64,000 nucleotides of DNA, taken from NCBI RefSeq assembly GCF_029395675.1, contig NZ_CP115184.1, positions 2,232,001-2,296,000 of the forward strand, written 5' to 3'. Both the position numbers and the translations under genes were made by a program. Positions 1-64,000 of this stretch are shown piece after piece (within the stretch, counting starts at the first letter, position 1; every line of letters begins with the position of its first letter). The DNA is from Janibacter cremeus. Lineage in GTDB: Bacteria > Actinomycetota > Actinomycetes > Actinomycetales > Dermatophilaceae. The notes beneath the pieces are model-generated. The model was given only the letters and a program-made list of their open reading frames with translations, searched no databases and had not been told where the DNA came from.

Positions 1-479
1 CCGCCGCTGCTCATGCCCACGAGGAAGGCGGCCACGGCCAGGGCACCGAGGAAGGCAGCCAGCGTGACGGCCGGCCCGGTCAGGCCGAGGACGATGAGCG
101 AGAAGACCGCCGCGGTCGACGCGCCGCCGCTGATGCCGAGGATGTCGGGGCTGGCCAGGGGGTTGCGCATGAGGTCCTGCATGACCGCGCCGGCGACGGC
201 CAGCGAGGCGCCCGCGAGCACGGCGGCGATCGCCCGCGGCAGCTTCGACTCCATGAGGATGAAGCCGGCGCCGGGGATGTCGGCGCCGCCGATGATCCGC
301 AGCGTGTCCGGGACGGTGATCGTGTAGTCGCCGAGGGTGACCCGCACGACGAAGGCCGCGACGACGAGCAGCCCCAGGACCCACGTGCGGCGCAGCGCCC
401 GCCGGGAGCGGTCACGCCGCACGCGGCGCACGAGCTGCGCGGTCGCGGACGTGGGGTCGGGGGCGGTGGTCAGCGTCAT
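1..479 (-). CDS. FecCD-family iron-siderophore ABC permease (3' end outside window)
   Basis: Integral-membrane subunit of an iron-chelate ABC importer. Reading leftward from an ATG at 477-479, the translation has an Arg-rich cytoplasmic N-terminus, a first membrane helix (WVLGLLVVAAFVV) and the FecCD signature region with LPRAIAAVLAGASLAVAG and NPLASPDILGISGGA. The frame stays open to base 1, so the C-terminal half and stop lie outside. Its ATG overlaps the TGA of the upstream permease (ATGA), so the two permeases are translationally coupled and probably form a heterodimer. The ATPase gene is not in the window and may follow to the left. Confidence 0.9.
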   Translation of the reverse strand, partial: MTLTTAPDPTSATAQLVRRVRRDRSRRALRRTWVLGLLVVAAFVVRVTLGDYTITVPDTLRIIGGADIPGAGFILMESKLPRAIAAVLAGASLAVAGAVMQDLMRNPLASPDILGISGGASTAAVFSLIVLGLTGPAVTLAAFLGALAVAAFLVGMSSG

Positions 480-1468
480 CGGCGCACCGCCCGACGGGCG
501 AGGACGATGAGCACCGGGGCGCCGACGACCGCTGTCATGACGCCGACCTGGACCTCGCCCGGTGGGGCGATGACCCGGCCCAGGGTGTCGGCCGCGACGA
601 CGAGGGCGGGGCCCACCAGCAGCGAGCCGAGGAGCAGGCGGCCGTGGTCGGGGCCGCTGAAGAGCCGCAGCAGGTGCGGCACCGCGAGGCCGACGAAGGC
701 GATGGGACCGGCGAGCGCGCACGCCGCCGCGGTGAGCAGCAGCGCCCCGGCGAGCGCCCCGCCCCGGGCGAGCACGACCCGCTGTCCCAGGGAGCGGGCG
801 ACGTCGTCACCGAGCGCCATCGCGTTGAGGGTGCGCCCGGAGGTCAGCGTGAGCACGAGCCCGACGAGGACGAAGGGGAGGACCGGCAGGATCAACCCGG
901 CGTCCTTGCCGGCGACCGAGCCCACCTGCCAGTAGCGGAAGAGGTCCAGCGCGGTGTCGTCGGCGAGGAGCAGACCGACCATGATGCTCGAGCTGGCGGC
1001 CATGATCGCCGCGCCGGCGAGGGCGGTGGTCATCGGCTGGTGACGAAGGGGGACGGTCGAGGTGATCGCGTGGACGAGGACTCCCGCGAGGATCACCCCG
1101 AGCAACGCGGTCCACAGGTAGTCGACGACGCCGTCGAGGAGCCCGGCGCGGATGCCGATGACGACGAGCAGCGCTGCGCCGGCGTTGAGCCCGAGGATGC
1201 CGGGCTCGGCGATCGGGTTGCGGGTCAGGCCCTGCAGGACCGTGCCCGCGATGGCGACGCAGGCGCCGACGACGACCGCGATGAGGGTCCGGTCGACCCG
1301 GGCGGCGACGATGCCGGCGGCCGCGCCGTCACCCGCGTCACGGAACCCGGCGAGGACCTGGGCGGTGGGCAGGGACTCCGCCCCGACGAGTACCGACGCG
1401 ACCGATGCCGCCGCGAGGAGGAGCAGGCCCCCCACCGCGACGGCACCCGTCCGCGTGGCACCGGTCAT
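476..1468 (-). CDS. FecCD-family iron-siderophore ABC permease
   Basis: Complete 330-residue permease of the FecCD/BtuC family, the usual length, with repeated hydrophobic helices. Family motifs visible are RTLIAVVVGACVAIAG, NPIAEPGILGLNAGAAL and a C-terminal GPIAFVGLAVPHLLR, the last being the helix pair that contacts the ATPase. It starts four bases after the substrate-binding gene's stop and overlaps the next permease by ATGA, so the three genes form one operon for inner-membrane import of ferric siderophore. Expression is presumably iron-repressed through the box upstream of the first gene. Confidence 0.93.
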   Translation of the reverse strand: MTGATRTGAVAVGGLLLLAAASVASVLVGAESLPTAQVLAGFRDAGDGAAAGIVAARVDRTLIAVVVGACVAIAGTVLQGLTRNPIAEPGILGLNAGAALLVVIGIRAGLLDGVVDYLWTALLGVILAGVLVHAITSTVPLRHQPMTTALAGAAIMAASSSIMVGLLLADDTALDLFRYWQVGSVAGKDAGLILPVLPFVLVGLVLTLTSGRTLNAMALGDDVARSLGQRVVLARGGALAGALLLTAAACALAGPIAFVGLAVPHLLRLFSGPDHGRLLLGSLLVGPALVVAADTLGRVIAPPGEVQVGVMTAVVGAPVLIVLARRAVRR

Positions 1469-1472
1469 CGGC

Positions 1473-2513
1473 TCAGACGGCCTTCGCGGCGTCGGCCACC
1501 TCGGGCAGGAACTGCGTCACCGCGACCTCCATGGAGATCGGCGAGGGCGAGGACATCGTCATCGCGACGGAGTTGTCCGCGGAGGCGACGAAGCTGCCCC
1601 GCTCGATCGCCGGGATCCTCCCGAGCAGCGGGTCGTTCTTGATCGTGTCGACCTGCTTGTCGCTCTCGACATAGAAGATGACGACGTCGGCGTCGATGTC
1701 GCGTGCCTTCTCGGCGGAGACGGAGAAGAAGAAGGCGTCGTCCTTCGAGTTCTTCTTCACGATCGCTGCGTCCTCCATGCCGAAGCGGCGCAGCAACTGA
1801 GGGCGCAGGTCGATGCTCGTGTAGATGTCGATCTTGGACTTGTCGGTCGGGCTGAAGGAGAGCCAGGCGACGGACTTGCCCTTGACCTCGGAGTGCTCGG
1901 CCACCGCGTCGTCGATGAGTCGGTTGGTCTCGCCGATGAGCTTGCCGGCCTGGTCGGGGCGGCCGATGGCCTTGCCGATCATCGTCACGCTGACCTCCCA
2001 GGGCGTGCCCCAGGCGAGCTCGGGGTAGGCGACGGTCGGCGCGATCTTCGACAGCTTCTGGTAGTCCTCCTTGGTCAAGCCGGAGTTGACGCCGAGGACG
2101 AGGTCGGGGGTGAGCTTGGCGATCTCGTCGACCGGGATGCCGTCGGTGTCGTCGTAGCGCACGATCTTCGCGTCCGGGTCGATCTCCTTGACGGCCTCGT
2201 CGAACCAGTCGGTCGAGCCGTGCTGGTTGCCGCCCCAGGTGATCTTGGTGGCGCCGACCGGCAAAACCCCGAAGGAGGCGAGGACGTCGTGGTCGTTCCA
2301 CCCGACCGTCGCGATGCGCGTGGGGGCCTCGGTGATCTCCGTCCTGCCGAAGGCGTGCTCGAGCGTCACCGGGAAGGCGCCGGGCTCCGCGGAGGCCGAC
2401 CCGCCCCCCTTCGCTGCGGACCCGCTGTCGGCGGCGGAGCCGGTCGAGCAGGCCGAGAGGGCGAAGAGGAGTGCGGGGGCCGAGGTGATGACGGCACGGC
2501 GGTTCGGCGACAT
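1473..2513 (-). CDS. Siderophore-binding lipoprotein of ABC importer (FecB/FepB-like)
   Basis: 346 residues. A short twin-Arg-containing N-terminus and hydrophobic stretch end in the lipobox LSAC with lipidated Cys22, followed by a low-complexity Ser/Ala/Gly linker and a periplasmic-binding-protein fold of the TroA/FecB type (RIATVGWNDHDVLASFGVLPVG at about 67-88 is the typical first lobe). It would capture ferric siderophore at the outer face of the membrane and pass it to the two FecCD permeases encoded directly downstream. The ATG has an AAGGGA ribosome site about 6 bases upstream. Ligand identity cannot be read from sequence. Confidence 0.93.
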   Translation of the reverse strand: MSPNRRAVITSAPALLFALSACSTGSAADSGSAAKGGGSASAEPGAFPVTLEHAFGRTEITEAPTRIATVGWNDHDVLASFGVLPVGATKITWGGNQHGSTDWFDEAVKEIDPDAKIVRYDDTDGIPVDEIAKLTPDLVLGVNSGLTKEDYQKLSKIAPTVAYPELAWGTPWEVSVTMIGKAIGRPDQAGKLIGETNRLIDDAVAEHSEVKGKSVAWLSFSPTDKSKIDIYTSIDLRPQLLRRFGMEDAAIVKKNSKDDAFFFSVSAEKARDIDADVVIFYVESDKQVDTIKNDPLLGRIPAIERGSFVASADNSVAMTMSSPSPISMEVAVTQFLPEVADAAKAV

Positions 2514-2552
2514 GGGCGTTCCCTTGGGGTGGACGACTAAGGAGGTCCTAAC

Positions 2553-2571
2553 TTAGGACTGGCTTACCTTA
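2553..2571 (-). promoter_or_regulatory. DtxR/IdeR iron box upstream of siderophore operon
   Basis: The sequence TTAGGACTGGCTTACCTTA matches the 19-bp DtxR/IdeR consensus TTAGGTTAGGCTAACCTAA at 14 of 19 positions. It lies 40 bp upstream of the lipoprotein ATG, where a repressor would block the promoter. A separate perfect palindrome, GTCCTAA-C-TTAGGAC (2545-2559), overlaps its left half and may form part of an extended or double site. This fits Fe(II)-dependent repression of the downstream importer. Confidence 0.75.
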
Positions 2572-2658
2572 TACGCAACCGTTGTCCGCGAGGCAAACCC
2601 GTGCCGGTCGGCCCTTGGCGGTGGTGCGCGTCGTCGTCGGGCGGGCGCGCCCGGGGGC

Positions 2659-3213
2659 TCAGGCGAGGCCGAGGTCGGTCAGGCCGAAGACGTGCCGGTA
2701 CTCCAGACCCGCCTCGGCGAACCGGTCGGCCGCGCCGGTGGCCCGATCGGCGATCGTGGCGACGGCGACCACCTCGGCGCCGGCCTCGCGGGCGGCGGTG
2801 GCCGCCTCGAGCGGGGAGGAACCGGTCGTCGAGGTGTCCTCGACGATGAGCACACGACGGCCCTCGATCGACGGGCCCTCGATACGCTGCTGCAGGCCGT
2901 GCGCCTTGCCGGCCTTGCGCACGACGAAGGCGTCCAGGCGCTCCCCCGTCGCCGCGGTGGCGTGGAGCATCGACGTGGCGACCGGGTCGGCACCGAGCGT
3001 CAGCCCGCCGACGGCGTCGAAGTCGAGGTCGGCAACCATGTCGAGCATGACCCGACCGACGAGCGGAGCGGCCTCGCCGTCGAGGGTGATGCGGCGCAGG
3101 TCGACGTAGTAGTCGGCCTCCGCGCCGGAGGAGAGGGTCACCCGTCCGTGGACGATGGCCTTGTCCTTGACGATCTCGAGCAGGCGGGCGCGGTCGGCAG
3201 CGATGTCAGTCAC
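2659..3213 (-). CDS. pyrE: Orotate phosphoribosyltransferase
   Basis: Transfers ribose-5-phosphate from PRPP to orotate to give OMP in de novo pyrimidine synthesis. 184 residues from a GTG at 3211-3213. The type-I PRTase PRPP loop VLIVEDTSTTGSS lies at residues 121-133 and the FVVRKAGKAHG segment at about 97-107, with a hood-domain start SSGAEADYYVDLR. The frame extends further upstream, but that part is Arg-rich and unlike the family, so the GTG is preferred. It stands alone here, away from other pyr genes. Confidence 0.93.
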   Translation of the reverse strand: MTDIAADRARLLEIVKDKAIVHGRVTLSSGAEADYYVDLRRITLDGEAAPLVGRVMLDMVADLDFDAVGGLTLGADPVATSMLHATAATGERLDAFVVRKAGKAHGLQQRIEGPSIEGRRVLIVEDTSTTGSSPLEAATAAREAGAEVVAVATIADRATGAADRFAEAGLEYRHVFGLTDLGLA

Positions 3214-3283
3214 GGCCCGCAGTCTATGGCCGCGCTCCCGGGGCCTGCACTTCCCCACGGGGCGTGCGAAGGGGGCCGGAGAC

Positions 3284-4048
3284 TCAGTCCTTGCGGTGCA
3301 GGGAGCGGACGCGCCGGCTGCGGACCAGGGCGCGCGGCAGGTGCCGCACGAGGGTGGCGACCGCCTTGTACTGGGGGCTCGGGACGGAGACGACGGCGCC
3401 GGACTCGGCGTCGGCGAGCGCCGCCCGCACGACGTCGGCCGCGTCGAGCCAGAGGGGGCCGGACCGCTCGCCCTTGTCGATGCCCGCCCGCTCGTGGAAC
3501 TCCGTGCGGACGTACCCCGGCAGCAGCGCCGTCACCGAGACCCCGGTCCCCGCCAGCTGCCCCGCGAGCGACTCGCTGAAGGTGGTCACGTACGACTTCG
3601 CTGCCGAGTAGGTCCCGCTCGCGAGGTACCCGGCGACGGAGGAGACGTTGATGATCCGGCCGTGACCGCGCGCGTGCATCGTCGTCGCGGCCGCGTGGCT
3701 GAGCACGAGGACCGCGCGCACGAGCACGTCGAGCAGCTGCTCCTCGGCACGGACGTCGCTGTCGACGAAGCGCGAGCTCAGGCTGTACCCGGCGTTGTTG
3801 ACCAAGAGGTCGACCGGTCGGGAGGGATCACGCAACCGCTCCGCCACCCGCTCCAGCGCCTCCCGGTCGGACAGGTCCGCCGGCAGCACCTCCACGGCCA
3901 CGCCGTGGGCCGAGCGCAGCTCGGCCGCGACCGACTCCAGCCGCGCGGAGTCGCGGGCGACGAGGACCAGGGCGACCCCCTTCGCCGCCAGCTGCTCCGC
4001 GAACTCGCGACCGATGCCGGCGGTCGCCCCGGTGACCAGTGCGGTCAT
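3284..4048 (-). CDS. SDR-family NAD(P)-dependent oxidoreductase
   Basis: Classical short-chain dehydrogenase of 254 residues. It has a cofactor loop TGATAGIG at residues 6-13, NNAG at about 88-91, the catalytic Ser in INVSSVAGY, and YSAAK carrying the catalytic Tyr and Lys. Members of the DltE/YqjQ-like group look similar, with an Arg-rich C-terminus (RSRRVRSLHRKD) that could touch the membrane. It overlaps the preceding dienelactone hydrolase by ATGA, so the two are co-translated. The substrate is unknown. Confidence 0.88.
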   Translation of the reverse strand: MTALVTGATAGIGREFAEQLAAKGVALVLVARDSARLESVAAELRSAHGVAVEVLPADLSDREALERVAERLRDPSRPVDLLVNNAGYSLSSRFVDSDVRAEEQLLDVLVRAVLVLSHAAATTMHARGHGRIINVSSVAGYLASGTYSAAKSYVTTFSESLAGQLAGTGVSVTALLPGYVRTEFHERAGIDKGERSGPLWLDAADVVRAALADAESGAVVSVPSPQYKAVATLVRHLPRALVRSRRVRSLHRKD

Positions 4049-4791
4049 GCGCCGAGCGTGGCGTCGAAGAGTTCACGCAGCTCGGTGAAGTGCCGCTCGG
4101 CACCCACCTCCTGGTAGCTGGAGGTGTCACTCATCGTGAAGCCGTGCGGGGCGTCCGGGTAGACCGCGGTGCGGGCCTGCAGGCCGTGCTCGGTGAGCAT
4201 CGCGTCCAGCCGGGCGATGTCCTCGGGCGGGTTCTTGTCGTCGTTGTCGGCGTGCCCGTAGACGAAGGCCGCCTGCGCGTCGACGAGCCTGTGGTGCGGG
4301 CTGTCCGGGTCGCTCGTCGCGATCATCGCACCGTGGAAGCCACCGCACGCCGCGACGCTCGAGTCGAGGCCGGCGGCGCGGGTCGCGAACTTCGCGCCCA
4401 TGCAGTAGCCGGTGACACCGATCGGCCCCTCGGAGACCCCGTCGATCCCGCGCAGGGCAGCGATGTAGTGCGGCAGGTCGGCGTCGATGGCGGCGCCCGT
4501 GAGCGGCGCGAGGTACTCCCCGATGACCCTGCCGTACGCGGCCCGCTCCTCGGGGATGCGCAGGTCGGTGGTCGGGGTCGTCTCGGCGGCGGTGCCGGAC
4601 CGGTACATCGTGTTGGGCGCGAGGACGATGTAGCCCCACGAGGCGATGCGGTCGGCCATGTCCTGGATGCGCTGGCGCAGGCCGATCGCGTCGATGAAGA
4701 GCAGCACACCGGGGTGCGAGCCGGCGTCGGGTCGGGCGATGACCGCCTCGGCGGTGCCCTCGGCGGCGGGGATCTCGATGAAGGGACGCAT
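4045..4791 (-). CDS. Dienelactone hydrolase family protein
   Basis: Cytosolic alpha/beta hydrolase of 248 residues. The nucleophile elbow is GYCMGA with Cys130, the hallmark of dienelactone hydrolases, followed by an acid region (VYGHADNDD) and the histidine in YPDAPHGFT. It hydrolyses lactones or esters; the natural substrate is not evident. Its AGGAG ribosome site sits only seven bases from the 3' end of an IS110 transposase, so the element has been inserted directly into its leader and has replaced its original promoter region. It is coupled to the SDR gene downstream. Confidence 0.85.
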   Translation of the reverse strand: MRPFIEIPAAEGTAEAVIARPDAGSHPGVLLFIDAIGLRQRIQDMADRIASWGYIVLAPNTMYRSGTAAETTPTTDLRIPEERAAYGRVIGEYLAPLTGAAIDADLPHYIAALRGIDGVSEGPIGVTGYCMGAKFATRAAGLDSSVAACGGFHGAMIATSDPDSPHHRLVDAQAAFVYGHADNDDKNPPEDIARLDAMLTEHGLQARTAVYPDAPHGFTMSDTSSYQEVGAERHFTELRELFDATLGA

Positions 4792-4797
4792 GGGTTA

Positions 4798-5945
4798 CTC
4801 CTATGTCAAGCGGCGGCCGCGAGGTCGGTGTTCGCGGTGGCTTGGTTGGTGGTCAGGTGGTGGAAGACGACGCGTGCGAGTCGTCGTTTGAGGCAGCGCA
4901 GGGCTTCGCGGTTGGACATGCCTTCGGCCTTCTTCTTCTCGTAGTACGCCTTGCCCAAGGAGCCTTGCAGACGGACTTGGGTGATGGCGATGCGGTGCAG
5001 TGCGGCGTTGAGCTGACGGTTGCCCGAGCGGGTCATGCGCACCCGTCCGGCGGTGTTGCCCGACCAGACGGGGATCGGCGCGGCGCCGGCGTGCCGGGCG
5101 AAGGCTGCCTCGCTGTGGAAGCGTGACGCGCCAGCGGACTCACCGACCAGCTTGGCCGCGGTCAACGGCCCGACCCCGGGCATCGCCAGCAGCGTCGGCG
5201 CCGCCTGCGCGGTCAGGTCGGCGATGCGCTTGGCGTAGGTCTTGGCCCGGGCCGTCAGGGCGATGACGTCCTCGAGCTCTTCCAGCGCCAGCTCGGCCAC
5301 GACCCCCTCGAGGGTGACCAGCCACGCGCGCAGCGCCTGCTGATGCTTGGCCAGGTCCAACGAGCGGGCCTTGGGCGCACGGGCCGGGTCCAGCTCGTGC
5401 ACGCGCCACAGCAGCGAGTTGATCGTCGCTGTCCGTTGTGCCACAAGCGTTTCGCGGCGGTCGACCAACAGCTTCAGCTCCCGGGACGCCTCATCATGCG
5501 TAGCCACAGGAAGGCTGGGTTCACGCAGGTAGGCCCGCGCCACCGCCAAGGCGTCAATCGGGTCCGACTTGCCCCGCGTGCGCGCCACCCGACGCTGCTC
5601 GGCCATCATCTTCGGCGGCACCCGCACCACCTGCTGCCCGGCGGTGAGCAGGTCCCGCTCCAACCGAGCCGACATGTGCCGGCAGTCCTCGATCGCCCAC
5701 ACGATCTCGTCCCCGAACCGATCCCGAGCCCAGGCCAGCGCCTTGCGGTGGCCCTCGGTGACGGCCGGGACGGTCAGCTGCCCGACCTGCTTGCCGACCG
5801 GGTCGACCGCGACGAATGTGTGCGAACGCTTGTGGACATCGGCTCCAACAACAACCATGGTGGTTGCCTCCTTCACCTGATCAGTGACTGGACGGTTGGG
5901 CCGGTCGGCGGACACATCTCAGTGGGGGCGATGCCACGCTCCTAT
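4798..5945 (-). mobile_element. IS110-family insertion sequence (ends approximate)
   Basis: A single DEDD transposase gene fills most of this element. CTCCTAT occurs at 4798-4804 and again at 5939-5945; read on the transposase strand these lie in CTTGACATAGGAG (left) and CTTGATAGGAG (right). They are plausible element/target junctions for a family that lacks terminal inverted repeats. If correct, the element is about 1.14 kb and the pre-insertion target was the GGAG ribosome site of the dienelactone hydrolase. If the real upstream end lies further right (up to about 6.1 kb), the 5' noncoding segment would be about 250 bp. The ends are inferred; the transposase is not in doubt. Confidence 0.7.
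4806..5858 (-). CDS. IS110-family transposase
   Basis: 350-residue DEDD recombinase. The N-terminal RuvC-like domain starts VVVGADVHKRSHTFVAVD, continues with AIEDC and with KSDPIDALAVARA carrying the last two acidic residues. A coiled central region leads to the C-terminal Transposase_20 domain (LLAMPGVGPLTAAKLVGE, then SGNTAGRVRMTRSGNRQL with the candidate serine). The start is the ATG at 5856-5858, preceded by AAGGAGG with 8-base spacing; an upstream in-frame start has no ribosome site. The frame is intact, so the element may be active. Enzymes of this family are guided by a bridge RNA from the element's noncoding end. Confidence 0.95.
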   Translation of the reverse strand: MVVVGADVHKRSHTFVAVDPVGKQVGQLTVPAVTEGHRKALAWARDRFGDEIVWAIEDCRHMSARLERDLLTAGQQVVRVPPKMMAEQRRVARTRGKSDPIDALAVARAYLREPSLPVATHDEASRELKLLVDRRETLVAQRTATINSLLWRVHELDPARAPKARSLDLAKHQQALRAWLVTLEGVVAELALEELEDVIALTARAKTYAKRIADLTAQAAPTLLAMPGVGPLTAAKLVGESAGASRFHSEAAFARHAGAAPIPVWSGNTAGRVRMTRSGNRQLNAALHRIAITQVRLQGSLGKAYYEKKKAEGMSNREALRCLKRRLARVVFHHLTTNQATANTDLAAAA

Positions 5946-6133
5946 CAAGTCACGCCGGCCGGTCCTTCACACCAGGTGACGGCAGAACCCATGCTCATCA
6001 GCCCGAAGGCGACAACGAACCTAAGAGCCAGACACCCAGTGCTCAGGATCCAACCACCGCGTGAGCGGCACCATCACCCTGACACTGAGACCGAACCTAG
6101 GTCGCCTCGCCGTCGGTGGCTAGGGTGGCGCTC

Positions 6134-6952
6134 GTGCGTATCGCGACCTGGAACGTCAACTCCATCCGATCCCGAGTCGAGCGCGTCGAGGCCTGGCTGC
6201 AGCGCAGCGACATCGACGTGCTCGCCATCCAGGAGACCAAGGCCAGGGAGGACCAGTTCCCCCTCGAGCGCTTCACCGCGCTCGGGTACGAGGTCGCCCA
6301 CCACGGCCTCAACCAGTGGAACGGCGTGGCGATCCTCTCGCGGGTCGGCATGGAGGACGTCGCCGTCGGCTTCGACGGCGACCCCGGCTGGGGGGACCCG
6401 GCGGCACCGGAGGCGCGCTCGATCGGTGCGACCTGCGGGGGCGTGCGCGTCTGGTCCCTCTACATCCCCAACGGTCGCGCCCTGGGCGACCCGCACATGG
6501 ACTACAAGCTCGGCTGGCTCGAGCAGCTGCGCAAGCGCGCCGGCGACTGGGCCGCCGAGGGCACTCCCCTGGCGCTGTGCGGGGACTGGAACATCGCCCC
6601 GCGCGACGAGGACGTGTGGTCGATGGAGTACTTCGCCGACAAGACGCACGTGTCGCCGCCGGAGCGGGCGGCCTTCAACGCCTTCCTCGAGGACGGCTTC
6701 GTCGACGTCGTGCGCCCGCACGCCCCCGGCCCGGAGGCCTACACCTACTGGGACTACCAGCGCCTGGCCTTCCCGAAGCGACGCGGCATGCGCATCGACT
6801 TCGTCCTCGGGTCGGCGAGCCTCGCCGAGCGCGTCTCCGGTGCGGCCATCGATCGCGAGGAGCGCAAGGGCAAGGGCGCCAGCGACCACGCCCCGGTCAT
6901 CGTCGGCCTCGACGGCGACGACGGTGCGGCAGCCGCCCGCGAGGCCAAGTGA
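6134..6952 (+). CDS. xth: Exodeoxyribonuclease III (AP endonuclease)
   Basis: 272-residue endonuclease/exonuclease/phosphatase-fold enzyme of base excision repair, cutting at abasic sites and degrading 3' ends. Motifs are RIATWNVNS with Asn7, AIQETK with the metal-binding Glu34, LCGDWNIAPRDEDVW, and SDHAPV near the C-terminus. The GTG at 6134 is chosen because the protein then begins with the usual RIATWNVNSIRSR and has AGGGTGG seven bases before; an earlier GTG at 6116 adds six atypical residues. Its stop overlaps the next gene's GTG. Confidence 0.93.
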   Translation: MRIATWNVNSIRSRVERVEAWLQRSDIDVLAIQETKAREDQFPLERFTALGYEVAHHGLNQWNGVAILSRVGMEDVAVGFDGDPGWGDPAAPEARSIGATCGGVRVWSLYIPNGRALGDPHMDYKLGWLEQLRKRAGDWAAEGTPLALCGDWNIAPRDEDVWSMEYFADKTHVSPPERAAFNAFLEDGFVDVVRPHAPGPEAYTYWDYQRLAFPKRRGMRIDFVLGSASLAERVSGAAIDREERKGKGASDHAPVIVGLDGDDGAAAAREAK

Positions 6953-7833
6953 CTCCCGCACCGACGGCCCGCCGGGTGACCGTCGACTCCCCCGACGGCG
7001 CCCGCATCGCCGTCTTCGACCATGCGCCCGAGGGCGCCCCCACCGGCCCCACGGTCGTGCTCGCGCACGGCTGGTGCCTGACCCACGAGACCTGGGACCC
7101 TGTGGTCGCCGAGCTGCGGGCCCGGCAGCCCGACCTGCGGATCATCAGCTATGACCAGCCCGGCCACGGCCACTCCACGGTGGGCCTCGACCGCTCGGTC
7201 GACCTCGTCGACCTCGGCGCGACCCTGCGCGCGGTCGTCGAGAGCACAGCGCCCGAGGACGACCTCGTCCTCGCCGGCCACTCCATGGGCGGCATGACGA
7301 TCATGGCGCTGGCCGGGCTCGACCCGGACCTCGTGCGCGAGCGGGTCCGCGGGGCCGCCCTCGTCGGGACGGCCGCACACCTGCCGGGCCGTCGGGGCAT
7401 CCCCGGCGAGCGGCTCGCCATGGCCGTCCTCGGACGGCTGCCCGCGGGCTTCCGCGGCCTGCCGACGACACCGCGGCTGACCGCGGCCAACCTCTTCGGG
7501 GAGGACCCCGACCCGGGGGCGGTCCGCGCCACCGCCCGGATGACCAGCCGCACCCGCGCCAACGTCGTCGCCGACTGGTACCGGGCGATCATGGGACTCG
7601 ACCTGCGGTCGGGACTGGCCCCCTTCGCCTCGATGCCGACGGAGATCATCACCGGCACCCGCGACCGGCTCACCCCGGTCTCAGCCGGTCGGCGCCTGGC
7701 GGCGCTGGTGCCGGGCGCGACCTTCCGGTCCGTGCCCGGCGTGGGTCACATGATCACCTACGAGGCGACGGACCTCGTCGTCACGCGGCTCGAGTCACTC
7801 CTCGACACCGAAGCCGCGAGCCAGCGCGCCTGA
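6949..7833 (+). CDS. Alpha/beta hydrolase
   Basis: 294-residue alpha/beta hydrolase fold protein. It shows VLAHGWCLTHETWD (oxyanion-hole HG), YDQPGHGHS, the nucleophile elbow GHSMGG with Ser112, ITGTRDRLTPV as the acid strand, and VPGVGHMI with the catalytic His. It starts at a GTG inside the xth stop (GTGA), so it is co-translated with xth without an obvious functional link. Its 3' end overlaps the convergent MFS gene by 39 bp. Substrate unknown. Confidence 0.85.
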   Translation: MTPAPTARRVTVDSPDGARIAVFDHAPEGAPTGPTVVLAHGWCLTHETWDPVVAELRARQPDLRIISYDQPGHGHSTVGLDRSVDLVDLGATLRAVVESTAPEDDLVLAGHSMGGMTIMALAGLDPDLVRERVRGAALVGTAAHLPGRRGIPGERLAMAVLGRLPAGFRGLPTTPRLTAANLFGEDPDPGAVRATARMTSRTRANVVADWYRAIMGLDLRSGLAPFASMPTEIITGTRDRLTPVSAGRRLAALVPGATFRSVPGVGHMITYEATDLVVTRLESLLDTEAASQRA

Positions 7834-9495
7834 CCCCTCGCGCCGCCGCAGCCCGAGCAGGGCGAGGGCGACGGCCGCGCCGAGGAGGGAGGCACCGGCG
7901 GCACCGAGGAAGACCGTGTGCACCTGCAGCAGCGCCGCGTCCAGCAACGCCTGGCCGTCGGTCTGCTGCTCGGGCGTCATCGCGGCCACGGCCTGGTAGT
8001 ACCGGTGCAGTCCGACCCCGGTGAGCAGCGCGAGGCCGACCACCATCCCGACCATCCGGGCGACGACGACGAGGCTGCTCGCGGTGCCGTGGGCGTCCTG
8101 CGGCGAGTCGGCGAGCGCGGCATCGTTGACCGGGGCGAGGGCCATGCCCAGGCCGAAGCCGACGAGGGCGAGCGTGACCGTCGCCGAGACCTCCTCGAGC
8201 GAGCCGCGCTCCCACCCGGACATCACGAAGAGGCCGACCGTGCCGAGGACGAGCCCGATGCCCGCGGAGAGGCCGTCACCGACCCAGCGCAGGATCCAGC
8301 CGCCGACGAGTGCGCCGACGGGGACCGCGAGGAGGAACTTCACCAGCTGCATGGCCGCCTCGGTCTGCGACCCGCCCGTGGTCAGCCGGGAGAAGAGCGG
8401 GACGTCGACGACCACCGCGACGAGCGCGACGCCGACGAGGAAGGAGACGACCAGCGCCCACGGGGTGCGTCCGCGGACCGTGCCGCGGGGCACGAGCGGG
8501 TTCTCGGCGCGCCGGTGGCGCCAGACGTAGAGCGCGGCGCTGGTGACGGCGACCGGCAGGAGCGCGTAACCGAGCGGGCCGACCACCTCCGTCTCCGGGT
8601 CCGCGGAGGCGAAGGTGAGGATGATGCAGCCCAGTGCGGTGCCGAGCAGCAGGGCCCCCGGCAGGTCACTCACCCGCAACGGCGGCCACCAGCGGTCCCG
8701 CGTGATGACGACGAGCACGAGCAGCAGGACCGCCGTGACGACACCGATCGGGGTGAGCACGCGGCCGTCGCCGGTGATGGGGACGAAGGGGAGGCCGAGG
8801 ACGACGTCGGTCGCCAGGGCGGCGGGGGCGGCGAGCGTGAGCCACAGCAGACCGATGGCCACGATCCCGAGCACCGTGGGGGCGAAGGGGGGTCGTCGCC
8901 TCTCCCCCGCGACCGCGGCGATCGCGATGAAGAGCAGGACGCCGAGGACGACGTTGAGCCAGAAGATCGCCCGCCAGTCGGCGACGACGAGGACGGCGGC
9001 GCCGAGCAGGGGCCCGAGGACGGAGCCCAGCTCCTGGACCGCCCCCACGATGCCCAGCGGCATGCCGCGGCGGCCCGGCGGCCAGAGGTCGGCCACCAGG
9101 GCGAGGGTGGCCGGCACGAGCCCGCCCCCGCCGACGCCCTGGACGACGCGTCCAGCGACGAGGACGTCGAGGTCGACGGCCAGGGCGGTCACGCCGGAGC
9201 CGACCACGAAGACGACGAGGCAGCCCAGCAGGATCCGCGAGCGCGGGATGAGGTCGGCGAGACGGCCGATGAGCGGAAGGACCGCGACGTAGCCCAGGAG
9301 GAAGCCGGAGATGATCGGGGCCGCGCGCTGCAGGTTGTCCAGGCCGAGGCCGACGCCGGCCATCATGTCGGTCAGCGCGAGGACGACGACATAGGTGTCC
9401 GCCGCGGCGAGGGCGACGGCCGTGGACGCCAGGGCCAACAGCGTGCGCGGGCGCGCGCCCAGGCGCGGGGACATCTCTGCCACGGGGGTGCCCAT
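7795..9495 (-). CDS. MFS transporter, 14-helix, P55 (Rv1410c)-like
   Basis: 566-residue drug:H+ antiporter-2-type MFS protein with about 14 predicted helices. It has the motif-A-like GRLADLIPRSR after helix 2 and a GRVVQGVGGGGLVPATLALVADLWPPGRRG segment (helix 4 to loop). It begins in the stop of the lipoprotein gene (TGATG; a GTG three bases earlier is possible). In mycobacteria an LprG-family lipoprotein and the P55 MFS protein form exactly such a two-gene operon that moves triacylated lipids to the envelope; a similar role is inferred here. It could instead be a general drug exporter. Confidence 0.85.
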   Translation of the reverse strand: MGTPVAEMSPRLGARPRTLLALASTAVALAAADTYVVVLALTDMMAGVGLGLDNLQRAAPIISGFLLGYVAVLPLIGRLADLIPRSRILLGCLVVFVVGSGVTALAVDLDVLVAGRVVQGVGGGGLVPATLALVADLWPPGRRGMPLGIVGAVQELGSVLGPLLGAAVLVVADWRAIFWLNVVLGVLLFIAIAAVAGERRRPPFAPTVLGIVAIGLLWLTLAAPAALATDVVLGLPFVPITGDGRVLTPIGVVTAVLLLVLVVITRDRWWPPLRVSDLPGALLLGTALGCIILTFASADPETEVVGPLGYALLPVAVTSAALYVWRHRRAENPLVPRGTVRGRTPWALVVSFLVGVALVAVVVDVPLFSRLTTGGSQTEAAMQLVKFLLAVPVGALVGGWILRWVGDGLSAGIGLVLGTVGLFVMSGWERGSLEEVSATVTLALVGFGLGMALAPVNDAALADSPQDAHGTASSLVVVARMVGMVVGLALLTGVGLHRYYQAVAAMTPEQQTDGQALLDAALLQVHTVFLGAAGASLLGAAVALALLGLRRREGSGALARGFGVEE

Positions 9496-10184
9496 CACTC
9501 GGGCGCGGTGATCTCGACGTTCTTGCCGTAGTCCTTCAGGGCGAGGGCGAAGGTCGTCGGCTTCTCCTCGTAGAAGTCGCCCTCGATGACGACGGAGCGC
9601 AGCTCGCCGCTGTCGGGCTCGATGCCGTAGACAACGTCGAACTCGGTGGCGGACTCACCCAGGTTGAACAGGCGCTGGATGTCCTCCGCGGGGACGGTGC
9701 CGGTGTACTCCTGCAGCACGGTCTCGCCGTCGCGGACCTTCTCCCCGGCCTCGACATCGGTGCTGGTCTCCAGGATCTGGTCGACGCCGCTGCCGGCACG
9801 GAAGAACTCGGCCGGGTTGGGGGAGCCGAGGTCGGCCATGTCCACCCGGTTGAAGTCCTGGGTGAAGAAGGACATCCACGTCTCCTCGTCGACCGCAATG
9901 ATCTCCACACCGGCCGAGTTGCCGTTGATGACGCCGGTGACCTGACCGCGGAACTTCGGGGTGGCCTCGTCGACGATCCCCGAGCCGGTGGCGGCGGAGA
10001 CGCCGTTGCGGCCCTTGGGGATGGCCGACTGCTTGAGGTCGAAGGCGACGGTCCCGGCGTCGACGAAGGACTGCTGTGCCGTCGCGAGGGCCTCGTCGGG
10101 GGGCGTGGTCTCCTCGAAGACCGTGCACCCGCCGACGAGGGTCAGGGCAAGGGGGAGGCTGACCAGCACGGCGCGTCGTCGCAT
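9495..10184 (-). CDS. LppX/LprAFG-family lipoprotein (LprG-like)
   Basis: 229 residues from the ATG at 10182-10184 (a GTG six bases upstream is also open). The N-terminus MRRRAVLVSLPLALTLVGGC is a lipoprotein signal with lipidated Cys20. The remainder fits the mycobacterial LppX/LprG fold, with DEALATAQQSFVDAGTVAFDL near the start and repeated beta segments such as GSGIVDEATPKFRGQVTGVING. These proteins bind acylated glycolipids in a hydrophobic cavity. Coupling to the 14-helix MFS gene reproduces the lprG-Rv1410c arrangement, which is the best support for the assignment. Confidence 0.85.
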   Translation of the reverse strand: MRRRAVLVSLPLALTLVGGCTVFEETTPPDEALATAQQSFVDAGTVAFDLKQSAIPKGRNGVSAATGSGIVDEATPKFRGQVTGVINGNSAGVEIIAVDEETWMSFFTQDFNRVDMADLGSPNPAEFFRAGSGVDQILETSTDVEAGEKVRDGETVLQEYTGTVPAEDIQRLFNLGESATEFDVVYGIEPDSGELRSVVIEGDFYEEKPTTFALALKDYGKNVEITAPE

Positions 10185-10193
10185 GCGCACACG

Positions 10194-11249
10194 CTAGCCC
10201 GTGGGCGGGGCCTGCCCGGGCGCCGCGCGCAGGACGTGATCACGCACACGGGCCAGCCGCGTCGTCGTCGCCGTCCGCAAGGCCACCGACGAGGCCGCGC
10301 GCAGGACCTGGGTGGTGGCGTGCCGCCGCCTGTGGAAGGCGCGGGGCGCCCCCTTCGCCCCGTGACGGTGGAGCATCCTCGCGAGGGTGACGGCGTCCCG
10401 GATGGCCTCGTTGGCGCCGCGTCCGAGGTTGGGCGCCATCCCGTGGGCGGCATCGCCGACGAGGACGAGGCCGTCGGCGGCGCTGCGTCGCAGGGGCGGT
10501 GCGAGCAGGATGCGCTGGACGTCCGCCTCGCCCCCGACCTGGGCCAGGACCCGCTGGAGAAGGGGGTCCCAGTCGCCGAAGCGGCCGGTCGCCAGAGCGA
10601 GGGCCTCCTCGAGGGGTGGCGCCTGGAGACCGTCGGCACGGCCCGTACCGACCGCGCAGAACCACGCGGCCCCGCGTGGGCCCGGGGTGATGCCGAAGAG
10701 CCCGCCGGGCCCCCACCACTCGGTCGGCCCCTCCGGTCGCGGCCCGGGCAGGTGGCCGCGGAGCACGATCCAGTCGGTGGCCACGGGGGCAGTGCCCGGG
10801 AAGGCGGACTGTCGACAGACGGAGCGCACCCCGTCCGCACCGACGACCAGGTCGGCGCCCACCTCGGCCGCGAGCGCGCGGGGATCGGTGACCTCGCGGG
10901 TGAAGCGGGTGACCCCGGGCGGAAGCGCGCTCTCGAGGGCGGCGACGATCTCCGGCCGCGGCGCGAACCACAGCTGCGGGGTGCGGTGCCTGACGAGGAC
11001 CTGACCGGATGTGTCGCGGATGGTGCCGTGGTCGCAGGGGACCGAGGCCGCGCGGACCCGCTCCCCCATACCGAGGCGGTCGAGGTCGGCCATCGCACCC
11101 CGCCACAACGCCAGGACGGTCCCCGCCCCGGCGCGCTCCGGGCGCTCCTCGACGAGGGTCACCCGGAAGCGGCCCGGGTCGAGCGCTGCCGCCAGGGCCA
11201 GTCCGGCGATGCCGCCGCCGACGATCAGGACGTGTTCGCGAGGGTGCAC
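10194..11249 (-). CDS. FAD-dependent monooxygenase (PHBH-type)
   Basis: 351-residue group-A flavin monooxygenase. The Rossmann motif VLIVGGGIAGLALAAAL begins close to the N-terminus, a DG motif VVGADGVRS lies at about 145-155, and the FAD-ribityl motif VLVGDAAHGMAPNLGRGANEAI is near 275. The GTG start puts the GGGIAG motif directly at the N-terminus as expected; the longer upstream frame is not family-like. It would hydroxylate an aromatic or polyketide-like substrate with NAD(P)H and O2. It is divergent from the acyl-CoA dehydrogenase operon; a link is possible but unsupported. Confidence 0.83.
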   Translation of the reverse strand: MHPREHVLIVGGGIAGLALAAALDPGRFRVTLVEERPERAGAGTVLALWRGAMADLDRLGMGERVRAASVPCDHGTIRDTSGQVLVRHRTPQLWFAPRPEIVAALESALPPGVTRFTREVTDPRALAAEVGADLVVGADGVRSVCRQSAFPGTAPVATDWIVLRGHLPGPRPEGPTEWWGPGGLFGITPGPRGAAWFCAVGTGRADGLQAPPLEEALALATGRFGDWDPLLQRVLAQVGGEADVQRILLAPPLRRSAADGLVLVGDAAHGMAPNLGRGANEAIRDAVTLARMLHRHGAKGAPRAFHRRRHATTQVLRAASSVALRTATTTRLARVRDHVLRAAPGQAPPTG

Positions 11250-11371
11250 GGCGTCGACGCTACCGAGATCAACGGCCCGGCCGACTCCACAGGCGGGGAC
11301 ATCAGCGCGCGGAGGCAATCGATCTCGTCAAAGCATGTTCACCGCTGCGACCGCTGGGTACGTTGGGCGTC

Positions 11372-12547
11372 ATGCATCGACGCCTCTCAGCGGATGACTC
11401 CGCGTTCCAGCAACGCATGCGGGACTACTTCACGACCGAGTTCCCGCAGGACCTGCGCACCAAGGTCGCCGCAGGGGACAAGTTGTCCCCCGAGGACATC
11501 CGGCGCAGCCAGGCGACCCTCGCCGAGGCGGGGCTCGCTGTACCGGGCTGGCCGACCGAGTGGGGCGGCCAGGACTGGACCCCCCTGCAGAAACACATCT
11601 GGAACAGCGAGCTCCAGGCGGCCGGCGTGCCGCCGCCCCTGCCCTTCAACACGTCGATGGTCGGTCCGGTGATCGCCGCCTTCGGATCGGAGGGTCTCAA
11701 ACGACGATTCCTCCCGAAGACGGCAACTGCCGAGATCTGGTGGTGCCAAGGATTCTCCGAGCCGGGCGCCGGCTCCGACCTCGCCTCGCTGCGGACGACC
11801 GCCGTCCGGGACGGTGACGAGTACGTCGTCACCGGGCAGAAGACCTGGACCACCCTCGGCCAGCACGCCGACTGGATGTTCGCCCTCGTGCGCACCGACC
11901 CCGATGCGCCGAAGAAGCAGGCCGGCATCTCCTTCCTCCTCCTCGACATGCGCAGCGAGGGCGTGACGGTCAGTCCCATCCGGACCCTCGACGGGGGCGT
12001 CGAGGTCAACGACGTCTTCCTCGACGAGGTCCGCGTCCCGGCGGACCAGTTGGTGGGCGAGGAGAACCGCGGGTGGGACTACGCGAAGTTCCTCCTGGGC
12101 AACGAGCGCGTCGGCGTCGCCAACACCGGCCTGATCAAGCGTTGGCTCGTCCAGCTCAAGGAGCACGCGCAACAGGTCCGCCTCGGCGACGGCACCCTGC
12201 TCGCCGACCCGGCCATCGCCGCGCGATTCGCCGAGGTCGAGGCCCAGCTGATGTCCGTCGAGCTGACCGCCGTCCGGGTCTCCGGAACGTCCGAGGACGG
12301 GCGTCCCGACCCGGCCTCGTCGATCCTCAAGCTGTGTGGCTCCCAGCTGCAGCAGGACGTCCTCGAGCTCGCCGTGGACATCAGCGGCCCCATGGCCCTG
12401 GTCTGGGACGCCCTCGACTCGGTACCCGAGTGGGCCGCGCAGAGCGTGCCCACCTACCTCAACTACCGCAAGGCCACGATCTACGGCGGATCCAGCGAGG
12501 TCCAGCGCAGCATCGTCGCCGGAACCATTCTTGGACTGAAGGGCTGA
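11372..12547 (+). CDS. Acyl-CoA dehydrogenase, large-subunit type
   Basis: 391-residue FAD-dependent acyl-CoA dehydrogenase. Visible segments are LPFNTSMVGPVIAAFGSE, the flavin-contact WWCQGFSEPGAGSDLASL, VTGQKTWTT, and the terminal YGGSSEVQRSIVAGTILGLKG typical of FadE proteins. Two adjacent, differing ACAD genes encode the alpha2beta2 heterotetrameric enzymes known from steroid and long branched acyl-CoA catabolism (ChsE4-ChsE5 type). The next gene starts ten bases downstream, which supports that reading. No strong ribosome site precedes the ATG at 11372, so the start is less certain. Confidence 0.88.
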   Translation: MHRRLSADDSAFQQRMRDYFTTEFPQDLRTKVAAGDKLSPEDIRRSQATLAEAGLAVPGWPTEWGGQDWTPLQKHIWNSELQAAGVPPPLPFNTSMVGPVIAAFGSEGLKRRFLPKTATAEIWWCQGFSEPGAGSDLASLRTTAVRDGDEYVVTGQKTWTTLGQHADWMFALVRTDPDAPKKQAGISFLLLDMRSEGVTVSPIRTLDGGVEVNDVFLDEVRVPADQLVGEENRGWDYAKFLLGNERVGVANTGLIKRWLVQLKEHAQQVRLGDGTLLADPAIAARFAEVEAQLMSVELTAVRVSGTSEDGRPDPASSILKLCGSQLQQDVLELAVDISGPMALVWDALDSVPEWAAQSVPTYLNYRKATIYGGSSEVQRSIVAGTILGLKG

Positions 12548-12556
12548 CGCTGACCC

Positions 12557-13645
12557 ATGGACTTCACCCCCACCGACGAACAGCAGGCGCTCGCCGAAGC
12601 CGTTCGGGGCACCCTCCGCCGCCATGCTTCCCTGGCCACCGGACGCGAGGAGTCCGCGGCTCCACCCGCCCACGACGAGACGTTGTGGTCAAGCCTGGTC
12701 GAGACCGGTGTCCCCGGACTCCTGTGGTCCGAGGAGGACGGCGGTCTTGGAGCAGGGATGACGGACCTCGCCGCCGCGGCGACCGCGATCGGACGTTCAG
12801 GGGTGCAGGTTCCCCTCGCCGAGTGCGTGGTCGCCGGCGCGCTCGTCCGGGCGCTCGCTCCGGCGGACGTGCGCCGGGAGGTTCTCGGCGCCGTGAGCGA
12901 AGGGAGCGCACTCCCGATCCCGGCACTCGCCGAGCCGCTGCGCGCGTGGTCGCCCGCGCCGACCGACGTCACCGCCTCCGAGGGGACCGGTTCGTGGACC
13001 CTCAGCGGCACCAAGGCGCCAGTGCGATACGCCCCGGCCGCCACCCACCTGCTCGTGTCCGCCGCCACCGAGTCGGGCACCGGCGTCTTCCTCCTCCCCT
13101 CCTCCGGTGGGACCGGTGAAGAGCTCGTCCTCGACAGCAGCCCCGCGACCCTGCTCGCCCAGGGCCCGTCGGCGGAGACCGCTCTGCGGGAGGCGCTCGC
13201 CCTCGGTGGGGTGGTCCTGTGCGCCGAGGCCGTCGGCGTCATGCAGGAGGCCCTGCGCCTGACGACCGAGTACCTCGGCACGCGAACCCAATTCGGCCGG
13301 ACGCTGGCGAGCTTCCAGGCCCTCACGCACCGGGCCGCTGACATGTACGCCCAGCTCGAGCTCGCACGCAGTGCAACGCTGTACGCCGCAATGGCCGCCG
13401 ACGAGCGCCCGCTCGACGTGGACCACGTCCTCCGGGCGCGGGTCGTGGTGGACGGTGCAGCGCGACTCATCGGCCAGGAGGCGATCCAGATGCACGGTGG
13501 CATCGGAGTGACCGCCGAGCACGCCGTCGGTCACCTCACCGCTCGGCTCACTGCGCTCACCCGCACCTGGGGCGACCGGCGCTCACACCTGGCCGAGCTC
13601 GCCACGCGGATCGACGACCACGAGGGCGTCGAGGTCTTGGCATGA
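12557..13645 (+). CDS. Acyl-CoA dehydrogenase, second subunit
   Basis: 362 residues with an ACAD fold but divergent in the middle: it has an N-terminal helical part (MDFTPTDEQQALAEAVRG), a shortened beta domain and the C-terminal four-helix segment with YLGTRTQFGRTLASFQAL and IQMHGGIGVTAEHAVGH. The last motif includes the flavin-pyrophosphate contact region. It probably partners the preceding protein in a heterotetramer with split FAD and catalytic duties. It ends in an ATGA overlap with a DUF1330 gene, giving a three-gene transcription unit. Confidence 0.85.
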   Translation: MDFTPTDEQQALAEAVRGTLRRHASLATGREESAAPPAHDETLWSSLVETGVPGLLWSEEDGGLGAGMTDLAAAATAIGRSGVQVPLAECVVAGALVRALAPADVRREVLGAVSEGSALPIPALAEPLRAWSPAPTDVTASEGTGSWTLSGTKAPVRYAPAATHLLVSAATESGTGVFLLPSSGGTGEELVLDSSPATLLAQGPSAETALREALALGGVVLCAEAVGVMQEALRLTTEYLGTRTQFGRTLASFQALTHRAADMYAQLELARSATLYAAMAADERPLDVDHVLRARVVVDGAARLIGQEAIQMHGGIGVTAEHAVGHLTARLTALTRTWGDRRSHLAELATRIDDHEGVEVLA

Positions 13646-14070
13646 GTCACGTCGATCCGACCAGGGAGGCGTTCGACCAGTTCAAGTCGCTGCCGCGCGA
13701 CGAACCGATCCAGATGCTCAACCTGATCCGATACCGGGACAAGGCGGCCTACCCGGCGGGCCACGAGAACGCCGGGAAGGACTGGAGCGGCGCGGACGCC
13801 TACCGCGAGTACGGCCGTACGAGCGGTCCCGTCCTCCAGCGCGTCGGCGGACGGATCATCTGGCGCGGGAAGCCCCGGGTGACCTTGACCGGGCCGTCCG
13901 AGGAGCAGTGGGATGCCGGCTTCATCGCCGAATACCCCTCTGCAGCAGCCTTTTTCGCCATGATCTCCGACGAGGAGTACCAGCAGGCGGTCGTCAACCG
14001 AACGGCGGCCGTGGCGGACAGTCGCCTGATCAGGTTCGACCCGCGCGAGGGCGGGGCAGGCTTCGCGTGA
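13642..14070 (+). CDS. DUF1330 domain protein
   Basis: 142-residue protein of the dimeric alpha/beta-barrel type. MLNLIRYRDKAAYP near residue 30, a central YREYGRTSGPVLQRVGGRI and the terminal FFAMISDEEYQQAVVNRTAAVADSRLIRF are the DUF1330 pattern. Biochemical function is unknown. It overlaps the second acyl-CoA dehydrogenase by ATGA and so is co-translated with it, suggesting a part in the same acyl-CoA or ring-degradation route, perhaps as a lyase or monooxygenase-like accessory. Confidence 0.82.
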   Translation: MSHVDPTREAFDQFKSLPRDEPIQMLNLIRYRDKAAYPAGHENAGKDWSGADAYREYGRTSGPVLQRVGGRIIWRGKPRVTLTGPSEEQWDAGFIAEYPSAAAFFAMISDEEYQQAVVNRTAAVADSRLIRFDPREGGAGFA

Positions 14071-14082
14071 GCGACGACGTTC

Positions 14083-14112
14083 GGCGCCCCCCACACGCTG
14101 GTGGAGGGCGCC
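14083..14112. terminator. Hairpin between convergent DUF1330 and clpB genes
   Basis: A GC-rich inverted repeat, GGCGCCC...GGGCGCC, with an inner CCAC/GTGG pairing, lies 13 bases after the DUF1330 stop and 34 bases beyond the clpB stop. No T-tract follows, as is common in high-GC actinobacteria. Position between convergent genes supports a bidirectional terminator. Confidence 0.6.
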
Positions 14113-14145
14113 GGACGGCCGTGTCCAAGGGGTCCGGGGACGGTC

Positions 14146-16719
<2,574 letters not shown>

Positions 16720-16769
16720 GGTTCTCCTTCACGGCTGGTGGATCATCTGCACGGATCAACCGGATCAAA

Positions 16770-16790
16770 GTTGAGTCTATTCCGCTCAAC
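16770..16790 (-). promoter_or_regulatory. HAIR element (HspR operator) of clpB
   Basis: GTTGAGT-N7-GCTCAAC at 16770-16776 and 16784-16790, against the HAIR consensus CTTGAGT-N7-ACTCAAG. It lies about 50 bp upstream of the clpB ATG. The arms are complementary over six of seven bases. HspR, encoded at 24.3 kb, is the expected repressor. Confidence 0.88.
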
Positions 16791-16854
16791 CTTCGACGTG
16801 CAGCGGTACGGCCGGTGGTCGAGACGTGATCCACTTTACTCCGAGGCGTCGTAG

Positions 16855-16871
16855 TACTACTATCGGTAGTG
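16855..16871 (+). promoter_or_regulatory. TACTAC-N5-GTAGT palindrome upstream of doxX
   Basis: TACTAC-TATCG-GTAGT (16855-16870) is an inverted repeat in the locally AT-richer stretch 47 bp upstream of the DoxX ATG, a position suited to an operator. The same arms and spacer length recur upstream of a uspA gene at 52747-52763. The cognate regulator is not identified. Confidence 0.5.
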
Positions 16872-16917
16872 GAAGGTCGGACGACCCTCCACCACCGCAG
16901 AATCCGAAAGGATCGTC

Positions 16918-17517
16918 ATGAGCACCCACATCCCCACCCCGGCCCGGGAAGACGCTGCCGCCGACCGCGCGGTGCGCGGTGGCGCCACCCTCTTCAACGA
17001 CGACGTCGTCCGCTCCGGCTTCGCCCGAAAGCTGCTGGCCGCCATGCGGATCCTCATCGGCTGGACCTTCATGTGGCCCTTCATCGACAAGCTGTTCGGT
17101 CTGGGTTACGGCACGGAGTCCGAGGCTGCGGTGATCAACGGCGGGGCCCCCGCCCAGGGCTACATGCTCAACGCCACGGCCGACAGCCCCTTCGCCGGCA
17201 TGTTCACCTGGATGGCCGAGACCTTCGGCTCCGTCGCTGACGCGCTGTTCATGTTCGGCCTCTTCGGCATCGGCCTGGCCATGCTCACCGGCGCCGGCCT
17301 GAAGATCGCGGCCTGGGGCGGCACGATCCTGATGGCCTTCATGTACCTGGCGGCGCTGCCGATCGGTCAGGCGAACATGGGCTTCACGAACCCGGTCACC
17401 GACTCCCACTGGATCGAGGCGCTCGTCCTCCTCGTGGCGGCGTACACGCTCTCCGGTGACACCTGGGGCCTGGGCCGCTGGTGGGGCAGGAAGGTCGGCA
17501 ACGGCTGGCTGCGCTGA
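16918..17517 (+). CDS. DoxX-family membrane protein
   Basis: 199-residue polytopic membrane protein of the DoxX/DoxD group, with helices around LLAAMRILIGWTFMWPFIDKLF (40-61), ALFMFGLFGIGLAMLTGAGL (about 108-127), WGGTILMAFMYLAALPIG and WIEALVLLVAAYTL. Relatives are linked to quinone-dependent thiol or sulfur oxidation and oxidative-stress complexes; the exact role here is not known. The N-terminal 35 residues are soluble. It is divergent from clpB and has its own promoter region with a palindrome resembling one upstream of uspA. Confidence 0.8.
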   Translation: MSTHIPTPAREDAAADRAVRGGATLFNDDVVRSGFARKLLAAMRILIGWTFMWPFIDKLFGLGYGTESEAAVINGGAPAQGYMLNATADSPFAGMFTWMAETFGSVADALFMFGLFGIGLAMLTGAGLKIAAWGGTILMAFMYLAALPIGQANMGFTNPVTDSHWIEALVLLVAAYTLSGDTWGLGRWWGRKVGNGWLR

Positions 17518-17537
17518 CCACCCGGCCCTCGGCCACC

Positions 17538-17570
17538 AGCCCGCCCCCGCTCACCGAGCGGGGGCGGGCT
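17538..17570. terminator. Perfect 15-bp hairpin terminator
   Basis: Arms 17538-17552 and 17556-17570 are perfectly complementary (AGCCCGCCCCCGCTC / GAGCGGGGGCGGGCT) around a three-base loop ACC. It lies 21 bases after the doxX stop and 22 bases beyond the LCP gene stop, between convergent genes, so it likely stops transcription from both sides. Confidence 0.8.
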
Positions 17571-17591
17571 CGTGCGTGTCCCGGCGGCGGC

Positions 17592-19085
17592 TCAGCAGGT
17601 GGCGCTGATGTCGCTCGCGGACTCGCTCGTCTCGCTCGGGGACGGGGTCTCGGACGGCGTCGGGGTGGAGGTGGTCGGGCTGGAGGTCGTCGGCTCGGAC
17701 GTCGGCTCCGGCGGGTCGATCGCCTCGTCGACCATCCGGTGGATCCGGTCGTAGTCGGGGTTGACGACGTCGATGTTGTCGTTGGTCAGCGGCAGCGACT
17801 TGATCGAGTCGCCCTCCTGGATCGTCAGCACCAGCTCGGCCCACTCGTCGAGGTCCTGCTCGGGGATGTCCACCCGGACGTTGTCCTCGAGCGTCGAGGC
17901 CAGCGCCGGGTACCGCATGAGCATCGACGTCGGGTTGACCTGGTTGAGCAGCGCCCCGACCATGCACCGCTGGCGGCGCATCCGGGAGAAGTCACCGTCC
18001 TGCGAGGCCGCTCGGGAGCGCGAGTACCAGAGGGCGTGGAAACCGTCGAGCCGCTGCACGCCGGGCTCGATCCACCCCGTCGTCCCGACGACGTTGCCGG
18101 CCGCGTCGAGCTTGCAGCCGATGCAGACCCGCTCCTGGACGTCGATCTCCACGCCGCCCATGGCGTCGACGAGCTGGGTGAAGCCCTCGAGGTTGACCAC
18201 AGTCGTGTAGTCGACGTCCAGGTCCAGGATCTGGCTCACGGCGTCCTTGGTCACCGTCAGGCCCGGCTCCGGGCTGTCGGGGAAGAGGTCGGCGTGGTCC
18301 TCGCCCAGCGTCCAGACGAATTCCATGAGGCACTGGTCGCCGCAGTTGTACCCGTCCGGGTAGATCTCCGAGAGCGGGTTGCTCTCCGAGAAGGGGATGT
18401 CCTGCAGGTTGCGCGGAATGCCGAAGAGGACCGTCTCGCCCGACTGCGGGTCGATGCTCGCGACCATGATCGCGTCCGGTCGGGTGCCGATCCGGCCCTT
18501 GCCGGCGTCGGAGCCCAGGAGCAGCATGTTCACCCGGTCGGTGCCGGCCCACGGGTCCTCGCCACCGGCCGGTCCCACCGCGCCCTCGGGGCGCAGGGTG
18601 TCGAAGACATTGCCGATGAGGGAGTGCTGGATCGCGGCGTAGCGCACCGTCTGCGCCGCGGGCGCGATGACGAGCACGCACGCCAGTGCCGCGAAGACGA
18701 TCATCGCGATCCTCGGCCGGCCGCTGGCGCCCACCGGCAGGTTGTCACGGGCGGTGGTGACGATGCCCCACACCCACACCGCGGCGGCGATGACGACGAC
18801 GGGGATGACCACGGTGAGCGCGTTGCGGCTGACACCGACGGTGATGACGCCCATCAGGCCCTTGGCGAGCACGTAGATGATCGCGACGACCAGGGCCACG
18901 ACGAAGCCGGCGAGGATGACCTGCCCGGTCCGGCGCCGGGTGCGCAGGAGCCCGAGGCCGGGGACGACGGTGCTGGCCGCCGTCAGCGTGTAGTAGCGCC
19001 GGGCCTGCCGCGCGGTGCGCCGTGCGTTGGCCCCTCGTTCCCCGAGGCCGAGATGGCGGCCCGCAGGCGCATGCCGAGAAGCCAC
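17592..19085 (-). CDS. LytR-CpsA-Psr (LCP) family wall polymer ligase
   Basis: Membrane-anchored enzyme that attaches teichoic acids, capsule or arabinogalactan-like polymers to peptidoglycan. About 497 residues from a GTG at 19085 (a GTG at 19094 is equally open; longer upstream frames look noncoding). An N-terminal segment with several helices (TVVPGLGLL, VILAGFVVALVVAIIYVLA, ALTVVIPVVVIAAAVWVWGIV, IAMIVFAALACVLVI) precedes the LCP domain with VNMLLLGSDAGKGRIGTRPDAIMVASI and a ...SRSRAASQDGDFSRMRRQRC Arg/Asp catalytic stretch. The C-terminus is a Ser/Thr/Pro-rich tail ending in Cys. Confidence 0.9.
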   Translation of the reverse strand: MASRHAPAGRHLGLGERGANARRTARQARRYYTLTAASTVVPGLGLLRTRRRTGQVILAGFVVALVVAIIYVLAKGLMGVITVGVSRNALTVVIPVVVIAAAVWVWGIVTTARDNLPVGASGRPRIAMIVFAALACVLVIAPAAQTVRYAAIQHSLIGNVFDTLRPEGAVGPAGGEDPWAGTDRVNMLLLGSDAGKGRIGTRPDAIMVASIDPQSGETVLFGIPRNLQDIPFSESNPLSEIYPDGYNCGDQCLMEFVWTLGEDHADLFPDSPEPGLTVTKDAVSQILDLDVDYTTVVNLEGFTQLVDAMGGVEIDVQERVCIGCKLDAAGNVVGTTGWIEPGVQRLDGFHALWYSRSRAASQDGDFSRMRRQRCMVGALLNQVNPTSMLMRYPALASTLEDNVRVDIPEQDLDEWAELVLTIQEGDSIKSLPLTNDNIDVVNPDYDRIHRMVDEAIDPPEPTSEPTTSSPTTSTPTPSETPSPSETSESASDISATC

Positions 19086-19197
19086 ACGTGCCACCCTTCG
19101 CGTTCGCTCCCGTGGACGGAGGCGTCCGTGGGCAGATTTCAACCGACATGGTGACACAACGGCGGCTCGCCGAGGTAAGTTCCACCCCGGCGGCCCG

Positions 19198-19455
19198 TCA
19201 CACGGGGTCGGGGTCGTACCAGCCGTCGAACTCCTCGGCCAGCGCGGCGAAGCGCTCACGTGCTCCCTCGGAGGGAGCGGAGTCCCCGGCTCCACCCTCG
19301 ACGACGTGGACCGCCCACTCGTGGTCCTCGCCGTCGTCCTCACCGGCGAGCGCCTCGCGCACGACCCGCACCTCGAGGTACCCCTCGTCGACGAGGTCGT
19401 CGGCGACGCGCTCGGCGTCGTCACGGTCGGGGAAGACGATGAGGTGCTCGGTCAT
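19198..19455 (-). CDS. RraB-like (ribonuclease E inhibitor domain) protein
   Basis: 85-residue acidic protein from the ATG at 19453-19455. The pattern IVFPDRDDAERVADDLVDEGY followed by a second strand VRVVREALAGEDDGEDHEWAVHVV and a final LAEEFDGWYD tail resembles the RraB/DUF695-type ferredoxin-like fold, for which RNase E inhibition is known in enterobacteria. In actinobacteria that function is not established. It is monocistronic, divergent from the PLP enzyme. Confidence 0.6.
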   Translation of the reverse strand: MTEHLIVFPDRDDAERVADDLVDEGYLEVRVVREALAGEDDGEDHEWAVHVVEGGAGDSAPSEGARERFAALAEEFDGWYDPDPV

Positions 19456-19561
19456 GACCTCGATTTTCCCACGCGGGCCGCTCCCGGTGCCACGTCGCAC
19501 GGGCGAGACCCCGGGGTGACCCGGTCTTTACAGCGCCCGGGAGACGTGGTCTGGTCAGGTC

Positions 19562-20776
19562 ATGTCCCAGGAGAAGAAGCTCGACGTCGCTGCGCTGCGC
19601 GCGAAGTTCCCGTCCCTGTCCTCCGGCATCGCCCACTTCGACGGCCCGGGAGGCACCCAGACTCCGGCGGTGGTGGGCGAGGCCGTCGCCCGCACCCTGA
19701 CCGGGCCGCTGTCCAACCGCGGCAGCGGCGTGGTCAGCGAGACGAACGCCGAGGAGGCGATCGCGGGCTTCCGCGGCGCGCTGGCCGATCTGCTCGGTGC
19801 CCGACCGGAGGGCATCGTCTACGGCCGCAGCGCCACCCAGATCACCTACGACATCGCCCGGACAGTGGCGAAGGGGTGGGGCCCGGGTGATGACGTCGTC
19901 GTCAGCCAGCTCGACCACGACTCGAACGTCCGCCCCTGGGTGCAGGTGGCCGAGGCCGTCGGCGCGACCGTGCGGTGGCTGCCGCTCGACCCGGCCACGG
20001 GCGACCTCGACCTCAGCGGCATCGACGGGGTGATCACCGGACGCACCCGGCTCGTGGCGCTCACCGCCGCGTCGAACCTCCTGGGCACGCAGCCCCGGGT
20101 GGCCAAGATCGCCGAGGCGGCGCACCGCGTGGGGGCGCTCGTCTACGTCGACGGCGTCCACCACACCGCGCACGCGAGCGTGGACGTGGCCGCCCTGGGT
20201 GCCGACTTCTACGTCTGCTCGCCCTACAAGTTCTTCGGGCCGCACTGTGCCGCGCTCGCCGCGGACCCCGGGCTGCTGGCGACGCTCACCCCCGACAAGT
20301 TGCTGCCCTCCACGGACGAGGTGCCGGAGCGGTTCGAGCTCGGGACGCTGCCCTACGAGCTGATGGCCGGTGCGACGGCAGCGGTCGACGTCATCGCCGA
20401 CATCGCCCCGGAGGGTGGCAGCCGGCGCGACCGGCTGGTCCGGGCCCACGAGCTCGTGCGCGAGCATGAGGACCGCCTCCGCGAGAGGGTCGAAGGGGGC
20501 CTGGCCGAGCTGGGCGACCGCGTCACCGTCCACTCCGTGGCCGAGCAGCGCACCCCCACACTGTTCTTCACCTTCGCCGACCGGGATGCCGCAGAGGCCT
20601 ACCGGTTCCTCGGCGAGCGCGATGTCCTCGCGCCGGCCGGGAGCTTCTACGCCTACGAGCCCTTCCGCGCGCTCGATCTCCCGGTCGACAGCGGGATGCG
20701 GGTGGGTCTGGCGCCCTACACCGACGACTCGGACGTCGACCGACTCCTGGCCGGATTGCGCGACTTCCTCACCTGA
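19562..20776 (+). CDS. Cysteine desulfurase-like class-V PLP enzyme
   Basis: 404-residue fold-type I PLP enzyme of the cysteine desulfurase-like group. HFDGPGGTQTPAVVGEAV starts the fold at about 25; GRSATQITYDIARTV holds the phosphate-binding part; VYVDGVHHTAH supplies the Asp197 and following His that hold the pyridine ring; SPYKFFGPH carries the Schiff-base Lys223. The exact reaction (desulfuration, lyase or aminotransfer) cannot be decided. The stop is six bases from the first unit of a three-copy 22-bp repeat. Confidence 0.85.
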   Translation: MSQEKKLDVAALRAKFPSLSSGIAHFDGPGGTQTPAVVGEAVARTLTGPLSNRGSGVVSETNAEEAIAGFRGALADLLGARPEGIVYGRSATQITYDIARTVAKGWGPGDDVVVSQLDHDSNVRPWVQVAEAVGATVRWLPLDPATGDLDLSGIDGVITGRTRLVALTAASNLLGTQPRVAKIAEAAHRVGALVYVDGVHHTAHASVDVAALGADFYVCSPYKFFGPHCAALAADPGLLATLTPDKLLPSTDEVPERFELGTLPYELMAGATAAVDVIADIAPEGGSRRDRLVRAHELVREHEDRLRERVEGGLAELGDRVTVHSVAEQRTPTLFFTFADRDAAEAYRFLGERDVLAPAGSFYAYEPFRALDLPVDSGMRVGLAPYTDDSDVDRLLAGLRDFLT

Positions 20777-20782
20777 GGTGTA

Positions 20783-20890
20783 CGCAAGAGCCCAAGCAGT
20801 TGCGAAGAATTCGACCTCCGGACCGCAAAAGCCTAAGCAGTTGCGAAGGGGGGGGTCGACCTCCGGACCGCAAAAGCCTAAGCAGTTGCG
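20783..20890. repeat. Three-copy 22-bp repeat array between convergent genes (locus 1)
   Basis: Units at 20783-20804, 20824-20845 and 20869-20890 share the core GAGCC[C/T]AAGCAGTTGCG or AAGCCTAAGCAGTTGCG, with CGCAA...TTGCG ends able to pair over five bases and an inner GC-CTAA-GC mini-stem. Spacers of 19 and 23 bp share TCGACCTCCGGAC. The first unit reads CCC where the other two read CCT. The third unit contains the stop codon of the minus-strand gene. The same family recurs at 63134-63237. Confidence 0.9.
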
Positions 20891-21453
20891 TAGGGGTCGC
20901 GGCCCGTCAGACCGATGAGGCGGTCCTGACGGGAGGCGTCGGCGGGGACCTCCACCGCCGGTCCGCACACCCCTTCGCCACGGATGGCCTCGCCGAATCC
21001 GGCGATGGACTCCGCGATCTGGTCGAGCTCGCGGTCGCTGAAGACGACCTCCGTCCCGGCCGTGCGGCCGATGTCCCACCGGTGCACGAGCAGGTCGAAG
21101 CCGAAGAACCGCTCGAAGGCCCCACCGACCGTGCTCGCCCCGAAGGGGGTCTCGTACGGGCGCTCGGCGAGGGTGTCGTCGGCGAGCTGGCGGGCGACCG
21201 CCTCGGCGTGCGTGCGCCACGCCGTGGACGCGCCCAGCGCCTCGACCCTCGGCGTCGGGTCGGGCATGTCGGCCCCGGCCTTCTGGAGGAAGTCGCGCTG
21301 GGTGTCGATGAGGTGCTGGACCACGTCGGCGCCCGTCCAGCCCTCGCACGGGCTCGGGCCGGCGAGCTGCTGCGGGTCGACGGAGTCGACGAGACGCATC
21401 AACGGCGTGTTCTTGCGGTCGAAGACGGAGGCGGCATCGCGAGGAAGGGGCAT
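20878..21453 (-). CDS. DinB-like metal-binding protein, TIGR03086 type
   Basis: 191 residues from the ATG at 21451-21453. It has the four-helix mycothiol/DinB-type fold: LVDSVDPQQLAGPSPCEGWTGADVVQHLIDTQRDFL carries the typical PCxGWT and metal-binding His, and GFDLLVHRWDIGRTAG holds the second His. Related proteins include mycothiol-dependent maleylpyruvate isomerase, but this subgroup is functionally unassigned. The last codons GCA ACT GCT TAG lie inside the third intergenic repeat unit, so its C-terminal ATA and stop derive from repeat sequence. Confidence 0.82.
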   Translation of the reverse strand: MPLPRDAASVFDRKNTPLMRLVDSVDPQQLAGPSPCEGWTGADVVQHLIDTQRDFLQKAGADMPDPTPRVEALGASTAWRTHAEAVARQLADDTLAERPYETPFGASTVGGAFERFFGFDLLVHRWDIGRTAGTEVVFSDRELDQIAESIAGFGEAIRGEGVCGPAVEVPADASRQDRLIGLTGRDPYATA

Positions 21454-21581
21454 GGCCCCAGAGTGCCATCCCCGCGCTGGGCCCGACCCCGACGCCGCTC
21501 GTGAACGCCGCGCGAACCCTCGGCGAAGCCTGCGTCGAAGGGCTTGCCGCACGTCGCCGGACCGGGTGGCATGGACGCGAC

Positions 21582-22421
21582 ATGAGCGGCCTCCTCGTCG
21601 CGATCGGCGACTCCTTCACCGAGGGTGTGGGCGACCCGCACCTGCACTACCCCAACGGCCTGCGCGGCTGGCCCGACCGCCTCGCCCGCCAGCTGGGCAG
21701 GGCCGACCGGACGTGGCGCTACGCGAACCTCGGGATCCGCAGCAAGTTCCTCGACCAGGTCGTCGCCGACCAGCTCGAGCCGGCGCTGTCGATGCGACCG
21801 ACGCACGTGACCTTCGCCGCCGGTGGCAATGACCTGCTGTCCCTGCGGGCCGATGTCGACGACATCATCCGTCGCTACGAGGCAGCACTGCAGCGACTCG
21901 TCGACGCGGACGCGCAGGTCGTCGTCTTCACGACCTTCGAGCCGCAGACGAGCCTCCTCCTCGAGCCCCTGGTGCGCCGCGTGCGCACCCTCAACGCCGC
22001 GGTGCGCGACCTCGCCGCCACGCACGGGGCCGTGCTCGTCGACCACACCCGCATGCGTGAGTTCGACCAGAGGTCGCTGTGGTCGCCGGACCGGATCCAC
22101 ATGTCGCGACAGGGGCACAAGCGGATGGCCGCGGCCGTCGCCGACGCACTGGAGGTGCCGCACACGCTCAGGCTGCGCGACCTGGTGCCCGGGAAGACGA
22201 CCGGGTGGCGACACATGGCGCGCACGGAGGCGACCTTCGTCCGGGACGAGGTGCTCCCGTTGGTCCGACGCCGGCTCCGTGGCGAGTACGACGGGGACAC
22301 CACGCGGCCGAAGTGGCCGGTGCCCATCCACCCGGCCGACGGGATGAAGCGGTTGGCCGCGGAGCAGGCCACCCTCGAGCGGCAGCGACGACCCCGGGAC
22401 GCCGCCCTCCACGGCACCTGA
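21582..22421 (+). CDS. SGNH/GDSL hydrolase
   Basis: 279-residue SGNH-fold esterase. Block I is GDSFTEG with nucleophile Ser11, block III is AAGGNDLLS, and block V is SPDRIHMSRQGH with the catalytic Asp and His. There is no signal peptide, so it is cytosolic. The C-terminal 70 residues (VRDEVLPLVRRRLRGEYDGD onward) are Arg-rich and extend beyond the usual catalytic domain. Substrate unknown; candidates are acyl-lipid or carbohydrate esters. Confidence 0.87.
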   Translation: MSGLLVAIGDSFTEGVGDPHLHYPNGLRGWPDRLARQLGRADRTWRYANLGIRSKFLDQVVADQLEPALSMRPTHVTFAAGGNDLLSLRADVDDIIRRYEAALQRLVDADAQVVVFTTFEPQTSLLLEPLVRRVRTLNAAVRDLAATHGAVLVDHTRMREFDQRSLWSPDRIHMSRQGHKRMAAAVADALEVPHTLRLRDLVPGKTTGWRHMARTEATFVRDEVLPLVRRRLRGEYDGDTTRPKWPVPIHPADGMKRLAAEQATLERQRRPRDAALHGT

Positions 22422-22499
22422 GGACCTCGCGTTCGGACCCTGCGGCCGGGGATGTCAGGATGCTGAGGACACACGCCGGGTACGACGGACGGAGGCCTC

Positions 22500-23711
22500 G
22501 TGGAGGTCAGTGCAGGGATCTGGGCCGCGACGATCGTCCTGATCGCGGGTCTGCTGTTGTTCGACTTCTTCTTCCACGTGCGCAAAGCGCACGTGCCCAC
22601 CCTTCGCGAGGCGGCGATCTGGTCGGCCGTCTACGTCGGCATCGCGATCGTCTTCGGCCTCGCCGTGCTCCTCCTCGGCGGGGGGAGCGCAGGAGGCGAG
22701 TACTTCGCCGGCTACGTCACCGAGAAGGCGCTCTCGGTGGACAACCTCTTCGTCTTCCTCGTGATCATGTCCAGCTTCGCGGTGCCGCGCGAGGACCAGC
22801 AGAAGGTCCTGCTCTTCGGCATCGTCTTCGCGCTCCTCGCCCGCACCGGGTTCATCTTCCTCGGCGCGGCCCTGATCAACACCTTCGCCTGGGTCTTCTA
22901 CTTCTTCGGGCTGATCCTCATCATCACGGCCGGCAACATGCTGCGGTCCGAGTCGAGCAGCGACCATGCCGGCGACAACATCGTGGTCCGGCTGGCCCGC
23001 AAGGTCATCCACACCACCGACTACTACGACGGGGACAAGCTCTTCACCGTCGACGACGGCAAGCGGGCGATGACGCCGATGCTCCTGGTGATGGTCGCCA
23101 TCGCCGGCACCGACATCCTCTTCGCGCTCGACTCGATCCCGGCGATCTTCGGACTCACCCAGGACGTCTACATCGTCTTCACCGCGACGGCGTTCTCGCT
23201 GCTCGGCCTGCGACAGCTCTACTTCCTCATCGACGGGCTCCTCGACCGGCTGATCTACCTCTCCTACGGCCTGGCCGGGATCCTCGTCTTCATCGGCGTC
23301 AAGCTGATCATCCACGCCCTCCACGAGAACACCCTGCCCTTCATCAACAACGGGGAGCCGGTCGACGTCGTGGAGGTCACGACAGGCCTCTCGCTCGGCG
23401 TCATCGTCTCGATCCTCGTCGTGACGATCGCGATGTCGCTCTTCAGCAAGGCCGGTCGGGCGCAGAACGCCATCGCGGGTGCTCGCCGGCACGCCACCGA
23501 GTACCTGGACCTCAACTACACGACCGACGCCGAGGAGCGCGAGCGCGTTTACCGGGCGCTCGTCGCCGAGGGCGCGCAGATCCGCGCGCTGGGCCCGAAG
23601 TACCGGCAGAAGGCGCGTGAGGAGGAGGAGCTGCAGCGGCTCATCGAGCGTGCCGTCGAGCAGCACGAGAGGGCCGTCGACGAGGGTCGGGAGTCCTCGC
23701 CCAGGCCGTAG
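22500..23711 (+). CDS. TerC/Alx-family membrane protein
   Basis: 403-residue integral membrane protein of the TerC family. Hallmark helices are KALSVDNLFVFLVI at about 76-89 and GTDILFALDSIPAIFGLTQ at about 203-221, each carrying the conserved Asp residues in the membrane; other helices are ITAGN- and GLAGILVFIGVKLIIHAL-containing. Family members export Mn2+ or load exported metalloenzymes and relate to tellurite resistance. The start is GTG at 22500 after GGAGG. No yybP-ykoY riboswitch is apparent in the 78-bp leader. The C-terminal 60 residues form a charged helix. Confidence 0.9.
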   Translation: MEVSAGIWAATIVLIAGLLLFDFFFHVRKAHVPTLREAAIWSAVYVGIAIVFGLAVLLLGGGSAGGEYFAGYVTEKALSVDNLFVFLVIMSSFAVPREDQQKVLLFGIVFALLARTGFIFLGAALINTFAWVFYFFGLILIITAGNMLRSESSSDHAGDNIVVRLARKVIHTTDYYDGDKLFTVDDGKRAMTPMLLVMVAIAGTDILFALDSIPAIFGLTQDVYIVFTATAFSLLGLRQLYFLIDGLLDRLIYLSYGLAGILVFIGVKLIIHALHENTLPFINNGEPVDVVEVTTGLSLGVIVSILVVTIAMSLFSKAGRAQNAIAGARRHATEYLDLNYTTDAEERERVYRALVAEGAQIRALGPKYRQKAREEEELQRLIERAVEQHERAVDEGRESSPRP

Positions 23712-23759
23712 CCCGGCGGGCCCGACCCACTCGACCCGGACGGCGGCATGCGGGTCGCG

Positions 23760-23948
23760 TCAGGGGTGGAAGACGTCCTCGATCGCGCAGTCGAAGGTGG
23801 CGGCGATCCGGAAGGCCAGCGGCAGGCTCGGGTCGAAGCGGCCGCGCTCGATCGAGATGACCGTCTGCCGGGACACGCCCAGCTCCTCCGCCAGGCGGGT
23901 CTGCGACCAGCCGCGCTGCATCCGGCGGTCGGCGAGATCGTTGTCCAT
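23760..23948 (-). CDS. Small XRE-family transcriptional regulator
   Basis: 62-residue protein consisting of one helix-turn-helix: RRMQRGWSQTRLAEELGVSRQTVISIERGRFDPSLPLAFRIAATF, close to the short YozG-type XRE regulators that end in CxIEDVF (here CAIEDVFHP). Its ATG overlaps the stop of the upstream membrane-protein gene (TGATG), a common pairing in which the regulator controls its own operon. An inverted repeat at the operon start is the likely binding site. Confidence 0.9.
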   Translation of the reverse strand: MDNDLADRRMQRGWSQTRLAEELGVSRQTVISIERGRFDPSLPLAFRIAATFDCAIEDVFHP

Positions 23949-24241
23949 CAGGCCTCGCGGCGGGAGAGGACCCTGTACCGCAGCGCGGTGTCGGCGCAGG
24001 CACCCCCGAGGAGGCCCAGCAGGACCAGTCGCCCCGGCACGTCGAGGTCGAGGAGCGAGGTGAGCGTCAGCGCGACGCCGACCGCGATCACCACATCGAG
24101 GAAGGCGCCGGCCGTCGCACGCTCCATCCATCGCGACTCGACGCTGTCCTCGACGTGAGCGTCGAACTCGAGGGGCCAGTGGGAGGAGTCAGCCGCACTT
24201 CGTATCGTCTGCAGCAGCTCGAGGTACGGCGGACGATACAA
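23948..24241 (-). CDS. Small two-helix membrane protein (start uncertain)
   Basis: The C-terminal 60 residues carry two hydrophobic segments (AFLDVVIAVGVALTLTSLL and RLVLLGLLGGACADTAL). The longest frame uses a TTG at 24241; the only in-frame ATG is at 24125-24127 and would give 59 residues. Codon use becomes typical only after the first 15 codons, and palindromic operator-like DNA overlaps them, so translation may start later than shown. The protein is coupled to the XRE regulator and resembles the DUF2178-like partners of such regulators, but the family is not certain. Confidence 0.55.
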   Translation of the reverse strand: MYRPPYLELLQTIRSAADSSHWPLEFDAHVEDSVESRWMERATAGAFLDVVIAVGVALTLTSLLDLDVPGRLVLLGLLGGACADTALRYRVLSRREA

Positions 24242-24267
24242 GCTGCTGCCTGCAGTAGTTCGTATCG
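24199..24267 (-). promoter_or_regulatory. Clustered inverted repeats at XRE operon start
   Basis: GTATCGTC (24202-24209) and GACGATAC (24232-24239) form an 8-bp perfect inverted repeat; GCAGCAGCT (24211-24219) and AGCTGCTGC (24241-24249) form a nested 9-bp pair; TTCGTATCG is directly repeated at 24199-24207 and 24259-24267. Such recurring half-sites at the head of a membrane protein/XRE operon suggest an autoregulatory operator. Confidence 0.5.
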
Positions 24268-24282
24268 ACGGGCGAAGGGGAG

Positions 24283-24741
24283 TCAGTCCCGCCGGGTGTG
24301 CGGGCGCCAGACGACGAGGGCCTGGCCGGCGTTGCGGGGGCGCGGTCGCTGCCCGTGGCGCAGCGCGACGATGTCGCCCTGCGAGCCGACGGCGAAGAAC
24401 CGGCGACCCTGGCCGAGCTCCTCGCGTGCCTCGGCGAGCTCCGCGTCGAGCTCCTCGACCCGGGCGCGCAGGGCGGCCACCTGGTGCTCGAGCTCGAAGA
24501 TGCGCTGGATCCCGCCGAGGGAGACGCCCTCGTCCTGGGAGAGGCGCTGCACCTCGCGCAGCCGGGTGACGTCGGCGGCGCTGTACCGCCGTCCGCCACC
24601 ACGGGTGCGCGAGGGGATGACGAGCCCCATCCGGTCGTACTGACGCAACGTCTGCGCGTGCATGCCGGCGAGCTCGGCGGCGACGGAGATGACGAAGACC
24701 GGGGACTCGTCGTCACCGCTCAGTCCCGAGATCCGGGCCAT
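24283..24741 (-). CDS. hspR: Heat-shock repressor HspR (MerR family)
   Basis: 152 residues. The MerR helix-turn-helix FVISVAAELAGMHAQTLRQYDRMGLV followed by the wing PSRTRGGGRRYSAADVTRLREVQRL is characteristic of HspR, with a coiled-coil (HQVAALRARVEELDAEL) and a short hydrophobic tail. It binds HAIR elements, with DnaK as corepressor, to repress dnaK and clpB. It is the last gene of dnaK-grpE-dnaJ-hspR. The ATG at 24741 has better ribosome-site spacing than the GTG at 24750. Confidence 0.95.
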   Translation of the reverse strand: MARISGLSGDDESPVFVISVAAELAGMHAQTLRQYDRMGLVIPSRTRGGGRRYSAADVTRLREVQRLSQDEGVSLGGIQRIFELEHQVAALRARVEELDAELAEAREELGQGRRFFAVGSQGDIVALRHGQRPRPRNAGQALVVWRPHTRRD

Positions 24742-24776
24742 CGAGCTCACGTCCTCTCTGCGTCGGTCTCCCGCGG

Positions 24777-25802
24777 TCAGCCCCGCGCCGCGGACGCGAG
24801 GTCTGCGCGCGGGTCACCGGTGGCCGAGTCGCGCAGGACCTGGATGGCCTCGCGCTCGGCATCGCTGAGATCGGTCGGCACGACGATCTGCACCTTGGCG
24901 AGCAGGTCCCCCTTCGCCTTGGCGGTCGCCACCCCGCGCCCCTTGAGCCGCAGCACACGGCCGCTCGGGGTGCCGGGGGCGATCTTGACCTTCACGCTCG
25001 ACCCGTCGAGGGTCGGCACGGCCACGGTCGCCCCGAGCGCCGCCTCGGCGAAGGTCACCGGCAGGTCGATCGTCAGGTTGTTGCCGTCGCGCCCGAAGAC
25101 CGGGTGCGCCTGCACCGAGACGGTGAGGATCAGGTCGCCACGCCCGACGCTCGGGTCGCCGTGGGCGCCCTTGCCGCGCACGCGGATCTTCTGCCCGTCC
25201 TTGACGCCGGCGGGGATCTTGGCGTTGACCTTCTCGCCGTTGACGTCGAGGGAGATGGTGCGCCCCTCGACGGCGTCGCGGAAGGACAGCTGTGTCCGGG
25301 CGGTGAGGTCGGCACCCTTCTGCGGTCCACGGGGCGAGCGGAAACCGGCGCCCTGGCCACCGAAGCCGGCTGGCCCGGCGCCACCGCCGAACATCGAGAG
25401 GATGTCCTCCAGGTCCGGCTCACCGGCCCCGCCCCCGGCGAAGGGGGAGCCGCCCCCGGTGCTGTAGCGCATCCGGGAACCGCCCCCTCCCCCGCCGAAG
25501 GCGGAGAAGATGTCCTCGAAGCCCCCGTTGCCACCGGGGCCGCCCGCGGTGAAGCGGGCACCCCCGCCGGTCATGGAGCGGATCGCGTCGTACTCGCGCC
25601 GCTCCTCGGGGTCGGAGAGCACGGCATGGGCCTCGCCGATGTCCTTGAACTTCTGCTCGGCCGCTGGGTTCCCCTCGTTGCGGTCGGGGTGGTACTGCTT
25701 GGCGAGCTTCCGGTAGGCCTTTTTGATCTCGCTCGTCTCGGCGTCCTTGCTGACCCCGAGGACGGCATAGAAGTCCTTGTCCAACCAGTCCTGACTTGCC
25801 AT
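24777..25802 (-). CDS. dnaJ: DnaJ-family co-chaperone without zinc finger
   Basis: 341-residue J-protein stimulating DnaK ATPase. The J domain is residues 9-75 with YHPDRN carrying HPD. A Gly/Phe-rich region with [12 protein letters not shown] and [12 protein letters not shown] follows, then two C-terminal beta-sandwich domains ([45 protein letters not shown]). There is no cysteine in the protein, so the CxxCxGxG zinc domain of type-A DnaJ is absent, making it a CbpA-like type-B protein although it sits in the dnaK operon. Confidence 0.93.
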
Positions 25803-25829
25803 GTTCTCCTCCTTCCGGGCTTCGGGTGG

Positions 25830-26464
25830 TTACTGCGGGTCGGCGACGGCGACGCGGGCCGCCCGCAGCACACGATCGCCCGCACGGTAGCCCGGCTGGA
25901 GGACCGTGACGACCGTCGTCTCGGTCGTGTCCGTCGGCAGGTCCGCGTCCTCCGGGTCCCACTCGGCGTGCATCAGTGCCTCGTGGACGTTGGGGTCGAA
26001 GGGCTCGCCCTTGGCCCCGACGCGCTCCAGGCCGTACTTGCCCAGCGCCTGCTGGAGCTTGTCGGTGATGGTGCGCACCGGGCTGCCCTCGGGCAGGTCC
26101 CCGTGCTGGTCGGCGAGCTGGATCTCGTCGAGCACCGGCAGGAGCGTCTCGAGGACGTCGTGCGCCGCACGGATCTGGATATCCGCCCGGTCGCGGTCCA
26201 CGCGCCGCTTGTAGTTGACGTACTCGGCCTGCAGCCGCAGCAGGTCCTCGAGGCGCTCGGCCGCGAGGGCGGTGTCGGGGTGCACATCGGCCTCGGGGGT
26301 GTCCGACTCGGCCGGCGTGTCGTCTCCGTCGGAGGCCCCGCCGGGGGCGGCCCCGGAGGGTGCAGTCTCCTGCTCCTCCGGGACCACCTCGGCGTCGACC
26401 GGCTCCTCGGCCCGGGTGTCCGCGTCAGCGGTCACCTCGGGGTCGATCGGCTCGTTGGGGTCGG

Positions 26465-26468
<4 letters not shown>
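25830..26468 (-). CDS. grpE: Nucleotide exchange factor GrpE
   Basis: 212 residues. A long acidic disordered N-terminus (about 1-70, rich in Glu, Asp, Pro) is followed by the dimerising helix [24 protein letters not shown] and the beta domain ending [33 protein letters not shown], the GrpE signature. It releases ADP from DnaK. The start codon overlaps the dnaK stop by ATGA. Confidence 0.96.
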
Positions 26469-28363
<1,895 letters not shown>

Positions 28364-28412
28364 GGGGGTGCTCCTTCGTGATCGCGGCGCCGAGGTGGTT
28401 GACCCCGGCGGA

Positions 28413-28433
28413 GTTGAGTTGTTGTCACTCAAC
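28413..28433 (-). promoter_or_regulatory. HAIR element 1 (HspR operator) of dnaK
   Basis: GTTGAGT-N7-ACTCAAC, with a core TTGAGT-N7-ACTCAA perfect against the HAIR consensus. It lies 50 bp upstream of the dnaK ATG. Confidence 0.92.
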
Positions 28434-28475
28434 TTAGATACCGGCTCACGGCTTGCGCAAATCGGAGGCTCAAAA

Positions 28476-28496
28476 GTTGAGTTCACTCGGCTCAAC
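28476..28496 (-). promoter_or_regulatory. HAIR element 2 (HspR operator) of dnaK
   Basis: GTTGAGT-N7-GCTCAAC, identical in arms to the clpB site, 63 bp upstream of element 1. That spacing is six helical turns, so both sites face the same side of DNA and could bind HspR cooperatively. Confidence 0.88.
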
Positions 28497-28678
28497 TATG
28501 GGCGAAGGGGGTTTGTTCCCGGCTCGAGGGATCGCGTCGACCCGCTGTGCGCGGCAGGCCCCCGGTGGGGTCGTGCTGTCTCCCGCGACCCGCCGCCGTT
28601 GCCGAGGTCGGCCACGCTGACGGAGAATCGGGGCGGGCCCCCACTTCCCGGGGGTCCGTCCGTACGGGGAGGTACGTC

Positions 28679-29053
28679 ATGACGAGCACATCAACCCGCC
28701 GTCCGGCCGGGAGTGCCGGTCACGACGTGCGCAATGCCTGGCTGAGCGTGCTCCTGCTGCCGATCGCCTTCGGGCTGGCCTTCCTCATCGGTGAGGGCCT
28801 CATCGGGCTCTTCGGGTACCCCGTCGGCGACACGGCCGGCGAGGCACCGCTGTGGGCCATCCTGGCGGCGACCATCCCGGCCCTGCTGGTCTTCTGCCTA
28901 CCGGCCCTCCTCTCCTCCTGGTTCGCCCGTCGGGCCGCCTCACACGGCGACCGCCGCGGGTGGGTACCGGCGACCCTGCTGGCCGTCGTCGCGCTGGCGT
29001 TCATCGCGATGAACGTCCTCGCCGGACTCGGTCTCGAGATGCAGTCGGGGTGA
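28679..29053 (+). CDS. Small membrane protein, three helices
   Basis: 124 residues from the ATG at 28679 with AGGTACGTC before it (GGGGAGG further upstream acts as ribosome site). Three hydrophobic segments are visible: VLLLPIAFGLAFLIGEGLIGL, AILAATIPALLVFCLPALLSSW and ATLLAVVALAFIAMNVLAGL. No family is recognised. It is transcribed divergently from the HspR-controlled dnaK operon, and its 3' end overlaps the convergent next gene by 53 bp. Confidence 0.65.
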   Translation: MTSTSTRRPAGSAGHDVRNAWLSVLLLPIAFGLAFLIGEGLIGLFGYPVGDTAGEAPLWAILAATIPALLVFCLPALLSSWFARRAASHGDRRGWVPATLLAVVALAFIAMNVLAGLGLEMQSG

Positions 29054-29756
29054 CGGCGCCGAGGCCGGCGGCCAGCGCCTCGAGGCGGAGCGCGACCAGG
29101 ACGCACATGACGCACCAGGGCAAGAGCGACAGGATCGACATCACCAGCCCGAGGACGCCGAAGGTCGAGGGGACGAGCATCAGCACCCCTGCCACGAAGG
29201 CCCACCACGCGACGGCACGCCCGAGCACCCGGGTGCGCAGCAGGGCGGTCGCGACCAGCAGCAGGGCGATCCCGTTGAGGATGTAGTAGGTCAGGAACGC
29301 CGTCCCCCGCCACGACGCCATCAGCACCTCCCCCGCAGCCAGGAGAGCCGGCCGGTCGGCGACGGGCGCAGCCGCGTGCTCCTGCGCAAGCAGCAGCATC
29401 TCGACGGACGGGTTGGAGGAGAGGTAGGCCGCCATGCCCAGGACGACCAGCAGCCCGGCGATCGCAGCCGTGGACCGGGCCTGCTGCCAGAGCACGACGA
29501 CCAACGCCAGGTAGACCAGGGCGACCAGGACGTTGTTGAGGCCGTAGATCACGTCGAGGCTGACCAGGCCGAGCAAGGGACTGCGCGTCATGAGGTCGAC
29601 GAACTCCGCGGCCGTGGCCGGTGGCGGGTGGAGAGCGAAGACGACGACCTGCACCAGGACGAGCACCACCGAGCCCAGCGCTGCGACGGCGCCGGTGCGC
29701 AGCACGCCCCGCCACGGAAGCAGGGCCTTCCGGGCGGCGACGATCTCGTCGTCCAC
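29001..29756 (-). CDS. Polytopic membrane protein, DUF4386-like
   Basis: 251 residues from a GTG with about six membrane helices (AVAALGSVVLVLVQVVVFAL; LVSLDVIYGLNNVLVALVYLALVVVLW; IAGLLVVLGMAAYLSS; AFLTYYILNGIALLLVATALL; VAWWAFVAGVLMLVPSTFGVLGLV). The arrangement with a GLNNVLVAL loop and SSNPSVEMLLLAQEHAAAPVADRPALLAAGE resembles DUF4386 proteins, whose role is unknown. The C-terminus is Arg-rich and overlaps the opposing gene. Confidence 0.65.
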   Translation of the reverse strand: MDDEIVAARKALLPWRGVLRTGAVAALGSVVLVLVQVVVFALHPPPATAAEFVDLMTRSPLLGLVSLDVIYGLNNVLVALVYLALVVVLWQQARSTAAIAGLLVVLGMAAYLSSNPSVEMLLLAQEHAAAPVADRPALLAAGEVLMASWRGTAFLTYYILNGIALLLVATALLRTRVLGRAVAWWAFVAGVLMLVPSTFGVLGLVMSILSLLPWCVMCVLVALRLEALAAGLGAVTPTASRDRVRRGRSSR

Positions 29757-29817
29757 GCACGCAAGTCTGGCACGGGCGGCGCACGGTCACTCGGGTGAGC
29801 GGCCCTCGTGCCGCTGG

Positions 29818-30525
29818 TCAGCGCGCGACGTAGATGGTGTTGCTCGACTGGCCGCCGGTGAGGAAGTTGGCGAAGGCCACCACGAGCGCGTCCACATGGT
29901 CGAAGACCCGCTCGAGCAGCCCGCAGAACTGCTCGTCGGGCGGGTCGTCCGACCAGAGCGCGAAGACCCCGCCGGGACGCAGGTGGGCGGTGAGCCGGCG
30001 CAGTCCGTCCTCGCTGTAGAAGGGGGCGTGGTCGGGGTGGAGCAGGTGGTGCGGGGTGTGGTCGATGTCGAGCAGCACCGCGTCGAAGGTCCGCCCCGGG
30101 GCGTCCGGGTCGAAGCCTGCCTCGGACGCCGCGAGCGCGAAGAAGTCGTCGTGCAGCAGCCGGGTGCGCGGGTCCCGCACGAGGTCGGCCGACTCGGGCA
30201 GCAGCTCGCGCTCGTGCCAGTCGATCACCTCCGCCATCGCGTCGACGACGACCATCGAGCGCACCCGCGGGTCCTCGAGCGCGGCCCGCGCCGTGCAGCC
30301 CAGGCCGAGGCCGCCGACGACCACGTCCAGCTGGTCCCCCTTCGCCTCGGCCAGCCCCAGCCGGGCCAGCTCGACCTCGGCGACCGTGAACAGGCTCGAC
30401 ATGAGGAACTCGTCACCGAGCTTGACCTCGTAGACTTCCACCTTGAGCGTCGGCTCGACCCGTCGGCGCAGGCTGATCTCCCCCCGGGGCGTCGAGCTCC
30501 AGGCGAGCTCCTCGAATCGTCGCAT
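29818..30525 (-). CDS. Spermidine synthase-like methyltransferase-fold protein
   Basis: 235 residues with the class-I SAM-binding core typical of the SpeE group: VVVGGLGLGCTARAALED (motif I), SMVVVDAMAEVIDWHERELLP (motif II) and FDAVLLDIDHTPHHLLHPDHAPFYS (motif IV region). The N-terminal beta segment, with GEISLRRRV, matches the short half-domain of spermidine synthases. True spermidine synthesis is doubtful because such orphan proteins are common in actinobacteria without other polyamine genes. Monocistronic. Confidence 0.78.
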   Translation of the reverse strand: MRRFEELAWSSTPRGEISLRRRVEPTLKVEVYEVKLGDEFLMSSLFTVAEVELARLGLAEAKGDQLDVVVGGLGLGCTARAALEDPRVRSMVVVDAMAEVIDWHERELLPESADLVRDPRTRLLHDDFFALAASEAGFDPDAPGRTFDAVLLDIDHTPHHLLHPDHAPFYSEDGLRRLTAHLRPGGVFALWSDDPPDEQFCGLLERVFDHVDALVVAFANFLTGGQSSNTIYVAR

Positions 30526-30611
30526 CGCCCCAGTCTGCCCCCTCCGGGTGTCGCGCGTCGGCGGCGGCGGAGCGGGTACGGCAAGGGGGCGACGTCATCG
30601 AGAGGAAGAGG

Positions 30612-31307
30612 ATGAACGCGGAAGACGAGAGGGTGCTGTTCGCGACCATCGCGAGGGACCTGGCCAGCAAGACCTCCGAGCAGGCCATCCTCGACTCGGT
30701 CGTGGAGATGGCCGTACGACTGGTGCCCGGGTGCGATGACGCCGGGGTCATGATCATCACCAAGCAACACAAGGTCGAGACCCCCGCTGCCACCAGTCAA
30801 CGGGTGCGTGACTCCGACGACGCCCAGGCCGAGCACGGCGAAGGGCCGTGCTTCGACGCCTCGCACGCGCACGAGGAGCGCAACGCGGCCTTCCACTGCC
30901 ACTCGACGAGCGCCGATTCCCGGTGGCCCCGGTACCTGCCGCGGGCGCGGGAGCTGGGGGTGGGGAGCATACTCGGCTTCCAGCTGTTCAGCCACGAGCA
31001 CACCTTCGGCGCCCTGAATCTCTACAGCGACCGGGAGCACGCCTTCAGCGCCGAGAGCGAGAACCGCGGGTGGGTCCTGGCCTCCCACGCCGCGGTCGCG
31101 CTGACCTCGGCACGCACGAGCCGGCAGCTGCACGCGGCCCTGGAGAACGCGCGCACGATCGGCCAGGCGGTCGGGATGGTGCGGGCCCGGTACGACATGT
31201 CGGAGGAGCAGGCGACCTCGGCCCTGCTGCGGATGTCGCAGGAGAACAACGTCAAGATGGCCGACCTCGCCCGGTCGGTGGTCACGGACGGCGTCCAGGC
31301 CCGCTGA
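30612..31307 (+). CDS. GAF and ANTAR domain RNA-binding antiterminator
   Basis: 231 residues. The N-terminal GAF sensor (about 15-160) contains VRLVPGCDDAGVMIITK and LGVGSILGFQLFSHEHTFGALNLYS; the C-terminal ANTAR domain (LENARTIGQAVGMVRARYDMSEEQATSALLRMSQENNVKMADLARSVV) is the three-helix RNA-binding module that prevents termination at double hairpins. The signal sensed by GAF is unknown. It sits alone ahead of a CDF transporter, 33 bp away, and could be co-transcribed with it. Confidence 0.9.
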   Translation: MNAEDERVLFATIARDLASKTSEQAILDSVVEMAVRLVPGCDDAGVMIITKQHKVETPAATSQRVRDSDDAQAEHGEGPCFDASHAHEERNAAFHCHSTSADSRWPRYLPRARELGVGSILGFQLFSHEHTFGALNLYSDREHAFSAESENRGWVLASHAAVALTSARTSRQLHAALENARTIGQAVGMVRARYDMSEEQATSALLRMSQENNVKMADLARSVVTDGVQAR

Positions 31308-31340
31308 CACGGGCTCCCGGCGAAGGGAGACAATGTCGAC

Positions 31341-32279
31341 ATGGGTGCAGGACATGCTCACTCCCCGCCAGCCGATGACGCGGGGCACCCCGGGGACTTC
31401 CGCACGAAGCTCGCCATCGCCTTCGCGATCACGGCGGGCATCGTCGTGGCCCAGGCCGTGGGCGCCTGGGTCACCGGCAGCCTCGCGCTCCTGACCGACA
31501 CGGCCCACGCCCTGACCGACGCCTCCGGGCTGCTGGTCGCCCTCATCGCCGGCACGCTGATGCTGCGACCGGCCGCCTCCACCCGGACCTGGGGGTACCG
31601 GCGGGTCGAGGTGATCGCCGCACTCGCCCAGGCGACCCTGCTCCTCGTCGTCGGCGCCTACGCGGCGGTCGAAGGCGTCCGTCGCCTCGTCGCCCCGCCC
31701 GAGGTGCCCGCCGGGGAGCTGCTCGTCTTCGGCATCATCGGCCTCGTCGCCAACGCCGTCGCCATCGGGGTCCTGGCGTCGAACCGGTCGGCCAACCTCA
31801 ACATGCGCGCCGCCTTCCTCGAGGTGCTCAACGACGCCCTCGGCTCGGTGGGCGTGATCATCGCGGCGATCGTCATCGCGACGACCGGCTACCTGCAGGC
31901 GGACGCGATCGCGGGCCTCTTCATCGCCGCGCTCATCGTCCCGCGGGCGGTCAAGCTCCTGCGCGAGACCTCCAGCGTGCTGATGGAGTTCACGCCCAAG
32001 GGACTCGACCTCGACGACGTCCGCGAGCACATGCTGTCCGTGGAGCACGTGCGCGAGGTCCACGACCTGCACGCCTCCACGGTGGCCACCGGCCTGCCGA
32101 CCCTCAGCGCCCACGTCGTCGTCGACGACGAGTGCTTCGCCGACGGGCACGCCGCCGAGGTGCTCGCCCACGTGAAGACGTGCGTCGCCGAGCACTTCGA
32201 CGTCGCCATCCACCACTCGACCATCCAGATCGAGACGCCGTCGATCAGCGCGGCCGAGCCGCGGTCGACGAAGCACTGA
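31341..32279 (+). CDS. Cation diffusion facilitator (CzcD-like zinc exporter)
   Basis: 312-residue CDF transporter that exchanges Zn2+, Cd2+ or Co2+ for protons. It has six helices and the two paired metal sites: LLTDTAHALTDASG (HxxxD in helix 2) and EVLNDALGSVGVI (DxxxD in helix 5, the H-to-N variant of the first position). The cytoplasmic C-terminal domain begins at about 215 with VREVHDLHASTVATG. The N-terminus is His-containing. A short palindrome ATGTCGACAT overlaps the start codon. Confidence 0.9.
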   Translation: MGAGHAHSPPADDAGHPGDFRTKLAIAFAITAGIVVAQAVGAWVTGSLALLTDTAHALTDASGLLVALIAGTLMLRPAASTRTWGYRRVEVIAALAQATLLLVVGAYAAVEGVRRLVAPPEVPAGELLVFGIIGLVANAVAIGVLASNRSANLNMRAAFLEVLNDALGSVGVIIAAIVIATTGYLQADAIAGLFIAALIVPRAVKLLRETSSVLMEFTPKGLDLDDVREHMLSVEHVREVHDLHASTVATGLPTLSAHVVVDDECFADGHAAEVLAHVKTCVAEHFDVAIHHSTIQIETPSISAAEPRSTKH

Positions 32280-32364
32280 GGTCCGTGTGCGCGTCCGTGG
32301 CACGGGAGGCCGCGGGCGGGCCGATAGCATCAGGCGACCCGTCCATGGACGCGCAGGAGGTGCG

Positions 32365-32532
32365 ATGCGGACCCGGAGCGCCGAGATGCGCGCCACGATG
32401 ATGACCGCGCAGGAGGCTGTGCCCTACGACGCCGACCCGGTCGCGCGCGAGCAGGGCAGCTCGGGGCGGCTGCAGTACTTCGACATGCACCTGGGCCAGC
32501 GCTTCGTGGACACGGGATCGATGCGGCCCTGA
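32365..32532 (+). CDS. Small hypothetical protein (55 residues)
   Basis: A short frame with a strong AGGAGG ribosome site five bases before its ATG and high-GC third positions. The product MRTRSAEMRATMMTAQEAV... is hydrophilic, without a membrane segment, and ends FVDTGSMRP. No family is recognised. It ends eight bases before the EamA transporter start, so it may be a leader peptide or co-translated partner. It may equally be a spurious frame; the ribosome site is the main support. Confidence 0.45.
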   Translation: MRTRSAEMRATMMTAQEAVPYDADPVAREQGSSGRLQYFDMHLGQRFVDTGSMRP

Positions 32533-32540
32533 CGACGACA

Positions 32541-33494
32541 GTGATCGGCGTGACGCGCAGCGCGGGGACCGCGACGGCGGTGGTGGCCGCCGTCGGGGCG
32601 GCCGCTCTCTGGGGCACCACCGGCACCGCGCAGGCCCTCGGCCCGGAGGGCACCCAACCGATCTCGGTGGGCGCCCTGCGCATCGTCGTCGGCGCGGTCG
32701 CCCTGGCGTTGCTGGCCGTCGCGGTCCGGCCCGGCGCTCCGGCCCCCCTGGCCGCCCAGCGGGTGCGGGTCCCCCAGCCGGTCGTCCTCCTGCTCGGCGG
32801 TCTCTGCGTCGCGGCCTACCAGGTGTGCTTCTTCGAAGGGGTCGCCCGCGCCGGGGTGGCGGTCGGCACCGTCGTGGCCCTCGGGACCGCGCCGCTGGCG
32901 ACCGGTCTGCTCGGTCTGCTCCTGGCCGAGAGGCCGAGTCGTCGGTGGGGCCTCGCGACGGCCGGCGCCGTCACGGGAGTCGTCCTCCTCGTGACCGGAT
33001 CGGCGGGGACGGGCGGGCCGATCGACGCGCTGGGCATCCTCGCCGCCGTCGGCGCGGGGCTGTCCTACGCGGGCTACACGGTCGCCGCGCGGACGCTCCT
33101 GCTGCGGGGAGTGCGGGGGCTGGTCGTCATGGCCGGGCTCTTCGTCGCCGGTGCGATCCTGCTGCTGCCGGCCCTCCTCTCGGCCGACCTGGCCTGGCTG
33201 CGCTCCCCGGCCGGGTGGGCGATGGTGCTGTGGCTCGGGATCGGCGCGACCGGTGTCTCCTACGTGCTCTTCCAGCACGGGCTGGCCCGGCTCTCCGCGA
33301 GCACGGTCGCCACCCTCTCCCTCGCCGAGCCGGTCACGGCCACGCTGCTCGGGGTGCTCGTCCTGCGCGAGAGCCTTTCCCTCCTGACGGGTGTCGGCAT
33401 CGCCGTGGTCCTGCTCAGCCTGCTCCTCGTGGCGGCCCCGGCGCGCCGCCGCGGACGTCGCGTCGGCACGGTGTCGGCTCGGCCCCGGCCATGA
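32541..33494 (+). CDS. EamA/RhaT-family transporter
   Basis: 317-residue drug/metabolite transporter with ten helices in two EamA repeats (first from about 10 to 140, second from 155 to 295: AVGAGLSYAGYTVAARTLL and LARLSASTVATLSLAEPVTATLLGVLVLRE, the typical EPVxA motif). It exports small metabolites; substrate unknown. The start is a GTG at 32541 (another GTG nine bases later). Its stop overlaps the next gene's start by ATGA, so it is co-translated with a Dph6-like ATP-pyrophosphatase. Confidence 0.87.
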   Translation: MIGVTRSAGTATAVVAAVGAAALWGTTGTAQALGPEGTQPISVGALRIVVGAVALALLAVAVRPGAPAPLAAQRVRVPQPVVLLLGGLCVAAYQVCFFEGVARAGVAVGTVVALGTAPLATGLLGLLLAERPSRRWGLATAGAVTGVVLLVTGSAGTGGPIDALGILAAVGAGLSYAGYTVAARTLLLRGVRGLVVMAGLFVAGAILLLPALLSADLAWLRSPAGWAMVLWLGIGATGVSYVLFQHGLARLSASTVATLSLAEPVTATLLGVLVLRESLSLLTGVGIAVVLLSLLLVAAPARRRGRRVGTVSARPRP

Positions 33495-34186
33495 GGACGG
33501 TCGCCTTCCACTGGAGCGGCGGCAAGGACTCTGCGCTCGCCCTGACCGCCCTGCTCGCCGACGACGGCGTCGTCGTCGACCGGCTGGTGACGACCGTCCA
33601 CGCCGGCGGGGCCTCGACGGTGCACGACATCCCGGTCGACCTCCTGCAGGCCCAGGCGGGCAGCATCGGTCTGCCGCTGCAGACCGTGACGCTCCCGGGC
33701 CCGGGGCTGGACGGCTACGTCGAGGCGATGGACACGGCCGCGGTCGGGATGCGAAGGGAGGGCATCGACGCCTTCGCCTTCGGTGACCTGTCGTCCTCCG
33801 GGGTGTTCGACCACAAGCGCGCCCAGTTCGAGCCGCTGGGGATCGAGGTGCTCGAGCCGCTGTGGGGACTGAGCTCTCGCGAGTGCGTCGAGAGGTTCCT
33901 CGCGTCGGGCATCCGCGCCGTCACGGTGGTCGTCGACGCAGCCGTGCTCGGACCGGAGAGTCTCGGGGTCCCCCTGGACCACGGCTTCTTCGCGGGCCTC
34001 CCGGATGGGGCCGACCCGTGCGGTGAGCTGGGCGAGTTCCACTCCTTCGCGCACGACGGACCGCTGTTCCGGGCTTCGGTGGACTTCGTGCTCGACGCGC
34101 CCCACCGGGTCGAGCAGGAGATCCGCACCACCGACGGGGTGCGCACCTACGCCTACTGGCTGTCGACGCCCCGATCGCGTCGGTGA
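33491..34186 (+). CDS. Dph6/diphthine-ammonia ligase-like ATP pyrophosphatase
   Basis: 231 residues. The PP-loop SGGKDS is at residues 9-14, followed by DGVVVDRLVTTVHAGG and IDAFAFGDLSSSGVFDHKRAQFEPLGIEVLEPLWG, which match the Dph6/MJ0570 family (E/D...PLW motif). Bacteria have no diphthamide, so the real substrate is another carboxylate amidated with ATP; unknown. Overlaps EamA by ATGA and its 3' end overlaps the convergent kinase gene by 34 bp. Confidence 0.85.
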   Translation: MRTVAFHWSGGKDSALALTALLADDGVVVDRLVTTVHAGGASTVHDIPVDLLQAQAGSIGLPLQTVTLPGPGLDGYVEAMDTAAVGMRREGIDAFAFGDLSSSGVFDHKRAQFEPLGIEVLEPLWGLSSRECVERFLASGIRAVTVVVDAAVLGPESLGVPLDHGFFAGLPDGADPCGELGEFHSFAHDGPLFRASVDFVLDAPHRVEQEIRTTDGVRTYAYWLSTPRSRR

Positions 34187-35076
34187 CCCGAGCCCTGCGT
34201 CACCGCGTGCACCAGGACGCGCAGCTCCTGCTGCCGGACCGTGAAGGTCATCGGCGTCTCCCCGACGATGTCGCCGTCGGCGTACACGCGGTACCCGGTC
34301 GGCGACGTGACGTCGATGGTGCTCCCGCGATCGGCACGGATGTCGACGCCGTCGACGTGGGTGCCCCTGAAGTAGCGCGGCAGCAGCATCGGGTACTTCC
34401 ACCGCGGCAGGCCCTCGACCGTGGTGACGTCGAGCTCGCCGTCGTCGAGGAGGGCATCGGGGTTGGCCCTCATGCCGGCGCCGTAGCGACCGGAGTTGCC
34501 GATGGCGACGCTCCAGCCGTCGAAGGTGCGGGCCTGACCGTCCGTCGTCATGGTGATCGACGTCGTGCGGGTCTCGAGGAGCGCGCGGGCGCCGCCGTAG
34601 GCGTAGACGAGCGCCGCCGGCAGCCAGGCCGGCGCCGCGTTGGCGTGGTCGTTGGCCCGGGAGTCGTACCCGACCGTCGCCACCCCGAGGAAGGGGGTCC
34701 CTCCCGCGAGGCCGACATCCACCCTTCGCTCGGTGGCCAGAGGAAGGGAGGATGTCGCCTGACGCAGGTCGCGCGACCCGCCGAGGGCGCGGATGAAGTC
34801 GCAGCCGCGTCCCCCGGGCAGCGGGGCGACGAGCGCGCCGGAGCGGATGGCTCCCTCGGCGACCCGGGCGACGAGACCGTCGCCGCCGAGGGCCACGAGC
34901 AGCTGGTCGTCGGGTTCGGCGGCGGCAGCGATCTGCACGGCGTGCTCGGCGGACTCCGTGACGGCCACGTCCACCGACCACCCGTGCGAGCGCAGGATGT
35001 CCGTGACGACCGGGATCATCGCCCTGGCCGCGCCGTTGCGGGCGGTGGGGTTGACCACGACGAGGGCGTCGGTCAT
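34153..35076 (-). CDS. Diacylglycerol kinase-family lipid kinase
   Basis: 307-residue DAGKc-family enzyme. The N-terminal catalytic domain begins ALVVVNPTARNG and has the nucleotide-binding loop LLVALGGDGLVARVAEG and PLPGGRGCDFIRAL. The C-terminal sandwich ends with IVGETPMTFTVRQQELRVLV. It would phosphorylate diacylglycerol or a sphingoid-like lipid. The ATG overlaps the stop of the FAD-oxidase gene, a pairing also seen in Mycobacterium tuberculosis Rv2251-Rv2252, where Rv2252 is a diacylglycerol kinase. This supports a joint lipid role. Confidence 0.87.
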   Translation of the reverse strand: MTDALVVVNPTARNGAARAMIPVVTDILRSHGWSVDVAVTESAEHAVQIAAAAEPDDQLLVALGGDGLVARVAEGAIRSGALVAPLPGGRGCDFIRALGGSRDLRQATSSLPLATERRVDVGLAGGTPFLGVATVGYDSRANDHANAAPAWLPAALVYAYGGARALLETRTTSITMTTDGQARTFDGWSVAIGNSGRYGAGMRANPDALLDDGELDVTTVEGLPRWKYPMLLPRYFRGTHVDGVDIRADRGSTIDVTSPTGYRVYADGDIVGETPMTFTVRQQELRVLVHAVTQGSGHRRDRGVDSQ

Positions 35077-36734
35077 CCCTCGTCGTCCGGGATGAGTTTG
35101 CCGGGGTTGAGTACGCCCGTCGGGTCCAGCTCGGCCTTGACGGCGCGCAGGATGCGGATACCCCCGTCGCCGATCTCGTCCCTCATCCAGGGGCGGTGGT
35201 CGGTGCCCACGGCGTGGTGGTAGGTGATGGTCCCCCCTGCGTCGATCATCGCCTGGCCCGCGGCGGTCCTGATCCGACGCCACTGGGCCAGTGGGTCGTC
35301 CTCGGCGGAGGCCATGACGGTGTAGTAGAGGGAGGCGCCACCGCCCTCGAGGTGCGAGACGTGGCACTGCACCCAGCCGCGTCCCGTGGCCGTGACGATC
35401 GCCGAGCGGACCGCGTCGTAGAGGTGCTCGAGGTTGTCCCACGTGGTCGCGGTCTCGACGGTCTCGACGAAGACACCGCGGTCCATGAGGTGGTCGCGCT
35501 GGTACGGGCCGCGGAACCTGCCCGTCATCCAGTGCTCGGCGATGGAGTCGGTCAGCCTCACGGCGCCGTGGCGCTTGAGGACCGCCGCGAGCTTCTTGCG
35601 GCGGAAGCGCAGCGTGGCCTTGTCGCGGTCCTCCAGCTGGAAGACCGCGAGGGCCGGCTCGCGCCAGCCGCGGGCGCGCACGCGACCCATCCCGGCCATC
35701 CCGGCCAGTCCGGCCTGCGCCATCACCGTCGTCGTCTCGTCGTGGTCGGACAGGCGGGCGACATCCGGCATGATCCCGCGGCCGAGCTCCTGCGCGAGGT
35801 CTCGGAAGGCGGCGAACCCGGTCGGGGTGTCGTGCAGCGCCCAGGACTCCTGGTGCTCGATCGTCGGCCGACGGGACAGCTGGACGGTCGCCTCGGTGAC
35901 GACACCGAGCAGCCCCTCGCTGCCGATGACGAGGTCGAGGAGCTTCGGCCCGGCAGCGGTCTCGTTGGCCGGGGCCCGGCCACCGACGACCAGCTCACCG
36001 GTCGGGGTGGCCATCGTGGCGGAGACGACGTTCTCCTCGAAGCGGCCGTAACCCGAGGAGGCCTGCCCGGCACTGCGGGTGACGAGGTACCCACCGAGGG
36101 TGGCCTGCTGGTGGCTCTGCGGGAAGTGCCCCAGGGTCAGGTCGTGCTCCTGGAAGACGGCCTCGGCCTCGGGCCCGCGGACACCGGCCTGCACGACAGC
36201 GGTCTGGGACACCGGGTCGACCCCGCGCACCCTGTTGAGACGGCGCAGGTCGAGGCTGATGACCGCGGAGAACCGACCCCGCACCGGGTCGACGCCTCCG
36301 ACGACGCTCGTGCCACCCCCGAAGGGGACGACGGCCACCTCGTGCTCGACGCAGGCGGCGAGGAGGCCGGAGACCTCCTTCGAGGTGCCCGGGAAGACCA
36401 CGGCGTCGGGGGCCCGGGAGCCGTCACCGGTACGCAGCCGGTAGAGGTCCGCATAGCTCTTGCCGCCGGCATGCTCGACCCGGTCGAGACGATCGGTGGA
36501 GACGTGCTCGTCACCGACGACGGCGACGAGCGCCGCACGGGCGGCCTCGGTGAGGTGCACCTCGGGCAGCCGCACCTCCCCGAGCGCGACGGGTGGGGCG
36601 TCGTGGGCGGCGGGCTCGACCCTGCCGAGGAACTTCAGCAGCGGCCAGCCACCGGTCGGCAGCGGTCTGACCTGCCCCGGGTCACCCCACCCGTGCCAGA
36701 CGGAACGCCGCGGGAGCTCGGTGAGATCTGCCAT
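35073..36734 (-). CDS. FAD-binding oxidase, alkyl-DHAP synthase-like
   Basis: 553 residues of the VAO/PCMH flavoprotein fold. VVFPGTSKEVSGLLAACVEHEVAVVPFGGGTSVVGG is the FAD-binding subdomain, and HFPQSHQQATLGGYLVTRSAGQASSGYGRFEENVV continues it. The C-terminal substrate domain resembles alkyldihydroxyacetonephosphate synthase, with YHHAVGTDHRPWM near 520. Ether-lipid formation is the eukaryotic role; the bacterial substrate is not known. The start MADLTELPRRS is chosen over a longer frame. Coupled by ATGA to the lipid kinase and divergent from a TetR gene. Confidence 0.85.
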   Translation of the reverse strand: MADLTELPRRSVWHGWGDPGQVRPLPTGGWPLLKFLGRVEPAAHDAPPVALGEVRLPEVHLTEAARAALVAVVGDEHVSTDRLDRVEHAGGKSYADLYRLRTGDGSRAPDAVVFPGTSKEVSGLLAACVEHEVAVVPFGGGTSVVGGVDPVRGRFSAVISLDLRRLNRVRGVDPVSQTAVVQAGVRGPEAEAVFQEHDLTLGHFPQSHQQATLGGYLVTRSAGQASSGYGRFEENVVSATMATPTGELVVGGRAPANETAAGPKLLDLVIGSEGLLGVVTEATVQLSRRPTIEHQESWALHDTPTGFAAFRDLAQELGRGIMPDVARLSDHDETTTVMAQAGLAGMAGMGRVRARGWREPALAVFQLEDRDKATLRFRRKKLAAVLKRHGAVRLTDSIAEHWMTGRFRGPYQRDHLMDRGVFVETVETATTWDNLEHLYDAVRSAIVTATGRGWVQCHVSHLEGGGASLYYTVMASAEDDPLAQWRRIRTAAGQAMIDAGGTITYHHAVGTDHRPWMRDEIGDGGIRILRAVKAELDPTGVLNPGKLIPDDEG

Positions 36735-36793
36735 TGCGCCATTGTGCACAGCCCGTGACCTGCGGGGACCACGAAGTCCTCGCAATTCGGGGT

Positions 36794-36840
36794 TGACTGA
36801 ACGCACAGTCAGGAGTGTACTGACTGAGTGAACAGTCAGT
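36794..36840 (+). promoter_or_regulatory. Twin TetR operators
   Basis: Site 1 is TGACTG-N6-CAGTCA (36794-36811); site 2 is ACTGACTG-N6-CAGTCAGT (36819-36840). Both are perfect palindromes with the same core and spacer, centred 27 bp apart, between the divergent FAD oxidase and TetR genes. Site 2 overlaps a possible GTG start, favouring the ATG at 36851. Autorepression by the adjacent TetR is the natural reading. Confidence 0.85.
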
Positions 36841-36850
36841 GGATCCCGTC

Positions 36851-37540
36851 ATGAGTGCCGACGACCGCGAGGGGATCGTGCGCATCCGCGATGCCGCCAT
36901 CGAGCTCTTCGGCGAGAAGGGCGTGGCCGGCACCAGCCTGAAGTCGATCGCCGCGCGCGCCGAGGTGTCGCAGGGGCTGGTGATCCACCACTTCGGGTCG
37001 AAGGCCGGGCTGCACCGCGCCTGCGACGAGCACGTGGCCCGACTGATCCGCAACAACAAGGAGACGGTCCTCGCCGGCGGTCCGCAGATGAATCCGTTGG
37101 CGGCCCTGCAGATGATGCAGGAGAGCCGCCCGCTGCTGCGCTACCTCGTGCGGACCCTGAGCGAGGGTGGCGAGCAGGTCGGCCGGCTCGTGGACGACAT
37201 GGTGGCCGACGCCGAGGTCTACATGGCCGCGAGCGAGCAGGCCGGACTGCTCAAGCCGAGCAGCGTCCCCCGCGAGCGCGCGGTCGTCCTGGTCCTCTGG
37301 TCGCTCGGCGCCCTCGTCCTGCACGAGCAGCTCCACCGCCTGCTCGGCGTCGACTTCCTCGCCCCCGGCACCGACCCCGAGGACCTGGCCCCGTACTTCC
37401 GGCCCGTCATGGAGCTGTACACCCAGGGCCTGATCACCGAGGGCGCCTACAGCGAGATGGCCGGGCTCTTCGAGCCCCCCACCGACACCACCGCGACGGA
37501 CGGGACGTCCGCCGCCGCAGACCACCAGGAGACGTCATGA
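36851..37540 (+). CDS. TetR-family repressor of ABC efflux operon
   Basis: 229 residues from the ATG at 36851. The N-terminal DNA-binding domain [51 protein letters not shown] is a standard TetR helix-turn-helix; the rest is the ligand-binding dimerisation domain. It is the first gene of TetR-ATPase-permease, ending in ATGA overlap with the ATPase. The layout resembles M. tuberculosis Rv1219c-Rv1218c-Rv1217c, a repressor with its drug-efflux ABC pump. Two perfect palindromes upstream are the probable binding sites. Confidence 0.92.
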
Positions 37541-38484
37541 GTTCCATGAGTTCCACCGAGGCAGTCATCTCCACGCACGGGCTCGTCAAGACCTTCGGCA
37601 CGGTCCGCGCCCTCGACGGCCTGGACCTCGAGGTCGCTGCGGGCGAGGTCCACGGCTTCCTCGGCCCCAACGGTGCCGGGAAGTCGACGACCATGCGTGT
37701 CCTGCTCGGCCTGCTGCGTCCCGACGGTGGCACCGTGCGCATGCTCGGCGGCGATCCGTGGGACGACGCCGTCGAGCTCCACCGGCGCCTGGCCTACGTC
37801 CCGGGGGACGTCGCGCTCTGGCCGACGATGACCGGCGGCGAGGCGATCGACCTCTTCGCCCGACTGCGCGGCCACGTCGACACGGCGAGGCGCGAGGCGC
37901 TGTGCGAGCGCTTCGACCTCGACCCGTCGAAGAAGGCCCGCACCTACTCCAAGGGCAACCGCCAGAAGGTGGCGCTGATCTCCGCACTCGTCTCCGACGT
38001 CGACCTGCTCCTGCTCGACGAGCCGACCGCGGGGCTCGACCCGCTGATGGAGGTCATCTTCCAGCAGACGATCGCCGAGGCCAAGGCCGAGGGCCGCACG
38101 GTCCTGCTCTCGAGCCACATCCTGGCGCAGGTCGAGGCCCTGGCCGACCGCATCTCGATCGTGCGCCGTGGGCGGGTCGTCGAGTCGGGCAGCCTCTCCG
38201 ACCTGCGGCACATGACCCGCACGACCTTCGTCGCCGAGACGGACCGGCCGGCCGACGAGCTCGCGACGCTCCCCGGGGTGCACGACCTCACCCGCGAGGA
38301 CGGGCGCGTGCAGTTCCACGTCGACGGGGACCGCGTCCAGCCCGTCGTGCGGGCACTCGCCGATCTCGGGGTCCGCTCCCTCGTCGCCCATCCCCCGACG
38401 CTCGAGCAGCTGCTGATGCGCCACTACGGCGAGGACGCCACCGCCGGCGGTGCCGAGACGGAGGAGGAGGTCGGGGTCCGATGA
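37537..38484 (+). CDS. ABC exporter ATP-binding protein
   Basis: 315-residue ATPase. Walker [10 protein letters not shown] at about 44-52, Q-loop region replaced by [18 protein letters not shown], signature [15 protein letters not shown], Walker [14 protein letters not shown] and switch SSHIL are all present. The C-terminal 90 residues form the DUF4162-like extension. It energises export by the adjoining membrane protein, probably of antibiotics or lipids. Coupled to TetR and to the permease by ATGA overlaps. Confidence 0.93.
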
Positions 38485-40132
38485 GCACCGCGATCGAGGC
38501 GACCCGGGCGCCCAGCACCCCCTCCGCCCACCGGACGACCTTCGCCGGGACGGCGACCCTCGTCCGCCTCGGGTTGCGCCGCGACCGGGTCAAGCTGCCC
38601 GCGTGGGTGGGCGGGCTGGGCATCTTCGTCCTCTACATCGGCAACGCCCTGCCGCTCCTGGCACCCACGCAGGAGGACCTGGCCGCCCTGGTACCGATGT
38701 TCACCCAACCCGTCGGCCGGATGTTCACCGGGCCGGCGTTCGGGATGGACGACCCCACGTACGAACGGTTCTTCGCCGCGGGCTACACGCCCTACCTCTT
38801 CCTCCTCGCGCGCTGATGAACATCTTCCTCATCACGCGGCACACCCGCCAGGAGGAGGAGACCGGACGCGCTGAGCTCCTCCGCGCCAACGTCACCGGCC
38901 GCTACGCACCGCTCACGGCGGCCATCGTCATCGCACTCATCACGAACGCGCTCGTCCTCGTCGTGGTCTCGGGGCTGGCCATCACCAACGGCTTCGCCAC
39001 CACGGGGTCCCTCCTCGTCGGGCTCGGCACCGCGCTCTCGGGCCTCGCCTTCGCCGGGGTCACCGCGGTCACCGTGCAGCTGAGCGAGTTCTCCCGTCCG
39101 GCCGCCGGGATGGCCGGAGCCGTGCTCGGCGCCGCCTTCGTCATCCGCGCCGTGGGCGACATGGCCGCGCCCGGCGGCAGCGCCGTGTCCTGGTTCTCTC
39201 CCCTGGCGTGGCCGGCGCAGACGGCGCCGTACGTGCACGACCGGTGGGCCCCCCTTCTCCTCCTCGTGCTCGTCGCGGCCGCCGGGACCACGGCCGGCTA
39301 CCTCCTCCTGGGCAGGCGGGACTTCGGGGCCAGCCTGGTCGCCGTGCGGCCGGGCCGGCCGCACGCCCGTCCCCGCCTCGGCACGCCCTCGGGCCTGGCC
39401 CTCCGGCTCCAGCGCGGGGGATTCCTCGGGTGGGGCACCGGCATCCTGCTCCTCGGCGTCACCGACGGCGCCTTCGCCCAGGCGATGCTCGACGCCGGGG
39501 AGGACATGCCACCGGCCATGGCCGAGATGTTCAGCACCGACGCGCTGCTCGACGGCTACAGCTCCTTCCTGGGCGCCTTCGTCACCGTGCTCATCGCCGC
39601 CTACGCGGTCTTCGGGATGCGGACCCTGCGCGTGGAGGAGGACAGCGGTCGCACCGACACCGTCCTGGCGACTCCGATCGGGCGCACCGGCTGGCTCGGC
39701 TCCCACCTGGCGGTCGTGGCGGTCGGTGCCGTCGTCATCAGCGTGGTGACCGGCGTGTGCACCGGGCTCGCGGCGGCCGCCGTCACCGGTGACGCGGAGG
39801 TCATCGGCATGGTCACCGTCGCCCACGTCGCGCTCGTCCCCGCCGCGCTGGTCGTGGCGGGACTCGGGGCCGCCCTCTACGGCTGGGCGCCGCGCCTGGT
39901 GGCTCCGCTGTGCTGGGTCCTCGTGGTGTGGATGGGTGTCGTCGAGTTCTTCGGCGAGCTGCTGCAGCTCCCGGACGCTCTGGTCGCACTCTCTCCGCTG
40001 CACCAGCTCGCCAGCCCTCCTGTGGAGGACTTCACGGCCGGCCCCTTCCTCGTCGTCCTGGCCCTCGCCGTCGGCCTGGCCCTCATGGGACTGGTCGGTT
40101 TCCGCAGGCGTCAGGTCGACGTCGTCGGGTGA
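38481..40132 (+). pseudogene. ABC exporter permease, split by a frameshift
   Basis: The first frame (38481-38816, 111 residues, [20 protein letters not shown]... to TPYLFLLAR) stops at TGA, and a second frame restarts at an overlapping ATG (38816-38818, TGATG) with MNIFLITRHTRQEEETGRAE to 40132 (438 residues). Homologous tetronasin-type permeases are about 540 residues with the join ...ALMSVFLVVRHTRAEEETGRAEL. Removing one CG from the CGCGCGC run at 38807-38813 restores ...LLALMNIFLITRHTR. It is either an inactivating slip, an assembly error, or a real two-piece protein with translational restart. Confidence 0.85.
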
Positions 40133-40737
40133 GCGGGCCTGCCCATCCGGACCAGGGCTCCCCGGGGGAACTCGCGGACCTCGTCGACGGCGAGCGTCCG
40201 CGGCAGCTCCAGCTCGGACACCTGCTGCGCCGAGCCGAGCTGGAGCAGTGCCGCACCGCCCGGGGCGAGGTGCCGATCGATGACCTGCACGCACCCACGG
40301 GCGATGTCCAGCCCGTCGGTGCCACCGTCGATGGCCTCCGGCGGGTCCTGCGGGTAGCGACCGATGTCGGACCGACGCACCCACGGCGGGTCGGCGATGA
40401 CGAGGGCGAACTGCTCGTGCGGTGCGACCGCGTCCTCCAGCCGGCTGCAGCGCGCCTCGACCCGGTCGCTGATGCCCAGCAGGCCCGCGTTGAGCAGCAC
40501 GTGCGTCGTCGCCGTCTCCTCACGGTCGACGGCCACGAGCGGCCGGTCGCTCTCGTGGACGGCGGCCAGGCCGATGTGGCCCGCTCCGGCGCACAGCTCC
40601 AGGACGGGACCGGGTGGCAGGGTCGGCAGCAGCTCGGCCGCCCACCTCGACTGGGCCGCGGTCCACTCGCGCGGGGTGAGCAGCCGCTCGTCGGTCGTCA
40701 GCCGCAGCCCGGCGAAGGTGAAGTCCACCCGCGCCAT
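40111..40737 (-). CDS. SAM-dependent methyltransferase (HemK/RsmC-like core)
   Basis: 208 residues. Motif I is PVLELCAGAGHIGLAA, motif IV is LVIADPPWVRR (the NPPY-like catalytic loop of N-methyltransferases acting on amide or base nitrogen), and PPEAIDGGTDGLDIARG is the HemK-type post-motif. Substrate unknown: it could modify a protein glutamine, RNA or small molecule. Its ATG overlaps the CDGSH stop (TGATG); it is the last gene of a four-gene coupled cluster. Overlaps the convergent permease by 22 bp. Confidence 0.82.
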   Translation of the reverse strand: MARVDFTFAGLRLTTDERLLTPREWTAAQSRWAAELLPTLPPGPVLELCAGAGHIGLAAVHESDRPLVAVDREETATTHVLLNAGLLGISDRVEARCSRLEDAVAPHEQFALVIADPPWVRRSDIGRYPQDPPEAIDGGTDGLDIARGCVQVIDRHLAPGGAALLQLGSAQQVSELELPRTLAVDEVREFPRGALVRMGRPAHPTTST

Positions 40738-40946
40738 CAGCGACCGCTGCCCGAGGACCGCTGCGCGTTGAGCACCTTGTGGGTGCCGTCGCACCACGGC
40801 AGCCGGGCGGACGTGCCGCACATGCACATCGCGACCACGGGCCGGGTCACCTCGTGCTCGACACCGGCGGCGTCGCGCACCGTGTCCGCACCGCGGACCA
40901 GCACCGGGCCGTCCGGGCACCGCTGGACGGAGACCTCGCGGCTCAT
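40737..40946 (-). CDS. CDGSH iron-sulfur domain protein
   Basis: 69 residues. The [2Fe-2S] ligands are Cys41, Cys43, Cys52 and His56 in CMCGTSARLPWCDGTH, matching C-x-C-x2-S/T-x3-P-x-C-D-G-T-H. Such small proteins carry electrons or transfer clusters. It overlaps both the iron enzyme upstream (ATGA) and the methyltransferase downstream (TGATG), so stoichiometric co-production is likely, and it is a candidate electron donor for the iron enzyme. Confidence 0.92.
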   Translation of the reverse strand: MSREVSVQRCPDGPVLVRGADTVRDAAGVEHEVTRPVVAMCMCGTSARLPWCDGTHKVLNAQRSSGSGR

Positions 40947-41926
40947 GCGGGCACCCCCACAGCGGTAGCGCGGCCCCACTGGGCCAGCTGCTCCCGCGCG
41001 GCGAGGGCGTCCAGCTCGAGGCAGGCGGCGACACCGAGGAGGACGTCGTCGTGCAGGTCGGGCTCGGCCGCGACGAGCGGGGCGCAGATGCTCCGCACGG
41101 CCAGCTGCTCGTGCACCGCATCGGCCTCGATGTGCTCCTCGTAGTACGTCGCCACCTCCTCCGGCAGACCGAGGCGTCGGGCGCCCGCGGTGATCCACCG
41201 GCACGGCAGCGAGCTGGTGGACTCGAAGGCCGCGAGGTGCCCCATCGCCGCCCCCCGCCACCGCCGGTTGACTCCGAAGAGGCTCATCGTCGTGTTGACC
41301 GCGAGCGTCGTGGCCCGCGCCTCGTCGACGTAGGCGCCGTAGGTGGGGTCCAGTCCGCAGGCCGCGAGCGCCTCGGCGAAGAGGCTGGAGTGCAGGGCCG
41401 CCGGTCGGCCCGCGCCGAACTCGTCGTACTGCAGCTCCGCGAGGGCCACCTTCGGCACGCCGTCGAGGCGCGGCACGACGAAGGCGTGCGGGTCGGACTC
41501 CTTCAGGTGGTAGATGCTGCGCTGGCGCAGGAAGTCGCGGAACTGGTCGGCATCCGCGTGGCGACGCAGGTGCTCGGCGAGGGACGGGCCGTCGTCGACG
41601 GCGAGCAGCGTGTCGATCTGGTCGACGAGGTCATCGCGCGCATCCACCTGCTCGAGCCGCTCGCGGGTGAGGTCGCGGACCGCCGCGAGATGGGCGGCCT
41701 CGAGCACGCGCCGGACCCGGATGACCTCCGGGTCCCACTCGAGGTCGGGGTCGACGTCGTCGAACCCTCGGTGGTGCAGCTCGAAGAGGCACCACAGGGC
41801 CAGCTGGACGTCCTCGTCCACCAGGACGTCGCCCGCCACCTCGGGCACGGGACCGGGTCGGTCCCCGCGCAGCATCCGGAGCACGTGCGCGCTCACCGCG
41901 CCGCGCTCCGTGGGCAAGGAGGTCAC
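40943..41926 (-). CDS. Iron-containing redox enzyme (heme-oxygenase-like fold)
   Basis: 327 residues of the Haem_oxygenas_2 / heme-oxygenase-like diiron group. Candidate metal-binding segments are ALWCLFELHHRGFDD, KVALAELQYDEFGAGRPAALHSSLF and YYEEHIEADAVHEQLAVRS, together supplying the Glu/His set expected of these oxidases. Known relatives decarboxylate fatty acids or oxidise amines with O2. The function here is unknown. It starts at GTG overlapping the upstream small gene's stop (GTGA) and overlaps the CDGSH gene, tying it to an iron-sulfur partner and a methyltransferase. Confidence 0.83.
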   Translation of the reverse strand: MTSLPTERGAVSAHVLRMLRGDRPGPVPEVAGDVLVDEDVQLALWCLFELHHRGFDDVDPDLEWDPEVIRVRRVLEAAHLAAVRDLTRERLEQVDARDDLVDQIDTLLAVDDGPSLAEHLRRHADADQFRDFLRQRSIYHLKESDPHAFVVPRLDGVPKVALAELQYDEFGAGRPAALHSSLFAEALAACGLDPTYGAYVDEARATTLAVNTTMSLFGVNRRWRGAAMGHLAAFESTSSLPCRWITAGARRLGLPEEVATYYEEHIEADAVHEQLAVRSICAPLVAAEPDLHDDVLLGVAACLELDALAAREQLAQWGRATAVGVPA

Positions 41927-42171
41927 TCGTCCGCCCACCCCACACGGCGCTCGGCGTCCTCGACGACACCGAGGTCCTCGGCGTCCTCCGGGTCCGCGTC
42001 GTCGGTCCGCTCGTCGGGCGACGCCAGCTCCGCCTCCGGGGGCCCGTCCTGGTCCCGGATGGCAGCGGTCGAGGGCTCTCCCTCGCCCTGGATGCCGCCC
42101 TGCACATGATCCTTGTCGAGGCCGGTGGTCTCGGACACCTGACCCTGCTCCGGCGTCTCCTCGCTCGTCAT
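41923..42171 (-). CDS. Small acidic disordered protein
   Basis: 82 residues with an AAGGAGG ribosome site five bases before the ATG at 42169-42171. The sequence is rich in Glu, Asp, Gln and Pro with no hydrophobic core (for example PEDAEDLGVVEDAERRVGWADE at the end). It resembles generic actinobacterial acidic hypotheticals. It leads the four-gene iron enzyme/CDGSH/methyltransferase cluster by a GTGA overlap; it could be an adaptor, or mainly a translational leader. Confidence 0.65.
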   Translation of the reverse strand: MTSEETPEQGQVSETTGLDKDHVQGGIQGEGEPSTAAIRDQDGPPEAELASPDERTDDADPEDAEDLGVVEDAERRVGWADE

Positions 42172-42244
42172 CCTGACCTCCTTGCTCGGGAGCCCTCGTC
42201 CTACCCCGTTCCGGGGTGGACATTCCCCTGTGCAGGATAGTCGG

Positions 42245-42811
42245 GTGTCCCCCAGTGAGCCCGTCATCCGTCCGCGGCGACGCGACGACGTACCGCACCT
42301 GGCGCGGGCGCTGCTGGAGCAGCAGCGCGCCTCCGGTTACCCGCACCGCGACCCGCTCCCGTACTCGGCCGAGCAGTTCATCCTGCGGCCCGGGACCACG
42401 GCCGCGTGGGTGGCCGAGGTCGACGGGCTGCCCGTCGGTCACGTCGCCATCTCCCGTCCCGGGGACCCGACGTCGCTCGCCGACGGGGATGCCGCTGTCG
42501 TACGGGCGTGGATGGACGCCCACCGGCGCCCCCACGACGAGCTGGGTGAGGTCGCGATCTTCTTCACCGCCAGCTCGGCGCGGGGCAGCGGAGCCGGCAC
42601 TGCGCTGCTCGCGACCGCGGTCGCGGCCCTGCGGGAGCGCGACCTCGCGCCGTGCCTGGACGTCGTCCCCACGAGCACCGGTGCGATGCGGCTCTACCGG
42701 CGCACCGGGTGGCAGGAGGTCGGCCGGGTCCGGCCGAGTTGGCTGTCCGAGGACGCACCCGACGTCATCGCCATGGTCCTCCCGGACGGCTCGGCCGGCG
42801 CCGGTTCCTGA
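42245..42811 (+). CDS. GNAT-family N-acetyltransferase
   Basis: 188 residues from the GTG at 42245. VIRPRRRDDVPHLARALLEQQ starts the GNAT fold, AAWVAEVDGLPVGHVAI is the central strand pair, and VAIFFTASSARGSGAGTALLATAVAAL holds the acetyl-CoA pyrophosphate loop (R-G-S-G-A-G). LYRRTGWQEVGRVRPSWL is the terminal strand. Acceptor unknown. Divergent from the iron-enzyme cluster across a 73-bp promoter region. Confidence 0.88.
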   Translation: MSPSEPVIRPRRRDDVPHLARALLEQQRASGYPHRDPLPYSAEQFILRPGTTAAWVAEVDGLPVGHVAISRPGDPTSLADGDAAVVRAWMDAHRRPHDELGEVAIFFTASSARGSGAGTALLATAVAALRERDLAPCLDVVPTSTGAMRLYRRTGWQEVGRVRPSWLSEDAPDVIAMVLPDGSAGAGS

Positions 42812-42880
42812 CCGGCCCCCGTCGCCGCCCCCGGTGCGTGCCGGCTCCGCCCGGCGGGCGGATGGCTACCGTAAGGGGCC

Positions 42881-43648
42881 ATGAGCCGCAATGTCCTCGT
42901 CACCGGCGCCTCCCGCGGGATCGGCCGCGCGATCGCCCGGGCCTTCGCCGAGCAGGGTGACCGGGTCGCGGTCCACGTCCGCACGGCCCGGGGCGAAGGG
43001 GGAAAGACCCTCGCTTCCCTCCCGGGCACCGGGCACGCCCTCGTCACGGCCGACCTCGGCGACGCGCAGGAGGCCCGGGGGCTGCCCGCCGCCGCCGAGG
43101 CGGCTCTCGGCGGTCCGGTGACGGTGCTGGTCAACAACGCCGGGATCGCGACGACGCCCGCACTGCGACACCCCCCGGCCACGACGGACTCGGTCGCGTG
43201 GCAACGGACGTGGGAGGAGTACCTGCGGATCAACACCCTCGGGACCGCTCTGGTGACCCATACGATGACCGCGCGCCTGATCGAGCTCGGTCTGCCGGGC
43301 CGGGTCATCACGATCGGGACCCGCGGGGTGCACCGCGGCGAGCCGGACTTCCCCGCCTACGCCGCGTCGAAGGCCGCGCTGCACTCGATGGACGCCTCGC
43401 TCGCCGTCGCCCTGGCCCCGCACGGGATCGCCGTGGCGACCGTCGCGCCCGGCTTCATCGACACCGAACGGGTGGCCGACCGGCTCGCCTCACCGGACGG
43501 CGATGCGATCAGGGGGGACTCCCCCTTCGCCCGGGTCGGCCGCCCGGAGGAGGTGGCCTCCGCCGTGGTCTGGCTCGCCTCGCCCGAGGCCCAGTGGGCC
43601 TCCGGCGCCACGCTGGACCTCAACGGCGCCTCGCACCTGCGTCCCTGA
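42881..43648 (+). CDS. SDR-family oxidoreductase (FabG-like)
   Basis: 255 residues. The cofactor motif TGASRGIG is at 8-15, VNNAG at about 84, ITIGTRGVHRGEPDFPAYAASKAAL holds the Tyr-xxx-Lys (YAASK) although the usual catalytic Ser position reads Thr in GTRG, and the C-terminus has GRPEEVASAVVWLASPEAQWASGATLDLNG, typical of FabG. Acts on an unknown alcohol or ketone. Its stop abuts that of the convergent flavoprotein, the two sharing the hexamer TGATCA. Confidence 0.88.
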   Translation: MSRNVLVTGASRGIGRAIARAFAEQGDRVAVHVRTARGEGGKTLASLPGTGHALVTADLGDAQEARGLPAAAEAALGGPVTVLVNNAGIATTPALRHPPATTDSVAWQRTWEEYLRINTLGTALVTHTMTARLIELGLPGRVITIGTRGVHRGEPDFPAYAASKAALHSMDASLAVALAPHGIAVATVAPGFIDTERVADRLASPDGDAIRGDSPFARVGRPEEVASAVVWLASPEAQWASGATLDLNGASHLRP

Positions 43649-44980
43649 TCAGGGCACGTCCAGACCCTCGCTCGTGCGGAAGTCGGACTCCTCCGCGCTG
43701 ACCAGCCCGAGGCGGGAGATGGGCCGGTCGCTGGTCACCTCGGCGGCCCAGGCGAGCGCAGTCATCCAGCGGTTGGCCGAACGCGGCAGCGAGGCGAGGT
43801 GGTACCCCCGGGCGGCGACCTTGGCCGGCCAGCCCGACAGCTCGATCCCGAAGGGGTTGGCGACGGCGTACTTCGGACCGAGGTCGACGACCAGGCCGAG
43901 GTCGCGGTGCTTGTAGCGCTTGCTGCCGCCGATGCCGAGGGTCGCCGCGACGTTGCGGGCGACGACCTTGCCCTGGCGCACCGCGTGCTGCGCCGTCGGT
44001 GGCGTGACCGCGTCCTTGTCCTTGCTCGCGAGGTCGGGCACCGCCGCGGCGTCGCCCGCAGCGAAGACGTGCGGGTGGCCCGGGACGGACAGGTCGGCGT
44101 TGACGACCAGCCGCCCCTTCTCCAGCGGCAGACCGAGGGTCTCGAGCACCGGTGCACCCGTGACGCCCGTGACCCAGGCGACCGTCCGCGTGCCGATGAC
44201 GTCCCCGTCGGTCAACGTCGCCTGCTCTGCCGTCAGCTCCTCCAGGCTCGTGCCCAGGCGCACGTCGATGCCCCGGCCGCGCAGCGACTCCAGCGCGCGG
44301 TCGCCGAGCTTCTCCCCGACCTCGGGCATGACGCGGTCGGCCAGGTCGATGAGCACGAACCGGGCCTGGTCCAGCGGCTTACCGCGCTGGCGCGCGTGGT
44401 CCTCCGCGAGCGCGTGCAGCTGGGCGACCAGTTCGGTCCCCGCGTAGGACGCACCCACGACGACGACGGTGCGGCGGGCCTGCCGGACCTCCGGGTCGCT
44501 CTCGTGCTCGGCCAGCTCGAGCTGGTAGAGGAACTGCTCGCGCAGGTACAGGGCCTCCGCGACGGTCTTCAGCCCACGGGCGTGCTCGGCGACGCCGGGC
44601 ACGCCGAAGAGCTTGGTCACCGACCCCGGAGTCAGGACCAGCCGGTCCCAGTGCATCTCCTCGTCCTCGGGGGCGCAGCCGCTGACGTGCAGCGTCCGTG
44701 CCTCCAGGTCCACACCGTCGACGCAGCCCGGTCGCAGCGACACGTCCGGCAGCTCATTGGCCAGCGGCACCGCCACGTAGCGCGGGTCGATGAGCCCACC
44801 GGCCACGTCCGGCAGCAGCGGGGTGTAGAGCATGTAGTCGTGCATCGAGACGAGCACCACCTCGGCGGGATGCTCGGCCCGACGCAGGCGTCGGGCCACT
44901 CCACGGGCCGCCTCGAAGCCGGCGAACCCGCTCCCGACGACGACCACGCGCTCGCGGCGGTCGGTGCTCGAGACGGTCAC
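43649..44980 (-). CDS. NAD(P)/FAD-dependent oxidoreductase, NDH-2-like
   Basis: 443-residue two-dinucleotide-binding flavoprotein. The FAD motif VVVVGSGFAGFEAARGV is at about 11-27, the NAD motif TVVVVGASYAGTELVAQL near 165, and FAAGDAAAVPDL with a following TAQHAVRQGKVVARNVA contacts FAD. These fit type-II NADH:quinone dehydrogenases, with a C-terminal amphipathic stretch that could sit on the membrane. The start is GTG after AAGGGAG. A respiratory role is likely but not proven. Confidence 0.85.
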   Translation of the reverse strand: MTVSSTDRRERVVVVGSGFAGFEAARGVARRLRRAEHPAEVVLVSMHDYMLYTPLLPDVAGGLIDPRYVAVPLANELPDVSLRPGCVDGVDLEARTLHVSGCAPEDEEMHWDRLVLTPGSVTKLFGVPGVAEHARGLKTVAEALYLREQFLYQLELAEHESDPEVRQARRTVVVVGASYAGTELVAQLHALAEDHARQRGKPLDQARFVLIDLADRVMPEVGEKLGDRALESLRGRGIDVRLGTSLEELTAEQATLTDGDVIGTRTVAWVTGVTGAPVLETLGLPLEKGRLVVNADLSVPGHPHVFAAGDAAAVPDLASKDKDAVTPPTAQHAVRQGKVVARNVAATLGIGGSKRYKHRDLGLVVDLGPKYAVANPFGIELSGWPAKVAARGYHLASLPRSANRWMTALAWAAEVTSDRPISRLGLVSAEESDFRTSEGLDVP

Positions 44981-45055
44981 AGGGGACTCCCTTCGTCGTG
45001 GTCTTCCCTCCCGGCCTACCCACGCACGCGCGTTCCAATCCCCCACAATGGCGCG

Positions 45056-46369
45056 GTGACCACGACCGCTGCGCAGGACACCCGACGGCTGCTCGCCTGG
45101 CTCGGCGCCGGGCTCCTCGCCGGCGGGATGCCGGTGCACGAGGTCGAGGAGGACGTGCAGGAGGCGGCGGCCGCACTCGGCCACGAGGGCATCGAGGTCG
45201 CCGCCTCCCCGACCGGCCTGTGGGTCGCGCTCACGAGCGGGGACGCGGCGACGTTCGAGGGGGTCGACGGCGGGGTGCGGCTCGACCAGCTCGCCGAGGT
45301 GACGGCCGTCCACACCGCGCTCACCTCCGGCCTCCTCGACCCGGACGACGCGCTCGCCCGACTGGCGGTGCTGCGCCAGCACCCGCACCGCTACCCCGCC
45401 TACGGCCTGCCGCTGGGACTCTTCCTCATCGGCACCGGCGTCGCCCTCGTCCTGGCGCCCGCGTGGTCCTCGGTGATCTTCGCGGCACTGCTCAGCCAGG
45501 TGGTCGCCGGCCTGATGATGCTCAGCGGGCGCTCCCTCCTCGTCGGCACGCTGATGCCCTTCCTCGCTGCCTTCGCCTCGGCATTCGCGGCCTTCGGCGC
45601 GGCCGAGCTCGGCCTCGTCGACGCTCCCCTGTGGACGCTCGTGCCCCCGATCGCCGTGCTGCTGCCCGGCGCCCTCATCGTCACCGGGCTGACCGAGCTG
45701 TCCGCGGGGTCGATGGTGGCGGGGACGTCCCGTTTGGCCTATGGCGCCACCCAGCTGCTGCTGGCCACCCTCGGCGTGGGGGCAGCCGTCGCCGCGCTCG
45801 GTGTCCCGTTGTCCCGCATCAACGGCGAGCGGCCGGACGAGCTCGGCCTGTGGGCGCCCCTGCTCGGGCTGCTCTTCATCGCCGTGGGGATCTCCCTGCT
45901 CGAGTCCGTGCCCCCGTCCCTCGTGCCGGCCCTGCTCGTGACGATCCTGGCGACCGTGGTCGCGCAGGAGCTCGGGCGCGCGACGGGTCAGGGCGCGTGG
46001 CTCGGCGCCTTCCTGGGTGCCTGTGCCGCGAGCCTCGTCGCGACGCTGGTGGAGTTCGTCCGGCCGCGGGTGCCGCGGGTGGTGGCCTTCCTGCCGAGCT
46101 TCTGGCTGCTCGTGCCCGGGTCGCTCGGACTCGTGTCCGTCGCGCAGATCGAGTCCTCCCCGGCGGCCGGTGTCGTCGCCGCGGCCGAGGTCCTCGTCAT
46201 CGTGGTGGCGATCGCGCTCGGGGTCATCGTCGGCGCGGGTCTCGCGCGCCCGCTGCGTGACGTCGCGCGGCGACTCGACCCCGTCCGTCGGCGTGTCGCG
46301 CGGCAGCTGGCCGAGCGGCCGGCCCGACGCCCCCGGAAACCGCGGGGCCGGGAGGAGTCGGCGCAGTGA
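45056..46369 (+). CDS. Threonine/serine exporter (ThrE family)
   Basis: 437 residues from a GTG at 45056. The N-terminal ThrE domain contains LAWLGAGLLAGGMPVHEVEEDVQEAAAALG, followed by five helices, and a second ThrE_2-type membrane half begins near residue 270, giving about ten helices. Corynebacterial ThrE exports threonine and serine by proton motive force. The N-terminal soluble segment is shorter than in Corynebacterium. Divergent from the NDH-2-like gene with 75 bp between. Confidence 0.85.
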   Translation: MTTTAAQDTRRLLAWLGAGLLAGGMPVHEVEEDVQEAAAALGHEGIEVAASPTGLWVALTSGDAATFEGVDGGVRLDQLAEVTAVHTALTSGLLDPDDALARLAVLRQHPHRYPAYGLPLGLFLIGTGVALVLAPAWSSVIFAALLSQVVAGLMMLSGRSLLVGTLMPFLAAFASAFAAFGAAELGLVDAPLWTLVPPIAVLLPGALIVTGLTELSAGSMVAGTSRLAYGATQLLLATLGVGAAVAALGVPLSRINGERPDELGLWAPLLGLLFIAVGISLLESVPPSLVPALLVTILATVVAQELGRATGQGAWLGAFLGACAASLVATLVEFVRPRVPRVVAFLPSFWLLVPGSLGLVSVAQIESSPAAGVVAAAEVLVIVVAIALGVIVGAGLARPLRDVARRLDPVRRRVARQLAERPARRPRKPRGREESAQ

Positions 46370-46522
46370 ACTGCCGCGCGACACCCATGACGAACAGGCG
46401 GTCACCGCTCGCTGCCACGACACGCCTCTTCGAGCTCGACCTGACGGCGTAGTGCGCGGTCGGCCCACGAAATACCGGGGGCCAGGCGTGCACAACGCCG
46501 TCAGGCGGGCAGTTGGGAGACT

Positions 46523-49036
46523 GTGCGAGTGCCCCCCTTCGACGCTGCTGCCCTCGGTGAGGGACTCCCCTTCGCCGAGGCCCTCGACGACCTGCGCGTC
46601 GCCGTCACCGACCGGGGCGTCGCAGTCGTGCAGGCACCACCGGGCAGCGGCAAGACCACCCTCGCCCCGCCCCTCGTCGCGGACTGCGTGCCCGGTCGCG
46701 TCGTCGTCACCGGCCCGCGGCGCGTCGCCGTGCGTGCCGCTGCGCACCGCCTCGCCCACCTCACGGGGACGGGCGTCGGTGAGCTCGTCGGCTACACCGT
46801 GCGCGGCGACCGGCAGCTGCGGCGGGGCGCGCGGATCGAGTTCGTCACGCCGGGCGTCCTCGTGCGTCGCCTGCTCGCCGACCCGGAGCTGACCGACACG
46901 GCCGCGGTCGTCCTCGACGAGATCCACGAGCGCGCCCTCGACACCGACCTGCTGCTCGGGATGCTCGCGGAGGTCCGCCAGCTGCGCGACCTGCCCCTGG
47001 TCGCCATGTCCGCGACGCTCGACGCCCCGGCCGTCGCTGAGGTCCTCGCCGACGACACCGGACCGGCACCGCTCGTCGACAGCCCAGGCGCGCTGTACCC
47101 CCTGGACATCCGGTGGGCGCCCTCCGCTGGTCCGCGCACCGACGTCCGTGGGGTCACGCGGGAGTTCCTCCACCACGTCGCCGCGACCACGGCCCACCAC
47201 CACGGCGAGGGCGACACCCTCGTCTTCGTCCCCGGCGCCCGGGAGGTCGACCGGGTCGTCGAGGAGCTGCGCGGGCTCGTGCCGCGCGCCGAGGTCCTCC
47301 CGCTGCACGGGCGGCTCGGTCCTCGGGAGCAAGACCGGGCCACCGGCGCACGAGAAGAGAGCTCGTCACGGATCATCGTCTCCACCGATCTCGCGGAGTC
47401 CTCCTTGACGGTCCCCGGGGTCCGGCTCGTCGTCGACGCGGGGCTCTCCCGCGAGCCGCGCCGGGACGCCGCCCGCGACATGTCGGGGCTCGTGACGGTC
47501 CAGGCCTCCCGCGCCTCGATGACGCAACGGGCCGGCCGCGCCGCGCGCCTGGGCCCGGGCACCGCGGTCCGGCTGATCGAGGAGTCCGCGTGGGCTCGGG
47601 CGCCGGAGCACGTCACCCCGCAGATCACGACCGCGGACCTGACCGAGGCCGCGCTCACCCTCGCGGCCTGGGGATCGCCCCGGGGTGAGGCGATGCCGTT
47701 GCTGACACCACCCCCTTCGCCGGCCATCGCGGCGGCCGAGGCGACCCTCCGCGGGCTCGGCCTCGTCGACGACGACGGCCGGATCACCCCGGACGGAACC
47801 GCCGCCGCCCGCGTGCCCGCGGACCCACGGCTGGCCCGCGCCCTGCTCGAGGGAGCCCTGCTCGTCGGGACGAGATCCGCCACCGAGGTCGTCGCCGCGC
47901 TCGCCGACGACCTGCGCAGCGACGACGGCGACCTCGGCCGGCTGGTGGCCGACCTGCGCTCCGGTCGTGGCCGCGAGACCTCCCGCTGGCGCCGGGAGGT
48001 CGAGCGCCTGACCCGGCTCGTGCCCGCCGAGGGGGATGCATCCCGCTCGGACGCCACGGGTCTGGTCGTCGCCCTGGCCCACCCCGGGCGCATCGCCAGA
48101 CGCGTCGGGGACGGCCCCAGTTACCTGCTGGTCTCCGGGACGCGTGCGGCGCTGCCGACGGGCAACCCCGTCCGCCACCACGAGTGGATCGTCGTCGCCG
48201 ACGTCGCCCGGGCCGAGGGGCGGGTCGCGGCCGGCACCGGCGCCGTCATCCGGCTGGCCGCCGGCCTCACCCGGGAGGAGGCCGAGACCGCCGGAGCCGG
48301 GTTGCGAGTGCGTGAGACCCGGGCCGACCTCGGCGAAGGGAGGGTCACGGCCCGCGAGGTCGACGCCATCGGCGCCATCGAGCTCAGCTCCACCCCGGTC
48401 CGGGTGGACGCCGTGACGGGGGCGGACGCAGTGGCCCGCGCCCTCGCCGACCGGGGGCTGGACCTCCTCGCGTGGTCACCGACCGCGGCCGCGCTGCGCC
48501 GCCGGCTGGCCGTGCTGCACCACCACCTCGGCGACCCGTGGCCGGACGTCTCCGACGCCGCCCTCGCGGGACGGCTCGACGAGTGGCTCGGCCCCGAGCT
48601 GCAGCGGATCGCGACAGGGACGCCGATCGCGAGGATCGACCTGACCGACCCCCTTCGTCGACTGCTGCCGTGGCCCGCGGCGACGCGACTCGAGGAGCTC
48701 GCGCCGGAGCGGCTGCCGGTGCCGAGCGGGTCGCAGGTGGCGATCACGTGGCCCGCCCACGACGAGCCCTCTGCCGCACCGGTGGTGGCGGTGAAGCTGC
48801 AGGAGTGCTTCGGGCTCGCGGAGTCACCCCGACTCGTCGAGGGACGGGTGCCGGTGCTCTTCCACTTGCTCTCCCCCGCGCGGCGTCCGCTCGCGGTCAC
48901 CGACGACCTCGCCTCCTTCTGGTCCGGGCCGTACGCGCAGGTGCGAGCCGAGATGCGCGGTCGATACCCCAAGCACCCCTGGCCGGAGGACCCGTGGACG
49001 GCGCCGGCCACCGGACGGACCAAGCGGCGGATGTGA
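46523..49036 (+). CDS. hrpB: ATP-dependent helicase HrpB
   Basis: 837-residue DEAH-box helicase. Motif I is QAPPGSGKTT at about 38-47, motif II VVLDEIHERAL (DEIH), motif III SATLD, motif V ...STDLAESSLTVPGVRLVVDAG and motif VI QRAGRAARLGPG. A winged-helix/ratchet and the HrpB_C domain (to PYAQVRAEMRGRYPKHPWPEDPW, the family's closing motif) follow. RNA helicase with poorly defined role in bacteria. Start GTG at 46523; a second GTG six bases later is possible. The preceding 153 bp hold no recognisable feature. Confidence 0.94.
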   Translation: MRVPPFDAAALGEGLPFAEALDDLRVAVTDRGVAVVQAPPGSGKTTLAPPLVADCVPGRVVVTGPRRVAVRAAAHRLAHLTGTGVGELVGYTVRGDRQLRRGARIEFVTPGVLVRRLLADPELTDTAAVVLDEIHERALDTDLLLGMLAEVRQLRDLPLVAMSATLDAPAVAEVLADDTGPAPLVDSPGALYPLDIRWAPSAGPRTDVRGVTREFLHHVAATTAHHHGEGDTLVFVPGAREVDRVVEELRGLVPRAEVLPLHGRLGPREQDRATGAREESSSRIIVSTDLAESSLTVPGVRLVVDAGLSREPRRDAARDMSGLVTVQASRASMTQRAGRAARLGPGTAVRLIEESAWARAPEHVTPQITTADLTEAALTLAAWGSPRGEAMPLLTPPPSPAIAAAEATLRGLGLVDDDGRITPDGTAAARVPADPRLARALLEGALLVGTRSATEVVAALADDLRSDDGDLGRLVADLRSGRGRETSRWRREVERLTRLVPAEGDASRSDATGLVVALAHPGRIARRVGDGPSYLLVSGTRAALPTGNPVRHHEWIVVADVARAEGRVAAGTGAVIRLAAGLTREEAETAGAGLRVRETRADLGEGRVTAREVDAIGAIELSSTPVRVDAVTGADAVARALADRGLDLLAWSPTAAALRRRLAVLHHHLGDPWPDVSDAALAGRLDEWLGPELQRIATGTPIARIDLTDPLRRLLPWPAATRLEELAPERLPVPSGSQVAITWPAHDEPSAAPVVAVKLQECFGLAESPRLVEGRVPVLFHLLSPARRPLAVTDDLASFWSGPYAQVRAEMRGRYPKHPWPEDPWTAPATGRTKRRM

Positions 49037-49128
49037 CTCGCGGGTGCGACGACACGCCACAGCCGCGCCTCAAACCCCTGCCCGACCACACTGGCGATGT
49101 CGGGGCCCGTCATGCGGCGCAGCCGCGG

Positions 49129-49590
49129 TCAGGCGAGCAGACGCCGAAGAACGATGCGGTACCCGGGTGCGACGAGGCGAGCGGCGAGTCGCTCCGCACC
49201 CGACAGGCGCGAAGGGAGCCACGGCAGCTCGACGTGCTGACGCCAGGTGATCCGGGTGCGGCCCGCGTCGGGGGTGAACGTCACCTCGATCCCACCAGCG
49301 ATGACGGACCCGGTCTTGACCACGACGGCGCGGCCGGCCCCCGTGGTGGGCGGCTCCCATTCGACGACCCGCATCGGGTCGTCGAAGCCGAGTGGGCCGA
49401 GCCCGGTGCGGCCGCAGAACTCCGCGCCGACGCCGAGCCGCGTCGCGGGCGGAACGGTCCCGACCGTCGTCAGCGGGATGACGGCGGTGTGCCGGTCAAG
49501 GTCCCACACGCGCGTCCAGGCCTGCGCCGGAGCCATGGGGGCCTCGACCTCGACCACGAACTCACCGGCCACGTCCGCTCCCTCGCTCAC
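49129..49590 (-). CDS. SRPBCC-family protein
   Basis: 153 residues from the GTG at 49588-49590. VEVEAPMAPAQAWTRVWDLDRHTAVIP at the start, VEWEPPTTGAGRAVVV in the middle and GGIEVTFTPDAGRTRITWRQHVELPWLPSRL at the end follow the START/polyketide-cyclase-like helix-grip fold, which binds hydrophobic ligands. Ligand unknown. The GTG overlaps the stop of the DinB gene (GTGA), so they are co-translated. Confidence 0.8.
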   Translation of the reverse strand: MSEGADVAGEFVVEVEAPMAPAQAWTRVWDLDRHTAVIPLTTVGTVPPATRLGVGAEFCGRTGLGPLGFDDPMRVVEWEPPTTGAGRAVVVKTGSVIAGGIEVTFTPDAGRTRITWRQHVELPWLPSRLSGAERLAARLVAPGYRIVLRRLLA

Positions 49591-50102
49591 ACCGACACGT
49601 GCCCGCCGAGCAGGCCGCGCACGTAGGCGGCCTGGCCGATGTGCTGGGTGATGTCGTTGACGACGCTGACCAGCCGCACCCCGAGGGTGACCGGCTCCTC
49701 CCACGAGGTGTCGACGACCCAGTCGAGGTCCGCCTCCTTCAGGCCGCCCACCCACGCCACCGTCTGCGCGTGGACCTCCTCGACGTACCGGGCCAGCAGG
49801 TCGGCGGGGGCGCGCACCCGGGCCACCTGCGCGGAGGTGTGCCCGAAGCCGGTGTCGTCCTCGTCGAGGTCGAGGTCGAAGAACTCGATGAACCCCCGCG
49901 CGGCCCAGACCTGCTGGAGGCCGGCCGCGTCGGCGATGTGGTCGTCCTGGACGCGGTAGGCGTGCCAGACCAGCCACGCGATCGAGTTGGCGTCGGGCGT
50001 GACCCGGTGTGCCAGCTGGTCCTCGGTCAGACCGTCGACGACGGCGAAGGCACCGTCGCGCACGCGGTCGAAGGCGTCGATGAGCAGCTCTGCAGGTGTC
50101 AT
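49587..50102 (-). CDS. DinB/DUF664-family protein
   Basis: 171-residue four-helix-bundle protein. Candidate metal-binding histidines occur in NSIAWLVWHAYRVQDDHIAD (about 40-59) and VNDITQHIGQAAYVRG near the end. The family includes thiol (mycothiol or bacillithiol) transferases; specific function unknown. It heads a two-gene unit with an SRPBCC protein, a pairing that suggests small-molecule handling. Confidence 0.82.
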   Translation of the reverse strand: MTPAELLIDAFDRVRDGAFAVVDGLTEDQLAHRVTPDANSIAWLVWHAYRVQDDHIADAAGLQQVWAARGFIEFFDLDLDEDDTGFGHTSAQVARVRAPADLLARYVEEVHAQTVAWVGGLKEADLDWVVDTSWEEPVTLGVRLVSVVNDITQHIGQAAYVRGLLGGHVSV

Positions 50103-50124
50103 GTCCCGACGCTACGCCGCCGGC

Positions 50125-50826
50125 TCAGATGGCGCAGCCGTCGGGGCCGCACGCGTCGGCACCGGCACCGTCGACGACCTGGAGGGCGGGGGCGCGCTCA
50201 CCCCAGGCCTTGTCGAGGACCTCGCGGAAGACCTCCGGCGGCTGCGCACCGGAGACCGCGTACTTCATGTCCACGACGACGAAGGGGACACCGGTCACCC
50301 CGATCCGGCGGGCCATGTCGATGTCGGAGGCGACGGCGGCCTTGTAGCGGCCGTCCGCGAGGGCCGAGCGGATCTCCCCTTCGTCCAGACCGACGGAGGT
50401 GCCGATGCGCACGAGGGTGTCGACGTCACCGATGTCCGCGGCATGCTCGAAGTGCCCGGAGAGCAGGGCCTCCTTGGCCTCGTCGCCGAGACCGCGCTCC
50501 CTGGCGAGGTGCAGCAGCTCGTGGGCGCGGGCGGAGTTGGCGACGACGAGCGAGTCGAAGTCGTAGGCCAGCCCCTCGCCCGCGGCCTGCTCGGCCACGT
50601 GCGCGAACATCTGCTCCACCTGCTCGGCGGCCATCCCCTTGCGCGAGGAGAGGTACTCGACCTCGGTGCCCTCGTAGTGCTCCGGCAGGGTCGGGTCGAG
50701 CTGGTAGCTGTGCCAGGTCACGCCCACCTCGTCCCGGTGCGGGTAATCGGCCAGCGCCGTCTCGAGGCGGCGCTTGCCGATGTAGCACCACGGGCAGGCG
50801 ATGTCGGACCAGATGTCGATCTGCAT
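50125..50826 (-). CDS. DsbA-family oxidoreductase (FrnE-like)
   Basis: 233 residues. The thioredoxin-fold active site is CPWC at 11-14 in DIWSDIACPWCYIGKRRLE, the helical insertion spans about 60-150, and GVTGVPFVVVDMKYAVSGAQPPEVF gives the cis-proline loop. There is no signal peptide, so it is cytosolic, as FrnE and 2-hydroxychromene-carboxylate isomerase relatives are. The C-terminal CGPDGCAI adds a second CxxxxC pair, which could be redox-active or bind metal. Confidence 0.9.
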   Translation of the reverse strand: MQIDIWSDIACPWCYIGKRRLETALADYPHRDEVGVTWHSYQLDPTLPEHYEGTEVEYLSSRKGMAAEQVEQMFAHVAEQAAGEGLAYDFDSLVVANSARAHELLHLARERGLGDEAKEALLSGHFEHAADIGDVDTLVRIGTSVGLDEGEIRSALADGRYKAAVASDIDMARRIGVTGVPFVVVDMKYAVSGAQPPEVFREVLDKAWGERAPALQVVDGAGADACGPDGCAI

Positions 50827-50873
50827 GTCCGCAGCAACAGCGGGTGGGCCTGAAATCATCCGCCTCATCCCCA

Positions 50874-52073
50874 TCAGTGACCAGTCAAGGTCTCCTGCGC
50901 GCGCACCCACGGGAGGATCGCGAGCGCCGAGATGACCCCGCTCAGCGCGAAGGCCCAGCCCCACCCGGCGTAGTCGACAACGAGTCCGACGAGGATCGGG
51001 CCGCCGATCCCGCCCGCGTCCTGGCACATCTGGTAGCCCGCAAGCACCTTGCCGCCGGAGCGGTGGTTGCCCACGACATCGGCGACGCTCGCCTGCTGCG
51101 CCGGGTTGAGCAGGCCGGCCCCGGCACCGAGGACCGTGGAGAGCACGAGGATGAGCACCAACCCACCGGACAGACCCATCGTGCCCATACCGAGGGCGCT
51201 CAGTGCCAGACCGATCATGATCGGCGGACGGCGTCCGACCGTGTCGGCGAGGCGACCGGAGAACTGCAGGGTCAGCGCGGTCGCGCCCGCACCGACGGCG
51301 AGCGCGACACCGGCGGCCCAGGTCTCGCCGACGACGGCGACGGCGAAGAGCGGCAGGACGGCGACGCGGACGCCGAAGTTCGTCCACCCGTTGGCGAAGG
51401 CGGAGACCATGGCCGCGCGGTAGGCGCTGTTGTGCCGCGCCTCGCGCACGGACATCGGCGGCAGGTCGGCCTTCGTCGGGTCGGGTCGCATGTGCGCGCC
51501 CCGCAGCATCACGCCGACGAAGCCCGCCGCGATGAGCAGCGCGATCCCGTAGACCACGAAGGGCACCCGCATGCCGAACTCACCGAGGAGGCCGCCGATG
51601 ACGGGTCCGATGACGCCACCGATGAGGAAGGCGCTGCCGTACAGCGACGAGACCTTCCCACGGATCACCGGCGGGGCCATCCGCACGAGCAGGGCCATCG
51701 CCGAGACCGTGAACATCGTCGAGCCGATGCCACCGAGGGAGCGGAAGATCAGCAGCTGCCAGTACGACTGCGCGAACGCGGAGGCACCCGTCGACACCGC
51801 GACGATGATCAGCCCCATGAGGTAGACCGGTCGCTCGCCCAGCCTGGTGACCAGCACGCCTCCCGCGGGCGCGAAGAGCAGACGGAAGAAGGCGAAGGCG
51901 GAGACGATGACCGTCGCGGCGGCGACCGTGACATCGAAGCTCTGGGCGAACTGCGGCAGCACCGGGGAGATCAACCCGAAGCCGACGGCGATGACGAACG
52001 CCGCGGCCACCAGGACGAGGATCTCCCGGGGGACGGGGGGTCGCTCCTGCACGGTCGCGGCCCGGGTAGTCAC
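50874..52073 (-). CDS. MFS transporter, 12-helix
   Basis: 399 residues from a GTG at 52071-52073. Twelve helices; the motif-A-like loop appears as GVLVTRLGERPVYLMG and as GRLADTVGRRPPIMIG in the second half, with GGIGSTMFTVSAMALL for helix 4-5. A DHA1-type multidrug or metabolite exporter is likely, substrate unknown. Its 3' end lies 47 bp from the FrnE start, so the two could share a transcript. Confidence 0.87.
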   Translation of the reverse strand: MTTRAATVQERPPVPREILVLVAAAFVIAVGFGLISPVLPQFAQSFDVTVAAATVIVSAFAFFRLLFAPAGGVLVTRLGERPVYLMGLIIVAVSTGASAFAQSYWQLLIFRSLGGIGSTMFTVSAMALLVRMAPPVIRGKVSSLYGSAFLIGGVIGPVIGGLLGEFGMRVPFVVYGIALLIAAGFVGVMLRGAHMRPDPTKADLPPMSVREARHNSAYRAAMVSAFANGWTNFGVRVAVLPLFAVAVVGETWAAGVALAVGAGATALTLQFSGRLADTVGRRPPIMIGLALSALGMGTMGLSGGLVLILVLSTVLGAGAGLLNPAQQASVADVVGNHRSGGKVLAGYQMCQDAGGIGGPILVGLVVDYAGWGWAFALSGVISALAILPWVRAQETLTGH

Positions 52074-52205
52074 CCTCGGTACTCTGCCATCCGCCGGATG
52101 GTGCGACGAATCACCGCCCGTGCGGCCACTGCCGGGACCGTGGGGACAGCAGTGCGGGAGCGACCGCACCCGGGTCGCTCCCGCACCGTCGAGGGCGCTG
52201 GGCGC

Positions 52206-52646
52206 CTACTTCTTGTGCTGGTCCTCGTGCGGCATCACTGTGACGGCGCAGCGCGCGTGGGTGACGACGTGCTGGCTCACCGAACCCAGCAGCATCCCGG
52301 TGAAGCCTCCGTGGCCGCGGCTGCCCACGACCACGAGCTGCGCATCGTGCGATGCCTCGACGAGCACCTGCGCCGGGTGCCCCCGCACGCTGCGATGCTC
52401 GATCTGCGCGTCCTCCCCCAAGGTGGTGCGGATGGTCTCGGCCAGCATCTCGCGGGCCTCCCCCTCCACGGACTCGGCTGTCTCCCAGTTGGTCATCGCC
52501 ATGTACCCGTAGACGGGCTCCAGCTGCCAGGCGACGAGGCCCACGAGGGGTGCGTCCACCAGTCGGGCGTACTCCGCCGCCCACGTCAGCGCCCGGACGG
52601 AGTCCGCAGACCCATCGATGCCGACGATGATCGGTTCCACTGCCAT
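52206..52646 (-). CDS. Universal stress protein UspA family (1)
   Basis: 146 residues from the ATG at 52644-52646, preceded by AGGAGGGG. IIVGIDGSADSVRALTWAAEYA starts the fold, and LVVVGSRGHGGFTGMLLGSVSQHV contains the G-x2-G-x9-G-S ATP-binding motif. It belongs to the ATP-binding class linked to dormancy and redox stress in actinobacteria. It has its own upstream region with a TACTAC-N5-GTAGTA palindrome, and is a tandem paralogue of the next gene, with a nearly identical C-terminal half. Confidence 0.92.
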   Translation of the reverse strand: MAVEPIIVGIDGSADSVRALTWAAEYARLVDAPLVGLVAWQLEPVYGYMAMTNWETAESVEGEAREMLAETIRTTLGEDAQIEHRSVRGHPAQVLVEASHDAQLVVVGSRGHGGFTGMLLGSVSQHVVTHARCAVTVMPHEDQHKK

Positions 52647-52746
52647 GTCGCCCCTCCTGCCGTGTCGTGACGAAGGTGTGCACCTCCGTCGGGTCGGAGC
52701 CGGCCCTGCCGATCCCATCGGATCGGAACCACCCGCCCGGTATCAA

Positions 52747-52763
52747 TACTACCGCACGTAGTA
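52747..52763 (-). promoter_or_regulatory. TACTAC-N5-GTAGTA palindrome upstream of uspA
   Basis: TACTAC-CGCAC-GTAGTA lies about 100 bp upstream of the first uspA ATG in a short AT-rich patch between the two usp genes. Both arms are perfectly complementary over six bases. The same arms with the same five-base spacer occur upstream of doxX (16855-16870), suggesting a shared regulator. Confidence 0.5.
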
Positions 52764-52785
52764 GGGGTGGGCCAGCGAACCGCTC

Positions 52786-53220
52786 CTACTTCTTGGTCTT
52801 CTCGTGCGGCAGGACGGTGACCGGGCACCGCGCGTGGGTGACGAGGTGCTGGCTCACCGAGCCCAGCAGCATGCCGGTGAACCCACCGTGCCCACGGCTG
52901 CCGACGACGATGAGCTGCGCATCGTGGGAGGCGCGGACCATCACCTCCGAGGCGTTGCCGTGCTCGACGCGCACGTCGGCCTGCGCGCCGTCGCCGAGCG
53001 CCTCGCTCACGACCTTGTCGGCCACCTCACGGTGCTTCTTCTCGACGGCGGTGTGGTCCCACTTGCTGGAGAACGTCTCGTCGTAGAGCGTGGTCACCTC
53101 CCAGGCGATCACGACCTGGAGCGGCGCCCCGACGTACTTGGCGTACTCCGCCGCCCACTTCGTGGCCCGGACGCAGTCCTGGGACCCGTCGACTCCGACA
53201 ATGACTGGCTTGGCGTCCAT
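52786..53220 (-). CDS. Universal stress protein UspA family (2)
   Basis: 144 residues. VIVGVDGSQDCVRATKWAAEYAKYVG at the start and LIVVGSRGHGGFTGMLLGSVSQHLVTHARCPVTVLPHE at the end give the nucleotide-binding Usp signature. It is upstream of and closely related to the first usp gene, so a tandem duplication is likely. The leader (53221-53330) lacks the palindrome found before its paralogue, so the two may be differently expressed. Confidence 0.92.
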   Translation of the reverse strand: MDAKPVIVGVDGSQDCVRATKWAAEYAKYVGAPLQVVIAWEVTTLYDETFSSKWDHTAVEKKHREVADKVVSEALGDGAQADVRVEHGNASEVMVRASHDAQLIVVGSRGHGGFTGMLLGSVSQHLVTHARCPVTVLPHEKTKK

Positions 53221-53317
53221 GTGGCTCCATCCATCCTGTAAGGATCCGCGATCACGAGAGGATCTGCGTCGGTCGACGCGTTATCAGCCTAGAGCCGGAC
53301 GAGGCTCCAGCGGGGGG

Positions 53318-54019
53318 TTACGCCGCCCCGGATTCGCGCCCGATCGGCCGCCGTACGACGAGCCGGCCGAGCGTCCACGTCACGAGGTAGGACATGACGA
53401 GCCCGGCGGTCATGGCGGTAGCGAAGCTCAGCAGGAAGGGGTTGCCGAGCGGGTCGCCGAGCCGGTGGAGCACGATGCCGACGAGTCCCTCCGGGTTGGT
53501 GAGCACGTCCCAGGAGTTGAACCGCGGGAATCGGCCCAGGTAGATCCCGACCGACGACAGCGCCAGCGAACCGATGGCCAGCACCCACCCGGCCACTGCC
53601 CCGAGTCGCGACCCCACCACGTCGTGCACCAGCAGCAGCGAGGCCATCCCGAGCAGCAACCCGGTACCGGCGAAGGCACCGATGAGCAGGGCGTCGAACC
53701 ACACCGGCGCACCCGGGATCGCCCCGAGGTGGATGAAGTCGGTGAGGATGTACGGCGCATTGGGCAGGAAGAGCAGCCACACCACACCCGGGACCGCCAG
53801 GAGCCACCCCGGCGCCCGCACCCGGTTCAACAACACGAGGACGAGCGCCACGACGTACGGCACCCAGGCGAGGAAGAGGTTCCAGCGGAGGAAGGCGAAG
53901 GCAGGCGCCCCCGTCATCTCCGCGCGCACGTCCTGCAGGCCCGAGGCCAGCAGGGAGCCGGCCCCGAGCAGCGCCGTGAGGCCGATGATCCACGGCAAGG
54001 GGCGTGGGACAGAGGTCAT
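53318..54019 (-). CDS. DUF1361 membrane protein
   Basis: 233 residues with about seven helices. The family core is LLFLPNAPYILTDFIHLGAIPGAPVWFDALLIGAF (about 82-116), followed by LVHDVVGSRLGAVAGWVLAIGSLALSSVGIYLGRFPRFNSWDVLTNP. Function unknown. The conserved NAPY-DF and GR-RFNSWD residues suggest a catalytic or binding site at the membrane face. Start ATG at 54017-54019. Monocistronic. Confidence 0.85.
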   Translation of the reverse strand: MTSVPRPLPWIIGLTALLGAGSLLASGLQDVRAEMTGAPAFAFLRWNLFLAWVPYVVALVLVLLNRVRAPGWLLAVPGVVWLLFLPNAPYILTDFIHLGAIPGAPVWFDALLIGAFAGTGLLLGMASLLLVHDVVGSRLGAVAGWVLAIGSLALSSVGIYLGRFPRFNSWDVLTNPEGLVGIVLHRLGDPLGNPFLLSFATAMTAGLVMSYLVTWTLGRLVVRRPIGRESGAA

Positions 54020-54154
54020 CGGGAGAGAATCTAGGCGATCCGGCTGGGAGACCGGGCGGTGGTGGCTGGACGGTCGCTGGACGCTCCGGCGATCCCGTGG
54101 TGTGCGCGGCCGGGCGGTGGGAGGGTGGACGCACCCGACCCGCGAGGAGCAGCG

Positions 54155-54739
54155 ATGACCGACGACCAGAAGACGATCCTGCACGCGGCCCTCCGGGGCC
54201 AGCGGGACGCCCTTCGCCTCAAGCTGGAGGGGTTGTCCGAGCGGGACGCACGACTCCCCCGCACCCCCACCGGCACCAATCTGCTCGGTCTGTACAAGCA
54301 CGTCGGCTCGTGCGAGCTGGGCTACTTCGGGGAGACCTTCGGCCGGCCGAGCGACCTGCCGCAGCCGTGGGACGCGTCGGGGGTCTCGGTGGAGGACGAC
54401 ACGGACCTGTTCGCGACCGAGGACGAGTCGATGGCCGAGGTGGTCGAGTGGGTCGAGGCCTGCTTCGCCCACGCGGACGCGACGATCGAGGCGCTGCCCC
54501 TCGACGCGTCCGGATCGGTCCCGTGGTGGCGCCCCGGCAACACCGTGACGCTCCAGCAGATCCTCGTCCACCTCATCCAGGAGGAGGCCCGCCACGCCGG
54601 CCAGGCCGACATCCTGCGCGAGGAGATCGACGGCGCCACCGGCTACCGCGCACCCGGCGACAACCTGCCGGAGCTCGACGAAGGGGGCTGGGCCGCCCGC
54701 CATGAGCGCCTCACCCGGATCGCCGAGGCCCACGGCTGA
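54155..54739 (+). CDS. DinB/DUF664-family protein
   Basis: 194 residues with GAGGAGC as ribosome site. LHAALRGQRDALRLKLEGLSERDARLPRTPTGTNLLGLYKHVGSCELGYFG carries the first His; QQILVHLIQEEARHAGQADILREEIDG carries H-x3-E-x2-RHAGQAD, the metal/thiol-binding motif of this group. Likely mycothiol-related or an unassigned transferase. Followed 13 bp later by a conserved unknown, possibly co-transcribed. Confidence 0.85.
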   Translation: MTDDQKTILHAALRGQRDALRLKLEGLSERDARLPRTPTGTNLLGLYKHVGSCELGYFGETFGRPSDLPQPWDASGVSVEDDTDLFATEDESMAEVVEWVEACFAHADATIEALPLDASGSVPWWRPGNTVTLQQILVHLIQEEARHAGQADILREEIDGATGYRAPGDNLPELDEGGWAARHERLTRIAEAHG

Positions 54740-54752
54740 CAGGATCGGCGTC

Positions 54753-55625
54753 ATGGACCTGGCCGAGGCGGTGGACGAGCTCTACGGGGCGCCACTGGCG
54801 GACTTCGTCGCCGTGCGCACCCGACTCGTGGCACGGGCCAAGGAGGAGGCGCCCGACCTCGTCGGTGAGCTGAAGACCCTGCGCAAGCCGACCGTCGTCG
54901 CGTGGCTGCTCAACCGGGTCGCCCGCACCGAGCCGGAGGTGGTCGCCGACCTGCTCGACCTCGGCGAGCGGATGCGCACCGCCCAGGCGAAGGGGGACGG
55001 AGCCGCCCTCTCCGCGGCGAGGCCGGAGCGCCGCGAGGCGATCGAGGCCCTCGTCGCGGCGGCCCGCCGGTGCGGGGAGGAGACGGGCACGTCCTTCGGC
55101 GGGAGCGCGGTCGACGGGGTCTCCTCGACGGCGGTGGCCGCTCTCGCGGACCCGGCCAGCGGGGACGCTCTCGCGTCCGGACGGCTGCTGCGGCCGCTGG
55201 CCTACGCCGGTTTCGGCGAGGTCGAGCTCGACGACGCGGTGGCGGTGCTGCGGCTCGTCCCGCCGTTGCCGGAGGGCGAGGACGACCCAGAGGGCACGGA
55301 GGGCGACGAGCTCGAGGACGCGGAGGCCGAGGACGGCGAGAAGGGCGAGGATGCCCAGGAGGCAGAGGACGTCCAGGACGCCCACGCAGCGGCGGAGGCC
55401 AAGGCGACAGCCGATGCAGCGGCGGAACGCGCGCGCGAGCGTGAGCTCGCCGAGGCCAGGGAGAGCCTGCGGGAGCACGAGCGGGCCCTGGGCGCCGCGC
55501 GGCTCGCCCACTCAGAGGCGCTCGCGGCCCTCGAGGCGGCCGCCGCCGACGTCGATCGACTCGAGGAGGAGGTCGCCCGGGCCACCGAGAAGGTCGCCGA
55601 CCTCGAGACACGCCCGCACGACTGA
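54753..55625 (+). CDS. Conserved coiled-coil protein of unknown function
   Basis: 290 residues. The N-terminal 160 form a helical domain (LYGAPLADFVAVRTRLVARAKEE, LKTLRKPTVVAWLLNRVART, LRPLAYAGFGEVELDDAV) with a pattern repeated in many actinobacterial hypotheticals. An acidic linker (about 172-210) and a long Ala/Glu/Arg coiled coil complete it. No enzymatic motif is seen; a scaffolding or nucleic-acid-associated role is possible but unproven. Confidence 0.75.
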   Translation: MDLAEAVDELYGAPLADFVAVRTRLVARAKEEAPDLVGELKTLRKPTVVAWLLNRVARTEPEVVADLLDLGERMRTAQAKGDGAALSAARPERREAIEALVAAARRCGEETGTSFGGSAVDGVSSTAVAALADPASGDALASGRLLRPLAYAGFGEVELDDAVAVLRLVPPLPEGEDDPEGTEGDELEDAEAEDGEKGEDAQEAEDVQDAHAAAEAKATADAAAERARERELAEARESLREHERALGAARLAHSEALAALEAAAADVDRLEEEVARATEKVADLETRPHD

Positions 55626-55666
55626 CATGCACGAATTCGCTTTCAGCGCAAGAGATAGTTGTTCAC

Positions 55667-56236
55667 ATGAGCACCACGAGCACCACGCCGTCCACCTCGG
55701 GCCCCACCGCCCTGCCGTCCGTCTCCCGGGCGCGCACCGTTCCGGCCGAGGACCTGGAGGCGATGCTCGCGACGGATGACGACGTGGTCGAGACCGCGCT
55801 CATCCCCACCCTCGCCTTCCGTGACGCCGTCGAGGAGTCCGCCTCCCCCGGCAAGGACCCGGTCGCGTCCACGACGCAGGCCGTCGGCGCCACGACCGCG
55901 GCCCGGGTGGCCACCGTCCCGACGATCGACGCCGCCCCGGCCGAGGCCGAGACCGTGCCGGAGAGTGACCTCGAGCGGGTCGTCCCCCCGGTCGGACACA
56001 GCCTGCGCAGCCGTCACGCGTCGCCCGAGTCCATCGCGGCGGTCCGCCGCAACCTCATCGCCGTCTGTTGCGTCGTCGTCTCCGTGGTCGCCATCGGCAT
56101 CGCCGTCGGCCTCGTCGGGGGCTGGATGGCCATCGCGGCCTACGCGCTGCTCGTCGTCGTCGCGGCCGCTGCGCTGCGCCGCGCCAACGCGCGCTACGCC
56201 CCCCGCCACAGCCGTTACACCGCACGTCACGCCTGA
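55667..56236 (+). CDS. Hypothetical protein with two C-terminal membrane helices
   Basis: 189 residues. The first 120 are low-complexity, Thr/Ser/Ala/Glu-rich and probably disordered; two helices follow (LIAVCCVVVSVVAIGIAVGLVGG and MAIAAYALLVVVAAAALRRANARY), with a His/Arg-rich tail. No family is recognised. Transcription probably ends at the strong hairpin 14 bp after the stop. Confidence 0.6.
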   Translation: MSTTSTTPSTSGPTALPSVSRARTVPAEDLEAMLATDDDVVETALIPTLAFRDAVEESASPGKDPVASTTQAVGATTAARVATVPTIDAAPAEAETVPESDLERVVPPVGHSLRSRHASPESIAAVRRNLIAVCCVVVSVVAIGIAVGLVGGWMAIAAYALLVVVAAAALRRANARYAPRHSRYTARHA

Positions 56237-56249
56237 GCCCCGGCAGGGC

Positions 56250-56291
56250 ACGAAGGGGGACCCCATCGCTCTCGGTGGGGTCCCCCTTCGT
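56250..56291. terminator. Long perfect hairpin terminator
   Basis: Sixteen-base arms ACGAAGGGGGACCCCA (56250-56265) and TGGGGTCCCCCTTCGT (56276-56291) pair perfectly and can extend by three further pairs into a four-base CTCT loop. It sits between convergent genes and each arm contains the over-represented word CGAAGGGGG. Confidence 0.85.
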
Positions 56292-56325
56292 CCGTCGGGG
56301 GTGGCGCAGGGGCACTGCCCCGGCG

Positions 56326-57105
56326 TCACCGGATGAGGTCCGCTACCGCGACCGGCGGTGCGCCGAGGACCTCCTCCGCCCGCAGGACGGCCGCGGTGCG
56401 CGACGACACGTCGAGCCGCTCGAAGATGTCCCGCAGGTGGGTGCGGACGGTGCCCTCCGAGATCCCGAGTCGACGACCGATCTGGTGGTTGGTGCGCCCG
56501 AGTCGGACGTGGCCCAGGATGTCGACCTGGCGCCGGGTGAGCCCGGGAGTCGTGTGCTGCGCCGCCTGACCGCGCGCGAAGGCCCGGGCGATGTGCGGTC
56601 GCAGCAGCTGCAGGTAGAAGCGATCCCGCTCGGTGAAGCCCGACCCTCGCCCTCGGCTGAAGAGCAGGCGCAGCGTGCGTCCCGGGCCGCCGTCGGGCAG
56701 CACCATCATCATCTCGTGCTCCACGGGGAACTGCGCGAGGTACTCGACGTACATGGGCGAGGCGTGGTACTCGCGATCGGACTCCACGTCCCCGGTCAGC
56801 GTCACCGACGCCAGGTCGCCGGTGCGGTCGCACAGGCTGCACGGTGACCTCCAGTAGTGCTGCCAGAACGGATCGTCCTCGGCATCCGCCTGCGCAGGGA
56901 AGAGGGTCGTCCGGACCCCGTCGTACTCCTGCTGCCAGGCGTGCGCGCGGGCCACCGAGTCCATCCGGTTGAAGCTGATGAGGTCACAGGGGGCCAGCTG
57001 GTAGAGAGCCTCCAGGAGCGGGGTCGGCAACCCGACCTCACCGGTCACCACCTGCAGTGGCTCAGCCATGAGCAGGAGGTCGCCCTCGGTCGTCAGTGTG
57101 CTCAT
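56326..57105 (-). CDS. LuxR-family transcriptional regulator
   Basis: 259 residues from the ATG at 57103-57105. The C-terminal HTH is TRRQVDILGHVRLGRTNHQIGRRLGISEGTVRTHLRDIFERLDVSSRTAAVLRA (about 190-245), the NarL/LuxR effector. The N-terminal domain holds CDLIS and SPCSLCDRTGD, three Cys that might bind metal or sense redox, plus a GAF-like pattern; it lacks an obvious receiver domain. Divergent from a secreted cupin, which it may control. Confidence 0.87.
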   Translation of the reverse strand: MSTLTTEGDLLLMAEPLQVVTGEVGLPTPLLEALYQLAPCDLISFNRMDSVARAHAWQQEYDGVRTTLFPAQADAEDDPFWQHYWRSPCSLCDRTGDLASVTLTGDVESDREYHASPMYVEYLAQFPVEHEMMMVLPDGGPGRTLRLLFSRGRGSGFTERDRFYLQLLRPHIARAFARGQAAQHTTPGLTRRQVDILGHVRLGRTNHQIGRRLGISEGTVRTHLRDIFERLDVSSRTAAVLRAEEVLGAPPVAVADLIR

Positions 57106-57217
57106 GCCGCGCCTCCCCACGAGTGCCCCACCACTTTTCAGTGTCCTCCTCGCGCCGGTCCGGCACCACGCAATTCCGCAGATGGTGCGCCGACCGGCAC
57201 AGGCGCACGCTCGAAGA

Positions 57218-57236
57218 GCGATGCACGGTGCGTCGC
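57218..57236 (+). promoter_or_regulatory. Palindrome upstream of cupin gene
   Basis: GCGATGCAC-G-GTGCGTCGC pairs at eight of nine positions, 23 bp before the cupin ATG in the divergent LuxR/cupin region. A second repeat GCACCA/TGGTGC lies at 57163-57168 and 57183-57188. Either could be the LuxR-family operator. Confidence 0.4.
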
Positions 57237-57258
57237 TCGGGAAGCAAGGGACACGATC

Positions 57259-57816
57259 ATGAACAGGCACAGTCCAACCAAGGGCATCATCACCGCCGCG
57301 GCGCTCGTCGGGCTCGTGCTATCGGGGGCCACCTCCGCCCAGGCGCGCGAACCGGAGCTCCACGGCATCGACCCTCCCCCGCCGTCGGTGGTGGCCGCGG
57401 GTGTCGCTGCGGCGGCCTACGACGCCTCGCTCGGCCAGAGCGGCGCCGCAGCCGCGCCGAGTCACCGGGTCGAGCTCGTGGCCAAGGGGTCGGCGAGAAG
57501 CAACCGCACCACCGTCGCGGCGAAGATCCACATCCCGCCGGGCGGCGGTGTGGACTGGCACACGCACCCCGGGCAGGTGTACGTCATCGTCGCAGGGGGC
57601 GGGGAGCTGACCCTTCTCACCACGGGCTGCCGGCGGCTGAGCCAGCCCACGGGTACGGCCTTCCAGCCGCCCCGGTCGGCGCACACGGCCCGCAACTACT
57701 CGGACGAGCCGTTGACGCTCGTGGCGACCTTCGACATCCGTGGCCCGAAGCCGACCGTCATGGTCGATCCGGGACGGGACGCGCAGCTGGACGAGCGGTG
57801 CGGCCTCGAGGAGTGA
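57259..57816 (+). CDS. Secreted cupin-domain protein
   Basis: 185 residues. A Sec signal peptide (IITAAALVGLVLSGATSAQA, cut near residue 29) precedes a linker and a cupin barrel: IHIPPGGGVDWHTHPGQVYVIVAGGGELTL is cupin motif 1 with the metal-binding His-x-His and FQPPRSAHTARNYSDEPLTLVATF is motif 2. It likely binds a metal outside the membrane; function unknown. A pair of cysteines (CRRLS... and DERCGLEE) may form a disulfide. Divergent from luxR. Confidence 0.87.
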   Translation: MNRHSPTKGIITAAALVGLVLSGATSAQAREPELHGIDPPPPSVVAAGVAAAAYDASLGQSGAAAAPSHRVELVAKGSARSNRTTVAAKIHIPPGGGVDWHTHPGQVYVIVAGGGELTLLTTGCRRLSQPTGTAFQPPRSAHTARNYSDEPLTLVATFDIRGPKPTVMVDPGRDAQLDERCGLEE

Positions 57817-57828
57817 GCCGGTTACGAC

Positions 57829-57918
57829 GGGGCCTCGTCAGCTGCTCGGCAGCGCGGCGGGGCCTCGTCGGCTGCCCGGGCAGCCCCGGCAGGGGCCCTC
57901 GTCAGCTGCTCAGCAGCG
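57829..57918. repeat. Three imperfect tandem copies overlapping a gene 3' end
   Basis: Copies at 57829-57854, 57859-57884 and 57892-57918 share GGGGCCTCGTCAGCTGCTC followed by GGCAGC or AGCAGC, with spacing of 30 and 33 bp. The rightmost copy covers the last codons and TGA of the minus-strand flavoprotein gene (57902); the other two fill the gap to the convergent cupin gene. Each copy contains a CAGCTGCT...GCAGC self-complementary part. Confidence 0.75.
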
Positions 57919-58396
57919 CGGAGAGGGTGCCGCCCAGCTCGGTGGCGCGGTCGGTGGCGTCCTCGTCGACGTCGCCGAGGACCTCGAGGACCTCCGCCGC
58001 CTGCTTCCACTCCAGCGCCGAGACGATCGAGGTAACCGCGCGGACGGCGCCGGTGACGTCGTAGCGGCCGTGGACCCACAGCCCGAAGGGCCGCTTGGCG
58101 GTCGGCCCGGCCTGTCCCTCCCCCGCGCCCCCGGAGTCGTCGAGGGCGCCGCCGACCTGGAGGAAGGTCGAGTCGAAGAAGTGCTTGAGCGCCCCGGACA
58201 TGTAGCCGAAGTTCGCCGGCGTCCCGAGCAGGTAGCCGTCGGCGGCGAGGACGTCGTCGGCGGTGGCCTCGAGCGCGGGGATCACCTCCACCTCCACCCC
58301 CTCGATGTCGGGGTGTCGCGCGCCCTCGAGCGCCGCGTCGAGCAGCGCCTTGGTCGAGCGGGTCGGGCTGTGGTGGACGACGAGCAGGCGTGCCAT
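57902..58396 (-). CDS. Flavodoxin-like NAD(P)H-dependent oxidoreductase
   Basis: 164 residues. RLLVVHHSPTRSTKALLDAALEGA at the start is the FMN-phosphate loop (SPTRST), GYLLGTPANFGYMSGALKHFFDST is the second flavin loop, and FGLWVHGRYDVTGA the third. It fits flavodoxin/NADPH-dependent FMN reductases of the WrbA/Fld type. Electron partner unknown. The C-terminal SALLSS and stop lie in the tandem repeat described above. Confidence 0.85.
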   Translation of the reverse strand: MARLLVVHHSPTRSTKALLDAALEGARHPDIEGVEVEVIPALEATADDVLAADGYLLGTPANFGYMSGALKHFFDSTFLQVGGALDDSGGAGEGQAGPTAKRPFGLWVHGRYDVTGAVRAVTSIVSALEWKQAAEVLEVLGDVDEDATDRATELGGTLSALLSS

Positions 58397-58562
58397 GCCT
58401 CCATCGTGCCCTCTGTCGCGCCGTCGGTCGAGGACGGAGCGGGCGAAGGGGGCGGGTGTGGCCCGGCTCAGGCCGAAGCCCGCACTGTGCACCCGGGTGA
58501 CGGCTGCAACCGGTCGTGCGGGCTTTGCGCCAAGGGCCGCCCCGCGTCCTTCGACCGCGAAG

Positions 58563-60851
58563 TCAGGACAGCACGACGATGGCGATCGGCACGCACGCCA
58601 GGAGGACGACGAGCGTGTCCCCCAGCCGCCACGGGGCCCGGGTCGCCCAGGTCCGGCGCCCGGCCGAGGCGAACCCGCGCGCGTCCATCGCGACCGCGAG
58701 GGTCGCGGCCGAGCCGAGCGAGCGCAGCAACATCCCCATCGTGGAGGACCACAGGTACGCGACCACGCTGCGCGGGTGCCGCCAGCTGACGCCCCGGCCC
58801 CGCAGCCGTCGCGCCCAGCCGACCTCGGTCCACGCCGCCCCGAAGGACTGGATCCGTTGCAGGGCAGCACCGATGGCCACGACCGGCCGGGGTGGCAGCC
58901 GCAGGCGCTGGCCGAGGTGGTCGGCGAGGTCGTCGGGGTCGATGAAGGCGAGGGTGATCGCCGACGGCACGACGATGACGAGCATGCGCGTCGCCGCCGA
59001 GAGCGCGTCGCCGACGTCCTGGGTGCCGAGCAGCCACGTCGACCAACCGACGCCGAGGCCGCCGAGCAGCGCGGGCACGAGGCGGATCGCCAGACCACGC
59101 CAGCGGCCGGCGACGGTCCAGCCGCGTCCGGTGCCGGGGATGTTCGCGAGGCCGACGAGTGCGCCGAGCGTGAGGAAGGCGAGGACGACGAGCGACGTCC
59201 GCCACCCCGGCGAGAGCACCGCCGCGACGATCGGCAGGGCGGCAGCGGCGAAGAGGGACAGCGGCCCGCACGCCGAGAGCACGGCCCGCGGGCGTGGCGG
59301 CGCCTCGCGCGGCGGCGGGGGCAGGACCGTGTGCACCTCGTCCGCGAGCCGGACGAGGTCGGGGTCGTGCGTCGCGGTGACGACCGCCCCGCCCCGCTCA
59401 CGGTGGGCGGCCAGCAGTCCGACGACGGCCGCCCAGGTGCCGCGGTCCTGCCCGACCGTGGGCTCGTCGGCGAGGACGACCCCGGGGCCGTGGGCCAGTG
59501 CCGCGGCAACCGCCAGGCGGCGCTGCTCACCACCGGAGAGCGTCTGCGGGTCGGCCCGCTCCAGGTGGGCCAGGCCGAGCGCCTCGAGGAGGTGACGGGC
59601 CCGTTCTTCGTCCTGCGTGCCGAGTGTGCGGCCGGTGAGCATGACCTCTTCGAGGACGGTGCGCGCGAGCAGCGCGCTGGAGCTCCACTGCGGGACCCAG
59701 CCGAGGCGGCCGGCGACCTCCTCGGCCGGCAGGTCCGCGACGTCGCGCCCGTCGTGCGTCACCACCCGGCCTGACGAAGGGGGCAGCAGCCCGGCCGTCG
59801 CCGCCAGCCAGGTGCTCTTGCCGCCGCCGCTGGGCCCGACGAGCGCGGTGGTCCGGCCTGCGGTGGCGGTGAGGGTCTCGTCCGTGGCCAGGGCGGTCAT
59901 GACCTCCGTGCTGCCGTCGAGGCGGGTACGACGCCGCTCGACGCGCAACGGCTCGGCGGTGACGAGGGCGGTGCCCGCGGGCTGCGGCCGGTGCACCGGC
60001 CCGAGGTCGATGGCCGCCGGCTCCGGCGCAGGGGCACCCGGGACCCAGATGCCGCCGGCCACGAGCTCGTCGTGGTGCTCGGTGAGCACCCGTCCCGGGG
60101 CGCCGTCGTGGCGGATGCGGCCGTCGACGTCGAGGACGACGATCCGGTCGACGAGGTCGACCCAGGGCCCGATGCGGTGCTCGACGAGGACGGTGGTCAG
60201 CCCCTCGCCGGCGGCGATGACGGCATCGCGTACCTCCGCGCCGGTCGCATCGTCGAGCATCGCGGTCGGCTCGTCGAGCAGCAGCAGGGACGGTCGCAGC
60301 GCGAGGGCCCCGGCGAGGGCGAGGCGCTGGGTCTGCCCGCCCGAGAGGGTGTGGGTCGGCGTGTCCAGCGGCAGGTGGCCCAGGCCGACCCTCTCGAGCG
60401 CAGCCGTCACGCGCGGTGGCATCTCCTCCGCGGGCAGGGCGATGTTCTCCAGGCCGAAGGCGACGTCGCGGCCGACCGTGGCGGCGACGGTGCCGGAGCC
60501 GGGCTCCTGCAGGACCAGCCCGACCGACCCCGGCCGCTCGCCCGGTGCGTGCCCGTCGAGGCGCACGGTGCCGGAGAGGTCTCCCGAGTCGACGGTGAGC
60601 AGCAGACCCGCGAGGGCCCGCAGCAGGGTGGACTTGCCCGACCCGCTCGGGCCGACGAGCAGCACCCGCTGGCCCGCGGGCACGGTCAGGTCGAGGTCGC
60701 GCAGCACCGGCTCCCGACGGCCCATCGGGCGCCAGGTCAGGCCGCGGACCTCGACCGCACCGCCCTCGACGGGTGGGGGTGTGCGCGCGGAGGACTCCTC
60801 GGCGGGCACACCCCCACCCGGCGGAGCGGGCGGGCGACGTGTCACGGTCAC
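58563..60851 (-). CDS. ECF transporter energising protein: two ATPases fused to EcfT
   Basis: 762 residues combining three subunits. ATPase 1 (about 30-260) has VGPSGSGKST, signature LSGGQTQRLALAGAL and [13 protein letters not shown]; ATPase 2 (about 295-500) has VGPSGGGKST, LSGGEQRRLAVAAAL and VVLADEPTVGQD. The C-terminal half is an EcfT-type membrane part with LAFIDPDDLADHLGQRLRLPPRPVVAIGAALQRIQSF and an A-R-G near DARGF. In most ECF systems these are separate genes. Starts at GTG 60851 (or 60845), five bases after the EcfS stop. Powers the thiamine/HMP-type S component upstream. Confidence 0.9.
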   Translation of the reverse strand: MTVTRRPPAPPGGGVPAEESSARTPPPVEGGAVEVRGLTWRPMGRREPVLRDLDLTVPAGQRVLLVGPSGSGKSTLLRALAGLLLTVDSGDLSGTVRLDGHAPGERPGSVGLVLQEPGSGTVAATVGRDVAFGLENIALPAEEMPPRVTAALERVGLGHLPLDTPTHTLSGGQTQRLALAGALALRPSLLLLDEPTAMLDDATGAEVRDAVIAAGEGLTTVLVEHRIGPWVDLVDRIVVLDVDGRIRHDGAPGRVLTEHHDELVAGGIWVPGAPAPEPAAIDLGPVHRPQPAGTALVTAEPLRVERRRTRLDGSTEVMTALATDETLTATAGRTTALVGPSGGGKSTWLAATAGLLPPSSGRVVTHDGRDVADLPAEEVAGRLGWVPQWSSSALLARTVLEEVMLTGRTLGTQDEERARHLLEALGLAHLERADPQTLSGGEQRRLAVAAALAHGPGVVLADEPTVGQDRGTWAAVVGLLAAHRERGGAVVTATHDPDLVRLADEVHTVLPPPPREAPPRPRAVLSACGPLSLFAAAALPIVAAVLSPGWRTSLVVLAFLTLGALVGLANIPGTGRGWTVAGRWRGLAIRLVPALLGGLGVGWSTWLLGTQDVGDALSAATRMLVIVVPSAITLAFIDPDDLADHLGQRLRLPPRPVVAIGAALQRIQSFGAAWTEVGWARRLRGRGVSWRHPRSVVAYLWSSTMGMLLRSLGSAATLAVAMDARGFASAGRRTWATRAPWRLGDTLVVLLACVPIAIVVLS

Positions 60852-60856
60852 CGCGG

Positions 60857-61501
60857 TCAGACCGCCCTCTGCTCCAGGACCTCCTGGCCCGGCGGGAAGG
60901 GGTTGAGCGCGCCGGCTCGGGCGAGCGCCCGGGTGAGCAGCCAGCCACCGAGGCCGGCGATGACGATGCCGGAGACGACCATGAGCGGCAGGTAGGCCAG
61001 CTTCCACGTCCAGGTCCAGTCGGGGAAGTAGGTCCCGATCTCGTAGAGCCACTCCAGCGGCGCCGAGAGGGCACCGGACAGGAGGGCGACCATCGGGCCG
61101 AAGGACGCGTAGGCGAAGATCGCGAAGGCCAGCTCGGCGCCGATGCCCTGGGCGAGGCCGGAGACGATCGTCGTCACGCCCCACTGGTTGCCGAAGAGCG
61201 CGGAGACGGTCGCGGCGATGAGCTCGCAGGCCAGGGCCGCGCCGGGACGGCGGATGACGAGCCCCCCGACGATGCCGGCGATGAACCAGAAGCCGACGAA
61301 GAGACCGAAGAGCGGCTGGAAGGCCAGTCCGAGCGCGGAGATCGGGCCGTTGTAGAGGAGGCCGTAGCCCCAGTAGGCGACGCCGAAGGCGACGCCGAGG
61401 AAGGCGACGGTCAGCAGGTCGACGGTGCGCCAGCCCATCAACGGACGGGTGGCGCGGACGGTGCCGGCACGGACGTGGTCCGTCGGCTTGGTGGTGGTCA
61501 T
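60857..61501 (-). CDS. ECF transporter S component, YkoE-like (thiamine/HMP)
   Basis: 214 residues from the ATG at 61499-61501. About six helices, with FQPLFGLFVGFWFIAGIVGGLVIRRPGAALACELIAATVSALFGNQWG and QGIGAELAFAIFAYASFG, the conserved YkoE pattern. It provides substrate specificity and docks onto the fused ATPase/T protein downstream. The TPP riboswitch directly upstream identifies the substrate as thiamine or its pyrimidine precursor. Confidence 0.9.
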   Translation of the reverse strand: MTTTKPTDHVRAGTVRATRPLMGWRTVDLLTVAFLGVAFGVAYWGYGLLYNGPISALGLAFQPLFGLFVGFWFIAGIVGGLVIRRPGAALACELIAATVSALFGNQWGVTTIVSGLAQGIGAELAFAIFAYASFGPMVALLSGALSAPLEWLYEIGTYFPDWTWTWKLAYLPLMVVSGIVIAGLGGWLLTRALARAGALNPFPPGQEVLEQRAV

Positions 61502-61510
61502 GTGGGTGCT

Positions 61511-61543
61511 TCTCCTGTGTCGATGAACCCACAGGGAGGGTTC
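61511..61543 (-). promoter_or_regulatory. Alternative hairpins at the riboswitch-controlled ribosome site
   Basis: On the transcript, CCUGUG pairs with CACAGG, which runs into the AGGAGA ribosome site (61511-61516); the competing hairpin GAACCC-(7)-GGGUUC (61525-61543) uses the same CUGUG bases in its loop and stem. The two cannot coexist, as expected of a translational switch. Not folded computationally. Confidence 0.55.
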
Positions 61544-61603
61544 CCGTCGCCGATGACCGCGGCCCGGGGACCTCGGCATCGACGAGGGCCCTTGAGACTC
61601 GAC

Positions 61604-61685
61604 TCCCTACGCCGGTGCGAACCGGATCAGGTACGAGGGTCTGCGGTTGCCCGCACTCTCAGCGCTGTGCGCTCCCCTGTCGTGC
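61604..61685 (-). ncRNA. TPP (thiamine pyrophosphate) riboswitch
   Basis: Read on the minus strand, the element has the THI-box blocks in order: GGGGAGC (P1 side), GCTGAGAG (rc of 61656-61663), ACCCTCGTACCTGATCCGG (CCTGATCCGG at 61622-61631) and GCGTAGGGA (61604-61612) closing the stem. These are the conserved pyrimidine- and pyrophosphate-binding segments. It lies about 100 bases before the YkoE start and would lower translation when TPP is plentiful. Confidence 0.95.
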
Positions 61686-61810
61686 CCCTCCAGCATACCC
61701 GCTGTGCGCGCGATGGCCAGTGCTCGCGGCCCGTCCTGTGGCAGTGTTGTGCACGACGAGTACTTGGCGCGGCACCCGCTGCGCCTTCCCGAGACGAAGG
61801 GACGACCGAC

Positions 61811-62152
61811 GTGGGCAACATGGTCTGGAAGCTGCTCGGCACGGGGTCGGCGATCGTCGCCGGCATCGTGTCGAAGAAGGTCATCACGATCATCTGGAAG
61901 AAGGCCGGTCACGACTCCGAGATCGACCCGACCAATCCGGACATCCCGTTCCGCGAGGCGCTGGCCTACGCGGCCCTGGCGGGGGTGGCAGCAGGTCTGG
62001 CCAGGACCTTCACCACCCGCCAGGCAGCGGCGATCTACCAGCGCTCGGCGGGCCACCTGCCCAAGCCGATGCGCGAGGACATCGAGGAGGAGCTGAGCGA
62101 AGGCGGTCGCAACGCCGACGAGATCAGCAAGCACAGCCGCAAGCGCTCCTGA
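61811..62152 (+). CDS. DUF4235 membrane protein
   Basis: 113 residues from the GTG at 61811, which has GAAGGGA at good distance. MVWKLLGTGSAIVAGIVSKKVITIIWKKAGHD is a first helix with the DUF4235 lysine-rich end, and EALAYAALAGVAAGLARTFTTRQAAAIYQRSAGHLP the second. A C-terminal acidic/basic tail follows. Function unknown. It lies one base from the quinone oxidoreductase start, so probably co-transcribed. Confidence 0.85.
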   Translation: MGNMVWKLLGTGSAIVAGIVSKKVITIIWKKAGHDSEIDPTNPDIPFREALAYAALAGVAAGLARTFTTRQAAAIYQRSAGHLPKPMREDIEEELSEGGRNADEISKHSRKRS

Positions 62153-62153
62153 C

Positions 62154-63131
62154 GTGCGGGGCATCTCGATCACCAAGCCCGGGGACGCCGACGTCCTGCA
62201 GGCCACCGAGGTCGACGACCCCCGCCCGCAGTCGGGGCAGGTCGTCGTCGACACGGTCGCCGCGGGGGTCAACCGGGCCGACATCATGCAACGCAAGGGG
62301 CTCTACCCCCCGCCGAAGGGGGCCTCCCCCCTTCCCGGTCTGGAGGTCTCGGGCACGGTCCGCGAGGTCGGCCCCGACGTCGAGGGCTGGTCCGTCGGCG
62401 ACGAGGTCTGCGCGCTCGTCGACGGCGGCGGCTACGCCGAGCAGGTCCTCGTGCCGGCCGCCCAGCTGCTGCCGGTCCCCCGGGGTGTCTCCGTGCGCGA
62501 TGCGGCCGGGCTGCCCGAGGTGGCCTGCACGGTCTGGTCCAACGTCTTCATGACCGCGAACCTGCAGCCGGGTGAGGTCTTCCTCGTCCACGGCGGCTCC
62601 TCGGGCATCGGCACGATGGCGATCCAGCTGGCCAAGGCCGCCGGAGCCACGGTCGCCGTGACCGCCGGCACCGAGGAGAAGCTGGCCTTCTGTCGCGAGC
62701 TCGGCGCGGACATCGCGGTCAACTACCGCGAGCAGGACTTCGTCGAGGAGGTCCGGAGCGCGACCGACGGGCACGGCGCGGACGTCATCCTCGACGTCAT
62801 GGGCGCGAAGTACCTGCCCCGCAATGTCGACCTCCTGGCAACGAACGGCCGGCTGGTCGTCATCGGACTCATGGGCGGTCGCACGGGTGAGCTCGACCTC
62901 GGGAAGATGCTGAGCAAGCGTGCCGCCGTCATCGCGACCTCGCTGCGGGCCCGTCCGCCCGAGGAGAAGGCCACCATCGTCGCCGCCGTGCGCGAGCACG
63001 TGTGGCCACTCATCGACGACGGCGCTGTCCGCCCGATCATCCAGGGCACCCACCCGCTGGACCGGGCGGCCGACGCGCACCGTGAGCTCGAGGCCAGCGG
63101 CCACATCGGCAAGATCCTGCTCACCCCCTGA
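62154..63131 (+). CDS. NAD(P)H-quinone oxidoreductase (zeta-crystallin/PIG3-like)
   Basis: 325-residue medium-chain dehydrogenase without zinc ligands. The N-terminal part has VNRADIMQRKGLYPPPKGASPLPGLEVSG and VGDEVCALVDGGGYAEQVLVPA; the Rossmann motif is VFLVHGGSSGIGTMAIQLAKAAGATVAVTAGTEEKLAF; IILDVMGAKYLPRN-type segments and GKILLTP end it. It reduces quinones or enals with NADPH. Start GTG at 62154, one base after the DUF4235 stop. Its stop lies two bases before a three-copy repeat array. Confidence 0.9.
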   Translation: MRGISITKPGDADVLQATEVDDPRPQSGQVVVDTVAAGVNRADIMQRKGLYPPPKGASPLPGLEVSGTVREVGPDVEGWSVGDEVCALVDGGGYAEQVLVPAAQLLPVPRGVSVRDAAGLPEVACTVWSNVFMTANLQPGEVFLVHGGSSGIGTMAIQLAKAAGATVAVTAGTEEKLAFCRELGADIAVNYREQDFVEEVRSATDGHGADVILDVMGAKYLPRNVDLLATNGRLVVIGLMGGRTGELDLGKMLSKRAAVIATSLRARPPEEKATIVAAVREHVWPLIDDGAVRPIIQGTHPLDRAADAHRELEASGHIGKILLTP

Positions 63132-63133
63132 CG

Positions 63134-63237
63134 CGCAGGAGCCCAAGCAGTTGCGAGGTGGGCACCTCCCCCTTCGCAGGAGCCTAAGCAGTTGCGAGGT
63201 GGGCGCCTCCCCCTTCGCAGGAGCCTAAGCAGTTGCG
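63134..63237. repeat. Three-copy 22-bp repeat array between convergent genes (locus 2)
   Basis: Units at 63134-63155, 63175-63196 and 63216-63237, period exactly 41 bp, with core GAGCC[C/T]AAGCAGTTGCG and CGCAG...TTGCG ends. The first unit again has CCC and the others CCT, as at locus 1. Both 19-bp spacers form a small hairpin (AGGTG-GG-CACCT; AGGTG-GG-CGCCT with a G-T pair) followed by CCCCCTTCG. The third unit contains the stop codon of the minus-strand ABC gene. Confidence 0.9.
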
Positions 63238-63944
63238 GGGGTGAGGTGGCCGTCGTCGAGGCGCCAGACCGCGTGGGCCACCTCGGCGACCTCGGGGTCA
63301 TGGGTCGCCAGCAGGACGATCCCGCCACGTCGGGCGACCTCCTGCAGCAGCGCGACCACCCGCTCGCGGGTGTCGTGGTCGAGCTCGGAGGTGGGCTCGT
63401 CGGCGAGGAGGAGCACACCCCCTTCGTCCAGGCGAAGGGAGGCCAGGGCCAGTCCGCGGGCGACGGCCACCCGCTGGCGCTGCCCACCGGACAGCTCCTC
63501 GGCGAGGTGGCTGCCGTGCTCTCCCAGGCCGACCGCCGCGAGCGCCTCGTCGGCCCGCCTCATCGCATCGGCGCCGGCCGTCCCGGCCGCCAGGAGCGGG
63601 ACGGTGACGTTGTCGCGGGCCGTGAGCACCTCCGCCAGGGCGCTGCCCTGCGGGATGAGCACGGCGCCCGCCGCCCGGGCCGACTCCTCGTCCTCGAGGG
63701 TCCGGGCGCCGAGCGACACGGTGCCGTCGGTCCGGTCGGGCGCGAGCAGGCCCCCGACGGCCCACAGCAGTGAGGTCTTCCCCGCACCGGAGTGGCCCGT
63801 GACCGCGGTGACCTCCCCGGCGCGGGCGGTCGCGTGGACGTCGCCGAGCGCGCTCACGTCGCCGTAGGCCACCCCCAGCCCCTCGATCACGAGGTCGGCG
63901 GGTGCCTGCCCCGTGGCGGGCCGCGCCCGCGTGGTCCGCCTCAC
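63225..63944 (-). CDS. ABC transporter ATP-binding protein (LolD/MacB type)
   Basis: 239 residues from the GTG at 63942-63944 after GAGGAGG. Walker A GHSGAGKTS at about 50, signature LSGGQRQRVAVARGLAL, Walker B VLLLADEPTSELD and switch LATHDPEV, plus VLIPQGSALAEVLTARDNVTVPLL typical of the LolD/MacB group that works with FtsX-like permeases. Its GTG overlaps the stop of the upstream gene (GTGA), so its permease may lie beyond the window. The last residues ATA and stop lie in a repeat unit. Confidence 0.9.
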   Translation of the reverse strand: MRRTTRARPATGQAPADLVIEGLGVAYGDVSALGDVHATARAGEVTAVTGHSGAGKTSLLWAVGGLLAPDRTDGTVSLGARTLEDEESARAAGAVLIPQGSALAEVLTARDNVTVPLLAAGTAGADAMRRADEALAAVGLGEHGSHLAEELSGGQRQRVAVARGLALASLRLDEGGVLLLADEPTSELDHDTRERVVALLQEVARRGGIVLLATHDPEVAEVAHAVWRLDDGHLTPATA

Positions 63945-64000
63945 CGTTCCTCCTCGCCGGGCATCAGCAGCCACCCGTTCTCGCCCCGGTGCACCCGCAC
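63941..64000 (-). CDS. C-terminus of a gene running off the right edge
   Basis: An open minus-strand frame enters from base 64000 and ends at TGA (63941-63943) with ...RVHRGENGWLLMPGEEER. GTGA overlap with the ABC ATPase start and the internal GAGGAGG ribosome site show it is a real gene end. Likely another ABC component or its partner, but 19 residues are too few to identify. Confidence 0.6.
   Translation of the reverse strand: MRVHRGENGWLLMPGEEER

Follow-up and report, generated by a model that had tools for sequence, protein, structure and literature searches.

A REP-like 22-bp repeat family with helically phased, head-to-tail arrays and species-specific dialects in the genus Janibacter

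In two places in a 64,000-nucleotide stretch of Janibacter cremeus DNA (the window; positions 2,232,001–2,296,000 of the single 3,495,359-bp contig of this genome, G000), the gap between two convergent genes is occupied by three copies of a 22-bp sequence. What kind of element this is, and how it comes to lie at the ends of genes, are the questions raised by this locus. The two arrays and their neighbours are listed below; genes were called with a codon-usage script of our own rather than a standard annotator.

19562–20776, plus strand: class-V aminotransferase gene (Pfam Aminotran_5), left neighbour of array 1
20783–20804, plus strand: array 1, unit 1, CGCAAGAGCCCAAGCAGTTGCG
20824–20845, plus strand: array 1, unit 2, CGCAAAAGCCTAAGCAGTTGCG, 41 bp after unit 1
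20869–20890, plus strand: array 1, unit 3, 45 bp after unit 2, containing the stop codon of the minus-strand gene (20878–20880, minus strand)
20878–21552, minus strand: gene for an MDMPI_N / DinB_2 domain protein, right neighbour of array 1 (start at 21453 according to our gene caller)
62154–63131, plus strand: zinc-type alcohol dehydrogenase gene (ADH_zinc_N), left neighbour of array 2
63134–63155, plus strand: array 2, unit 1, CGCAGGAGCCCAAGCAGTTGCG
63175–63196, plus strand: array 2, unit 2, 41 bp after unit 1
63216–63237, plus strand: array 2, unit 3, 41 bp after unit 2, containing the stop codon of the minus-strand gene (63225–63227, minus strand)
63225–63974, minus strand: ABC transporter ATPase gene, right neighbour of array 2 (start at 63890 according to our gene caller)

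The geometry described in the initial annotation is present at both loci: the first units begin 6 and 2 bp past the plus-strand stop codon, and the minus-strand gene ends with GCA ACT GCT TAG inside the last unit. All six window matches to AAGCAGTTGCG with at most one mismatch fall within an array unit (shuffled sequences predict 0.40). Two further regularities proposed from these arrays are local. A first unit with CCC followed by units with CCT is found in both window arrays but is not a conserved order elsewhere, C occupying this position in 11 of 32 first and 12 of 45 later units in G000 (Fisher p = 0.45), and in 6 of 23 first and 7 of 70 later units in the genome G007 (p = 0.08). Nor is a number of three copies a rule, as the 48 arrays of G000 contain one to four units, with up to eight in the G007 sample and up to 12 in the G001 sample. 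An Rfam search of the window yielded a TPP riboswitch (61587–61688, minus strand, 62.1 bits) as its only match, and none at the arrays. Another convergent gap of the window (57828–57921) contains a 30-bp repeat in three copies, unrelated in sequence to the 22-bp unit.

The unit of G000 is a 22-bp near-palindrome, CGCA-RGAG-CCTARG-CAGT-TGCG, in which CGCA and TGCG form the outer arms and the central bases approximate CCTAGG, the middle part being in most cases not complementary from one arm to the other; perfectly palindromic versions also occur in this genome (e.g. at 2640914). Its spelling differs between species, and these dialects have a common architecture, YGCA-N4-CYTARG-N4-TGCR, with a CCCGGG centre in one species (G001). 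In the long arrays of G001 (L292–L311), read by eye, full CGCAACTG/CAGTTGCG arms are found at the outer ends and the inner arms of one direction are worn to AATTTGCC-like forms, so that the array ends resemble terminal inverted repeats. A second genus-wide word, CGAAGGGG / CCCCTTCG, resembles the flanks of many 22-bp units (cccctt-unit-aagggg); of its 44 window copies, 24 are on the plus strand and 20 on the minus strand, and four relatives have 45–78 copies per 100 kb, for a hand estimate of about 8 from base composition. It was considered as a strand-biased chromosome motif and rejected, since its copies, though abundant, are not markedly biased towards one strand in the window, G007 or G009.

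Further copies, which the initial annotation had predicted, were found both in the rest of the genome and in relatives. Allowing up to one mismatch, the unit gives 88 matches in G000 and its reversed control five; seven of the 88 fall within a duplicated segment, and a perfectly palindromic unit contributes one match on each strand. The exact core of the unit has 152 matches in G007, 16 in G014 and 5 in G001; among the 58 genomes searched, the other 12 of the 16 of the same genus and all 42 from outside the genus gave no match to this spelling. The architecture pattern YGCANNNNCYTARGNNNNTGCR detects 69 sites in G000, 86 in G008, 42 in G011, 5 in G010 and 1 in G003 (the five genus members sampled), and at most one site per genome both in 114 genomes of other genera (family sample) and in 157 genomes besides G000 (class sample, a few of which are also part of the family sample), although it misses palindromes of other design, which other genera could have. 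A looser pattern was searched in all 16 members of the genus. Its counts were clearly above those of the reversed control in G000, G001, G004, G007, G008, G009, G011, G012, G013, G014 and G015, similar to them in G010 and G002, and lower in G003, G005 and G006. In a 15-mer scan of a wide genome collection, the matches listed include single ones in unrelated phyla, taken as chance, and viral contigs gave 16 single matches for one dialect, none for another, and no arrays. Within the samples searched, the 22-bp family is thus restricted to one genus. The duplicated segment mentioned above is present twice in the G000 contig, at about 58–68 kb and at +3,404,681 bp, and the stretches compared at this offset (6,501 bp and 4,128 bp) are identical. 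It was considered as an untrimmed contig-end overlap, but bases 12,000–14,000 have no counterpart at that offset; the repeated 60–66 kb segment is a duplicated segment, either real or an assembly artefact.

Most arrays lie behind stop codons. The 48 arrays of G000, taken from stretches around the genome matches with IS-split arrays counted as two halves (at least one further site, at 2388080, lies outside this set), comprise 25 between convergent genes, 19 between tandem genes, one between divergent genes and three inside genes; for comparison, the gene pairs of the window number 11, 45 and 11 in the first three categories, respectively. The 70 arrays of four sampled genomes are distributed as 28 convergent, 30 tandem, five divergent and seven in genes, for 243, 979 and 238 gene pairs, respectively. 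The stretches of G013 and G009 are spread along the chromosome but include the loci orthologous to those of the window, and some of those of G007 and G001 were selected because they hold known arrays, which means that densities in the latter two are not estimates. Enrichment of a dispersed element at 3' ends was borne out in four of the five genomes, the exception being G001, in which 22 arrays (4 convergent, 16 tandem, 2 divergent, none in genes) are distributed much as its gene pairs are. Between tandem genes, the array lies a median of 13 bp from the upstream stop codon in G000 (19 listed, with one outlier at 1258) and, more loosely, 47 bp in G001 (n = 16). Provision of a neighbour's stop codon, which holds for both window arrays, is not supported as a specialization of the family: it concerns 0–38% of arrays (10 of 48 in G000, 5 of 25 in G007, 3 of 8 in G013, 1 of 15 in G009 and 0 of 22 in G001). 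In the listed cases, this codon is a TAG, TAA or TGA at the unit centre; the CCCGGG-centred dialect of G001 contains no such stop, and none was seen in its arrays. Copies are also found inside rsgA, atuA and a DUF2126 gene, and multi-unit arrays within genes have a frame-keeping span in six of seven cases (3/3 in G000, 1/1 in G007, 2/3 in G009), an agreement partly built in, since the gene-calling script requires open frames.

The initial annotation raised the possibility of a bidirectional terminator. In this reading, the palindromes would form RNA hairpins that stop the polymerase from both sides, with each species re-using one hairpin sequence. The convergent bias in four of five genomes is consistent with this reading, as is the shortness of the gap outside the array (median 31 bp), which frequently leaves the array as the sole candidate for a hairpin; some array-free species also appear, by eye, to have other long hairpins at orthologous loci. 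The folding scores of array gaps are as low as those of other convergent gaps but no lower (median z-score −3.28 for 49 gaps with arrays vs −2.94 for 115 without; z below −2 on the better strand in 71% vs 69%; Mann-Whitney p = 0.46), and the ends of arrays lack T tracts, with at most two consecutive T within 12 nt of 146 array ends in G000 and G007, so the suggestion was not borne out. Furthermore, the commonest units of G000 fold weakly as RNA (−4.6 to −7.4 kcal/mol), the perfect palindromes folding more strongly (−13 to −14 kcal/mol), the copies in reading frames argue against termination as the main role, and termination leaves the helical phasing of the units described below unexplained. 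We therefore consider it unlikely that the family consists of terminators, although the arrays may double as terminators, including types that work without a T tract.

In five genomes, 214 unit-to-unit spacings were obtained, 128 of 28–33 bp and 77 of 39–45 bp, with none of 34–38 bp; the other nine are 12, 20, 48, 52, 61, 62, 62, 64 and 65 bp. The two classes, which together account for 205 of the 214 spacings, are centred on about 31–32 and 41–42 bp, corresponding to three or four helical turns, and the first spacings alone (87 values) fall into identical classes. For the first spacing of each array, the circular R at 10.5 bp is 0.78–0.99; the associated p-values presuppose an independence that is partly broken by tandem multiplication and by the arrays common to G000 and G007. 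Spacings in G013 and G001 are almost exclusively 29–33 bp, those in G009 are mostly 42 bp, and G000 and G007 have both classes. Neighbouring units have the same orientation in 212 of 214 cases, i.e. they are head-to-tail. The sites are thus spaced by whole helical turns, as in a phased array, with shared ancestry of the spacings possible. As the two classes are one helical turn apart and recur in species whose spacers are unrelated and whose dialects differ, they constitute the strongest sign of proteins bound on one face of the helix, although the phasing could stem from two ancestral tandem-duplication lengths rather than from maintenance.

Both window loci were located across the genus and the gaps read base by base. 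Eight of the 16 genomes have units at the second locus, and at least four spellings are represented: CGCAGGAGCCTAAGCAGTTGCG in G000 and G007, CGCATTTCCTTAAGGTCGTGCG and near forms in G013 and G015, TGCAAAACCCTAGGGTCCTGCA in G009, and TGCATTGCCCTASGGCAATGCA and near forms in G012, G006 and G008. The first locus has units in 5 of 12 readable genomes, those of G014 being degenerate (G004, G003 and G001, in which the left gene was not found, and G012, for which the reading missed the gap, were left out). In-frame units spelled in the local dialect are found in a loop of the rsgA GTPase gene, two each in G000, G009 and G004 and one in G007. The units of G014 and G006 are degenerate at this position and G005 has a short relic-like repeat; the remaining 8 of the 15 genomes have none, and G015 gave no match. 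In a tree of three gene pieces, near neighbours differ in dialect (G009, G006 and G004; G011 vs G013), the dialect labels being taken from whole-genome pattern matches, samples or single loci and, for some genomes, from few loci (G006 and G012, locus 2; G004, rsgA; G015, two loci). Homogeneity is incomplete, with more than one spelling each in G001, G010 and G011. A position common to different dialects is hard to obtain by independent random insertion, and we infer either that the spelling has turned over where units already stood or that the same sites were re-seeded. The two strongest features of the family are its helical phasing and the species-specific dialects at shared positions. Some orthologous gaps from which arrays are absent were seen by eye to hold a long hairpin (L218, L223, L224, L209, L210), several with GAGGT...ACCTC arms, perhaps representing a second class of repeat or terminator.

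The comparison of G000 with its relative G007 illustrates the persistence of these positions. Both flanks of 25 of the 48 G000 arrays were found in one G007 stretch, and 23 of these 25 have an array in G007, which indicates low mobility; the remaining two are 1877398, which is empty in G007, and 3032788, at which there is a single degenerate unit. Fourteen of the 25 came from stretches chosen by position forecast (12 of the 14 have a G007 array) and the other 11 from stretches chosen at known arrays or loci fetched by synteny search; the other 23 of the 48 were not comparable for want of a common stretch (position forecast missed, or IS in the flank). The number of units at shared positions often differs (2 to 6, 3 to 8, 1 to 3), and at the first window locus the G000 and G007 spacers look unrelated by eye and nearly match in length. 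At 2843898, the arrays of the two genomes are in opposite orientations, which suggests re-seeding. No clean target-site duplication was seen in the G000/G007 empty-site comparison, which had one clean absence (1877398) and much flank change.

Our preferred reading, to which we give about even credence, is that this is a REP-like family of 22-bp units, mostly behind stop codons, likely to be bound and probably copied by a putative protein sitting on one face of the helix. The phasing would reflect protein dimers lying side by side on that face. This putative protein, or a partner, would drive the gain of units, such that each genome becomes largely homogenized to one dialect; following loss of the factor, the units would decay, as may be the case in G014 and G005, and 3' ends would be the sites at which such insertions do the least harm. 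That the units are probably copied rests on dialect turnover, the in-gene copies and one orientation switch. A bolder form of this reading, which we put forward tentatively and hold to be rather less probable, is that of a genus-wide bacterial counterpart of a drive: a fast-changing DNA-binding protein would switch dialect in concert with its hundred or so phased palindromic sites per genome, a single trans-acting factor re-spelling and multiplying the sites it uses at the ends of unrelated genes. The spelling would change between near species, with positions and geometry persisting.

The sites might instead be species-marked sites of a chromosome-organizing protein, kept by selection rather than selfish, and thus comparable in logic to Noc or ParB sites. 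Helical phasing fits such sites, as does the retention of array positions between two close species. So does the distribution in G000, where 34 of 45 sites are found in the dnaA-proximal half of the chromosome when IS halves are merged and the duplicated segment is entered a single time (dnaA at 2,603,335; KS p = 0.002), in agreement with the plus-strand arrays listed for G007 (23 of the 27 in a list that may be incomplete). The small samples of G013 and G009 show no clear origin bias, however, and five members of the genus have no clear excess of units; to our knowledge, known chromosome-organizing sites also change more slowly than the dialects described here, and we regard this reading as distinctly unlikely. 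Slightly more doubtful is the notion that the arrays are relics of pure tandem duplication, i.e. neutral near-palindromes amplified by slippage, with spacings set by the lengths of the first duplications. Slippage would account for the frequent likeness of the spacers within an array, and for rsgA, in which a single unit in G007 corresponds to two in G000, with a copy of the flanking bases after the second. It does not account for the same two length classes in the presence of unrelated spacers and different dialects, and it does not change the dialect of dispersed loci together.

Which enzyme might copy the units was addressed by several searches. The initial annotation proposed a REP-like sequence mobilized by an unseen enzyme; the first part of this stands, and an enzyme has still not been found. 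PF01797 (Y1/RAYT) has no match in 23 genomes, 16 of them of the same genus, and is present in 5 of 14 control genomes. Tetranucleotide tags within 6 nt on either side of the units are rare: GTAG and CGTC are found at 1 and 3 of 93 units in G000, 2 and 3 of 95 in G007, 0 and 3 of 27 in G013, and 0 and 1 of 25 in G009, respectively; in G001, GTAG is found at none and CGTC at 13 of 92. No recurrent gene family was seen by eye just downstream of the arrays, and no candidate binding protein was found. An IS5-family element (NF033580, E = 1.7e-46), with relatives in actinobacterial plasmids, has four copies in G000 (L156, L164, L183, L184), with TAA on both sides. It was considered as the maker of the units and rejected: the likeness of its left end to the unit is confined to TAAG--GTTGCG, a G007 relative (64% identity) has no unit of its own dialect in the surrounding 3.8 kb, and at most weak pieces are present in the rest of the genus. 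An endonuclease-like gene (weak MTES_1575 / DUF559 Pfam matches, below the cut-off) is bracketed by arrays in two genomes:

L184:3134–4075 (G000) and L248:12788–13729 (G007): endonuclease-like gene, arrays on both sides

It was set aside as a weak lead, as this is a single locus and three other sampled paralogues are not beside arrays. The least probable reading, that of classical REPs mobilized by a RAYT (tyrosine transposase) since lost from the genomes examined, matches published REPs, as far as the available parts of two accounts describe them, in size, copy number, 3'-end location, intragenic copies, stop-codon supply and IS insertion (PMC3733652, PMC1525189), but is opposed by the lack of a PF01797 match among the 23 genomes, by the rarity of GTAG/CGTC tags beside the units of G000 and G007, and by a head-to-tail order with fixed spacing, REP dimers being mostly inverted (PMC3733652).

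The REP-like elements described so far either have been linked to single-strand tyrosine transposases or have no enzyme assigned to them. In the present family, no such enzyme was found, and the strict geometry speaks for a protein binding to double-stranded DNA. The genus also provides natural replicates, with species rich in units, species with decayed units and species without units, and several dialects per locus, which make the question of who copies orphan palindromes directly testable. No published account of such repeats in this group was found in the open-licence literature (titles and abstract openings), which is weak evidence of absence.

The family is a REP in the broad sense: a short palindrome, in high copy number, dispersed, and mostly at 3' ends between convergent or tandem genes. 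The available part of a REP survey describes palindromes located behind stop codons, providing TAG stops and also occurring in genes, with dimers that are mostly inverted and separated by spacers of 20–100 bp, and mentions that CGTC-type REPs may be without a transposase (PMC3733652). Like the REPs and BIMEs covered there, which are near-palindromes of 20–40 bp, the units have many copies near stop codons, between convergent or co-directional genes, supply stop codons and are in some cases found inside genes (PMC3733652). Unlike them, as far as that part of the survey goes, the units rarely have tags in G000 and G007, have no RAYT found alongside them and are head-to-tail, the inverted (head-to-head or tail-to-tail) pairs of REP dimers and REPINs being absent from 212 of the 214 neighbouring pairs; they are also spaced in steps of 10.5 bp and switch spelling between near species at shared loci (PMC3733652). 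Targeting of REPs by IS elements, including members of the IS5 family, is documented in the portion available of another study (PMC1525189); similarly, the IS5-family element of G000 lies within the CTAA of a unit in all four of its copies, and it looks like a hitch-hiker, with no sign of making units. Rickettsia palindromic elements (RPEs) resemble the family in being palindromic repeats in the reading frames of unrelated genes and, on the same partial account, differ from it, the units here being 22 bp long, mostly at 3' ends and in phased arrays (PMC3733652). DNA uptake sequences of Neisseriaceae, in the available part of their description, have thousands of copies, unlike the tens to few hundred palindromic, arrayed copies found here; the likeness lies in the dialects, with one short motif per species and relatives that differ (PMC3630211). 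The family is thus a REP-like element of a new kind: phased, head-to-tail and dialect-switching.
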